DNA of 37,847 nucleotides from an uncultured Oscillospiraceae bacterium (GTDB lineage Bacteria > Bacillota > Clostridia > Oscillospirales > Oscillospiraceae), in the NCBI GenBank assembly GCA_944387205.1, contig CALXDZ010000116.1:1-37847 (forward strand). Reading direction: 5' to 3'. The translations under genes and the position numbers were made by a program. A model generated the notes under the pieces. It searched no databases and was not told the origin of the DNA. It was given only the letters and a program-made list of their open reading frames with translations. The first letter of the stretch is position 1, and each line of letters opens with the position of its first letter. Below are positions 1 to 37,847 of the stretch, one piece after another.

Positions 1-79
1 TATTTATTGTAAGTGTAGACTTATCTGTTGATTCGATTTCCTTAATCTCTCTAAGTATCTCCTGAATGTTACCTTTCAT
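1..79 (-). CDS. Partial hypothetical protein (N-terminus only)
   Basis: The first 26 residues of a minus-strand gene run off the left edge. The ATG (complement of 77-79) is preceded by a textbook Shine-Dalgarno (AAGGAGG, complement of 88-94) with 8-base spacing, which is the main reason to call it. The visible peptide begins MKGNIQEILREIKEIESTDK and looks like a charged amphipathic helix. No family can be named from so little. It follows the other minus-strand genes of the AT-rich stretch and has the same base composition, so it probably belongs to the same accessory unit, although the 147-base gap upstream leaves room for its own promoter. Confidence 0.6.
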   Translation of the reverse strand, partial: MKGNIQEILREIKEIESTDKSTLTIN

Positions 80-226
80 AATTGTGGCCTCCTTAAATAA
101 ATAAATTTCACCCCCTTTTCAAATACATGCCTATTTACAGGCCCACTAATTTTTCAATATAAGAACTATAATTTCCTTTACTGCTACACTTTTTATCTAC
201 TAGTCATTTTCTATCATCGTTCCTGC
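80..226. other. AT-rich intergenic gap
   Basis: This gap between two minus-strand genes holds the Shine-Dalgarno of the edge gene (88-94) and a short inverted repeat GCCTATTTACAGGC (130-143). No convincing terminator or promoter with correct spacing was found. Confidence 0.4.
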
Positions 227-655
227 TTATTCTATTTTTTCGTTATCATCTGCTTGTTGCTCAAATTCAGAAAATGCTTCATAGTCAACCCAATTAGGAT
301 GATCAAATATTCTCATGCAGTAAAGTTCAAGCACATGTATTTCCAATTCTCTTTTTGTTCTATGGCAATAATTGTGTTCCTTCTCCCAATTAAAAAGCCT
401 TTGGTACAGATGTTCCTCTCCACTTCGTTTAATTAACTCCTTGGCAAGCTGACACCATACATCTATCTTTATATCTCCGATTTTAGTTTGAACGCCTACT
501 CTGTAATCATACTCCTTGTACCGTCCAGTCCCAGATACATGAATACTTTGACCAGTACCATAAAATACTCTCAAATCTTCATGAGTTAATGTATCCCTGT
601 TTGGAATTTGATTGATTGAATTGATAACATCATGATTATACACACTCATACCCAT
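227..655 (-). CDS. Hypothetical protein, 142 aa
   Basis: I do not recognise this protein. It is acidic at the C-terminus, shows no membrane segment or signal peptide, and is probably cytosolic. A central segment is rich in aromatic and charged residues (around YHRTKRELEIHVLELYCMRI in character, with no motif I can name). The start is uncertain: GTG codons at 661 and 658, ATG at 655 and ATG at 649 all lie behind a weak GGTGGTG-type ribosome site; 655 was chosen as a compromise. It sits 52 bases downstream of the recombinase-like HTH gene on the same strand and is probably cotranscribed. The sequence is AT-rich, unlike the core genes to the right. Confidence 0.6.
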   Translation of the reverse strand: MGMSVYNHDVINSINQIPNRDTLTHEDLRVFYGTGQSIHVSGTGRYKEYDYRVGVQTKIGDIKIDVWCQLAKELIKRSGEEHLYQRLFNWEKEHNYCHRTKRELEIHVLELYCMRIFDHPNWVDYEAFSEFEQQADDNEKIE

Positions 656-707
656 CACCACCGCTATTGTATCTTCTCAAATTTACTGTGCTTGCTGTTC
701 TTATAAC

Positions 708-1370
708 TCACTCTGCTGCACCACTTTTCCTATTGTCTCGTTTTCTCAACTCATAATAAGTAGATACTGCAATGTTCATCTGCCTACAAGATTCTGCCAC
801 ACTGATCTTTCCTGCTTTCACTAGCTCCTCATATTCTGCAAACTTTTCAATGTGAGTCACCTTCCGTGGTTTGGCCTTTATATCTCCCATCCTGCGTAGA
901 TTTCTATAAAAAGTGCTTTTACCTATACCAAGTTTCTCACACACCTCATCTACCGTTACTTTCCCATACTTGACCTGCTTGTAGTATTCTTCAATGTCCT
1001 CAATCATCCTGGTCGGCCTGCCTCTAGTTCCTTGTGGCGTGTCATTTTCAAATACACTCAGCACCCCCAAAATACTCCCCCAGGTAGCTAGGGAGGTGTC
1101 TATCTGTTGATTTATGCACACTACAAACACACCTTGTCTGAACAGCTTTATGGCTAACTCAATAAACTCTCCAGCTGATATACTTAGGTCTAAGATGCTT
1201 TCCACTACTATGCTGTCCCCTTGTCTTACATACCTTAGTAGCTCCTTCAGTGCCGTTGTATCATATTTAGAATCTGAAAATACTTTTTGTACCTTCAATG
1301 TCTCTAATTTGCTTTTATAGAGCTGGTCTGTTTCATCAAGCCTTCCAGCCTTCACATACCCTAGATACAT
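708..1370 (-). CDS. Degenerate serine-recombinase-like protein with two HTH units
   Basis: The 220-residue protein has the fold pattern of a resolvase/invertase N-terminal domain (about residues 1-108): a YVKAG start where active enzymes have YxRVS, a VVESILDLSIS segment where they have the DRLSR motif, then IDTSLATWGSILGVLSVFE matching the usual IDTSTPxG region. The nucleophilic serine position is glycine (G9) and the two catalytic arginines align with D61 and I64, so strand cleavage is very unlikely. Residues 121-160 and 171-212 each look like a resolvase-type helix-turn-helix (VTVDEVCEKLGIGKSTFYR and ISVAESCRQMNIAVSTYYE). I infer a DNA-binding regulator derived from a recombinase. The ribosome site GGTGGTGA lies inside a hairpin (1374-1408). 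It follows the phosphatase gene by 82 bases. Confidence 0.75.
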   Translation of the reverse strand: MYLGYVKAGRLDETDQLYKSKLETLKVQKVFSDSKYDTTALKELLRYVRQGDSIVVESILDLSISAGEFIELAIKLFRQGVFVVCINQQIDTSLATWGSILGVLSVFENDTPQGTRGRPTRMIEDIEEYYKQVKYGKVTVDEVCEKLGIGKSTFYRNLRRMGDIKAKPRKVTHIEKFAEYEELVKAGKISVAESCRQMNIAVSTYYELRKRDNRKSGAAE

Positions 1371-1373
1371 AAA

Positions 1374-1408
1374 ATCACCACCCTGAGGTTAATTCCTAGG
1401 GTGGTGAT
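1374..1408 (-). promoter_or_regulatory. Hairpin occluding the ribosome site, or terminator
   Basis: A perfect 11-bp inverted repeat (ATCACCACCCT at 1374-1384, AGGGTGGTGAT at 1398-1408) with a 13-base loop lies between the phosphatase gene and the recombinase-like gene. On the minus strand the 3' arm contains the Shine-Dalgarno GGTGGTGA and is followed directly by TTTT and the ATG at 1370. It could act as an intrinsic terminator for the phosphatase, sequester the ribosome site, or be a DNA operator for the HTH protein itself. Confidence 0.55.
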
Positions 1409-1452
1409 GGTATCGGTTACTATTCCAGATGTCAAGTAGTTTTTCTCAATGT

Positions 1453-2166
1453 CTATTCAGTGTAGAACTCTGCCAAATCATCAAGTCGAAGACAGCCCAA
1501 TCGTGCATATCTTTTTAGTCCCAACACTTTTGCCCCACAGTCTATGTAGATTAAGTATGGGCTGCACCTGTAAATTTTGCATTTCATTGTATCATCAACA
1601 CTTTTAAAATCATAAACGATAGTGTGACCACAAATCATTGTTGTGTTGGGACATGTATCCCGTACTGCATTGCTAAATGCCACAGGATCATACCGTGCAT
1701 TTAACATGTAGTCTACGTCCATATCTTCAAGCCATGGTGATGCATGACAAAGAATATAATCTCTACCTCCTACTGTGATGTGATAGGTGATATTCAATGC
1801 TCTCAACCACGCAATAATGTCATCCCTTTCTTTGCCATCCAGACACATCATCAGCCTATGGGTATCTTCTCCCATATTCCTGTACCAAATATCTACACAC
1901 TCTTGATATTCTTCGCCTGACAAAACTAGATTATCAATTACGTCCAGCATCATTTTTTCATGGTTGCCCATTAAACACTTAATGCTAAATCCATCTTTTT
2001 GCATTTTCATGATCTGCTGGATTACACCTACTCCATCCGGCCCCCAATCCACATAGTCACCCAGGAGGTACAATGTGTCCTTCTCTTTATCAAGCCCAAT
2101 CTTGTCAATCATACTGTGGAAACTATTTAATTGTCCATGTATATCACTCATCACATATGTTGCCAC
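1453..2166 (-). CDS. PPP-family metallophosphatase, lambda-type
   Basis: This 237-residue protein carries the PPP-family metal-binding motifs in order: SDIHG (D8, H10), GDYVD (D37, D40) and GNHE (N68, H69), with later histidines in LCHASPW and CGHT. These bind the two catalytic metals. The arginine of the usual GDxVDRG is tryptophan (W41), a departure that may change substrate choice. The GNHEKMMLD segment resembles bacteriophage lambda protein phosphatase. Possible substrates are phosphoproteins or diadenosine polyphosphates. The start is a GTG behind AAGGTG with 9-base spacing; MATYVMSDIHG is the usual N-terminus of this family. It lies 17 bases downstream of the 120-residue gene, so they are probably cotranscribed. 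It is AT-rich, consistent with phage or element origin. Confidence 0.88.
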   Translation of the reverse strand: MATYVMSDIHGQLNSFHSMIDKIGLDKEKDTLYLLGDYVDWGPDGVGVIQQIMKMQKDGFSIKCLMGNHEKMMLDVIDNLVLSGEEYQECVDIWYRNMGEDTHRLMMCLDGKERDDIIAWLRALNITYHITVGGRDYILCHASPWLEDMDVDYMLNARYDPVAFSNAVRDTCPNTTMICGHTIVYDFKSVDDTMKCKIYRCSPYLIYIDCGAKVLGLKRYARLGCLRLDDLAEFYTE

Positions 2167-2183
2167 GTCTGAATTTCACCTTC

Positions 2184-2546
2184 TCATCGGCTCCGTGCCT
2201 CAAATATTGAGATATACTCGAACAGGCCCCAGTACAAACTGATGGAGTCTATTGCATCTTCAAGCTCATAGAACCATCCGATCTGTACCTTGTAAGTGAC
2301 TTGTATTGTCTCAATACTCTTAAACTGCACATGCTTTGGAGAGAAGGGCATGTTGCTTGCTACCATGATAAAACCTACTTCTCCAAGCTCTCTGTCTGCT
2401 ACCTCTCCCTCGTGCCGCCTGCCATATCTTGACCGAAGGAAACACCCATCATCATCTAAGATATTTTTCAAATAGGTCAGAAGGGGAGAGGGATTATCTT
2501 GATATACTACCTCACTAACCCTCTCTAACATTTCATAGAGCCTCAT
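2184..2546 (-). CDS. Hypothetical protein, 120 aa
   Basis: I do not recognise a family. The protein is soluble in appearance, with a mixed alpha/beta pattern and an aromatic C-terminal half (IGWFYELEDAIDSISLYWGL). No signal peptide, membrane segment or metal motif is seen. The ATG begins two bases after the stop codon of the cysteine-cluster gene, and that gene's last codons supply an AAGGAG-like ribosome site, so the two are translationally linked. Its place between a YkgJ-type protein and a phosphatase suggests a shared accessory operon, but nothing in the sequence reveals its role. Confidence 0.65.
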   Translation of the reverse strand: MRLYEMLERVSEVVYQDNPSPLLTYLKNILDDDGCFLRSRYGRRHEGEVADRELGEVGFIMVASNMPFSPKHVQFKSIETIQVTYKVQIGWFYELEDAIDSISLYWGLFEYISIFEARSR

Positions 2547-2548
2547 AT

Positions 2549-3256
2549 CTACACCCCTGCTCCTTTTTCAAAATCTACATGCAAATTAAATCCATCTTTG
2601 AGCATAGCCTTCAGTTGTACCATGTTCTTTTGAACTTCTTCTTGGTATGGCTTACTGGTGTCATAATCACCATACAAACCAAACATCACTACCTTTGCGA
2701 GGCTCTGATCTAATTTTTCTTCTGGAATGTCTTTTGTGATCATTGCAAGCCCTACTACGAGTTTATTCCAAGCAGCTACATCGTCCAAGTAGTCCTCAAG
2801 ATGAAATTCATCAATCCACTCTTGGAGTGTCCATACCCTACCAGATTCTCCGCTTTTGCCACATGAATAGGGCTGATTAAAATAATAGAACTTCTTATCC
2901 CGTTCATCATACATACGCCCCAGTGGGTACAGAGCGCATGGTGTAGGTTTAAATGCTTGGATTGTACACTTACCCTTTCTAAGGAAGCTACAGCTTCCAT
3001 CAAGTCGCTCTTTGAGTACTGCAACAGGAAGATGTGTTGTGTCTCCGATATATCCTCTGGTATGCTTAAAAAGAACTTCTAAGGTGCTGATGCCAAGCCC
3101 CTTGGCAATTCTAAAAATGTCAGCTCCAGTCATTAGGATGGGTTCGTCTCGGTTTCTGCAACAGTTTCCACACATATCACATGAAAATGTGAATGTGTCG
3201 TTTGGCTGCAAAATATGCCTCTTAAATTCCTCTATTCTTTCTTCATCCCAAGCCAC
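2549..3256 (-). CDS. YkgJ-family cysteine-cluster protein
   Basis: This protein of about 235 residues belongs to the YkgJ family of putative zinc or iron-sulfur binding proteins. The diagnostic CxxCxxCC motif appears as SCDMCGNCCR near the N-terminus, followed by GSCSFLRKGKC and KPTPCALYPLGR, the usual second cysteine cluster and C-x-xYP signature. The biochemical function of the family is poorly known. Start choice: the first in-frame ATG (3271) has no ribosome site upstream, but the codons just after it read GGAGG, with an in-frame GTG eight bases further on. I therefore prefer the GTG at 3256; the ATG adds only MEVFL. It is the first gene of the AT-rich minus-strand cluster. Confidence 0.8.
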   Translation of the reverse strand: MAWDEERIEEFKRHILQPNDTFTFSCDMCGNCCRNRDEPILMTGADIFRIAKGLGISTLEVLFKHTRGYIGDTTHLPVAVLKERLDGSCSFLRKGKCTIQAFKPTPCALYPLGRMYDERDKKFYYFNQPYSCGKSGESGRVWTLQEWIDEFHLEDYLDDVAAWNKLVVGLAMITKDIPEEKLDQSLAKVVMFGLYGDYDTSKPYQEEVQKNMVQLKAMLKDGFNLHVDFEKGAGV

Positions 3257-3271
3257 CAAAAACACCTCCAT

Positions 3272-3480
3272 ATTAAAATAGGGGATGGATGGTGCCAGAA
3301 TAAACTCTTTTTGTCAACTCCCTTTTCTTATTTCTTGTATTTCATATTTCTCAACTTGCTTGTATGGTGAGCCACTTTTTTACCTTGAAACTACCTTCCG
3401 AAGTGCCATTCCACTGTGCCAAAATGCCAAAATCATAAGCCTTCCGAAGTGCCAAAAATCCCTGGTGTTATACTTCAAAA
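3272..3480. repeat. TGGCA-containing repeat cluster at the island edge
   Basis: A 15-bp direct repeat, CCTTCCGAAGTGCCA, occurs at 3394-3408 and 3440-3454, exactly 46 bases apart. Between and around them the minus strand reads TTTTGGCA several times. This lies upstream of the AT-rich minus-strand genes and marks the change to GC-rich core sequence. It could be a binding array for the HTH protein encoded downstream, or the remnant of an attachment site. A TTGACA box is present on the minus strand near 3315, but no good -10 box sits at normal spacing. Confidence 0.5.
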
Positions 3481-3487
3481 GGCAAAG

Positions 3488-3537
3488 AAATAGGGCCTAC
3501 AACCAGCCGCTTTCGCTTTTGGTCGTAGGCCCTATTT
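3488..3537 (-). terminator. Bidirectional intrinsic terminator after ppdK
   Basis: A 17-bp stem (AAATAGGGCCTACAACC at 3488-3504 pairing with GGTCGTAGGCCCTATTT at 3521-3537, one mismatch) is followed by a T-tract on the plus strand and a shorter TTTC run on the minus strand. It ends ppdK transcription and insulates the AT-rich cluster. Confidence 0.8.
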
Positions 3538-3586
3538 TTCAATTTAGGGTATCAATCCTAACAATTTACCCGTTTTTCAGAACAAA

Positions 3587-6232
3587 TTACTTGCTCTCGG
3601 TCGCTCTGGGATTTTTTATAGCGGCCTGAGCGGCAGCCAAACGAGCGATGGGCACACGGAAGGGAGAGCAGGACACGTAGTCCAGGCCCACCTTGTGGCA
3701 GAACTCCACGGAGGAGGGGTCGCCGCCGTGCTCGCCGCAGATGCCCAGGTGCAGGTCGGGGTTGGTCTCGCGGCCCAGCTTGCAGGCCATGGCCACCAGC
3801 TTGCCCACACCCTTCTGGTCCAGCTTGGCGAAGGGATCGTTCTCATAGATCTTCTTGTCATAGTAAGCATCCAGGAACTTGCCGGCGTCGTCGCGGGAGA
3901 AGCCGAAGGTCATCTGGGTCAGGTCGTTGGTGCCGAAGGAGAAGAAGTCGGCCTGGGTGGCGATCTCATCGGCAGTCAGAGCGGCGCGGGGGATCTCGAT
4001 CATGGTACCCACCAGGTACTTCATGTTGGAACCGGCGGCCTTGATGATGGCGTCAGCAGTATCCACCACCACATCCTTGACGTACTTGAGCTCCTTGACC
4101 TCACCCACCAGGGGGATCATGATCTCGGGGACCATGGTCCACTCGGGATGCTTGGCCTGGACGTTCAGAGCGGCCTTGATGACGGCGCGGGTCTGCATGG
4201 CAGCGATCTCCGGATAGGTGACAGCCAGACGGCAGCCGCGGTGACCCATCATGGGGTTGAACTCGTGCAGGCCGGCGATGATGTTCTTGATCTCGGTCAC
4301 GGTCTTGCCCATGTCCTTGGCCAGCAGCTCAATGTCGGCCTCCTCGGTGGGCACGAACTCGTGCAGGGGGGGATCCAGGAAACGGATAGTGACAGGGCAG
4401 CCCTCCATGGCCTCATAGATGCCCTCGAAGTCACTCTGCTGCATGGGCTCCAGCTTAGCCAGGGCCTTTTCGCGCTGCTCCACGGTGTCGGAGCAGATCA
4501 TCTCACGGATGGCGGGGATGCGGTCCTCGTTGAAGAACATGTGCTCGGTACGGCACAGACCGATGCCCTGGGCGCCGAACTTGCGAGCCTGAGCGGCATC
4601 GTGGGGGGTGTCGGCATTGGTGCGGACCTTCAGACGGCGATACTTGTCGGCCCAGGCCATGACCCGGCCGAACTCACCGCCGATGGTGGCATCCACGGTG
4701 GGGATAGCACCGTCATAGATGTTGCCGGTGGAGCCGTCCAGGGAGATCCAGTCACCCTCGGAATAGGTCTTGCCGGAGAGCACGAACTTCTTGTTGGCCT
4801 CGTCCATCTTGATGTCACCGCAGCCGGAGACGCAGCACTTGCCCATGCCGCGGGCCACAACGGCAGCGTGAGAGGTCATACCGCCGCGAACGGTCAGGAT
4901 GCCCTGAGCGGCCTTCATGCCCTCGATGTCCTCGGGAGAGGTCTCCAGACGGACCAGGACCACCTTCTCGCCCCGCTCGGCCCAAGCCTTGGCATCCTCA
5001 GCGGTGAAGACCACCTTACCGGAGGCGGCACCGGGAGAAGCGCCCAGAGCCTTGCCGATGACCTCGCTCTTCTTCAGGGCCACGGCGTCGAACTGGGGAT
5101 GCAGCAGGGTATCCAGGGAACGGGGATCGATCATGGCAACAGCCTTCTTCTCGGAGATCTGTCCCTCGTCCACCAGGTCGCAGGCGATCTTCAGAGCGGC
5201 AGCGGGGGTGCGCTTGCCGTTGCGGGTCTGGAGCATATAGAGCTTGCCGTTCTCCACGGTGAACTCCATATCCTGCATGTCACGATAGTGATCCTCCAGG
5301 ATCTTGCAGACGTTTTCAAACTGAGCAAAAGCCTCGGGGAACTTCTCGGCCATCTGGCTGATGGGCATGGGGGTCCGGACACCGGCCACCACGTCCTCGC
5401 CCTGGGCGTTGGTCAGGAACTCACCGAACAGCTTCTTCTCACCGGTGGCGGGGTTGCGGGTGAACGCAACGCCGGTGCCGCAGTCGTCGCCCATGTTGCC
5501 GAAGGCCATGGACTGGACGTTGACGGCAGTACCCCAGGAGTAGGGGATATCGTTGTCGCGGCGATAGACGTTGGCGCGGGGGTTGTCCCAGGAACGGAAC
5601 ACGGCCTTCACGGCGCCCATCAGCTGCTCCTTGGGATCGGTGGGGAAGTCCTCGCCGATCTTGGCCTTGTACTCGGCCTTGAACTGGCCGGCCAGCTCCT
5701 TGAGGTCCTCAGCGGTCAGCTCCACGTCCTGGGTGACGCCGCGGGCTTCCTTCATCTGGTCAATGAGCTCCTCGAAATACTTCTTGCCCACTTCCATGAC
5801 CACGTCGGAGTACATCTGGATGAAGCGGCGATAGCAGTCCCAAGCCCAGCGGGGATTGCCGGACTTCTTGGCCAGCACTTCCACCACGGTCTCGTTCAGG
5901 CCCAGGTTCAGGATGGTGTCCATCATGCCGGGCATGGAGGCCCGGGCGCCGGAACGGACGGAGACCAGCAGGGGGTTCTCCAGATCGCCGAACTTCTTGC
6001 CGGTGATGCCTTCCATCTTGGTGATGTATTCCATGATCTCAGCCTGGATCTCCGGGCTGATCTGACGGCCATCCTCATAGTACTGGGTGCAGGCCTCGGT
6101 GGTGATGGTAAAGCCCTGGGGTACGGGCAGGCCGATGTTGGTCATCTCGGCCAGGTTGGCGCCCTTGCCGCCCAGAAGCTCACGCATGTTGGCATTGCCT
6201 TCAGTGAACAGGTAACAATACTTTTTTGCCAT
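3587..6232 (-). CDS. ppdK: Pyruvate, phosphate dikinase
   Basis: The enzyme interconverts pyruvate, ATP and phosphate with phosphoenolpyruvate, AMP and pyrophosphate; anaerobes use it for glycolysis with PPi or for gluconeogenesis. At 881 residues it has normal length. The N-terminus (KYCYLFTEGNANMRELLGGK) starts the ATP-grasp nucleotide domain. The phosphohistidine motif GGMTSHAAVVARGMG places the swivelling histidine at residue 455, and the PEP/pyruvate TIM-barrel domain ends with GICGEHGGDPSS, whose cysteine is about residue 832. The ATG at 6232 is chosen over an upstream in-frame start because GGAGG lies 10 bases before it and MAKKYCYLF is the family N-terminus. It is monocistronic, with its own promoter (6306-6334) and terminator. 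Confidence 0.98.
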   Translation of the reverse strand: MAKKYCYLFTEGNANMRELLGGKGANLAEMTNIGLPVPQGFTITTEACTQYYEDGRQISPEIQAEIMEYITKMEGITGKKFGDLENPLLVSVRSGARASMPGMMDTILNLGLNETVVEVLAKKSGNPRWAWDCYRRFIQMYSDVVMEVGKKYFEELIDQMKEARGVTQDVELTAEDLKELAGQFKAEYKAKIGEDFPTDPKEQLMGAVKAVFRSWDNPRANVYRRDNDIPYSWGTAVNVQSMAFGNMGDDCGTGVAFTRNPATGEKKLFGEFLTNAQGEDVVAGVRTPMPISQMAEKFPEAFAQFENVCKILEDHYRDMQDMEFTVENGKLYMLQTRNGKRTPAAALKIACDLVDEGQISEKKAVAMIDPRSLDTLLHPQFDAVALKKSEVIGKALGASPGAASGKVVFTAEDAKAWAERGEKVVLVRLETSPEDIEGMKAAQGILTVRGGMTSHAAVVARGMGKCCVSGCGDIKMDEANKKFVLSGKTYSEGDWISLDGSTGNIYDGAIPTVDATIGGEFGRVMAWADKYRRLKVRTNADTPHDAAQARKFGAQGIGLCRTEHMFFNEDRIPAIREMICSDTVEQREKALAKLEPMQQSDFEGIYEAMEGCPVTIRFLDPPLHEFVPTEEADIELLAKDMGKTVTEIKNIIAGLHEFNPMMGHRGCRLAVTYPEIAAMQTRAVIKAALNVQAKHPEWTMVPEIMIPLVGEVKELKYVKDVVVDTADAIIKAAGSNMKYLVGTMIEIPRAALTADEIATQADFFSFGTNDLTQMTFGFSRDDAGKFLDAYYDKKIYENDPFAKLDQKGVGKLVAMACKLGRETNPDLHLGICGEHGGDPSSVEFCHKVGLDYVSCSPFRVPIARLAAAQAAIKNPRATESK

Positions 6233-6305
6233 GGTTTCGCTTCCTCCATCTGTCAATTCTGTGGATATTCTAACTTTTCTACCCATTAAAATACGCCAGG
6301 CTTCA

Positions 6306-6334
6306 ATTATACCGGCTTTTTTCTCTTTTTACAA
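6306..6334 (-). promoter_or_regulatory. ppdK promoter
   Basis: On the minus strand TTGTAA (complement of 6329-6334) and a perfect TATAAT (complement of 6306-6311) are separated by 17 bases, giving a leader of roughly 65 bases before the ppdK ATG. Confidence 0.75.
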
Positions 6335-6445
6335 TGTGGAAAACAAATAATTTTTTTCGCGACTTGCTAAAAAATGGAGGAAAATCTTGCACACCTTGCA
6401 CAAAAAAGTGATTTTTTGACGGAATTATTTTGGCCCCCTTCCCTT

Positions 6446-6473
6446 TTGCCCGCTGGTTGTGCTATACTATACT
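6446..6473 (+). promoter_or_regulatory. holB-ricT promoter
   Basis: TTGCCC (6446-6451) and two overlapping TATACT hexamers (6463-6468 and 6468-6473) lie about 60 bases before holB. The first is an extended -10 (TGC before TATACT), the second has a 16-base spacer from TTGCCC. Upstream, 6386-6402 holds a direct repeat of CTTGCACA. Confidence 0.65.
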
Positions 6474-6529
6474 CTGTATTCACATACGCCAAAATGACGT
6501 AATCGATTGCCTGAGAGAGGAGACGCACC

Positions 6530-7390
6530 ATGGAGACCTTGACCCTGCCGGACCAGCCGGCGGTGGAGAACCGACTGCGGGAGGCTGCCGCCCGTGGTGC
6601 CTTGCCCCATGCGCTGATCTTCAGCGGCCCCGGGGACCGTCTGGCCGCCGCCCGGTTCGCCGCCGCTGCCTTTGAGTGCACGGCCCAGGGCCCCCGGCCC
6701 TGCGGCGTCTGCGAGGCCTGCCGGAAGGTGCTGGCGGGCATTCACCCGGATGTGACGGTGGTCCATGACCCGGAGCACAAGGTCATGGCGGTGGACCTGG
6801 TCCGTTCCGTCCGCTCCGATGCCTATATCATCCCCAACGAGGGGGCCCGAAAGGTCTATCTTTTTGATGACTGTGACCAGCTGGACGACCGCTGCCAGGA
6901 TATTTTGCTTAAGGTAGTGGAGGAGGGACCGCCCTACGCGGCCTTCCTTTTCTGTGCGGAAAACAGCGCCGGGCTCCTGCCCACATTGCGCTCCCGGTGC
7001 GTGGAGCTGAAGCTGCGGCCCGGGGAGAGCCAGGGAACGGACACGGATGAGCGGGCGGCAGAGCTGTGCCACCTGGTGGCCCGGCGGCAGATGCCGGGGC
7101 TGATACGGTTCCTCACCGGACTGGAGACCGGGAAGATCAAGCGGGAGGAGCTGGGGGCGCTGCTGGAGGAGGCCCGGGAGGTCTTTGCCGCCGCGGCGCT
7201 GTCCCTCTATGGACGGCCCTGCACGCCCCAGCGGCGGGAACTGGCCGCTCAGGTGACGGAAAACTTGACAAAAGCGCAGATCATGCGCACAATAGAACTA
7301 TTCCAGAGCTACGGACGGGAATGTGATTGGAACGTGGGTCCAGGCCATGTCCTGGGGGCTCTGGCTGCGGAATTGGAGGGTATCCTTTGA
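6530..7390 (+). CDS. holB: DNA polymerase III delta' subunit
   Basis: This is the delta' clamp-loader subunit, part of the complex that loads the beta sliding clamp onto primed DNA. The AAA+ fold is recognisable: SGPGDRLAAARF in the P-loop position but without the GKT, so it should not hydrolyse ATP, as is usual for delta'. Four cysteines (C50, C58, C61, C64) form the zinc-binding module, and TLRSRCVEL carries the SRC motif of clamp-loader subunits. At 286 residues it is slightly short for the family. The ATG follows GAGAGGAGACGCACC. Its stop codon overlaps the start of ricT, an arrangement (holB then ricT/yaaT) widespread in Firmicutes. Confidence 0.93.
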   Translation: METLTLPDQPAVENRLREAAARGALPHALIFSGPGDRLAAARFAAAAFECTAQGPRPCGVCEACRKVLAGIHPDVTVVHDPEHKVMAVDLVRSVRSDAYIIPNEGARKVYLFDDCDQLDDRCQDILLKVVEEGPPYAAFLFCAENSAGLLPTLRSRCVELKLRPGESQGTDTDERAAELCHLVARRQMPGLIRFLTGLETGKIKREELGALLEEAREVFAAAALSLYGRPCTPQRRELAAQVTENLTKAQIMRTIELFQSYGRECDWNVGPGHVLGALAAELEGIL

Positions 7391-8724
7391 CAGAAGTCAT
7401 CAGCGTCCGCTTTCGGGGCGGAACGAAAAACTATTATTTTGACCCCAAGGGTCTGACGGTGGCCCCGGGCACCGATGTGGTGGTGGAAACCGCCCAGGGT
7501 GCCTCCTATGCCACCTGCGTCCAGGGCAACCATCAGGTGGAGGATGAGTCGGTGGTCCAGCCCCTGTGCCCGGTGATGCGCCTGGCCACGGAAAACGACC
7601 GGCGCACCATGGAGTACAACCATAAACGGGAGAAGGAGGCGGCGGAGATCTGCCGCCGGAAGATCGCCGAGCACGGCCTGGAGATGAAGCTGGTCAATGT
7701 CTCCTGCAACTTTGACGGCAACAAGATCATCTTCTTTTTCACTGCCGACGGGCGGGTGGATTTCCGGGAGCTGGTAAAGGACCTGGCGTCCATCTTTCGG
7801 GCCCGCATCGAGCTGCGCCAGATCGGCGTCCGGGATGAGGCCAAGATGCTGGGCGGCATCGGTATCTGCGGCCGGCCCTTCTGCTGCTCTCAGTTTTTGG
7901 GCGGCTTCCTGCCGGTGTCCATCAAGATGGCCAAGACCCAGAATTTGAGTCTGAACCCCACCAAGATCTCCGGCACCTGCGGGCGGCTCATGTGCTGCCT
8001 GAAGTATGAGCAGGAGGCCTATGAGGACGCCGCCCGCCGCTGTCCCAAGCAGGACTCCTTTGTCCAGACCCCCGACGGGCCCGGCAATGTGACGGCGGTG
8101 AATCTGCTCAAGGAGACGGTGAAGGTCCATCTGGACGGCCAGACGGACAACGCGCCCCACGTCTATCACAACTGCGAGATCTGCGTTCTGCGCAACGGTA
8201 AAGGCAGCCGGGAGGGCATTGAGATCCCCGAGGAGCGGCCTGCCCGCTATGTGGAGGAGAACCAGGAGGAGACCTTCCAGACGGTCACCTCTCCGCTGCT
8301 GGAGATGCTCCAGGATGAGGATCCTCCCTATCGTGTGAAGATGGGCGCGGACAGCGAGGACAACAAGCCCCGCCGGCGCCGCAGCCGGGGCGGCCGGCGC
8401 CGCAGCGGCAGCAAGGGCGGTGAGCCCCTGCCTCTGGAGCCGGAGCCCAAGGAGCGGGGCGAGAAGGCGGACAAGGCGGAGCGGGGCGAAAACCGGGACG
8501 GGAACCGGCCTGCCCGGAACAACCACAGAAGCGGCAAGCCCAAGTCTGCCCAGGCGCCTAAAAAGCCCGCTGAGGAGCGGCCTGCTCCCGTTCGGGAGGG
8601 TGCAGAGGCTGCTGCTCAGACGCCCAAGGAGGGCGGCGGCAGACGCCGGCCCCACCACCGGGGCGGCCGGCGCCGGAACCGGGGCGGCGGTGACAAGGGC
8701 GGCGCCGCGCCCAAGGCGGAATAA
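7387..8724 (+). CDS. ricT: RicT/YaaT, PSP1-domain protein with long basic tail
   Basis: This is the RicT (YaaT) protein, whose Bacillus relatives form a complex with RicA and RicF that binds iron-sulfur clusters, affects RNase Y activity and is needed for sporulation, competence and biofilm. The PSP1 domain spans roughly residues 1-270, with the conserved cysteine clusters GICGRPFCCSQF (about 160) and GTCGRLMCCLKYE (about 198). The start is a TTG whose bases overlap the holB stop (TTGA); GGAGGG lies six bases upstream and the next residues TEVISVRFR match the family start. From about residue 325 to the end (445) the protein is a low-complexity Arg/Gly/Lys-rich tail with RGG-like pieces, much longer than in Bacillus, suggesting RNA binding. 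Confidence 0.92.
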   Translation: MTEVISVRFRGGTKNYYFDPKGLTVAPGTDVVVETAQGASYATCVQGNHQVEDESVVQPLCPVMRLATENDRRTMEYNHKREKEAAEICRRKIAEHGLEMKLVNVSCNFDGNKIIFFFTADGRVDFRELVKDLASIFRARIELRQIGVRDEAKMLGGIGICGRPFCCSQFLGGFLPVSIKMAKTQNLSLNPTKISGTCGRLMCCLKYEQEAYEDAARRCPKQDSFVQTPDGPGNVTAVNLLKETVKVHLDGQTDNAPHVYHNCEICVLRNGKGSREGIEIPEERPARYVEENQEETFQTVTSPLLEMLQDEDPPYRVKMGADSEDNKPRRRRSRGGRRRSGSKGGEPLPLEPEPKERGEKADKAERGENRDGNRPARNNHRSGKPKSAQAPKKPAEERPAPVREGAEAAAQTPKEGGGRRRPHHRGGRRRNRGGGDKGGAAPKAE

Positions 8725-8839
8725 TCACTTGCGGCCGGGGGGGCGGGATAGCTCCTCCGGCCGTTTGACCGGCCTGCCGACGGACAGGCGGGAAGAATGA
8801 AAAAACGCCGCACATGGGGCGGCGGGGGAGGTTTTAGCC

Positions 8840-9733
8840 ATGGGAAAATTTGACGGCGTGCTGCTGGCCAGCGATTTTGACAACACCCTGGTGTGGACCG
8901 AGGACGCCCTGCGTCAGGGCACCGCCATGCCCCAGGTGCCCGAGCGGAACCGGGAGGCCCTGCGCTATTTCATGGCCAATGGCGGCCGCTTTGCCATCTC
9001 CACCGGCCGGGCGCTGCCGGCCTTCCGCCGCTTTGTGGACCAGGTGCCCATGAATGCGCCGGGGGTGGTGTGCAACGGCGCCGGGCTCTATGACTTTCAG
9101 GCGGACCGGTACATCTACACCGCTCTGCTGGACGATGTAGTCCGGGACCGGGGCATGGAGATCCTCAAGGCCTTCCCCACCGTGGGCTGTGAGGTCTACC
9201 ACGAGAGCGACAACGTCCACGCCGTCCAGCCCAACCACTGGACGAAAAAACACCAGCATCTGACCCATGCGCCTTACCGGGAGATGCCGGACCTTTGGTC
9301 CATTCCCGAGCCCTGCGCCAAGCTGCTCTTTGAAGAGGAGATGCCGGTGCTGACTCGGATCGGAGAGTACCTGAAGGAACGGGGCTGGGCGGAGGACTAT
9401 GAGCTGATCTTCTCCAGCGATCATCTGCTGGAGCTCACCGCCCGGGGCGCCCACAAGGGAGGCATGGTGCTGCGGCTGGCCCAGCTGCTGGGCATCGAAC
9501 GGGAACATATCTACTGCATCGGCGACCATGCCAACGACATCCCCATGCTGGAGGTGGCGGCGGAGGCTTTCGCCCCCGCCAACTGTATCGATGCGGTCCG
9601 GGCCACAGGCGCCCGGATCCTCTCCCCCTGCCAGGACGGCGCAGTGGCCGACTTGGTGGAGATCCTGGACCGGCGCTACGGTGCCGACAGGGGAGAGACA
9701 GGAAAGGAGGAAGAGAAGAAATGTCAGCCGTGA
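8840..9733 (+). CDS. Cof-type HAD-superfamily phosphatase
   Basis: A 297-residue HAD hydrolase of the Cof (IIB cap) type, expected to dephosphorylate sugar phosphates, nucleotides or cofactors in the cytosol. Motif I is SDFDNTL (nucleophile D12, acid/base D14), motif II is the STGR segment, and motif IV is CIGDHANDIPML near residue 230, giving the magnesium ligands. The start has GGGGAGG eight bases upstream. It follows ricT by 115 bases; that gap contains GC-rich hairpins but no clear T-tract, so readthrough from holB-ricT is possible. The last 13 bases overlap a short membrane-peptide gene. The true substrate cannot be deduced. Confidence 0.9.
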   Translation: MGKFDGVLLASDFDNTLVWTEDALRQGTAMPQVPERNREALRYFMANGGRFAISTGRALPAFRRFVDQVPMNAPGVVCNGAGLYDFQADRYIYTALLDDVVRDRGMEILKAFPTVGCEVYHESDNVHAVQPNHWTKKHQHLTHAPYREMPDLWSIPEPCAKLLFEEEMPVLTRIGEYLKERGWAEDYELIFSSDHLLELTARGAHKGGMVLRLAQLLGIEREHIYCIGDHANDIPMLEVAAEAFAPANCIDAVRATGARILSPCQDGAVADLVEILDRRYGADRGETGKEEEKKCQP

Positions 9734-9855
9734 TCGGAGGACTGTGCGTACTGGTGGTGCTGCCGCTGTGCGGTGCGCTGCTGCTGGGTGACGCGGAGCG
9801 GACCATGGACTCGGGAATGAAAAAGACCGGGAGGTTCAAGAAGCGCCGCAATTAA
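9721..9855 (+). CDS. 44-residue single-pass membrane peptide
   Basis: A short gene with an excellent ribosome site (AAGGAGG at 9704-9710, 10 bases before the ATG) overlaps the end of the phosphatase gene in another frame. Residues 5-22 (IGGLCVLVVLPLCGALLL) form one membrane helix, and the tail ends in the strongly basic KKTGRFKKRRN, predicting the N-terminus outside and the C-terminus in the cytosol. A strong terminator follows immediately, so it is the last gene of the operon. I recognise no family. The ribosome site, overlap and terminator make it credible despite its size. Confidence 0.7.
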   Translation: MSAVIGGLCVLVVLPLCGALLLGDAERTMDSGMKKTGRFKKRRN

Positions 9856-9869
9856 ATCATGGATACGTT

Positions 9870-9930
9870 CCGGCGGGAAGTTTGCTCCCGCCGGTTTCTT
9901 TTGCCCCTTCGGCTTTTTAGCCGGAGGGGC
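9870..9930 (+). terminator. Terminator pair after the holB operon
   Basis: CCGGCGGGA (9870-9878) pairs with TCCCGCCGG (9886-9894) and is followed by TTTCTTTTG, a plus-strand terminator. A second 12-bp hairpin lies at 9903-9914 / 9919-9930 with a TTTT loop. Confidence 0.8.
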
Positions 9931-9970
9931 AATTTGCTGCCGGGACAAAGGGCGCTGAGGCATAAAAAGC

Positions 9971-10002
9971 GCGTCCCTCCGGCCAAAAGGCCGGAGGGAC
10001 GC
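9971..10002 (-). terminator. Terminator of the ior operon
   Basis: A perfect 14-bp stem (GCGTCCCTCCGGCC at 9971-9984, partner at 9989-10002) with an AAAA loop is followed on the minus strand by GCTTTTTATG. It ends the four-gene operon 10028-14930. Confidence 0.85.
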
Positions 10003-10027
10003 TGGTCAAGGGGGAGTGGGGGAGCAA

Positions 10028-11209
10028 TTAAAATTCCGCGATCAGTTCCCGGAAGATGGGCAGGCTTCCCACGATGGTCTCATGGGCCACGCAGGTGCTC
10101 AAGCGGAAATAGTCCGGGCAGCCGAAGTCGTCTCCGGGCACCACCAGGAGGTTTTTCTCCTTGGCCCGGTCGGAAAAGGCCTGGGCGCTGCCGCCGGGGG
10201 CTTGGACGAAGAGGTAGAAGGCACCCTGGGGCCGGACGCATCGGTAGCCCATCTCCGTCAGACCCTCGTAGAGGTCCTTGCGGTTGCGGTCGTAGGCCTC
10301 CAAGTCCGGCCGCTGGGCCGTGCACAGCCCCACCACCCACTGCTGCAGGGAGGGCGCGCACACATGGCCCGTGGTCCGGGCCGCACCGGCCACGGCGGAA
10401 AAGAGCTCTTCGCTGTCCGCGGCGCAGTCGGGAACGCAGACATAGCCGATGCGCTCACCGGGCAGAGACAAGGACTTGGACCAGGAATAGCAGATCACGG
10501 TGTTGGGATAGATGGCGGGGAGGAAGGGGACCTCCGCTCCGTCGTAGACCAGCTCCCGGTAGGGCTCGTCGGAGATGATGTAGATGGGATGGCCGTACTC
10601 CCGGCTCTTGCGCTCTAGCAGCTCGCTGAGAGCCTGAAGGTTCTCCCTGGGATAGATGACGCCGGAGGGGTTGTTGGGGGAGTTGACGATCAGGGCCTGG
10701 GTGTGGGGGGTCAGATAGGCCTCCAGCTCCCCAATGGGCAGCAAAAAGGTCTCCCGGTCCGCCGGCACCGCCACGAAGCGGACACCGCAGGACTCCACAA
10801 AGGGGCGGTACTCAGGGAAGTAGGGCGCAAAGGCCACTACCTCCGCCTCCTCCACCCCCAGGGCGCGGATCACAGAGATCAGCGCCGGAGCTGCGCCGCA
10901 GGTGAAAAAGAGGTTCTGGGGACGGATGGTCATGCCGGAGCGGCATGTCAGGTCCTCTGCCACAGCCTGCCGGGCCTCCTCACAGCCGGAGGCGGGGGTG
11001 TAGCCGTGGAGGGTCAGAGGGTCCTCCTGGATCAGCAGGGAGGTGAATGCCTCCCCTACCGCCGGGGGAGAGGGGATGGAGGGGTTGCCGATGGAAAAGT
11101 CGAATACGTTCTCCGGCCCCACCACCTTGGCCTGACGCAGGCCGTACTCAAACAGCTCACGGATGCAGGAGCGCTTGGCTCCCAGCTGATACATGGACTG
11201 TGAAAACAT
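10028..11209 (-). CDS. PLP-dependent class I/II aminotransferase
   Basis: A 393-residue fold-type I aminotransferase that swaps an amino group between an amino acid and a 2-oxo acid. Landmarks are FDFSIGNPSIPSPP near the N-terminus, IVNSPNNPSG, the SDEPYRE segment and the lysine Schiff-base motif YSWSKSLSLPGERIGY with K245. The C-terminal arginine is in YFRLSTCVA. The ATG at 11209 is preferred over an in-frame upstream start because AAAGGAG lies just before it and MFSQSMYQLGAKRS is a typical start. As last gene of the ior operon, 37 bases after the CoA transferase, it most likely supplies the aryl- or alkyl-pyruvate that IorAB oxidises. Exact amino-acid preference cannot be read from the sequence. 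Confidence 0.92.
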   Translation of the reverse strand: MFSQSMYQLGAKRSCIRELFEYGLRQAKVVGPENVFDFSIGNPSIPSPPAVGEAFTSLLIQEDPLTLHGYTPASGCEEARQAVAEDLTCRSGMTIRPQNLFFTCGAAPALISVIRALGVEEAEVVAFAPYFPEYRPFVESCGVRFVAVPADRETFLLPIGELEAYLTPHTQALIVNSPNNPSGVIYPRENLQALSELLERKSREYGHPIYIISDEPYRELVYDGAEVPFLPAIYPNTVICYSWSKSLSLPGERIGYVCVPDCAADSEELFSAVAGAARTTGHVCAPSLQQWVVGLCTAQRPDLEAYDRNRKDLYEGLTEMGYRCVRPQGAFYLFVQAPGGSAQAFSDRAKEKNLLVVPGDDFGCPDYFRLSTCVAHETIVGSLPIFRELIAEF

Positions 11210-11246
11210 GAAAGACTCCTTTCTCCGCGTGATGAAGAGGGAACGG

Positions 11247-12581
11247 TCAGCGCTTGTTGGACCGGCGCCAGATCTTCTGGGCATCGGCGGCGGCGATCAG
11301 CTCCTCCCGGAAGTCCGGATGGGCGATGGAGACCAGCATCTCCGCCCGCTCCCAGGTGCTGCGGCCAGCCAGATTCACCGCGCCGTACTCGGTGACCAGG
11401 TAGTAGGCCTGGCTGCGGGGATCGGTGATGATGTCCCCGCCGAAGTGGGGCAGGATGCGGGAGCGGCGGACACCGGCCTTGTCCACAAAGGAGGAGGTCA
11501 TGCAGATGAAGGCTTTGCCGCCCCGGGACATGGCCGCGCCGGTGAGATAGTCCAGCTGGCCGCCGGTGCCGCTGATGTGGCGCAGACCAGCGCTCTCGGC
11601 GCAGACCTGACCGTAGAGGTCCGCAGCGATGCAGCTGTTGATGGAGATCATGTTGTCCAGCTGGGCGATGGTCTCTGGGGCGTTGACATACTCCAGAGGC
11701 GCCACCATGAGCCCCGGGTTGTCGTCCACCCACTCATAGAGGTCCTTGGAGCCAAAGACGATGCCGGTGACGCCCTTGCCCTGGTGGAGGGTCTTGCACC
11801 GGTTGGTCAGCTTGCCCGCCTCATAGAGCTGATAGTAGGCGTCGCCGCACAGCTCTGTGTGCATGCCCAGGTCCTTCAGGTCCGACTGGGCCAGCAGGGA
11901 GCCCACCACGTTGGGCATGCCGCCGATGCCCAGCTGCAGCGTGGCGCCGGAGGGGATCTGGGGCACGATGATCTCGGCGATCTTCACGTCCTCCTCCGTG
12001 GGTTTGGCCACGGGGAACTGAGGCAGAGGCGCGTGCTCGCCCTCCACCACATAGTCCACCTCGGAGATGTGGACGCACTCATCAAAGCCGCCCAAGGTCC
12101 GGGGCAGATGCTCGTTGACCTCCAGGATCACGATATCCGCCTTCTCCATGATGCCCCGGGCCACACCGGTGGAGCAGGAGAAGTTGAAATAGCCATGGCG
12201 GTCCATGGGGGTGACGCCCAGCATGGCCACGTTCACTGTGAGGAAGTGGCGGTAATAGGGCACCACGTTCCGAAAGATCATGGGGATGTAGTTGCAAAGC
12301 CCCTTGTCACACAGCTTGCGCTCATAGGCGGAGCAGTGCCAGCTGTTGTAGAGAAAATGCTCCCGGGTGGGGTCGCACTCCACGGTCTGGATGGGGCCGA
12401 AGAGCAGATTGCCCCGGAGCTTTACATCGGTCAGTTCATCCCGGCGTTTGGCCAGGGCGGCGTCCAGCAGTGTGGGGAAGCCCACGTTGGTGCCGTAGTC
12501 CACCCAGTCGCCGCTTTTGACGACTTTCACCGCCTCCTCCGGCGTGCGGAGCTTGGAGCGGTATTCTGCCTGTACGTTCAT
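11247..12581 (-). CDS. Acetyl-CoA hydrolase/CoA-transferase family protein
   Basis: A 444-residue class I CoA transferase of the family that includes 4-hydroxybutyrate CoA-transferase, butyryl-CoA:acetate CoA-transferase and acetyl-CoA hydrolases. The conserved GIGGMPNVV loop is followed by GMHTELCGD, in which E243 is the expected covalent glutamyl-CoA residue; the C-terminal domain has GTGGQLDYLTGA. It moves CoA from an acyl-CoA to acetate or another acid. In this operon the likely donor is the acyl-CoA made by IorAB, so CoA would be passed to acetate, giving acetyl-CoA for ATP synthesis. A butyryl-CoA:acetate role is the main alternative and would fit a butyrate producer. The ATG has AAGGAGG upstream and lies 15 bases after iorB. 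Confidence 0.88.
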   Translation of the reverse strand: MNVQAEYRSKLRTPEEAVKVVKSGDWVDYGTNVGFPTLLDAALAKRRDELTDVKLRGNLLFGPIQTVECDPTREHFLYNSWHCSAYERKLCDKGLCNYIPMIFRNVVPYYRHFLTVNVAMLGVTPMDRHGYFNFSCSTGVARGIMEKADIVILEVNEHLPRTLGGFDECVHISEVDYVVEGEHAPLPQFPVAKPTEEDVKIAEIIVPQIPSGATLQLGIGGMPNVVGSLLAQSDLKDLGMHTELCGDAYYQLYEAGKLTNRCKTLHQGKGVTGIVFGSKDLYEWVDDNPGLMVAPLEYVNAPETIAQLDNMISINSCIAADLYGQVCAESAGLRHISGTGGQLDYLTGAAMSRGGKAFICMTSSFVDKAGVRRSRILPHFGGDIITDPRSQAYYLVTEYGAVNLAGRSTWERAEMLVSIAHPDFREELIAAADAQKIWRRSNKR

Positions 12582-12596
12582 GGGGTTCCTCCTTTT

Positions 12597-13151
12597 TTAC
12601 TGCGCCGCGTCCCGGCCGGCCCGGAAGGCTTTCAGGTTCAGCTCCAGGAATTTGGGGGGCACCGTGTCGCGGATGACGGACTCCCAGTCAATGTCGTCCA
12701 TGTGCAGCGCCCGGGTCATGGCGCCGAAGAGCACGATGTTCATGCACTTGGCGCTGCCCAGGTCCAGGGCGATCTGGGCGGCGTTGAGGGTGTAGCACTT
12801 GAAGTGGGACTGCATGGCCTCCAGGCAGCCCTGAGGGTACTGGCACAGGCCCGCCGCCACGGTGGAGGAGGGCATCTCATAGTCGTTGATGACCGCCACG
12901 CCGCCGGGCTTGAGGAAGTTTGCGTACCGCACGGCTTCCATCTTCTCAAAGGCCACCACGATGTCCGCAGCGCCGGGGCCGATGACGGGGGAGTAGACCT
13001 TGTCGCCCCAGTGGACTTGGGTGGAGACGCTGCCGCCCCGCTGGCTCATGCCGTGGACCTCGCTCATTTTCACATCGTAGCCCGCCTGCATCAGGCCGGC
13101 CACCAGCACCTTGGCGGTCAGGATGGCACCCTGTCCGCCCACGCCTACCAA
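12597..13151 (-). CDS. iorB: Indolepyruvate ferredoxin oxidoreductase, beta subunit
   Basis: The beta (gamma-domain) subunit of indolepyruvate:ferredoxin oxidoreductase, partner of IorA. The GVGGQGAILTAKVL start is the family hallmark, followed by SEVHGMSQRGGSVSTQVHWG and the FEKMEAVRYANFLKPGG region. The predicted protein is 184 residues from a TTG start. The start is odd: in the same frame the codons between the iorA stop (13176-13178) and this TTG would read AKESKSALL, which matches the usual N-terminal strand of IorB, but no ATG, GTG or TTG precedes them, although a strong AAAGGAG sits where it should for a start right there. Either TTG is used, giving a shortened strand 1, or the original start codon is damaged. 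Confidence 0.85.
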   Translation of the reverse strand: MVGVGGQGAILTAKVLVAGLMQAGYDVKMSEVHGMSQRGGSVSTQVHWGDKVYSPVIGPGAADIVVAFEKMEAVRYANFLKPGGVAVINDYEMPSSTVAAGLCQYPQGCLEAMQSHFKCYTLNAAQIALDLGSAKCMNIVLFGAMTRALHMDDIDWESVIRDTVPPKFLELNLKAFRAGRDAAQ

Positions 13152-13175
13152 AAGAGCACTCTTGCTTTCCTTGGC

Positions 13176-14930
13176 TCAGTTCTCCTTTCTCGTAATGGCG
13201 CCCACCGGGCAGACCTGGGCGCAGACGGTGCAGCCCACGCACTGGGTGGGGTCGATGTGGGACTTGCCGTCCTGGATCATCACCGCCGGGCAGCCCACCT
13301 TCAGGCACTTCTTGCAGCCGATGCACTTGTCCTTGTCCACCACGCAAAGACCGGTGTCGTGGTGGATGCGCTTGATGAGCAGGCAAGGCCGACGGGCGAT
13401 AATGGCCGCCGGCACCGTGGAGGCCAGGGCGTCGTCCACTGCCTTTTGCATGGCGGTCAGGTCCTGGGGATCCACGATGAAGATGTTCTCATAGCCGTAG
13501 GAGCGCAGCACATCCTCGATGCGGATGGCCTCGGCCACGTCGCCCTGGAGGGTGTAGCCGCTGCCGGGGTTGTCCTGGTGGCCGGTCATGCCGGTGATGG
13601 AGTTGTCCAGCACCACAGGGATCATGTGACCCTTGTTGTAGACGATCTCCGCCGCACCGGTCATGCCGCTGTGGAAGAAGGTGGAGTCGCCCACCACGCC
13701 AAAGACCTTCTTTTCCGTCTGGCCGGTGGCCTCAAAGGCCTTGGCAAGGCCCATGGCCACGGAGAAGCCGCCGCCCATGCACACACAGCTGTCCATGGCG
13801 TTCAGGGGCGCGGCGCTGCCCAGAGTGTAGCAGCCGATGTCGCCGGCAATGACGAAGTTCTTGTTCTTGGACATGGTGTAGAAGAAGCCGCGGTGGGGGC
13901 AGCCGGGGCACAGAGCCGGGGGACGGGACACGGCCTCCACGCCCACGTCCACGGTCTCCGGCTTGATGCCGAAGAGGCGCTCACGCAGCAGCTGGGGATT
14001 GAGCTCATAGAGGTTGCCGATGAGCTCCTTGCCCTGGCAGGGGATGCCGGCGGAGCGGATCTGCTCTTCCATGAAGGGCTCCAGCTCCTCCACCACATAG
14101 AGCTTTTCCACCTGGGAGGCAAACTCCCGGATCAGGTCCATGGGCAGAGGATAGGTCAGGCCCAGCTTCAAAAAGGAGGTGTCCTCAGGGAACACGTCCT
14201 TGGCGTACTGATAGGCGATGGAGGCGGTGATGACGCCAACCTTGCTGCCCTTCATCTCCATGCGGTTGAGGGGGCAGGTGCGGCCATAGGCCTCCAGCCG
14301 GCGCAGCTTTTCCTCCAGCTCCGGGTGATGGAGGTAGGCGGCGGCGGGGGAGGAGACGAACTTCTCCGTCCGGCGCTGATAGGGGATGACGGGCTGCTCC
14401 TCCCGCTCCCCAAAGGTCACCAGGCTCTTGGAGTGGGCCACCCGGGTGGTGGTGCGGAAGAGCACCGGCAGATCGAACTCCTCAGAGATGCGATAGGCCT
14501 CCTTCATAAAGTCCAGACATTCCTGAGAGTCGGAGGGCTCTACCATGGCCATCTTGGCAAACTTGGCATAGTAGCGGTTGTCCTGCTCGTTTTGTGAGGA
14601 GTGCATCCCCGGGTCGTCCGCGGAGACGATGACAAATCCCTTCCCCACGCCGTTGTAAGTAGCGGTGAAAATGGGGTCCGCGGCCACGTTGACGCCCACG
14701 TGCTTCATGGCGCAGAGGCTGCGCACGCCGCCGATGCTGGCGCCGTAGGCCACCTCTGTGGCTACCTTTTCATTGGGGGCCCACTCGCAGTAAAGATCAT
14801 CGCGATACTGGGCCAGATTTTCAAAAACCTCCGTGCTGGGGGTGCCGGGATAGGCCGAGCAGACCTTGGCTCCCGCCTCATAGGCGCCCCGGGCAATGGC
14901 TTCGTTTCCGGAGAGAAGATGACGCTCCAT
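13176..14930 (-). CDS. iorA: Indolepyruvate ferredoxin oxidoreductase, alpha subunit
   Basis: IorA is the TPP-dependent large subunit that, with IorB, oxidatively decarboxylates aryl-pyruvates (indolepyruvate, phenylpyruvate, hydroxyphenylpyruvate) to aryl-acetyl-CoA, reducing ferredoxin. The 584-residue chain starts with HLLSGNEAIARGAYEAGAKV, shows the TPP core GDIGCYTLGSAAPLNA and GVVGDSTFFHSGMTG, and ends with two ferredoxin-type clusters: CIGCKKCLKVGCP and CVGCTVCAQVCP. It is a cytosolic, oxygen-sensitive enzyme. The ATG at 14930 has GGAGG close upstream and MERHLLSGNEAIA is the family start, so an upstream in-frame start is rejected. It is the first gene of the operon and is divergent from lysR across a symmetric control region. 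Confidence 0.95.
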   Translation of the reverse strand: MERHLLSGNEAIARGAYEAGAKVCSAYPGTPSTEVFENLAQYRDDLYCEWAPNEKVATEVAYGASIGGVRSLCAMKHVGVNVAADPIFTATYNGVGKGFVIVSADDPGMHSSQNEQDNRYYAKFAKMAMVEPSDSQECLDFMKEAYRISEEFDLPVLFRTTTRVAHSKSLVTFGEREEQPVIPYQRRTEKFVSSPAAAYLHHPELEEKLRRLEAYGRTCPLNRMEMKGSKVGVITASIAYQYAKDVFPEDTSFLKLGLTYPLPMDLIREFASQVEKLYVVEELEPFMEEQIRSAGIPCQGKELIGNLYELNPQLLRERLFGIKPETVDVGVEAVSRPPALCPGCPHRGFFYTMSKNKNFVIAGDIGCYTLGSAAPLNAMDSCVCMGGGFSVAMGLAKAFEATGQTEKKVFGVVGDSTFFHSGMTGAAEIVYNKGHMIPVVLDNSITGMTGHQDNPGSGYTLQGDVAEAIRIEDVLRSYGYENIFIVDPQDLTAMQKAVDDALASTVPAAIIARRPCLLIKRIHHDTGLCVVDKDKCIGCKKCLKVGCPAVMIQDGKSHIDPTQCVGCTVCAQVCPVGAITRKEN

Positions 14931-14981
14931 ATGTGCCTCCACCTTTCTTTTTTGTTGCACAGCAAACTGTCGCTTTCTGGT

Positions 14982-15031
14982 CTTATTGTACAAAGGAACT
15001 TGAAAAGAGGGAAATACAGATGTACAATAAG
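14982..15031. promoter_or_regulatory. Divergent lysR/ior control region with perfect inverted repeat
   Basis: CTTATTGTACA (14982-14992) and TGTACAATAAG (15021-15031) form a perfect 11-bp inverted repeat, arms 28 bases apart. On the plus strand TTGAAA (15000-15005), a 17-base spacer and TACAAT (15023-15028) make a good lysR promoter. On the minus strand the mirror TACAAT (complement of 14985-14990) can be the ior -10, but its -35 region is poor, as expected for an activator-dependent promoter. The arms are good candidates for the LysR operator. Confidence 0.7.
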
Positions 15032-15064
15032 GCTATAAGAAACATGAATAGCGATGGAGGACAT

Positions 15065-15985
15065 ATGAATATTTCACAGGTGCTGGATGTTCTGGCGGTG
15101 GCAAAATATCAGAATTTCTCCCGGGCGGCGGAGCACCTGTTTCTCTCCCAGCCCGCCCTGTCCCAGCAGGTGCGGAAGCTGGAGGAGGAGCTGGGCTGTA
15201 CCCTGTTTCTGCGTACGCCCCAGGGAGTGTGCCTGACGGCGGAGGGGGAGCGCTTCTGCCAAAGCGCCCGGCAGGTGGCCCAGGGCTGGCAGGAGCTTCA
15301 GCAGGTGGCCGGGGAGCTGACGGCCCGCCCGGTGGAGCCCCTGCGGGTGGGGCTGGGAGCCCGGGTCTACTCCAATGGCCTTTTCGACCCGGTGGTGGCC
15401 TATTTTGATGCCCATCCGGAGGTGGAGGTCACCTTCATCACCGACATCAGCGGCAGCATCCTGGAGGAGCTGGAGGAGGGGCGGATGGACGTGGCACTGG
15501 ACCGGCTGCCGCCGCCCAACCTGATCCCCGGCGGAGACCGGTTTTACTGGCGGGAGCTGCTGGAGGAGCGTCAGTGCATCCTCCTGTCCCGGGACGATCC
15601 CCGCAGCCGTCAGGAGCATTTGTCCTTCCGGGACCTCCAGGGCAGCACTCTGGTTACCGGCGCCAAAGGCTCTTTAGAGGACCGGATCATGATGCAGGAC
15701 TGCCGGGACTACGGCATCACTCTGGTGAAATCCTACCGTTCCGACAACATCTCCACCATCATGGGGCTGGTGCGCCGGGGGAAGGGGTTTGTCATTGGCC
15801 CGAAGTCCTTTGTGGAGTACTTCGGCGTGGCGGCGGTGCCCATGCTGCCGGAGGTCCACATCGCCCTGAGCTTTATCTGCCTGCGGAAAAAGGCCCAGGA
15901 CCCGTATCTTGCCTCCTTCCTGGCGTATCTGACAGAGCTTTGCCGGGAGAAAACCATGCCGACGTCTCTCCTGATAGAAACGTAA
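15065..15985 (+). CDS. LysR-family transcriptional regulator
   Basis: A 306-residue LysR-type regulator. The winged helix-turn-helix occupies residues 1-60, with FSRAAEHLFLSQPALSQQVRKL as the core, then the usual linker helix and a two-lobed effector-binding domain from about residue 90 (PLRVGLGARVY onward). The start ATG at 15065 has GGAGGA six bases upstream; longer in-frame starts would add a non-family extension. It is transcribed divergently from iorA and so very probably controls the ior operon in response to an aromatic amino acid or its oxo-acid. A possible second target is the amidohydrolase-transporter pair downstream on the other strand. Effector identity is inference only. Confidence 0.93.
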   Translation: MNISQVLDVLAVAKYQNFSRAAEHLFLSQPALSQQVRKLEEELGCTLFLRTPQGVCLTAEGERFCQSARQVAQGWQELQQVAGELTARPVEPLRVGLGARVYSNGLFDPVVAYFDAHPEVEVTFITDISGSILEELEEGRMDVALDRLPPPNLIPGGDRFYWRELLEERQCILLSRDDPRSRQEHLSFRDLQGSTLVTGAKGSLEDRIMMQDCRDYGITLVKSYRSDNISTIMGLVRRGKGFVIGPKSFVEYFGVAAVPMLPEVHIALSFICLRKKAQDPYLASFLAYLTELCREKTMPTSLLIET

Positions 15986-15988
15986 GAA

Positions 15989-16029
15989 AGCACCCGGCGG
16001 ACCGATAGAGTCCGCCGGGTGCTTTTTTA
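15989..16029. terminator. Bidirectional terminator, lysR and nhaC-like gene
   Basis: A perfect 14-bp stem (AGCACCCGGCGGAC at 15989-16002, partner at 16010-16023) with a 7-base loop is followed by TTTTTTATTT on the plus strand and by TTTC on the minus strand. It separates two convergent genes. Confidence 0.88.
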
Positions 16030-16038
16030 TTTAGGCGC

Positions 16039-17454
16039 TTAGAGAATGAAACCGGCAATCACGTACAGCACCATGGACACGCCGGCAAAGCACAGGACAT
16101 AGGGGGCCTGGGTCTTGACGTGGTCGATGATGTTGCAGCCGGTGGTGGCGCAGGACATGATGGTGGTGTCGGAAATGGGGGAGGAGTGGTCGCCGAAGAT
16201 GGAGCCGCCGAACATGGCACCGGCCACCAGCGGCACGTTCACGCCCATGTTGATGGCCATGGGGATGGCGATGGTGCCCATGATGGCCATGGTGCCCATG
16301 GAGGTGCCGGTGGCAAAGGACAGCAGCATGGAGATGATGAAGGTCAGCAGAGGCAGCAGGGCGGGAGTCAGCAGCTGCATGAAGATGGAGGAGAGGTAGT
16401 TGCCGGTGTCCAGGCTCTTGACCAGGGTGCCCATGGTCAGGCCGAAGAGCAGCACGAAGAAGATAGGCAGCATGGTGGACATACCCCGGATGATCTCGTT
16501 GATCAGCTGATCCAGGGTGAAGAGCCGCTCCACCATGCACATGGCGGAGATCACCAGCAGAGAGATCATGCAGCCCCACAGAAGAGCCTGCATACCGTCA
16601 CCCTGGGTGGGATTGCCGGCGCCGGAGACGCACAGGGACACCAGGATGGTGACGATCATCACCAGCATGGGAATGAGCATGTTCTTGGCCCGGGGCTTGG
16701 CGCCGCTGACGGGGGCGTTGGCCTCGGCAGCCTCACTGTCCACGGAGGCGGGATCGTCCAGCTCACCGGTGGTGGCTGCCCGCTGCTCGGCTTTGCGCAT
16801 GGGGCCGAAGTCCAGGGGGAACAGCGCCACCACCAGGGCAAAGACCACCGCGATGATGCAGTAGAAGTTCAGGGGGATGGACTCAATGAGCACAGTGATG
16901 GCATCCTCCTCAGCCACGCCGCCGGAGGTGAGGTAGCCGATCATGGAAGCCAGCCAGCCGCTGAGGGGGAAGAGCACACACCAGGGGGTGGAGGTGGTAT
17001 GTACCAGGAAGGCTGCCTTCTCGTGGGGCAGCTTCAGGCTGTCATTGAGGGGACGGGAGACGGAGCCGGTGACCATGCAGCTCAAAGAGCCCGAGGTGAA
17101 CACCACGATGCCCAGCAGCCAGGTGAACAGAGCCGCCGCCCGCTTGGAGCGGATGATGCCCTTTTTCTTCACCATGATGTCCACAAAGCCCTCGATGCCG
17201 CCGGAGCGCTCGATCATGTGGATCAGGGCACCGATGAGCAGCATGGACAGCAGCACGATGGTGTTGCCGCTGCTGGCGAAGGTGTTCACCAGACCGTAGA
17301 AGGTGTCATTGAGGCCCACGATGGGGTTGAAGCCGCACAGAATGAGGCAGGCCAGGAAAATACCGATGAGCAGGGAGATAAACACGTTTTTGAGCACCAG
17401 CGCCAGAACGATGGTGACCAAAGGGGGAACGATGGACCAGAATCCATATTGCAT
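16039..17454 (-). CDS. NhaC-family Na+/H+ antiporter-type transporter
   Basis: A 471-residue polytopic membrane protein of the NhaC family, with about 10-12 hydrophobic segments. Signature pieces include the GSLSCMVTGSVSRPLND loop, a GTSMGTMAIMGTIAIPMA helix and the GDHSSPISDTTIMSCATTGC segment typical of NhaC-like carriers. Members exchange sodium for protons, and some relatives carry organic acids or amino acids in exchange for cations. The ATG at 17454 has GGAGG eight bases upstream; an in-frame TTG further up is rejected. It lies 58 bases downstream of the amidohydrolase gene on the same strand, and probably shares its promoter. That pairing suggests a role linked to uptake of the amidohydrolase substrate or release of its product, but sodium homeostasis cannot be excluded. 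Confidence 0.88.
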   Translation of the reverse strand: MQYGFWSIVPPLVTIVLALVLKNVFISLLIGIFLACLILCGFNPIVGLNDTFYGLVNTFASSGNTIVLLSMLLIGALIHMIERSGGIEGFVDIMVKKKGIIRSKRAAALFTWLLGIVVFTSGSLSCMVTGSVSRPLNDSLKLPHEKAAFLVHTTSTPWCVLFPLSGWLASMIGYLTSGGVAEEDAITVLIESIPLNFYCIIAVVFALVVALFPLDFGPMRKAEQRAATTGELDDPASVDSEAAEANAPVSGAKPRAKNMLIPMLVMIVTILVSLCVSGAGNPTQGDGMQALLWGCMISLLVISAMCMVERLFTLDQLINEIIRGMSTMLPIFFVLLFGLTMGTLVKSLDTGNYLSSIFMQLLTPALLPLLTFIISMLLSFATGTSMGTMAIMGTIAIPMAINMGVNVPLVAGAMFGGSIFGDHSSPISDTTIMSCATTGCNIIDHVKTQAPYVLCFAGVSMVLYVIAGFIL

Positions 17455-17512
17455 ACCAAAGACCTCCAATTACCAGATTGATGTGATTTTTCCGTTAGGG
17501 CAGGAACTGGGC

Positions 17513-18874
17513 TTATCCTCGGACCGAGCGGCCCAAATCCCCCTGGACGATCTTGCCGTCCCGAGCCGCCAGGCGGCCGCCCAGGAAGACGTAGTCGATG
17601 CCCACGGGGGGCAGTGTGGGCTCCTCAAAGGTGGCCTGATCGGCCACCCGCTCCGGGTCGAAGATGACAAGGTCGGCGTCGGCGCCCGCGTTCAAGCGTC
17701 CCTTTTGGGCCAGACGCAGCTTTTCCGCCGGCATGGCTGTCATCCGGGCGATGGCGTCGTAGAGGGCCATCTTGCCCGGCCGGACAAACTCCGAGAGCAG
17801 CCGGGGGAAGGAACCAGCTGCCCGGGGATGGCCCTGGCCGTAGTTCATGATGCCGTCGCTGGCCAGCATGACGTCGGGGTGGGAGAAGGCCAGGTCCACG
17901 TCGCTTTCTTTCATGACGTAGCACACCGTCAAGCACTCCGGTTCGTCCCGGCGGACCTCGTCGAAGATCTCCTTGGTGCAGCGACGGCCCTTGTACTTGC
18001 CCTGGCTGAGCTCGATGACATCGTAGTCACAGTGGTAGCGCTCCAGCCAGCCCTCGTCATAGGTGGTGGAGCCCAGGGCGGTGGAGAAGGCGTAGTAGGG
18101 GTAGCAGTCACAGCTGACCCGCAGGCCGTTCATGTGATACTCGTCTACCAGCTGAAGGAACTCCTCCATCTGGCCAAAGCCAGCCATGGAACCGATGTGG
18201 GACACCTGGACCGGCAGCCCCAAATCCCGGCCCACATCCAGAAATTCCCGGGCGGCGTCCATGATCTCCCCGGCGTCACTGCGCAGGTGGGCGGCGATGA
18301 GCTTGTCCTGGCGGCGGCATACTGCTGCCGTCCGTTCCAGCTCCCGGCGGTCAATGCCTGGAGAATAGCGGATGCCGTAGGAGACGCCAAGGCACCCGCC
18401 CTCCAACGCCTGGGCCAGCTCCCGCTCCATGGCGGCGAGCTCATCTTCCGTCACCGGGGTGTACTTGTCGTCGTGGCCGGCTCGCTCCCGGAAGAAGGCC
18501 TCGCCCGCCAGCATACCCACGTTCACCGCGGCGCCATAGCGGTCCACCAGGTCCAGGTACGCCACCGGGTCATACTGGCTGATGCCGCACTGGCCGCCGA
18601 TGGCGGTGGTGACGCCCATGCGGAGCATACAGTTGAAGATGGCGGTCTCCTCGGTGTTCACCAGACGGCCGTCGGGGGCCACCGGGTCCTCGTGCATGTG
18701 GATGTCGATGAAGCCGGGGGTGACCACCCGTCCCGCGGCATCCACCACCTGGTCCGCCGGAGGCTCCTGCCGGGTCACCAGGGCCACCCGGCCATCCTCC
18801 AGCAGCAGGTTCAGTCTGGCCTGGACCCGATTGCACGGGTCAATGACCAGACCATTTTTAATGAGCGTTTTCAT
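17513..18874 (-). CDS. N-acyl-D-amino-acid deacylase family amidohydrolase
   Basis: A 453-residue amidohydrolase-superfamily enzyme related to D-aminoacylases, which release D-amino acids from N-acyl derivatives. Metal and catalytic landmarks are GFIDIHMHEDP (the HxH pair), the GGQCGISQYDP cysteine segment, AAHLRSDAG, VQVSHIGSMAG and VMLASDGIMNYGQGHPR (catalytic aspartate). The C-terminal beta-sandwich returns with DADLVIFDPERV. No signal peptide is present, so it is cytosolic. The ATG at 18874 has an AAAGGA site and gives the usual KTLIKNGLVIDP start. It has its own promoter and leads an apparent two-gene operon with the NhaC-type transporter. A dihydroorotase-like or other N-acyl substrate remains possible. 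Confidence 0.88.
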   Translation of the reverse strand: MKTLIKNGLVIDPCNRVQARLNLLLEDGRVALVTRQEPPADQVVDAAGRVVTPGFIDIHMHEDPVAPDGRLVNTEETAIFNCMLRMGVTTAIGGQCGISQYDPVAYLDLVDRYGAAVNVGMLAGEAFFRERAGHDDKYTPVTEDELAAMERELAQALEGGCLGVSYGIRYSPGIDRRELERTAAVCRRQDKLIAAHLRSDAGEIMDAAREFLDVGRDLGLPVQVSHIGSMAGFGQMEEFLQLVDEYHMNGLRVSCDCYPYYAFSTALGSTTYDEGWLERYHCDYDVIELSQGKYKGRRCTKEIFDEVRRDEPECLTVCYVMKESDVDLAFSHPDVMLASDGIMNYGQGHPRAAGSFPRLLSEFVRPGKMALYDAIARMTAMPAEKLRLAQKGRLNAGADADLVIFDPERVADQATFEEPTLPPVGIDYVFLGGRLAARDGKIVQGDLGRSVRG

Positions 18875-18934
18875 GGTCAGGAAATCCTTTCCGCCCCGCT
18901 CGTCCACAAAAACGGGCGCGGCCGGTTTTTTACC

Positions 18935-18963
18935 ATGTTAAAGGGAAAAAGTGCATTCGTCAA
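18935..18963 (-). promoter_or_regulatory. Promoter of the amidohydrolase-transporter pair
   Basis: On the minus strand TTGACG (complement of 18958-18963), a 17-base spacer and TAACAT (complement of 18935-18940) form a near-consensus sigma-A promoter about 55 bases before the amidohydrolase start. Confidence 0.75.
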
Positions 18964-19041
18964 GAAAAATGACGCTGTCAGGGAGGGTTTTGTGGCGTTG
19001 AGAACAAAAAAACATCTCTCAGGCAGTGGAAAACTGGTAAA

Positions 19042-19078
19042 ATCCCCCGCCTTTCCAGTAAAACCGGAAGACGGGGGA
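19042..19078 (-). terminator. Terminator of the bceRS-type operon
   Basis: TCCCCCG at 19043-19049 pairs with CGGGGGA at 19072-19078, extended by a partly paired inner stem, and the minus strand continues ATTTTACC. It lies 15 bases after the histidine kinase stop. Confidence 0.65.
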
Positions 19079-19092
19079 CAGAGAAAACGGAT

Positions 19093-20079
19093 TCACTCCA
19101 CCACCTGGGGTGCGTTTTCCAGGTCCAGACGCACCAGGGTGCCCCGGCCGGGCCGGGAGGAGAGGGAGATGCTGTGGCCCAAGCGGTCCATGACCTGGCG
19201 GCACAGGTACAGTCCGATGCCGGTGGACTTGCGGTCCGAACGGCCGTTGAGGCCCGTAAAGCCCTTTTCAAACACCCGCGGCAGGTCCTCGGCGCGGATG
19301 CCGATGCCCGTGTCCATCACCACCAGGGTGGTGCCGTCGCCGTAGATGCGGATGGAGCCGCCCTCCGGGGTGTATTTCAGGGCGTTGGAGAGGAGCTGTT
19401 CCAGCACGAAGGACAGCCACTTGGCGTCGGTGAGGACTGTGCGGCCGGTCTCCTGAAAGTCCAGGGAGATGTGCTTGAGGATAAAGAGCCGGGCGAACTT
19501 CCGCACGGCGCCCCGGATGATGTCGTCCAGAGCGCAGCGGCGGAGCACATAGTCGGTGGTCTGACTGCCCAGGCGCAGATAGGAAAGGACCATCTCCACA
19601 TACTGCTCGATCTTCAAAAGCTCCGCCGCCAGGGGGCCGCTCTCCGCTCCAGCGCTCTGTACCAGCAGCTCCGCCGCGGCGATGGGGGTCTTGATCTGGT
19701 GGGCCCAGAGGGTATAATAGTCCAGCATGTCCCGGTAGCGGTCCTCGCTCTGGCTCTTAAGCGTGGAGCGATGGGCGCACACCGCCTGGAGCAGCGCCTG
19801 GTAGTCCGCCTCCAGGGCGTCCCGGGGAGCGGGCAGGGGCAGCTGGGGCAGCTCCACCGCCTTCAGGAGCTTTTGCAGCTGCCGGTGGCGGCGGGCATAG
19901 AGAAAGAGCCCCAGGAAAAAGGGCACCAGTCCGATCCCCAGGCACAGTCCGGCGGCATAGCCCACCGCCTCCGTCGGCAGATCGTAGAGGGAAAAGACCA
20001 GGGCGAAAACGGCGGCAAAGACCGCCAGCAGGGCAAGATACGGCGCCTGGCGCCGCAGGTAGGAGGGCAGCATGCGCAT
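19093..20079 (-). CDS. BceS-type intramembrane-sensing histidine kinase
   Basis: A 328-residue kinase of the BceS type that detects peptide antibiotics together with its ABC transporter. Two membrane helices (about residues 12-31 and 38-61) are joined by an extremely short outside loop, typical of intramembrane-sensing kinases with no sensor domain of their own. The phosphoacceptor is H127 in LWAHQIKTPIAAAE. The ATPase domain shows LEQLLSNALKYTPEG (N box), DTGIGI (G1) and KSTGIGLYL (G2). It starts three bases after the response regulator stop, with GGAGG inside that gene's end, so the two are translationally coupled. It presumably phosphorylates the regulator encoded just upstream. Confidence 0.93.
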   Translation of the reverse strand: MRMLPSYLRRQAPYLALLAVFAAVFALVFSLYDLPTEAVGYAAGLCLGIGLVPFFLGLFLYARRHRQLQKLLKAVELPQLPLPAPRDALEADYQALLQAVCAHRSTLKSQSEDRYRDMLDYYTLWAHQIKTPIAAAELLVQSAGAESGPLAAELLKIEQYVEMVLSYLRLGSQTTDYVLRRCALDDIIRGAVRKFARLFILKHISLDFQETGRTVLTDAKWLSFVLEQLLSNALKYTPEGGSIRIYGDGTTLVVMDTGIGIRAEDLPRVFEKGFTGLNGRSDRKSTGIGLYLCRQVMDRLGHSISLSSRPGRGTLVRLDLENAPQVVE

Positions 20080-20082
20080 CGC

Positions 20083-20757
20083 TCAGCCCTCCACCTGGTA
20101 GCCGGCGCCCTTGCGGGTGCGGATGAAGTCTCCCAGTCCAGCTGCGGCCAGCTTCTTGCGCAGCCGGTTGATGTTCACCGCCAGGGTGTTGTCGTCCACG
20201 AAGCTGTCGGAGGCCCACAGGCAGGTCATAATGGCCTCCCGGCTGACGATCTCCCCCCGGTGCTCCAGGAGCAGGCGCAGGATGCGGAACTCGTTTCGGG
20301 TCAGCTCCACCCGGGCCTGCCCCACGGTGAGGGAGGCGTCGGACAGGTTCAGCACCGCCCCGCCGCACTCCAGCAGCGGCGCCGCCGGGCCGAAGTCGTA
20401 GGTCCGGCGCAGCAGGGCCTGGACCTTGGCGGTGAGGACCGTGAGGTCAAAGGGCTTGGCCACGAAGTCGTCCCCGCCCATCTGCACGGCCATGACGATG
20501 TTCATATTGTCCGAGGCGGAGGAGAGAAAAAGGATGGGCACCTTGGAGACCTGCCGGATGGAGCGGCACCAGTGGTAGCCGTTGAAAAAGGGCAGGGAGA
20601 TGTCCAGGATCACCAGCTGGGGGTCAAAGGCGGCGAACTCCTCCAGCACGTGCTCAAAGTCCCGGCACTGCCGGACCTGATAGCCCCAGCCGCTCAGGTG
20701 GCGCTCCACCACGTCGGCGATGACGGCGTCGTCCTCTACGATAAAAATACGGTGCAT
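20083..20757 (-). CDS. BceR-type response regulator (OmpR class)
   Basis: A 224-residue OmpR-class regulator: receiver domain with the acidic pocket (D9, D10), phosphoacceptor D52 in VILDISLPFFNG and the lysine of FVAKPFDL near residue 102, followed by a winged-helix DNA-binding domain (about 125-224). The ATG at 20757 is chosen because AAGGAGGGG lies immediately upstream and MHRIFIVEDD is the standard start; longer in-frame starts read through the promoter region. It is first in the operon with the kinase and is divergent from the ABC transporter it is expected to activate. GTAAGG half-sites in the shared intergenic region (20827-20867) are the likely binding sites. Confidence 0.94.
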   Translation of the reverse strand: MHRIFIVEDDAVIADVVERHLSGWGYQVRQCRDFEHVLEEFAAFDPQLVILDISLPFFNGYHWCRSIRQVSKVPILFLSSASDNMNIVMAVQMGGDDFVAKPFDLTVLTAKVQALLRRTYDFGPAAPLLECGGAVLNLSDASLTVGQARVELTRNEFRILRLLLEHRGEIVSREAIMTCLWASDSFVDDNTLAVNINRLRKKLAAAGLGDFIRTRKGAGYQVEG

Positions 20758-20782
20758 AGCACCCCTCCTTTGCTGTTCTTGG

Positions 20783-20811
20783 AGCATAGCACCCGGCGGA
20801 GGAAAAGTCAA
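20783..20811 (-). promoter_or_regulatory. Promoter of the two-component operon
   Basis: On the minus strand TTGACT (complement of 20806-20811), a 17-base spacer and TATGCT (complement of 20783-20788) preceded by TGC form a strong, probably constitutive promoter with a very short leader. Confidence 0.8.
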
Positions 20812-20826
20812 CGCGCCCCGGCGGAG

Positions 20827-20903
20827 CCTTACAAAAGCGTAAGGAACGGGGCGGCAAGTGTAAGGAAAATCCATGGCACCGCGCCGGGACGGCATGGTAC
20901 AAT
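20827..20903 (+). promoter_or_regulatory. bceAB-type operator and promoter
   Basis: CCTTAC and GTAAGG form an inverted repeat with a 6-base centre (20827-20844). A third half-site repeats GTAAGGAA: copies at 20839-20846 and 20860-20867 are 21 bases apart, two helical turns. The -10 TACAAT is at 20898-20903, but the -35 region near 20874-20880 is poor, as expected for a promoter activated by a response regulator bound just upstream. Confidence 0.65.
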
Positions 20904-20933
20904 GGGGCCAAGATCCAAGAGGAGGATACGACC

Positions 20934-21701
20934 ATGGCACTATTGGAAGTACAGCATCTGCAAAAGGTCTACACCACCCGCTTCGGCGGCAACCAGGTGG
21001 AGGCCCTGCAAAACGTGAATTTCACTGTGGAGGCGGGGGAGTATGTGGCCATCATGGGCGAGTCGGGCTCCGGCAAGACCACCCTTTTGAACATCCTGGC
21101 CGCCCTGGATCGGCCCACCTCCGGAGAGGTCTATCTCAACGGCAAAGCCCTGTCCGACGTGCGGGAGCGGGACCTGGCGGCCTTCCGCCGGTCCCACCTG
21201 GGCTTCGTGTTCCAGGACTTCAACCTGCTGGACACCTTTTCCATCCAGGACAACATCTTTCTGCCCCTGGTGCTGGCGGGGGAGCGCTATGAGACCATGA
21301 AAAAGAAGCTGGAGCCCCTGGCCCGGCAGCTGGGCATCGGCGAGATCCTGACCAAGTACCCCTATGAGGTCTCCGGGGGCCAGAAGCAGCGCTCGGCGGT
21401 GGCCCGGGCCCTGATCACCGATCCCCAGCTGGTGCTGGCCGACGAGCCCACCGGCGCTCTGGACTCCCGGGCCTCGGACCGGCTGCTGGAGCTCTTTGAG
21501 GAGATCAACGCCGCCGGCCAGACCATCGTCATGGTGACCCACTCGGTGAAGGCGGCCAGCCACGCCGGGCGGGTGCTGTTCCTGCGGGACGGAAAGGTGT
21601 ATCACCAGCTCTACCGGGGAGAAGAGAAGCCGGAGGAGCAGTTCCGGCGCATCTCCGACACCCTGACCGTGCTGGCCCAAGGCGGTGAAGACCATGCGTA
21701 A
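20934..21701 (+). CDS. BceA-type ABC transporter ATP-binding protein
   Basis: The ATPase of a BceAB-type (MacB-related) transporter that protects against cell-wall-active peptides and signals to the kinase. In its 255 residues are the Walker A GESGSGKTT (42-50), Q-loop VFQDFN, signature VSGGQKQRSAVARAL, Walker B LVLADEPTGALDS and the H-loop VTHSVKAA. The variant signature serine-glycine-glycine is intact. GGAGG precedes the ATG by nine bases. Its last codons overlap the start of the permease gene, so production is coupled. Expression should depend on the response regulator encoded divergently. Confidence 0.96.
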   Translation: MALLEVQHLQKVYTTRFGGNQVEALQNVNFTVEAGEYVAIMGESGSGKTTLLNILAALDRPTSGEVYLNGKALSDVRERDLAAFRRSHLGFVFQDFNLLDTFSIQDNIFLPLVLAGERYETMKKKLEPLARQLGIGEILTKYPYEVSGGQKQRSAVARALITDPQLVLADEPTGALDSRASDRLLELFEEINAAGQTIVMVTHSVKAASHAGRVLFLRDGKVYHQLYRGEEKPEEQFRRISDTLTVLAQGGEDHA

Positions 21702-23712
21702 GGGCGGATTCTTTCCCCGGCTGGCGCTGGTGAACCTGGCCCGGAACCGGCGCTACTACGGGCCCTATCTCCTCTCCGGCATGGGCACCGCAGCCATGTA
21801 CTATATCCTGCGCTACCTGACAAACAGCGACATCGTGGCCTCTGTCCGGGGCGCCGGGTATCTCCAGGGCCTGATGGGGCTTGGGTGCATCGTAGTGGCT
21901 ATTTTCTCCGCCGTGCTGCTGCTCTATGCCAACAGTTTCGTCATGAAGCGGCGCCAGCGGGAGCTGGGCCTTTACCACATCCTGGGCCTGGAAAAGCGGC
22001 ACATCGCCCATGTGATGCTCTGGGAGACGCTGCTGTGCGCGGCGGTGGTGATTTTAGGCGGCATCCTGGTGGGCGTTGGACTGAGCAAGCTCATTTTGCT
22101 GGTGCTCCTCAAGCTCTCCCGCATTCCTGTTCAATTTGGCTTTGAGGTGAGCGTCCAGGGCATGTGGCACACGCTGTGCCTCTTCGCCGTGCTCTTTCTT
22201 CTGACGCTTCTCTGGAACCTGATTCGACTGGGCCGGGCCCAGGCCATCCAGCTGCTCCACGGCGCCCAGATGGGCGAGCGGGAGCCCAGGACCAGGAAGC
22301 TCTTGGTGGTGGTGGGCCTTTTGGCCCTGGCGGGAGGCTACGGCATCGCGCTGAAGGTCCAGGATCCCCTGGAGGCCTTTACGCTGTTTTTTGTGGCGGT
22401 GCTGCTGGTGATGCTGGGCACCTACTGCCTCTTCACCGCCGGGTCTGTGGCGGTGCTCAAGGGGCTGCGGGCCAATGAGACCTTTTATTACCAGACCCGC
22501 CACTTCATCTCCGTCTCCGGCCTTTTGTACCGGATGAAGCAAAACGCCGTGGGCCTTGCCAACATCTGCATCCTCTCCACCATGGTGCTGGTCACCGTGT
22601 CCACCACGGTGAGCCTGTACCTGGGCTGCGAGGAGACGCTGGACCGGATGTATCCTTACGATCTCCAGGTCAGCCAGGACCTGACACATCTGGACCAGCC
22701 CCTGGATCCCCTGACCCAGGAGCGGCGGCAGCAGGAGACGGAGGCCACCCTGGCGTGGGTCGATGGGCTGTTGGCGGACTCCGGCCTGACGGTGGAGCAC
22801 CTGAGCTGGTACACCGATGTCCGGGGCTACTATGTATACAGCGGCAACACCCTGGGCTGGGCGGGAGACGGCACCGATGTGGAGGTCCAGCTGGTGACGG
22901 CGGAGGACTATGCCCGGGTCACCGGCCGGGAGGCGGAGGTGGAGCCGGGGCAGGTGCTGCTCTACGGCCAGGGCATCGATGTGTCCAACACTTTCTATAT
23001 CGGTGATCGGCTCTTCCGCGTGGCTGAGCGGCTGGACCAGGGGCTGCGGCGCAACGACCCGGTGGTGGTCAGCGCCGACAACCGGGCCGAGCTGCTGGTG
23101 GTGATGGCGGACCGGCAGGAGATCGAGGAGATCCGGGCCATGAGTGAGCTGGACGAGGAGACGGCTGGGGTATGGTTCAGAGAGACCTTCCGCATCCAGA
23201 TGGACCTGGACGGCACCGAGGAGGAGAAGCTGGCCCTGGCCTGGGACATCCTGGAAGCGAATGTGGACGAGTCCGTCTATACCGTCACCAGCCGCCAGGA
23301 CAATGCCCAGGACCTTTACGCCATGTACGGCGGCTTCCTTTTCCTGGGTGTGTTCCTGGGCCTTTTGTTCCTGCTGGCCACGGCTCTCATCATCTACTAC
23401 AAGCAGGTCTCCGAGGGCTATGAGGACCAGCGCCGCTACCAGATCATGCGTCAGGTGGGCCTGACGGACCGGGAGGCCCGCAGTGCTATCCACAGCCAGA
23501 TCCTGCTGGTATTTTTCCTGCCCCTGGGGATGGCAGCGGTGCACATCCTGGCCGCCTTTCCCATGATCTCCAAGCTGCTGGGCCTGTTCCAGCTTCAGGA
23601 CATCCCCCTCTTCGCCGCCTGTACGGCGGGCACACTGGGGGCCTTCGCCCTGGTCTATGCCCTGGTCTATGGCCTGACGGCCCGGACCTACGGACGGATC
23701 GTAGGGACTTAA
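21694..23712 (+). CDS. BceB-type ABC transporter permease
   Basis: A 672-residue permease with the BceB plan: one N-terminal helix, a block of helices, a second block, then a large outside domain of about 220 residues (roughly 310-550) and three C-terminal helices, ten in all. The outside domain binds or senses the peptide-lipid complex in characterised members. The ATG at 21694 lies eight bases before the BceA stop, giving an overlapping arrangement; a GTG at 21685 is an alternative that adds three residues. The acidic outer domain (many Asp and Glu) is usual for handling cationic peptides. A strong hairpin terminator follows at 23725-23766. Confidence 0.94.
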   Translation: MRKGGFFPRLALVNLARNRRYYGPYLLSGMGTAAMYYILRYLTNSDIVASVRGAGYLQGLMGLGCIVVAIFSAVLLLYANSFVMKRRQRELGLYHILGLEKRHIAHVMLWETLLCAAVVILGGILVGVGLSKLILLVLLKLSRIPVQFGFEVSVQGMWHTLCLFAVLFLLTLLWNLIRLGRAQAIQLLHGAQMGEREPRTRKLLVVVGLLALAGGYGIALKVQDPLEAFTLFFVAVLLVMLGTYCLFTAGSVAVLKGLRANETFYYQTRHFISVSGLLYRMKQNAVGLANICILSTMVLVTVSTTVSLYLGCEETLDRMYPYDLQVSQDLTHLDQPLDPLTQERRQQETEATLAWVDGLLADSGLTVEHLSWYTDVRGYYVYSGNTLGWAGDGTDVEVQLVTAEDYARVTGREAEVEPGQVLLYGQGIDVSNTFYIGDRLFRVAERLDQGLRRNDPVVVSADNRAELLVVMADRQEIEEIRAMSELDEETAGVWFRETFRIQMDLDGTEEEKLALAWDILEANVDESVYTVTSRQDNAQDLYAMYGGFLFLGVFLGLLFLLATALIIYYKQVSEGYEDQRRYQIMRQVGLTDREARSAIHSQILLVFFLPLGMAAVHILAAFPMISKLLGLFQLQDIPLFAACTAGTLGAFALVYALVYGLTARTYGRIVGT

Positions 23713-23724
23713 AGGGACCAAAGA

Positions 23725-23766
23725 AAGTACCGGCTCCACCGCATATTGCGGCGGAGCCGGTACTTT
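23725..23766. terminator. Bidirectional terminator, bceB and lipoprotein gene
   Basis: An 18-19 bp stem with one mismatch (AAAGTACCGGCTCC arm from 23725, partner arm ending 23766) encloses a short ATATT loop and is flanked by T-tracts on both strands. It serves two convergent genes. Confidence 0.85.
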
Positions 23767-23796
23767 TTCTATGCGGATGCAGCGGCTGCGAATAAT

Positions 23797-24744
23797 TCAG
23801 TCGTCCCAGTCGTCATCAGCGTCGTCGCGGTCATCATCCCAGTCGTCGTCATAGGCGTCATCATAGGCGTCATCAGCGTCGTCGCGGTCGTCATCCCAGT
23901 CATCGTCATAGATGTCATCAGCATCGTCGCGGTCGTCATCCCAGTCGTCATCATAGGCGTCATCATAGGCGTCATCAGCGTCGTCGCGGTCGTCATCCCA
24001 GTCATCGTCATAAATGTCATCAGCATCGTCGCGGTGGTCTACATCCACTTCGGTGACCTTTCCGGTGACGGCGTTGACCTCATATTCATATTCCACGCCA
24101 TCCAGGACAAATTCCACCTCATAATCGCCGTCATCCAGGTCATATTCCTTCTGTACGAACTGCAGATCCGTGCGGTCCAGCTGAGTGGCAAGGATGCTCT
24201 CGGCAGTTTCGGCATTGATATACCCCTTGCTGCCATAAGTGTCGTCATAATTATCATCGTCCAGAGCAATGGTCTGGGAGCCGATGTGCTGCTGCTCTAC
24301 CACGCTGCGGATCTCCCGGGTGAGCTCCTCCAGAAAATCATCGGAGGGATATCTAGAGCCCCGCTCCACCTTGAGGATGATGTTCCGGGCGTGGCCGTCG
24401 ATGGTGGTGTCGAAGTAGCCCGCCTGGTGGATGGAGCTCACCAGCTCATGGACCACTGTGCGGCAGGGCTGCCCGGCATAGTCCCCGGATGCGTCCAGGA
24501 TCTTGCGGCCATCCTCGTTCAGGGCATTGAGACAGACCACATTGCCGTCCTTGTCATATTCCATTTCGATTTCGGGATTGACGCTTAAAAGCAGAGTTCC
24601 CGCAGCATCGGAGACCGTATCCGGAGAATCGGCAGAGGGAGCAGGAGCCGTAGTGCCTGCAGAGCCGCAGGCAGCCAGAGAGGCGGTGAGAAGCACAGCG
24701 GTGAAGGTGAGTCCGAACAGCTTCGTCAGATGATTCTTTTTCAT
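23797..24744 (-). CDS. Lipoprotein with RsgI-like motif, PepSY domain and Asp-rich repeats
   Basis: A 315-residue exported lipoprotein. The signal peptide ends in the lipobox LAAC (C26). Residues 50-145 resemble the extracellular middle domain of RsgI anti-sigma factors: LLLSVNPEIEMEYDKDG with an Asn-Pro pair (N56-P57), then ALNEDGRKILD. Residues 165-240 look like a PepSY domain (INAETAESILATQL, then EFVLDGVEYEYEVNAVTGKV). The rest is a tandem acidic repeat built from DDADDIYDDDWDDDR and DDADDAYDDAYDDDWDDDR units. No cytosolic anti-sigma segment is present. The ATG has AAAAGGAG upstream. It lies downstream of sigI-rsgI, after a promoter-like motif shared with sigI. I infer a SigI-regulated cation- or cationic-peptide-binding surface protein; the ligand is unknown. 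Confidence 0.8.
   Translation of the reverse strand: MKKNHLTKLFGLTFTAVLLTASLAACGSAGTTAPAPSADSPDTVSDAAGTLLLSVNPEIEMEYDKDGNVVCLNALNEDGRKILDASGDYAGQPCRTVVHELVSSIHQAGYFDTTIDGHARNIILKVERGSRYPSDDFLEELTREIRSVVEQQHIGSQTIALDDDNYDDTYGSKGYINAETAESILATQLDRTDLQFVQKEYDLDDGDYEVEFVLDGVEYEYEVNAVTGKVTEVDVDHRDDADDIYDDDWDDDRDDADDAYDDAYDDDWDDDRDDADDIYDDDWDDDRDDADDAYDDAYDDDWDDDRDDADDDWDD
23819..24030 (-). repeat. 102-bp tandem repeat encoding the Asp-rich tail
   Basis: Two full copies of a 102-bp unit (23819-23920 and 23921-24022) and the start of a third (from 24023) encode a 34-residue acidic unit. The copies differ at only a few positions, mostly silent, so they are recent duplications or are kept alike by recombination. 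Length variation between strains is expected. Confidence 0.85.
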
Positions 24745-24802
24745 GAAAGTCTCTCCTTTTCACAAGTTGTTTGGGCTGGGGCCTTGTTTGTTTACACTGG
24801 AA

Positions 24803-24834
24803 GGATACGATAGGGGGTCAGAAAAAACGGGGGC
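24803..24834 (-). promoter_or_regulatory. Candidate SigI promoter of the lipoprotein gene
   Basis: On the minus strand GCCCC is followed, after exactly 20 bases, by CGTATCCT (complement of 24802-24809). The same two boxes at the same spacing precede sigI. A C-rich -35 and a CGWA-type -10 recall the SigI promoters described in Bacillus and Clostridium, as I remember them. An A/T-tract lies just upstream. Confidence 0.6.
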
Positions 24835-24859
24835 GGCGAAAAAATTTTTTTCTTTTTGG

Positions 24860-25738
24860 TCAATCATCCTCTCCATCATCGTCATGGCCGTCATTGCTGT
24901 TCCAATCATCCTGGTCATCGTCATCATCGTGACCATCATCGTCTCGGTCATCATCGTCGTCTCGGTCATCAGTCTGCGTGTTGGTTTCCTGCCGCCCGGG
25001 TTCGGAAACAGTGCCGGGAACCAAAACAGATGGATCTTCCGGGACCTGTTCGTTGTCCCGGCCGTCGTCCTGATCGTCTTCATCATCGTCGTCATTGCCA
25101 TCATCGTTCTGATTCTGATCCTCCGTGCCGGAGGGAACCACGGGGATCACCACCTGGGACTGTTCGGAGGGAGGCGCTGCAGGCCGGGGGCCTATGGAGA
25201 TGACCACCGTGTCACCATAGCGGTCCTGCAGCTGCTGCCGGACCAGCTGCTCCTCCTGCTGTTGCCAGTCGTCATCCTGACTGCTGACGGAGATGGAAAT
25301 GGTATCGCCATCGGAGAGATAGCCCAGAGCAATGGCACGCTCCACCAGCTCCTCCACAGCGGTATCCCGGCTTTTGCCCCGGTAATCATAGCCGTCTACC
25401 AGCTGCCGGCCATCTTCATTGATTCCCTCCAGGCCCACCACCCGCTCTGAGCGGCTGATAGACAGCTCCACATCGGGGTTGATCTGAATGCGGAGCACGC
25501 CGTAGGTCAAATAGTGAAAACGGTAGCCCCCCAGAAGCACCAGGCAGATGCAGGCGGCTGCGGCCAAGGGAGCCAGACGTCGCAGGGGCCGGCGAAGGGG
25601 CTGAGGCTGCCGCAGGGGCATGACCTGTTCCACCCGCTGCCCCACCTGATAGTGGAAATTGACCACCTTATAAAAGCGTCCTTCCTGGTCCAGAACCACT
25701 GCATAGGCAGGGTGGACCTCCATCACCAGATAGCTCAC
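24860..25738 (-). CDS. rsgI: RsgI-type transmembrane anti-sigma factor with Asp-rich ectodomain
   Basis: A 292-residue single-pass membrane protein that should hold SigI inactive. Residues 1-52 are the cytosolic anti-sigma domain (MEVHPAYAVVLDQEGRFYKV), 55-72 the membrane helix, and 80-170 the RsgI middle domain outside the membrane, with IQINPDVELSIS carrying an Asn-Pro pair (N87-P88); family work describes self-cleavage at such a site. From about 185 the chain is Pro/Gln linker and then runs of aspartate (DDDDEDDQDD, DDRDDDDDRDDD) to the end. In cellulolytic clostridia this position carries carbohydrate-binding modules instead. The GTG start overlaps the sigI stop by four bases, behind GGGAGGGAGG. 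Confidence 0.9.
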   Translation of the reverse strand: MSYLVMEVHPAYAVVLDQEGRFYKVVNFHYQVGQRVEQVMPLRQPQPLRRPLRRLAPLAAAACICLVLLGGYRFHYLTYGVLRIQINPDVELSISRSERVVGLEGINEDGRQLVDGYDYRGKSRDTAVEELVERAIALGYLSDGDTISISVSSQDDDWQQQEEQLVRQQLQDRYGDTVVISIGPRPAAPPSEQSQVVIPVVPSGTEDQNQNDDGNDDDDEDDQDDGRDNEQVPEDPSVLVPGTVSEPGRQETNTQTDDRDDDDDRDDDGHDDDDDQDDWNSNDGHDDDGEDD

Positions 25739-26472
25739 ATCCTCCCTCCCTTCTCGCCGGAAGTCATTTGGCGCAGATGCTCCCGAATGATCTCATAGCC
25801 ATTGGTAAAAGCCAGCAAAATCGCAGCCAGATAGTTCCGGTGGCGTTCCATGGTCTTTCGGTCTGTTCCGGAGCCCAGCGCCAGCTCACTGACCGGAAGA
25901 CGCCCGCTGCGGACAAACCGTTCCAACAGATGAGGATTGGCCCGGGCATGGGCCAGCACCCGGTGGCAGGCTGCCAGAGTGCGGGACTGCCGGGGGCAGC
26001 TCTCCGCCACATCGGAAAAGGAGATGCCCATGGCAGCCAGCTGCCGGCCGAATTCGGCGATCTCCTTCCGGCTGGCCTCCTGAAGATCCCGGGCCTCTAT
26101 TTCGTCCCGGCTGTCGGGGATGGAGTCCAGGAGCTCCTCTGAGCCCTCCTCTTCCCGAGGGACGTTCAGAGAGAGCTGGCCGCTGTGCCGACTTTCCCGG
26201 CGGTAGTGGTCCACCAGGCGGTTGCGGATGGCTCTGGCGGCATAGGACAGGAAGGCACCGCGGCCCCGCTCATAGCCCAGAATGGCTTCATAAAAGGCCG
26301 CCATGGCGATGCTCAGCTCATCCTCGGGCGGGCCTCCGTGCGTGGGGGCTGCCGACTTGAGGACTTCGCTTCGGATAAATCCCATATACTGCCGGATCAG
26401 CCCGTCTGCGGCCTCCGGATCTGCTTTTGCCTGATAGACCTGAGAGACGATCTCGTGTTGAGTGCGCACCAT
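25735..26472 (-). CDS. sigI: RNA polymerase sigma factor SigI
   Basis: A 245-residue SigI-family alternative sigma factor. The sigma-2 region includes YMGFIRSEVLKSA, ELSIAMAAFYEAILGYERGRGAFLSYAARAIRNRLVDHYRRE, in which the last part is the -10 recognition helix. The unusual C-terminal SigI domain (about 150-240) has SELALGSGTDRKTMERHRNYLAAILLA, the family's DNA-reading segment. It is directly coupled to rsgI, its expected membrane-bound inhibitor. SigI factors respond to heat, envelope stress or external polysaccharides in different species. The ATG has GGGAGG seven bases upstream. A promoter-like motif shared with the lipoprotein gene (26501-26533) suggests autoregulation. Confidence 0.93.
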   Translation of the reverse strand: MVRTQHEIVSQVYQAKADPEAADGLIRQYMGFIRSEVLKSAAPTHGGPPEDELSIAMAAFYEAILGYERGRGAFLSYAARAIRNRLVDHYRRESRHSGQLSLNVPREEEGSEELLDSIPDSRDEIEARDLQEASRKEIAEFGRQLAAMGISFSDVAESCPRQSRTLAACHRVLAHARANPHLLERFVRSGRLPVSELALGSGTDRKTMERHRNYLAAILLAFTNGYEIIREHLRQMTSGEKGGRM

Positions 26473-26501
26473 CTCCAGTCCCTCCCTTTTGCTTATCCAT
26501 A

Positions 26502-26533
26502 GGATACGAAAGATAAAAACCGATTTTCGGGGC
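26502..26533 (-). promoter_or_regulatory. Candidate autoregulatory SigI promoter of sigI-rsgI
   Basis: On the minus strand GCCCC (complement of 26529-26533) is followed after 20 bases by CGTATCCT (complement of 26501-26508), identical in both boxes and spacing to the motif before the lipoprotein gene. The sigI ATG is about 30 bases further on. Confidence 0.6.
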
Positions 26534-26656
26534 CTTTATTTGAAATGGGAAAAATTTCCCTGCTTGCAGGTCATCATACGCGACGGGAGGAGCAAAGCGC
26601 AATCAAATCAATGTAAAGTATTGGATAAATATGGGTAAAAGCACAAAAATGCCGCA

Positions 26657-26685
26657 TTGACGAAAGAAAAGAAGAAAATTATACT
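26657..26685 (+). promoter_or_regulatory. Promoter of the HAD-like gene
   Basis: TTGACG (26657-26662), a 17-base spacer and TATACT (26680-26685) form a near-consensus sigma-A promoter; the ribosome site AAAGGAGG begins about 10 bases after the -10. Confidence 0.8.
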
Positions 26686-26712
26686 GTAAAAAAGACAAAG
26701 GAGGCGTGTGGT

Positions 26713-27168
26713 ATGCGCTTGCAGGGTGCGGTATTTGACGGGACAGAGCTGCTGACCGACGGGGCGGGAGCGTGGAAGAGCGGCGTGGAGGAGGCGCTGA
26801 CCCTTTTGAAGATCGAGGGGGTCTGGATGTATCTGGTGACGGAGCTGGAGCGGCATCAGGCGGAGGAGCTGCTGGCCAAGGGCCCGCTGGGGCAGTATCT
26901 GCGGGGCGTGGTCTCTGCCCGGGAGACGGGAACGGACTCCGCGGACCCGGCCCTCTACAACAAGGCCATCCGCCGCCTGCGGACGGTGCGGGACACCGCG
27001 GTGGTGTTCACCGGCCGGATGGAGACCCTGCGCCGCCTCAAGGAGGCAGGGTTACAGACAGTGGCGGTGACCGGAGAGATGACCGACGCCGACGCCCGGG
27101 AGGCTCAGGACCTGGCAAATCAGTGTGTGAGGGATCTGACGGAGTTTACCCGCCGCCAGGAAAAGTAA
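26713..27168 (+). CDS. Degenerate HAD-superfamily-like protein, 151 aa
   Basis: A small protein resembling a HAD phosphatase reduced to a core. The start (GAVFDGTELLTDG) looks like motif I, but active enzymes have FDxDGT with two aspartates; here two residues including the second aspartate position are absent. Later VVFTGRMETLRRLKEAGLQ resembles the middle of a HAD core, and no clear motif III or IV aspartates follow in the usual GDxxxD form. It is therefore likely to be catalytically inactive or to act as a binding protein. AAAGGAGG precedes the ATG by nine bases, and it has its own promoter and terminator. The family assignment is tentative. Confidence 0.6.
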   Translation: MRLQGAVFDGTELLTDGAGAWKSGVEEALTLLKIEGVWMYLVTELERHQAEELLAKGPLGQYLRGVVSARETGTDSADPALYNKAIRRLRTVRDTAVVFTGRMETLRRLKEAGLQTVAVTGEMTDADAREAQDLANQCVRDLTEFTRRQEK

Positions 27169-27170
27169 AA

Positions 27171-27206
27171 AAAGAGGACGGCGCAGAGCTCTGCGCCGTC
27201 CTCTTT
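27171..27206. terminator. Bidirectional terminator
   Basis: A perfect 36-bp palindrome with arms AAAGAGGACGGCGCAGAG (27171-27188) and its complement (27189-27206) folds with a tight AGCT turn and has A/T-tracts on both sides. It ends both the HAD-like gene and the convergent permease gene. Confidence 0.88.
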
Positions 27207-27221
27207 GCGTTGTGAAAAAGG

Positions 27222-28565
27222 TCATTTGGTCTCCTTGGACTTGGGCAGCACCACATTCAGCAGCACTGCTACCAGAGTGGCCAGCACCACCGGGGACTTG
27301 CCGAATACAGTGGTGACCCAGGCGGGGAAGGTGGCCAGGGCTGCCGAGGCCTGGGAGATGCCCATGCCCAGGGCTGCTGCCAGACCCACGATGGAGGTAT
27401 TGCGGTAGTCCATCTGCTCAGAGGTCACCAGCTTCATGCCCGTCATGGCGATGCTGGCGAATACCGACACGGTGGCGCCGCCCAGCACGCAGTAGGGGAT
27501 GGTGGTCAAAAGGGCAGAGAACTTGGGCACCAGGCCCGCTACGCCCAAAATCACCGCCGCCAGACCCAGCACGCAGCGGTTGACCACCTTGGTAGTGGTG
27601 ACGATGCCCACGTTCTGGCTGTAGGTGGCGGTGGGCAGGCCGCCCAGGAAGGAGCCCAGCATGTTGCTCAGACCGTAGCCCACGATGCCGTTTTGCAGCT
27701 CCCGGTCTGTGGGCTCCCGGTCCAGGCCTCCAATAGTGGTGGCAGAGTAGTCGCCGATGGCCTGGATGGAGTTGATGGCAAAGAGCAGGCCGATGGCCAC
27801 GCAGGCGGAGGGCTCAAAGGAGATGCCGAAGTGCATCAGCCCGGGCAGCTGGAACACGGTGGCCTCACTCACGCTGTCGAACCGGATCATACCGAAGCAC
27901 CCCGCCAGAGCATAGCCTGCCACCACGCCGATGAGGATGGAGGAGAGCTTCCAAATGCCTTTGCCGTAGTGATTCAAAACAGTCACCACCACCAGGGTGA
28001 AGATGGCAACCAGCCAGTTCTGCCAGGAGCCGTAGTCGGCGCTGCCGGTGCCGCCAGCCATGTAGTTGATGGCGGTGGGATACAGGGAAAGGCCGATGGT
28101 AAAGACCACGGTGCCGGTGATAAGGGGCGGGAAGAACACCCGGATCTTCCGCACCAAAAGCCCCATGACCACCGCCACCAGGCCGCCCACCAGCTGGGCT
28201 CCTAAGATAGTGGCCACACCGTAGTCCGCGGCAATGGCCTGCATGCTGGGGACATAGGCAAAGCTGACGCCCATGATGACGGGCAGGCCCGCGCCGATGC
28301 CCAGCTTCCAGTTTCTCCCGATGGGGAAGAGCTGGATCAGGGTGGACAAAGCGGCCACCACCAGGGCCGACTGGATCAAGATCACCTGGTCTGCCGTGTC
28401 CAGCCCGGCACCGCCGTTGGCCGCGCCGGAGACGATGATGGCGGGGGTCACGCACCCCACGATCATGGCCACCACGTGCTGCACCGCCAAGGGCAGTGCC
28501 TGCTTGAGACTGGGGACTCCCGTCAGCTCGAAGATGCTCCCCTTGGGCTTTCCTGCTTCGGACAT
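27222..28565 (-). CDS. NCS2-family nucleobase permease (xanthine/uracil type)
   Basis: A 447-residue membrane carrier of the nucleobase:cation symporter-2 family, importing uracil, xanthine or uric acid with protons or sodium. About 12-14 hydrophobic segments are seen. Typical pieces are QALPLAVQHVVAMIVGCVTP near the N-terminus, the SIQAIGDYSATT segment with the substrate-binding acidic residue region, and GGLPTATYSQNVGIVTTTKV, the family QNxG motif. The overall pattern is closer to xanthine/urate permeases than to UraA, but I am not sure of the substrate. The ATG at 28565 has GGAGG eight bases upstream; an in-frame TTG two codons earlier is rejected. It is monocistronic with a good promoter and no recognisable purine riboswitch in the short leader. 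Confidence 0.92.
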   Translation of the reverse strand: MSEAGKPKGSIFELTGVPSLKQALPLAVQHVVAMIVGCVTPAIIVSGAANGGAGLDTADQVILIQSALVVAALSTLIQLFPIGRNWKLGIGAGLPVIMGVSFAYVPSMQAIAADYGVATILGAQLVGGLVAVVMGLLVRKIRVFFPPLITGTVVFTIGLSLYPTAINYMAGGTGSADYGSWQNWLVAIFTLVVVTVLNHYGKGIWKLSSILIGVVAGYALAGCFGMIRFDSVSEATVFQLPGLMHFGISFEPSACVAIGLLFAINSIQAIGDYSATTIGGLDREPTDRELQNGIVGYGLSNMLGSFLGGLPTATYSQNVGIVTTTKVVNRCVLGLAAVILGVAGLVPKFSALLTTIPYCVLGGATVSVFASIAMTGMKLVTSEQMDYRNTSIVGLAAALGMGISQASAALATFPAWVTTVFGKSPVVLATLVAVLLNVVLPKSKETK

Positions 28566-28612
28566 GGACAAGACCTCCTCTGGTGTTCCTACCCGGAAAA
28601 AACGATATGTTT

Positions 28613-28641
28613 ATTATATCAGACAGGATGTACAAAAACAA
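28613..28641 (-). promoter_or_regulatory. Permease promoter
   Basis: On the minus strand TTGTTT (complement of 28636-28641), a 17-base spacer and TATAAT (complement of 28613-28618) lie about 45 bases before the permease start. Confidence 0.75.
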
Positions 28642-28784
28642 CGAAAAGAGCCAAAATGTTTTTGTTGACAATACAAAAAATTTTAGGCACGATTTAGGCA
28701 AGATGCCGCAAATCACCCAGACGAGGACCAAAAGGATGCATTTTCGAAAACAAAAAATGAAATGGAAATATATGTAAAAATATG

Positions 28785-28813
28785 TTGACACTGGGACAAA
28801 ATGGAAATATAAT
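28785..28813 (+). promoter_or_regulatory. Perfect consensus sigma-A promoter
   Basis: TTGACA (28785-28790), exactly 17 bases, then TATAAT (28808-28813). It drives the AT-rich secreted-protein gene, leaving a leader of roughly 100 bases that contains a tiny ATG-GAG-AGC-TGA reading frame at 28843. Confidence 0.88.
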
Positions 28814-28917
28814 GATGGCAAAGTTTAAAAGGATGTGAGACCAATGGAGAGCTGAATTTTCACAGATAGGAGATAAGAGATACTTTCGGTGATAATAAGG
28901 AAGGGTAGGTCTCTATT

Positions 28918-29619
28918 ATGAAAAAAATTGTAAGTGCCCTTTTAGCTATTGTGATGAGTCTCAGTCTTTGCACCTCCACGCTTGCTTTGAACAGTGAGAT
29001 GCAGGAGGTTTTGGAGGAGCGGGTAGAAACTGAAATTGTGCGAGAAAAAGAAGCCATTTTTGATCTGGTTTATGCACAGCTTGAAGCGCAGGATGCAGAA
29101 AGCATGATGCCGATTTACGAAGCAATTCTGGGTCCACAGATTGAGGCAAATGTCCGTCAGGAATACGGGATGCTTGCTCAAACAGAAGAGCAATATATTT
29201 TTGAAGAGGGTGGAATCCTAAAATATGAGACGTTGGGGGCTTATGTGCTACAAACCTATATGACTCCTGAGAAGTTTGATGACTACCTCGTGGGTCAACT
29301 GAATCCGTTTGGAGAGATTACGATGGGTTTGATTTGGGAAGGACTCAGCAGAGCAGCAGGACTTGCCTCCACATATTTGAAAACTATTGTGGGGGCATGG
29401 GGATATGCGTATGATTTATTAGCAGCAGTAAATATGATAATTAGTTACTATGCTATACAAGAGGTGGAGGCAAACGGCAGTTACGGAGTAACCGTGGCGG
29501 TGCAGTCGGGAGCGGACCGGAGCAGCGTTCTGATCCCGTGGGAAAATCCTTTTAGAGCTGTAGTTCCTCCTGTTGCGTCTAATGTTGATTCAGTGGATTT
29601 TAAGGAACACGATATTTAG
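28918..29619 (+). CDS. Orphan secreted protein, 233 aa
   Basis: I recognise no family. Residues 1-23 are a clear signal peptide (KKIVSALLAIVMSLSLCTST, cleavage near LALNS), without a lipobox, so the protein is released or wall-associated. Residues 25-110 are a Glu/Gln-rich helical region; 130-180 contains hydrophobic glycine-bearing helices (MGLIWEGLSRAAGLAS, then GAWGYAYDLLAAVNMI) that could insert in membranes. The C-terminus (IPWENPFRAVVPP onward) looks extended. No cysteines remain in the predicted mature part. The gene is distinctly AT-rich compared with both neighbours, which suggests recent transfer. The ribosome site is modest (AAGGAAGG, about 13 bases away), but the promoter is a perfect consensus. 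Confidence 0.8.
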   Translation: MKKIVSALLAIVMSLSLCTSTLALNSEMQEVLEERVETEIVREKEAIFDLVYAQLEAQDAESMMPIYEAILGPQIEANVRQEYGMLAQTEEQYIFEEGGILKYETLGAYVLQTYMTPEKFDDYLVGQLNPFGEITMGLIWEGLSRAAGLASTYLKTIVGAWGYAYDLLAAVNMIISYYAIQEVEANGSYGVTVAVQSGADRSSVLIPWENPFRAVVPPVASNVDSVDFKEHDI

Positions 29620-29629
29620 TAACAAGGTG

Positions 29630-29643
29630 CTAGTATATACTAG
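29630..29643. repeat. 14-bp perfect palindrome
   Basis: CTAGTATATACTAG lies between the orphan secreted gene and the small membrane-protein gene. It is not followed by a T-tract, so it is more likely an operator than a terminator. Confidence 0.4.
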
Positions 29644-29705
29644 TGGTATTGTAGGGGAATATCTATAAAAGGCTTCTACGGTCTCTGGGAAAGGAGGCAA
29701 GGGCC

Positions 29706-30149
29706 ATGCAGGAGAGGAAAAAGCGGCGGATCCGGGCCGGGGTGCTGGCGCTGGACCTGGCGTCCCTGGGGTGCTTTGGATGGACGGTGATCCAGGGCGA
29801 AGCGCTCTTGGATACGGTGGGTTCCTGGACCATGGTGTGGGCCCTGGTGCTGCCTGGGGCGGTGATCTTTGCCGCCGCCATACTGGGCCTTGCGGCGGAG
29901 AACAGGGACGGCGTGTGGGCGGAGGCATTTCCCAAGCTTCCCCGGTCCTGGAACAAGTGGTTCACGATTTGTGAGCTGGCGGCGCTGGCCCTCCTGCTGG
30001 CTTTGATCGTGACTGCCTCCAAGAGGAGCTGGTGGCCGACTCCCTGGATGTTTCTGGCGATACCGGAGTTTGATGTGGTGGCGCGGATGATCCGCCGCGG
30101 CGCAGGCTTCTGGTTCCACCGGAAAAACCAGCCGCTTGAAAAATCATAG
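29706..30149 (+). CDS. Small membrane protein, three helices
   Basis: A 147-residue protein of unknown family. It has a basic N-terminus (QERKKRRIRAG), then membrane helices at about 11-29, 40-63 and 87-106, followed by an aromatic, tryptophan-rich and basic C-terminal segment (KRSWWPTPWMFLAIPEFD). AAAGGAGG is eight bases before the ATG. It is GC-rich like the core, and ends at its own strong terminator. A function cannot be given. The position after an AT-rich secreted gene is probably chance, since base composition changes sharply between them. Confidence 0.7.
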   Translation: MQERKKRRIRAGVLALDLASLGCFGWTVIQGEALLDTVGSWTMVWALVLPGAVIFAAAILGLAAENRDGVWAEAFPKLPRSWNKWFTICELAALALLLALIVTASKRSWWPTPWMFLAIPEFDVVARMIRRGAGFWFHRKNQPLEKS

Positions 30150-30153
30150 CATG

Positions 30154-30185
30154 GGACGCCCGGAGTTTCTTCGGGCGTCCTTTTT
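30154..30185 (+). terminator. Terminator after the small membrane-protein gene
   Basis: GGACGCCCGGA (30154-30164) pairs with TTCGGGCGTCC (30170-30180), one wobble, followed by TTTTTG. Confidence 0.85.
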
Positions 30186-30206
30186 GCGTGGAAAAAGGAC
30201 GGGGAC

Positions 30207-30235
30207 TTGAGGTGACGGCAGGAATGTGGTATGGT
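30207..30235 (+). promoter_or_regulatory. Promoter of the LRR-VWA-MoxR operon
   Basis: TTGAGG (30207-30212), a 17-base spacer and TATGGT (30230-30235) lie before the GTG at 30271, whose ribosome site is AAGGAGG at 30256-30262. Confidence 0.6.
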
Positions 30236-30270
30236 ACAGGGGCGAGAAACGGGACAAGGAGGCGTCAGTT

Positions 30271-31245
30271 GTGGAGACCATCAGCGGCCAGAGCGACCTG
30301 CTTTTGACCTATCACCGGCAGGGGGAGGGCATCTGCATCACCCGGGTGGAGGCCGGCGGGCCCCAGGTCATCGTGCCGGAGGAGATCCGGGGCGTTCCGG
30401 TGACCGCCATCGGCCACCATGCCTTTGCCCCCGGCCATAGGCAGGGAGAGGGGGAGCAGATCCGGGTGGCCTGGGCGGCGTCCGGGGAGCTGACTGGGGA
30501 CAACGCGGCCCTGGAATCCGTCACTCTGCCTGCCTCTTTGCGCTCCGTGGGGGACTACGCCTTTTATAACTGTGCTGCTCTGCGGCAGGTGGCCCTTTGG
30601 GGTTCCACGTTGGACTGGGGCGGCAGCGTGTGGATGAACTGCCGGAGCCTCTCTGGCTTCCGTATCCATCTTCCTGATGAGCGGGCGGAGGTGCTCAGCT
30701 ACCTGGCCGATGAGCTGAGCCGGGAGCTGGACGTGACACTGATCTATCCGGACGGCGGGGAAGCCCGGCTGCTCTTCCCCGAGTATCGGGAGGACTATGT
30801 GGAAAACGGCCCCGCCCACCACTTTGACTATGCCATCTACGGTCCCGGCTATCCCTATCACCACTGCTTCCGGCAGCGGGCGCTGGACCTGCGGGAGTAT
30901 GACGGGCTGTGGCCGGGAATGCTGGCCATGGACCACGACCCGGCGTGTGCCCTGCGCCTGGCCTGGTACCGGCTGCGCTGGCCCCGGGGGCTGTCCGCCG
31001 AGGCGGAGCAGGGGTATCTCACTTACCTCGCCCGTCGGGGAGAGGACGTGCTGGCCTGGCTTCTGGAGCGCCGGGACACCCGAGGGCTCAGCTGGTTTCT
31101 GAGCCGGACTTCCCTGGACAAAGCGGCTCTGGAGCGGGCCTGCGGCCTGGCCCGGCGCCTGGGCTGCGCCGAGGGCGTGGCGCTGCTGCTGGAGGAGCAG
31201 CACCGGCGCTTCCCCACGGGAAAGGACAAAATATTCGATCTTTAA
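30271..31245 (+). CDS. BspA-type leucine-rich-repeat protein
   Basis: A 324-residue cytosolic protein (no signal peptide). Residues 25-125 contain LRR_5/BspA-type units: VIVPEEIRGVPVTAIGHHAF, then LESVTLPASLRSVGDYAF and ALRQVALWGS. The rest is a helical region rich in Leu, Arg and Glu with repeated helix pairs (ACALRLAWYRLRW, LTYLARRGEDVLAWLLERRD, then LERACGLARRLGCAEGVALLL) resembling an ankyrin- or HEAT-like stack. The GTG start is supported by AAGGAGG eight bases upstream. It is the first gene of an operon with a VWA protein and a MoxR ATPase, 37 bases before the next. Most BspA-type repeats known are on secreted proteins, so an intracellular one suggests a protein-binding adaptor. Function is inferred from context only. 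Confidence 0.8.
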   Translation: METISGQSDLLLTYHRQGEGICITRVEAGGPQVIVPEEIRGVPVTAIGHHAFAPGHRQGEGEQIRVAWAASGELTGDNAALESVTLPASLRSVGDYAFYNCAALRQVALWGSTLDWGGSVWMNCRSLSGFRIHLPDERAEVLSYLADELSRELDVTLIYPDGGEARLLFPEYREDYVENGPAHHFDYAIYGPGYPYHHCFRQRALDLREYDGLWPGMLAMDHDPACALRLAWYRLRWPRGLSAEAEQGYLTYLARRGEDVLAWLLERRDTRGLSWFLSRTSLDKAALERACGLARRLGCAEGVALLLEEQHRRFPTGKDKIFDL

Positions 31246-31282
31246 GCTTATATATTATGCGATTTGAAAGGAGGGAGGCCCC

Positions 31283-32650
31283 ATGGGAGAGAAAAAGGAC
31301 CTGACGGCCATCGGCCTGGAAATTCTGGACAGCGCCCGCAGCGAGCTGTATCTCAACCTGCCCTACCTGGACGCGGCACTGTGCGCTCTCTCCTTTGAAA
31401 GCGGGGAGGGCAAGACCCTCTTCACTGCCACCGACGGGGAGCACCTCTATTACGACGGCAACTATCTGGCCGAGCGCTTCCTTCGGTCCAGGACTCTGGT
31501 CAACCGCATCTACCTCCACAGCATCCTACACTGTATGCTGCGCCATCTAGGGAAAAAGCGGGGAAAGGATCCGGAGCTGTGGGACCTGAGCTGTGACATC
31601 GCCGTGGAGAGCATTCTGGACGGCCTGGACTACCCCTGCCTTTCCCAGAGGGCCCGGCCCGCCCGGGAGACCCTGTACGGCCGGCTGCGGCGGCAGATGC
31701 CGGTGCTCACCGCCGAGGGTATCTACCGCGCCTTTTTGCGGGAGAAGGTGCCCCCTTATGAGCGGGCCCGGCTCCAGCGGGAGTTCTTTGCCGACGACCA
31801 TGTGCTCTGGGACCCCCAGGAGCAGAAGGAACAAAACCAGCGCCAGGACAGCAAGTGGCAGAGCGTGTCCGAGCGGACCCAGACGGGCCTGGAGACCGTG
31901 CTGGCGGGCCAAGCCACCGGCGGGGAGGCAGTCTACGAGCAGATCAAGGTCTCCAACCGGGAGGATGTGGACTACCGCAGCTTCCTGCGGCGCTTTGCCG
32001 TGCCCCGGGAGATCATGGCCGTGGATGACGACGCCTTTGACTACGGCTTCTACGCCTACGGACTGCGGGTATACGGCAATATGCCCCTGGTGGAGCCGCC
32101 GGAGACCAGGGAGGAGAAGCGCATCGAGGACTTCGTCATCGCCGTGGACACCTCCATGTCCACCTCCGGGGAGCTGGTGCGGGAGTTTCTGCGCTGCACC
32201 TACGCCATTTTGCGCAGCACCCAGACCTTCTCCCGGAAGGTGAACATCCGACTGATCCAGTGCGACGACCAGGTCCGCAGCGACACCGTGCTTCACGACC
32301 TGGGGGAGCTGGAGGAGCTGATGGACCACTTCCAGCTCAGCGGCGGCAGCGCCACGGATTTTCGTCCTGTGTTTGCCCATGTGGAGCAGCTGCTGGCCCA
32401 GGGGGCCTTTACCCGCCTGCGGGGCCTCATCTACTTCACCGACGGCATGGGAATCTACCCCAAAAAGCGGCCGCCCTATGAGACGGCCTTTGTGATGATG
32501 GAGGACCCGGCCATCCGGGTGGAGGTGCCGCCCTGGGCCATCCGGCTGACGCTGACGGAGCCGGAGCTGGACCGGGCTGTCCGGCAGGCGCTGCCTGAGG
32601 ACGCCGGAGAGCGGGACATGGAGGAGCTGGCAGAGCTGCCCATCCTATGA
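31283..32650 (+). CDS. DUF2201-type zincin-like/VWA protein
   Basis: A 455-residue protein of the DUF2201 type: an N-terminal putative metallopeptidase domain and a C-terminal von Willebrand A domain. The zincin helix reads LHSILHCMLRH, with H79 and H83 in place, but the glutamate of HExxH is serine (S80), so peptidase activity is doubtful; the following GKDPELWDLSCDIAVESIL segment matches the family. Residues 130-270 are helical and charged. The VWA domain (about 280-455) begins IAVDTSMSTSG, an intact DxSxS metal site. VWA proteins of this class work with MoxR-like ATPases, and one is encoded next. AAAGGAGGGAGG precedes the ATG. Confidence 0.87.
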   Translation: MGEKKDLTAIGLEILDSARSELYLNLPYLDAALCALSFESGEGKTLFTATDGEHLYYDGNYLAERFLRSRTLVNRIYLHSILHCMLRHLGKKRGKDPELWDLSCDIAVESILDGLDYPCLSQRARPARETLYGRLRRQMPVLTAEGIYRAFLREKVPPYERARLQREFFADDHVLWDPQEQKEQNQRQDSKWQSVSERTQTGLETVLAGQATGGEAVYEQIKVSNREDVDYRSFLRRFAVPREIMAVDDDAFDYGFYAYGLRVYGNMPLVEPPETREEKRIEDFVIAVDTSMSTSGELVREFLRCTYAILRSTQTFSRKVNIRLIQCDDQVRSDTVLHDLGELEELMDHFQLSGGSATDFRPVFAHVEQLLAQGAFTRLRGLIYFTDGMGIYPKKRPPYETAFVMMEDPAIRVEVPPWAIRLTLTEPELDRAVRQALPEDAGERDMEELAELPIL

Positions 32651-32674
32651 CGTGAGGGAGGAACCACACCCATT

Positions 32675-34189
32675 ATGAATATCAAACAGGCAAAGCAAGA
32701 GATCGAAAACACCGTCCGGGCCTATCTCACCCGGGATGAGCTGGGGAACTACCTGATCCCCGCCATCCGGCAGCGGCCCATTTTGCTCATGGGCCCTCCG
32801 GGCATCGGCAAGACCCAGATCATGGCCCAGATCGCCGCCGAGACGGGGGTTGGCCTGGTGGCCTATACCATCACCCACCACACCCGGCAAAGCGCCATCG
32901 GCCTGCCCTTCATCGAAAAGCGGACCTACGGCGGCAAGGAATACACCATTACAGAGTACACCATGAGCGAGATCCTCTCCTCCGTCTATGAGCTGATGGA
33001 GCGCACGGGACTGCGGGAGGGCATCCTCTTCCTCGATGAGATCAACTGTGTCTCCGAGACGCTGACACCCATGATGCTCCAGTTCCTCCAGTGCAAAACC
33101 TTCGGCAACCAGGCCCTGCCGGAGGGGTGGACCATCGTGGCTGCCGGCAACCCGCCGGAGTACAACAAGTCCGTCCGGGACTTTGACGTGGTGACGCTGG
33201 ACCGGGTCAAGCGCATCGACGTGACCGAGGACTACGCCGTCTGGAAGGACTACGCCCGGCGCAAGGGGCTCCACGGGGCCATCCTCTCCTACCTGGACAT
33301 CAAAAAGGAGAACTTCTACCGGGTGGAGACCACGGTGGACGGGCTCCAGTTCGCCACCGCCCGGGGCTGGGAGGACCTGAGCGAGCTGCTCCAGGCCTAT
33401 GAGAAGCTGGGATTGACGGCGGACCGGGAGGTGGTGGGCCAGTATATCCAGCTGCCCCGCATCGCCAAGGACTTCGCCAACTACCTGGAGCTGTACTATA
33501 AGTATCAGCGGACCTACCACGTGGAGGACATCCTCTCCGGCAAGTGGCCCCGGACCACGGTGCTGGAGCTGCGCTCGGCGGCCTTTGACGAGCGCCTCTC
33601 CGTCATGGGATTGGTGATGGCCCGGCTCAGCGAGGAGGCCCGCAGAAGTCGGCTCCAGGACGCCCTGACCACGGCCCTCCACGGCGCCCTGACGGAGTTC
33701 AAGGAGGCCCTGGCCGCAGGCCGGGATCCGGCAGAGGTGCTGACGGAGCTTTTGGAGCAGCGCCGGGGGACCATGGAGCGCCAGCGCCTGGCAGGCCAGC
33801 TGGATCGGGAGCGCCGGGACCTGGGCCAGCGGGAGATCCAGGTGCTGGAACGCTACGCCCGGGACCTCACCGACACCGAGGACGGCCAGGAGGCCATGGA
33901 CCGGGTGCGGCAGTGGTTTGCCGGAGAGGTGGAGGCCCGCGCCGCCGCCGCAAAGACCGCGGGGGAGTGCTTTGACAACGCCTTCCGCTTCCTGGAGGAG
34001 ACCTTCGGGGACAGCCAGGAGCTGGTGATCTTTGTCACCGAGGTGACGGCGGGCTTTGACACCTCCTGGTTCGTGGAGCAGTTTGGCTGCGAGGCCTATT
34101 TCCGCCACAACAAGGAGCTGCTCTTTGACGACACCCGCCACCGCATCCGTGAGGAGATCGCCCAGGCCCGGGGCCAGACGGAGCTGTAA
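32675..34189 (+). CDS. MoxR-like AAA+ ATPase
   Basis: A 504-residue AAA+ ATPase of the MoxR/RavA kind. Walker A is GPPGIGKT (40-47), Walker B ILFLDEIN (about 117-124), sensor 1 is in VAAGNPPEYN. The ATPase core ends near residue 250; the second half is a long helical region with charged repeats (for example LEQRRGTMERQRLAGQLDRE) that could form a coiled coil, so the protein is longer than a simple MoxR. Members act as chaperone-like remodellers that insert cofactors or open client complexes, together with VWA partners. It starts 24 bases after the VWA gene, with GGAGG 13 bases before the ATG, and ends at a terminator. The client is unknown. Confidence 0.9.
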   Translation: MNIKQAKQEIENTVRAYLTRDELGNYLIPAIRQRPILLMGPPGIGKTQIMAQIAAETGVGLVAYTITHHTRQSAIGLPFIEKRTYGGKEYTITEYTMSEILSSVYELMERTGLREGILFLDEINCVSETLTPMMLQFLQCKTFGNQALPEGWTIVAAGNPPEYNKSVRDFDVVTLDRVKRIDVTEDYAVWKDYARRKGLHGAILSYLDIKKENFYRVETTVDGLQFATARGWEDLSELLQAYEKLGLTADREVVGQYIQLPRIAKDFANYLELYYKYQRTYHVEDILSGKWPRTTVLELRSAAFDERLSVMGLVMARLSEEARRSRLQDALTTALHGALTEFKEALAAGRDPAEVLTELLEQRRGTMERQRLAGQLDRERRDLGQREIQVLERYARDLTDTEDGQEAMDRVRQWFAGEVEARAAAAKTAGECFDNAFRFLEETFGDSQELVIFVTEVTAGFDTSWFVEQFGCEAYFRHNKELLFDDTRHRIREEIAQARGQTEL

Positions 34190-34208
34190 GGCATACAAAA
34201 AGAAATCA

Positions 34209-34240
34209 GCGCCGGAGGACAGCAAGTCCTCCGGCGCCTT
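34209..34240 (+). terminator. Terminator of the LRR-VWA-MoxR operon
   Basis: GCGCCGGAGGAC (34209-34220) pairs perfectly with GTCCTCCGGCGC (34226-34237) around an AGCAA loop, followed by a short CTTTG. Confidence 0.7.
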
Positions 34241-34339
34241 TGCCTGTTTCGGGAAGGAAAGCGGGCTCTGCCGCTGGGCTTGAAATAGCTGTAAAGGGAA
34301 AATAAATCACAGAAAAGAGGCAGCAGAGGGGCGCAAAAA

Positions 34340-34363
34340 GCCCCGCCGGGGAAGCGGCGGGGC
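34340..34363 (-). terminator. Terminator of the methyltransferase-lipid kinase pair
   Basis: GCCCCGCCG (34340-34348) pairs with CGGCGGGGC (34355-34363); on the minus strand the hairpin is followed by TTTTTGCGC, seven bases after the lipid kinase stop. Confidence 0.8.
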
Positions 34364-34369
34364 GGGAGA

Positions 34370-35299
34370 TCATCTGGCGGTGGCGTTGGGGGTGCAGCCC
34401 TTGGGACCGAAGAAGAGGACCTTCTTGTCGGAAAGGCGCAGCGTCACGTCCCGGGACCGGATGGACTCCCCGTCCAGACAGGTGACGATGTCCTCATCCT
34501 CCGAGTGGAGCTTCACCACCTTGGCATGGACCACCCGGGCCAGCTGGGGGAAGGCGGCGTAGCCGCCGGTGGCATAGGTGCGGACGAACCGGGCGAACTT
34601 CAAACGGCTGACATTCTTAACGATGATGGTTTCCAGACGGCCATCGTCCATCCGGGCCTCCGGCACGGGCATAAAGCCGCCGCCGTAGTACCGGCCGTTG
34701 CAGCAGGACACCAGGGCATACTGGCCGATGATCTCCTGGCCGTCCAGAGAGATGGTCCAGCGCCGGCCGATGCCCTTGAAGAGGAAGTTTACCAGCAGCG
34801 AGGCCACATAGCTGTTAGTTCCCTTCAAAAAGGGAAGTGTGTTGTATTTGTGCACGTCGTCGGCAACCCGGGCGTCGATGCCGGAGCAGGCGATGGTCAG
34901 GGCCAGACGGCCGTTGCACTCGATGAGGTCCAGGGGAAAGGCGGGGCCGTCCCATAGGTTCTCCGCCTCCTGGAATTTGGGCATATCGTCACCGAAGTTG
35001 CGCAGCAGGTCGTTGCCGGTGCCGGCGGGGATGCAGGTCATGGCGGCGTTGGCAAAGCCTGCGATGCCGTTGGCTACCTCGCTGGCGGTGCCGTCACCGC
35101 CGCAGGCGTACAGCCGCACCTCTTCGCCGCTCTCGGCGATGCGCCTGGACAGCTCCCGGGCGTGGCCGGGGCTCTGGGTCAGCATGCAGGTGCACTCCAG
35201 CCCGTGGCGCTGGCGCAGGTCCTCCGCCATGGCCAGGATGCGGCCGGTAGAGCCCTTTTTGCCGCCGGCCTTGGGATTGATGATAAAAATGTGTTTCAT
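34370..35299 (-). CDS. Diacylglycerol kinase-family lipid kinase
   Basis: A 309-residue member of the DAGK catalytic-domain family (DgkB/YegS-like), which phosphorylates diacylglycerol or related lipids at the membrane face. Motifs in order are IINPKAGG (8-13), the nucleotide-binding GGDGTASEVANGI (68-80) and IPAGTGNDLLRNFG (90-103), then the LDLIECNGR region and CNGRYYGGGFMPVPEA with the metal-coordinating downstream MDDGRLE. The ATG at 35299 has GGGAGG ten bases upstream and gives the usual KHIFIINPKAG start; a longer frame reaching into the next gene is rejected. It lies 70 bases after the methyltransferase gene on the same strand, with no terminator seen between. Confidence 0.93.
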   Translation of the reverse strand: MKHIFIINPKAGGKKGSTGRILAMAEDLRQRHGLECTCMLTQSPGHARELSRRIAESGEEVRLYACGGDGTASEVANGIAGFANAAMTCIPAGTGNDLLRNFGDDMPKFQEAENLWDGPAFPLDLIECNGRLALTIACSGIDARVADDVHKYNTLPFLKGTNSYVASLLVNFLFKGIGRRWTISLDGQEIIGQYALVSCCNGRYYGGGFMPVPEARMDDGRLETIIVKNVSRLKFARFVRTYATGGYAAFPQLARVVHAKVVKLHSEDEDIVTCLDGESIRSRDVTLRLSDKKVLFFGPKGCTPNATAR

Positions 35300-35369
35300 T
35301 CCCGAAAAACCTCCCTGCGCCCGCCTGGGGCGCTTTGTCCTGCCTGGGTATCCCACCGGTCCTCCCGGC

Positions 35370-36482
35370 TTATCTGCTGAACACGAAGGCGTCGCACTTG
35401 AGCATGCCGTTGTAGAGCTTGCGCTTCTTGTCTGCCTTACGGCCGAAACACCGCTCGAACTCTGTGTGGGAGCTGAGCACCACCACCCGCCACTTGGGCG
35501 GCAGGGTCCGGTAGGCCTCACCGAAAGCGCGGTAGAGGGCCTCGGCCTCCTTTTTCTCCAGCAGCCGCTCGCCGTAGGGGGGATTGGTCACCAGCTGGCC
35601 GTACTCGCTGCTGCGGTGGAATTTCCCGGCGTCGGCCACCTCAAAGCGGACGCAGTCCTCCACCCCGGCAAGAGATGCGTTGCGGCGGGCCAGCTCCACG
35701 GCGGCGGGATCGATGTCCCCGCCCCAGATGTCATAGGCGCCGTGGAACTCCTTGTCCTGGGCCTCCTGGGCGGCGTCCAGCCACAGCCCGGAGGGCAGGG
35801 TGCTCCACCGCTGGGCGGCAAAGGAGCGGTCCAGGCCCGGGGCCCGGTTCTTGGCGATGAGGGCGGCCTCGATGGGGATGGTGCCGGAGCCGCAGAAGGG
35901 GTCGCAGAAGGGGTCCTTGCCCCGGTAGCGGGACAGGAGCACCAGAGCCGCCGCCAACGTCTCCCGCAGGGGGGCCGCCACGCCCTGGGCCCGGTAGCCC
36001 CGCTTGTGCAGCGCCTCGCCGGAGGTGTCCAGGTACAGCGCGGCCACATCCTTGACCAGGGAGAACTGGATCTGATACCGGCCGGCGGTCTCCGGCAGGG
36101 TCTCCAGCCCATAGACCTGGCCCAGGCGCCGGGCCACGGCCTTTTTCACAATGGCCTGGCAGGCGGGAACGGAGTGGAGGGCGGACTGGAGGGAGTAGCC
36201 CTTGACGGGGAATTCCCCGTCCCGGGGGATGAAGTGCTCCCAGGGCAGAGCCCGGGTGCCCTCAAAGAGGGCGTCAAAATCCCCGGCGGGGAAGGAGCCC
36301 AACTCCAAAAGCACCCGCTGGCCGCAGCGCAGGTTCAGGTTCAGACGGGGGATGTCCGCCTCCGTGCCCCGGCAGCGGACCCGGCCGTTTTCCGCCCGGA
36401 CCTCCTGCAGGCCCAGGCGGCGCATCTCGTCGGCCACCAGGCTCTCCAGCCCGAACAGGCAGGGCACGGTCAGGGTCATCAT
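35370..36482 (-). CDS. THUMP-domain class I SAM RNA methyltransferase (RlmL/YpsC type)
   Basis: A 370-residue methyltransferase of the RlmL-N/YpsC group, which acts on 23S rRNA guanine in characterised relatives. The N-terminus (TVPCLFGLESLVADEMRRLG) and residues 40-160 form the ferredoxin-like and THUMP RNA-binding part; the Rossmann domain has DPFCGSGTIPIEAA (SAM motif I) and the catalytic TNPPYGERL (motif IV). The final KRKLYNGMLKC is typical of this family. Two adjacent ATG codons (36482 and 36479) are possible; 36482 is eight bases after AAGGAGG. It has a strong promoter (36585-36613) and heads a probable operon with the lipid kinase. Confidence 0.93.
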   Translation of the reverse strand: MMTLTVPCLFGLESLVADEMRRLGLQEVRAENGRVRCRGTEADIPRLNLNLRCGQRVLLELGSFPAGDFDALFEGTRALPWEHFIPRDGEFPVKGYSLQSALHSVPACQAIVKKAVARRLGQVYGLETLPETAGRYQIQFSLVKDVAALYLDTSGEALHKRGYRAQGVAAPLRETLAAALVLLSRYRGKDPFCDPFCGSGTIPIEAALIAKNRAPGLDRSFAAQRWSTLPSGLWLDAAQEAQDKEFHGAYDIWGGDIDPAAVELARRNASLAGVEDCVRFEVADAGKFHRSSEYGQLVTNPPYGERLLEKKEAEALYRAFGEAYRTLPPKWRVVVLSSHTEFERCFGRKADKKRKLYNGMLKCDAFVFSR

Positions 36483-36584
36483 GGCAAAAGCCTCCTTAAT
36501 ATACATGGATCCATAAAGAGGGCGCGCCTCCGCCGGAAAGGGCAGGGAAACGCAGCGTCTCTCAAATTTTTACAGCTTGGGAAA

Positions 36585-36613
36585 AGTATAGCAGACAACC
36601 GGGGAAAGTGCAA
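36585..36613 (-). promoter_or_regulatory. Promoter of the methyltransferase gene
   Basis: On the minus strand TTGCAC (complement of 36608-36613), a 17-base spacer and TATACT preceded by TGC (complement of 36585-36590) form a strong extended promoter about 100 bases before the start codon. Confidence 0.75.
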
Positions 36614-36647
36614 TGCGGACTGTGGAAAAAACCACAGGAAATAACAG

Positions 36648-36676
36648 TGGAAATACGCCGGGGGATATGGTAGAAT
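36648..36676 (+). promoter_or_regulatory. Promoter of nfeD-SPFH
   Basis: TGGAAA (36648-36653), 17 bases and TAGAAT (36671-36676) precede the GTG at 36713; GGAGG lies at 36701-36705. Confidence 0.6.
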
Positions 36677-36712
36677 CAGCGTAAGAAATCCCCATAGAGA
36701 GGAGGAGCGCGT

Positions 36713-37177
36713 GTGACAGCAATGATTTGGGTTTGGCTGGGGGCCGTGGTGGTCTTTGCCATCGTGGAGGCCATGACCGTGGGACTGACCTCCATCTGGT
36801 TCGCTCTGGGCGCCCTGGGCGGCTTTGTGGCGGCTCTGGCCGGGGCCCAGCTGCTGGTCCAGCTGGGGACCTTTGTGGTGGTCACCGCCGTGGCCCTGGC
36901 CGTGACCCGGCCGCTGGTGAAAAAGGCCGTGGGCCGGCAAAAGGGCGAGGCCACCAACGCCGACCGGGTCCTGGGCGAGACCGCCAAGGTGACGGAGACC
37001 ATCGACAACCTGTCGGGCACCGGCGCGGTGTATGTGGATGGCAAGACCTGGACCGCCCGCTCCGCCGGGGAGGAGACCATCCCCCGGGGCGCCCTGGTGC
37101 GGGTGGAGCGCATGGAGGGCGTGAAGCTCTTCGTGGAGCGCTGCGAGATCCCGGAAGAAGAAAAGGAGGTAAAGTGA
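36713..37177 (+). CDS. NfeD-family membrane protein
   Basis: A 154-residue NfeD-type protein. Membrane helices cover about residues 4-22, 25-44 and 47-65, followed by a small soluble beta-barrel (OB-like) domain (75-150) with ADRVLGETAKVTETIDN and GAVYVDGKTWTARS, the family's hallmark. NfeD proteins partner SPFH/stomatin proteins and are thought to help organise membrane domains. The GTG at 36713 is favoured because GGAGG is seven bases upstream; the later ATG (36722) is too far. The stop is one base before the ATG of the SPFH gene, whose ribosome site lies within this gene, a coupled arrangement typical of nfeD operons. Confidence 0.92.
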   Translation: MTAMIWVWLGAVVVFAIVEAMTVGLTSIWFALGALGGFVAALAGAQLLVQLGTFVVVTAVALAVTRPLVKKAVGRQKGEATNADRVLGETAKVTETIDNLSGTGAVYVDGKTWTARSAGEETIPRGALVRVERMEGVKLFVERCEIPEEEKEVK

Positions 37178-37178
37178 T

Positions 37179-37847
37179 ATGCTGGACAATTTCCCCTTCG
37201 GCACCATTGCCGTCATCATTCTGCTGATTCTGATCCTGCTCTTGCTGGTGAAGAACATCCAGATGGTGCAGCAGTCCCGGGCCTATGTGGTGGAGCGCCT
37301 GGGCGCCTTCCACGCGGTGTGGAACGTGGGCCTTCACTTCAAGATCCCCTTCATCGAGCGCATCGCCAAGAAGGTGTCCCTGAAGGAGCAGGTGGCGGAC
37401 TTCCCGCCCCAGCCCGTCATCACCAAGGACAACGTGACCATGCAGATCGACACGGTCATCTACTTCCAGATCACCGATCCCAAGCTCTATACCTACGGCG
37501 TGGAGCACCCCATGAACGCCATCGAGAACCTGACGGCCACCACGCTGCGCAACATCATCGGCGACATGGAGCTGGACCAGTCCCTCACCAGCCGTGACAT
37601 CATCAACTCCCGGATGCGGTCCATCCTGGACGAGGCCACGGACCCCTGGGGCATCAAGGTCAACCGGGTGGAGCCCAAGAACATCATCCCGCCCAAGGAG
37701 ATCCAGAACGCCATGGAAAAGCAGATGAAGGCCGAGCGGGAGCGCCGGGAGTCCATCCTCCAGGCCGAGGGTACCAAACAGTCCCAGATCCTGGTGGCCG
37801 AGGGAGAGAAGCAGTCCGCCATTCTGAAGGCCGACGCCGCCAAGCAG
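37179..37847 (+). CDS. SPFH/Band 7 protein, 3'-truncated by the window
   Basis: The first 223 residues of a stomatin/prohibitin-like protein (QmcA type) reach the right edge. A single N-terminal membrane helix (about 8-24, TIAVIILLILILLLLVKN) anchors it, followed by the SPFH domain: QSRAYVVERLGAFHAVWNVG, DNVTMQIDTVIYFQITDPK and TLRNIIGDMELDQSLTSRD. From about 180 the coiled-coil flotillin-like helix begins (KQMKAERERRESILQAEG). Members oligomerise into membrane scaffolds that affect protease access and lipid domains. AGGAGGT precedes the ATG at good spacing, and it directly follows nfeD, its usual partner. The C-terminus lies outside the window. Confidence 0.95.
   Translation, partial: MLDNFPFGTIAVIILLILILLLLVKNIQMVQQSRAYVVERLGAFHAVWNVGLHFKIPFIERIAKKVSLKEQVADFPPQPVITKDNVTMQIDTVIYFQITDPKLYTYGVEHPMNAIENLTATTLRNIIGDMELDQSLTSRDIINSRMRSILDEATDPWGIKVNRVEPKNIIPPKEIQNAMEKQMKAERERRESILQAEGTKQSQILVAEGEKQSAILKADAAKQ

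Follow-up and report, generated by a model that had tools for sequence, protein, structure and literature searches.

A sigma-I/RsgI locus of an uncultured Oscillospiraceae bacterium appears to switch on mainly itself and a surface lipoprotein built like its own sensor

The SigI/RsgI cellulosome sensors of Clostridium thermocellum combine a sigma-I factor with a membrane anti-sigma factor that carries an autocleavage domain and a variable outer tail (PMC12203970), and sigma-I promoters are described there as an A-tract followed by CGWA (PMC10575876). The same features are predicted for the locus analyzed here. However, most outer modules in C. thermocellum are carbohydrate-binding or enzyme domains, whereas the tails here are polyanionic or made of [ST]xY repeats, and an additional lipoprotein carries RsgI’s outer domain. 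In the wall homeostasis system of Bacillus subtilis, RsgI is constitutively cut while its halves stay together, and its tail is reported as a disordered probe of wall integrity that senses wall defects, similar to our proposal below (Brunet 2022, as cited in PMC13059805 and PMC10202637). Thus, by these accounts, a tail can be acidic without serving as a sensor that binds a ligand. The known RsgI mechanism is treated in PMC12203970, PMC10202637 and PMC13059805.

Relatives of the locus also recall two other described gene clusters. Gram-positive Pel loci have CotH, a polyphosphate polymerase and DUF4956 side by side, as do the relatives (PMC7112168), but there the trio is joined to Pel polysaccharide genes, the portions of that source used here describe no sigma-I or [ST]xY lipoprotein, and the window (the whole 37,847-nucleotide stretch of DNA analyzed) itself lacks these genes. 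In NELoc-2 of Clostridium perfringens a sigma-I-like gene is listed beside VTC genes and CotH, but the gene list, the part of PMC2879425 compared, does not connect them and names no RsgI-like lipoprotein.

In the window, sigI (25735..26472, minus strand) encodes a sigma-I family RNA polymerase sigma factor of 245 aa with a Sigma70_r2 domain (Pfam, 33.8 bits); its best ten NCBIfam matches are all SigI models, scoring up to 146 bits, each under its curated cut-off. The adjoining rsgI (24860..25738, minus strand) starts with GTG, overlaps sigI by 4 nt and encodes a transmembrane anti-sigma-I factor of 292 aa, assigned from RsgI relatives in the PDB, RsgI_M (85.3 bits) and RsgI_N (24.4 bits, just under the Pfam cut-off of 25). 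Behind a transmembrane segment, read from the sequence alone, lies the RsgI_M outer domain with a predicted autocleavage site, Asn87-Pro88 (25475..25480, minus strand), the proline of which falls, in the alignment, on the first chain-B residue of 8u9o and 8hep, where their C-terminal chains begin. The protein ends in an acidic tail (residues 201-292; 24863..25138, minus strand) with 36 Asp among 92 residues and a net charge of -39. The initial annotation had described the sigI/rsgI overlap, this Asp-rich end and a lipoprotein gene next on the same strand, with an RsgI-like motif, a PepSY domain and an Asp tail, and each of these readings, including the coordinates, proved correct.

The lipoprotein (315 aa; 23797..24744, minus strand) has a lipobox cysteine at position 26, RsgI_M (61.5 bits, cut-off 25.3), PepSY (24.5 bits, cut-off 24) and the Asp tail. 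The identity of its outer domain is indicated by Pfam, by sequence comparison with the PDB, and by an AlphaFold2 model (pLDDT 90.6) whose top Foldseek matches are to B. subtilis RsgI (8t9n, E 1.3e-6). It does not have the cytoplasmic sigma-binding domain and TM helix of an RsgI anti-sigma factor: Pfam gave no RsgI_N match, a lipobox is present, and the outer domain alone is common to both. Asn56-Pro57 (24574..24579, minus strand), in the turn between strands 1 and 2 of the model, is the predicted autocleavage site. The pair is conserved in 65 of 66 relatives (the lipoprotein of L093 lacks it) and in 14/14 of a further set; 65/66 is the fair count, because one alignment (A2) contains only lipoproteins pre-selected by script for Asn-Pro and is invariant by construction. 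The tail (residues 241-315 plus stop; 23797..24024, minus strand) has 49 Asp in 75 residues, no Ser or Thr, and a net charge of -45. It is partly a recent tandem expansion, with a 102-nt unit present in 2.2 copies at 96% match (23812-24039). Among window ORFs of at least 100 aa, only RsgI and the lipoprotein reach at least 18 Asp per 60 residues. As predicted from these data, the lipoprotein is a lipid-anchored protein that joins RsgI’s outer autocleavage domain to PepSY and a like-charged tail.

Predicted sigma-I-type promoters, found by a genome-wide scan and in relatives, precede sigI-rsgI as well as the lipoprotein gene, with CCCCG-18/19-CGTA in common. That of sigI itself (26501..26532, minus strand) reads CCCCG-AAAA...CGTATCCT with a 19-base gap and has both the A-tract and CGWA elements (CCCCG-AAAA...CGTA), and that of the lipoprotein gene (24802..24832, minus strand) reads CCCCG-TTTT...CGTATCCT with an 18-base gap. 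The scan of the window’s genome gave three matches (control 0), and the two named here are the only convincing sites; since this genome is 86% complete, further sigma-I targets may be absent from the data. Across relatives, CCCCG-N17..19-CGTA[AT] lies upstream of 62/67 lipoprotein genes and 63/82 sigI genes (letter shuffles, 0.04 and 0.08), or 61/66 and 62/81 distinct genes without the duplicate L031. Lipoprotein genes away from sigI retain it in all five cases read (L133, L137, L152-L154). No promoter of this type is present at L157. A scan for the promoter only, in 24 genomes, returned 31 matches against one in the control: 26 upstream of lipoprotein genes, two upstream of sigI and three elsewhere, two of the latter preceding further PepSY proteins, one of them Asp-tailed. 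No RsgI_M was seen by eye in these further PepSY proteins. The proposal that the lipoprotein is the regulated product therefore gains from the promoter it has in common with sigI and from the conservation of the motif in relatives, which make sigma-I control very probable. Because the promoter is common to both and unlinked lipoprotein genes retain it, sigma-I probably drives itself and a lipid-anchored likeness of its sensor; the surface stress switch thus appears to activate chiefly its own genes and that of a surface protein with the build of its sensor.

The initial annotation had suggested counting how often such a lipoprotein adjoins sigI-rsgI and asking whether the tails are random or absent in relatives. 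An RsgI-like lipoprotein gene is adjacent in 70 of the 73 evaluable sigI relatives, in three orientations; at the other three loci none adjoins rsgI. Four Faecalibacterium-type loci have a short PepSY lipoprotein without RsgI_M that retains PepSY and the acidic stretch, and the lipoprotein of L155 lacks PepSY. For SigI-RsgI of B. subtilis, neither a partner lipoprotein with PepSY nor an operon with CotH and VTC is known. Tails that are acidic or carry [ST]xY were found again across many lineages, so chance is a poor account of them. RsgI proteins of other SigI clades from the same genus have outer parts rich in Pro, Ser, Thr and Ala, not Asp, at the four of eight loci where these were readable (L004, L006, L007, which is cut at the locus end, and L010). 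The suggested functional link to the neighboring Bce-type module was abandoned, as no homologue of its permease was detected at E 1e-20 among the ORFs of loci L031-L112. We likewise rejected a calcium-repeat tail: neither the tails of four relatives nor both window tails reached a Pfam cut-off, calcium-binding repeats included. The same search returned two rows at chance level, Extensin_1 and DUF6479.

In many relatives the operon runs on into a CotH kinase gene, usually with VTC and DUF4956. This extension, like the sigma-I-type promoters and the autocleavage site in both proteins, goes beyond the initial annotation. Of 82 tabulated rows, 30 were excluded, as their contigs stopped short of the CotH position or the lipoprotein tail was unreadable, and L031 was left out as a duplicate of L046. 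The lipoprotein tail carries [ST]xY repeats such as DTDYGPNADGVTDY in 36/36 CotH-linked loci and in 0/15 without linked CotH, the window’s kind, where tails are mostly Asp; new loci gave 8/8 against 0/4. L140-L143 were omitted as duplicates, since their contigs match those of L041, L070, L087 and L058 in length. RsgI tails have the repeats in 33 of 37 CotH-linked loci and lack them in four. Fisher values for the link ignore kinship; the SigI tree offers only five independent CotH-tail pairs on branches with good support, all five of which agree (p 0.0625), and for the RsgI tail alone the signal is weak, with two to three of five pairs agreeing and none opposing. At the window’s locus there is no CotH-VTC-DUF4956 cassette, the next gene after the lipoprotein being a convergent FtsX permease, and a search of its genome (as noted, 86% complete) for CotH, though not for VTC or DUF4956, found none. 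In relatives, both proteins thus exchange the acidic tail for repeats found together with the gene of a surface kinase, which hints at the role of the tails.

We tentatively read the locus as an autoregulated sigma-I/RsgI envelope switch in which the lipoprotein is a feedback buffer (probability roughly 45%). The outer domain would be cut at Asn-Pro with its pieces held together, by analogy with known RsgI, and the disordered acidic tail would extend into the wall. Altered anchoring or load on the tail could separate the pieces, leading to RseP-type proteolysis and release of sigma-I, which would in turn yield more sigma-I and more lipoprotein. The lipoprotein, which shares this cleavable domain and tail, may occupy or restore the target probed by RsgI’s tail and so damp the signal, and it may also serve as an anionic surface layer. 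Thus, it would feed back on, or execute, the envelope response; architecture alone suggests the feedback role. The matched tails would be polyanionic throughout, with charge probably supplied by phosphorylated [ST]xY repeats where CotH is in the operon and directly by aspartate in the window’s lineage.

The lipoprotein could instead be a sigma-I effector purely, an anionic surface or wall protein whose tail buffers cations or replaces an anionic wall polymer, and whose likeness to RsgI stems from their common wall environment. PepSY may inhibit a protease or a wall hydrolase. We regard this output without feedback as a substantial minority possibility: it fits the sigma-I-type promoters, the four loci that lose RsgI_M yet keep PepSY and an acidic stretch, the other genes with such promoters (PepSY proteins in which RsgI_M was unseen by eye), and the control of wall-growth genes by B. 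subtilis sigma-I as reported in PMC7478892. However, an Asn-Pro pair kept in 65/66 lipoproteins would be odd in a mere anchor, and RsgI has the lipoprotein’s tail motif in 33/37 CotH-linked loci.

Improbable in our judgment is a chemical sensor, in which RsgI’s polyaspartate tail detects Ca2+, Zn2+, polyamines or cationic peptides, with the lipoprotein as their binder. Although both tails are strongly negative, acidic tails would equally suit a disordered wall probe, they match no known metal-binding repeat in Pfam, and the Bce neighbor is not conserved. That the tails are functionless low-complexity expansions through repeat slippage is very unlikely. The 96% match of the 102-nt unit would be expected from slippage, but the tails persist in most relatives, their repeat copies differ by synonymous codons, they covary with CotH, RsgI and lipoprotein tails are more alike within a locus than between loci, and DTDYGP occurs nowhere else in 15 genomes.

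A more specific reading, which we consider rather doubtful, makes the locus family a phospho-tuned extracytoplasmic sigma-factor circuit that joins CotH, VTC-DUF4956 and a readout by the RsgI tail. Membrane-anchored CotH would phosphorylate the tandem [ST]xY repeats of the lipoprotein and of the anti-sigma tail, with VTC-DUF4956 making polyphosphate and passing it outward as phosphoryl donor; RsgI would gauge the lipoprotein layer indirectly, through the modification of its own tail, and kinase-losing lineages, the window’s included, would hard-wire the negative charge by aspartate. The surveyed portions of the literature name no substrate for CotH kinases outside spores or for bacterial VTC-DUF4956 pairs. 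The locus family offers a candidate in the tandem [ST]xY repeats that are carried both by the anti-sigma factor and by a lipoprotein under probable sigma-I control, together with kinase-less natural controls, the window among them, whose tails are plain aspartate. Moreover, a sigma factor predicted to control little more than itself and a protein resembling its sensor is a compact system for the study of wall sensing by RsgI tails.

The link between CotH and [ST]xY tails belongs to one kind of cassette, since ten other VTC/DUF4956/CotH places in the same genomes (L123, L125, L127-L131, L135, L136, L139) lack both this lipoprotein and any [ST]xY-rich neighbor (at least five motifs in 60 aa); CotH is thus not a universal [ST]xY partner. 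Nor are VTC and DUF4956 necessary: at L032 both are missing and the lipoprotein gene is followed immediately by CotH, and all three genes are present in the other 36 CotH-linked loci. Genome-wide absence of CotH explains the Asp tails only in part, as, among the 14 genomes tested that have CotH-unlinked, Asp-tailed loci, 7 contain CotH elsewhere. In two of these seven, CotH adjoins a second, [ST]xY-tailed lipoprotein (L133, L137).

The lipoprotein encoded beside sigI-rsgI shares the outer domain and an acidic tail with RsgI, and the features described for the pair in the initial annotation (overlapping genes, aspartate-rich tails on both products, an RsgI-like motif and PepSY in the lipoprotein) are borne out. 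On the minus strand, sigI (25735-26472) and rsgI (24860-25738, GTG start) share 4 nt, and the lipoprotein gene (23797-24744, minus strand) lies 115 nt beyond rsgI. The Pfam domain RsgI_M scores 85.3 bits in RsgI and 61.5 bits in the lipoprotein, which also carries PepSY (24.5 bits); the RsgI_N score of RsgI is slightly below the Pfam cut-off. Aspartate makes up 36 of the 92 residues of the RsgI tail (residues 201-292, net charge -39) and 49 of 75 in the lipoprotein tail (residues 241-315, net charge -45), part of which rests on a tandem DNA repeat (102-nt unit, 2.2 copies, 96%). No further window ORF of at least 100 aa reaches 18 Asp per 60 residues. The window lipoprotein ends in WDD; among the relatives' complete lipoproteins, 37 of 55 have WDD or YDD at the C-terminus. 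Elsewhere in the window, an apparently exported protein (28918-29619, plus strand) and its neighbour (29706-30149, plus strand) had no Pfam match at 1e-3.

The lipoprotein contains the autocleavage domain of RsgI, a protein whose autocleavage is already published (PMC12203970). Pro88 of RsgI, within INPDVE, aligned to the first residue of the B chains of 8u9o and 8hep, RsgI structures whose deposited C-terminal chain starts at the aligned Pro. The lipoprotein matched RsgI 8t9n by sequence (E 0.0028), and a fold search with its AlphaFold2 model (50-row alignment of the window protein and 49 relatives, mean pLDDT 90.6) retrieved 8t9n chains at E 1.3e-6 and 2.3e-6, followed by the C. difficile lipoprotein 4exr (E 0.015) and RsgI2 8heq (E 0.049, prob 0.99). 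Asn-Pro, located in the model at the turn joining strands 1 and 2, is present in 65 of 66 relatives' lipoproteins (the sole exception being locus L093) and in all 14 displayed from later-added loci. We infer that the lipoprotein, too, is autocleaved at this site.

Adjacency of such a lipoprotein to sigI, singled out as a check in the initial annotation, proved to be the rule among relatives. Genome contigs were scanned with a three-row SigI alignment; 7 of the best 80 of 338 loci stop directly after rsgI, and in 70 of the 73 evaluable loci a lipoprotein gene adjoins sigI-rsgI (57 downstream, 12 divergent, 1 upstream; none at L050, L059 and L078). RsgI_M is found in 66 of the 70, the other four being Faecalibacterium-type proteins in which PepSY is accompanied at most by an acidic end. 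At these four loci (L051, L086, L088, L089) the sigma-I promoter is kept, its target being a short PepSY lipoprotein that has lost RsgI_M and carries an Asp/Arg/Trp tail, of which little remains in L089. The module is sparse within the window's genus: among 37 genomes searched, many of them incomplete, only the window genome and one other (G018) encode a SigI of >50% identity. At 1e-10, the lipoprotein profile found matches in 41 of 295 genomes of the order, with weaker matches to other types of RsgI or PepSY protein included in that figure.

Published descriptions of sigma-I promoters combine an A-tract and upstream specificity bases with a -10 element of CGWA (PMC10575876). The pattern CCCCG-(AAAA or TTTT)-...-CGTA, with 18 or 19 bases between, lies upstream of both sigI (26501-26532) and the lipoprotein gene (24802-24832). 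In its strict form it precedes 63 of 82 sigI genes and 62 of 67 lipoprotein genes (62 of 81 and 61 of 66 excluding L031, a duplicate), compared with 0.08 and 0.04 matches, respectively, in letter-shuffled upstream stretches; 18 of the 62 matching lipoprotein genes have two copies. A near form occurs in 16 of 19 sigI misses (for a further one, just 8 bases of upstream sequence are available) and in all five lipoprotein misses. The window's 2.42 Mb genome holds three matches versus 0 in the control, the third being on another contig inside a 358-aa ORF, on the opposite strand. Within 81 loci (L032-L112), 59 strict matches fall at sigI, 85 at lipoprotein genes and 22 in other places; of these 22, we interpret 17 as promoters of sigI or lipoprotein genes that are cut, short or unlabelled and five as chance. 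Across 24 whole genomes, the lipoprotein-type pattern gave 31 matches versus 1 in the control, 26 preceding lipoprotein genes, 2 preceding sigI and 3 elsewhere (one inside an ORF resembling a glycosyltransferase by eye); four of these genomes had zero matches. Of the 3 elsewhere, the remaining two are sigma-I-type promoters before exported PepSY-like proteins, one of which has a long tail of Asp, Arg and Trp (L161, ~3437, minus strand count) and the other of which is a lipoprotein (L162, ~3613, plus strand). The promoter is kept at all five of the lipoprotein genes distant from sigI that were read (L133, L137, L152-L154) and is missing at the sigI-linked lipoprotein gene of L157. Sigma-I thus probably drives sigI-rsgI and the lipoprotein gene, in keeping with the "regulated" lipoprotein envisaged from the window. 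Given the distribution of the pattern, the regulon appears to consist of sigI-rsgI and of acidic surface proteins that carry PepSY.

The proposed match between the two tails also holds, in that RsgI and lipoprotein tails are more alike within a locus than across loci. Their 4-mer cosine is 0.313 in the same locus versus 0.159 between loci (59 loci) and 0.331 versus 0.25 in the 18 loci without the [ST]xY (Ser/Thr-any-Tyr) motif, kinship not being removed in either case. Among Asp tails, paired examples include Asn/Asp (L105), DDDQ (L112) and DDWDD (L098). The RsgI proteins read from other SigI clades of the genus (L004, L006, L007, L010) are not rich in Asp.

Tail type covaries with a neighbouring cassette. 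Many relatives have genes for VTC (PF09359), DUF4956 (PF16316) and a CotH kinase (PF08757) after the lipoprotein gene; VTC and DUF4956 stay with the lipoprotein gene in 12 of 12 divergent loci and CotH does so in 11, the L096 locus stopping short of it. A hydrophobic segment is present at the N-terminus of all 36 complete CotH proteins examined, and the six displayed have a net positive start, because of which the kinase domain is probably outside the membrane. Asp281 and Asp306 (L032 numbering), which we take to be the catalytic positions, are invariant in all 36. CotH-linked lipoprotein tails consist of repeats resembling DTDYGPNADGVTDY, TNYDDNG or GDSGYDD, all of which have [ST]xY in common. 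With positive tails defined by at least 2 motifs per 100 residues, and 30 of 82 rows that could not be judged left out, [ST]xY lipoprotein tails occur in 36/36 CotH-linked versus 0/15 unlinked loci (Fisher 3e-13, which ignores kinship), and [ST]xY RsgI tails in 33/37 versus 0/15. Ser plus Thr is at most 2% in 13 of the 15 unlinked lipoprotein tails (12% in L061, 10% in L111).

Genome-wide searches found CotH for 5/5 tested cut loci with the motif (L044, L052, L053, L054, L102) and in 0/3 genomes with cut Asp-tailed loci (L048, L049, L083). A fresh set of 16 previously unused loci (20 fetched, 4 duplicates removed) showed repeats in 8/8 CotH-linked loci (L155 judged by eye), 0/4 unlinked loci with enough room (L144, L152, L153, L157) and 0/2 cut loci (L154, L159); L156 has the motif and ends before any CotH could appear, and the L158 lipoprotein has no tail. 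Two genomes provide inner controls (L061/L133, L111/L137), each with an Asp-tailed lipoprotein without CotH at sigI and an [ST]xY lipoprotein with CotH elsewhere. DNA coding for DTDYGP is present in 15 of 20 genomes, with 133 copies that, to the extent that contig and position allow a match, all lie in these loci; the control and five Asp-tailed genomes, the window's among them, have none. Synonymous codon differences between the copies favour selection acting on the encoded peptide. On the SigI tree, CotH linkage requires 11 changes; independent CotH-tail pairs number 11 on all branches and five on well-supported branches, and these five all agree (p 0.0625). That CotH is always accompanied by [ST]xY repeats was ruled out by ten other same-genome CotH cassettes without them. 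These (L123, L125, L127-L131, L135, L136, L139) form a second VTC-DUF4956-CotH type, with mostly distant VTC and no [ST]xY neighbour.

Gram-positive Pel loci are reported to contain genes for polyphosphate polymerase, DUF4956 and CotH together (PMC7112168), and a C. perfringens gene list has a gene resembling sigma-I close to VTC and CotH (PMC2879425); in the literature searched, joint occurrence of two of CotH, the VTC domain and DUF4956 was confined to these two papers. No paper in that literature contained both RsgI and PepSY, and none among the matches listed in wider searches joined sigma-I to the cassette by title. B. subtilis RsgI is described as constitutively cut, its halves remaining together while the wall is intact and its disordered tail proposed to extend into the wall (PMC10202637, PMC13059805). 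If this model carries over to the window system, the state of the tail would set the separation of the RsgI halves, and parted halves would lead to RseP-type proteolysis and free sigma-I. The main sigma-I product would be a lipid-anchored likeness of the RsgI ectodomain, which in its simplest role could exert negative feedback by filling the same wall sites or ligand and may additionally lay down anionic surface charge. Tail charge would come from phosphorylation with CotH present and from Asp without it. The sequences themselves establish the architecture, the linkage, the promoter motifs and the covariation, and from these we predict promoter use, lipoprotein cleavage, phosphorylation, feedback and a ligand.

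RsgI_M also occurs in other anti-sigma proteins of the window's own genome (G000). On contig 12 (L116/L120, ~9504-9905), a gene judged by eye to encode an ECF-type sigma factor adjoins that of an anti-sigma-like protein, which has RsgI_M together with repeats that look PepSY-like by eye, extending the RsgI_M-PepSY pairing to a membrane anti-sigma of G000. On contig 8 (L117, 1297-2979), an ECF-type sigma (by eye) and an RsgI_M anti-sigma stand beside a small exported protein whose DADGxGxCDN repeats, by eye, resemble calcium-binding loops.
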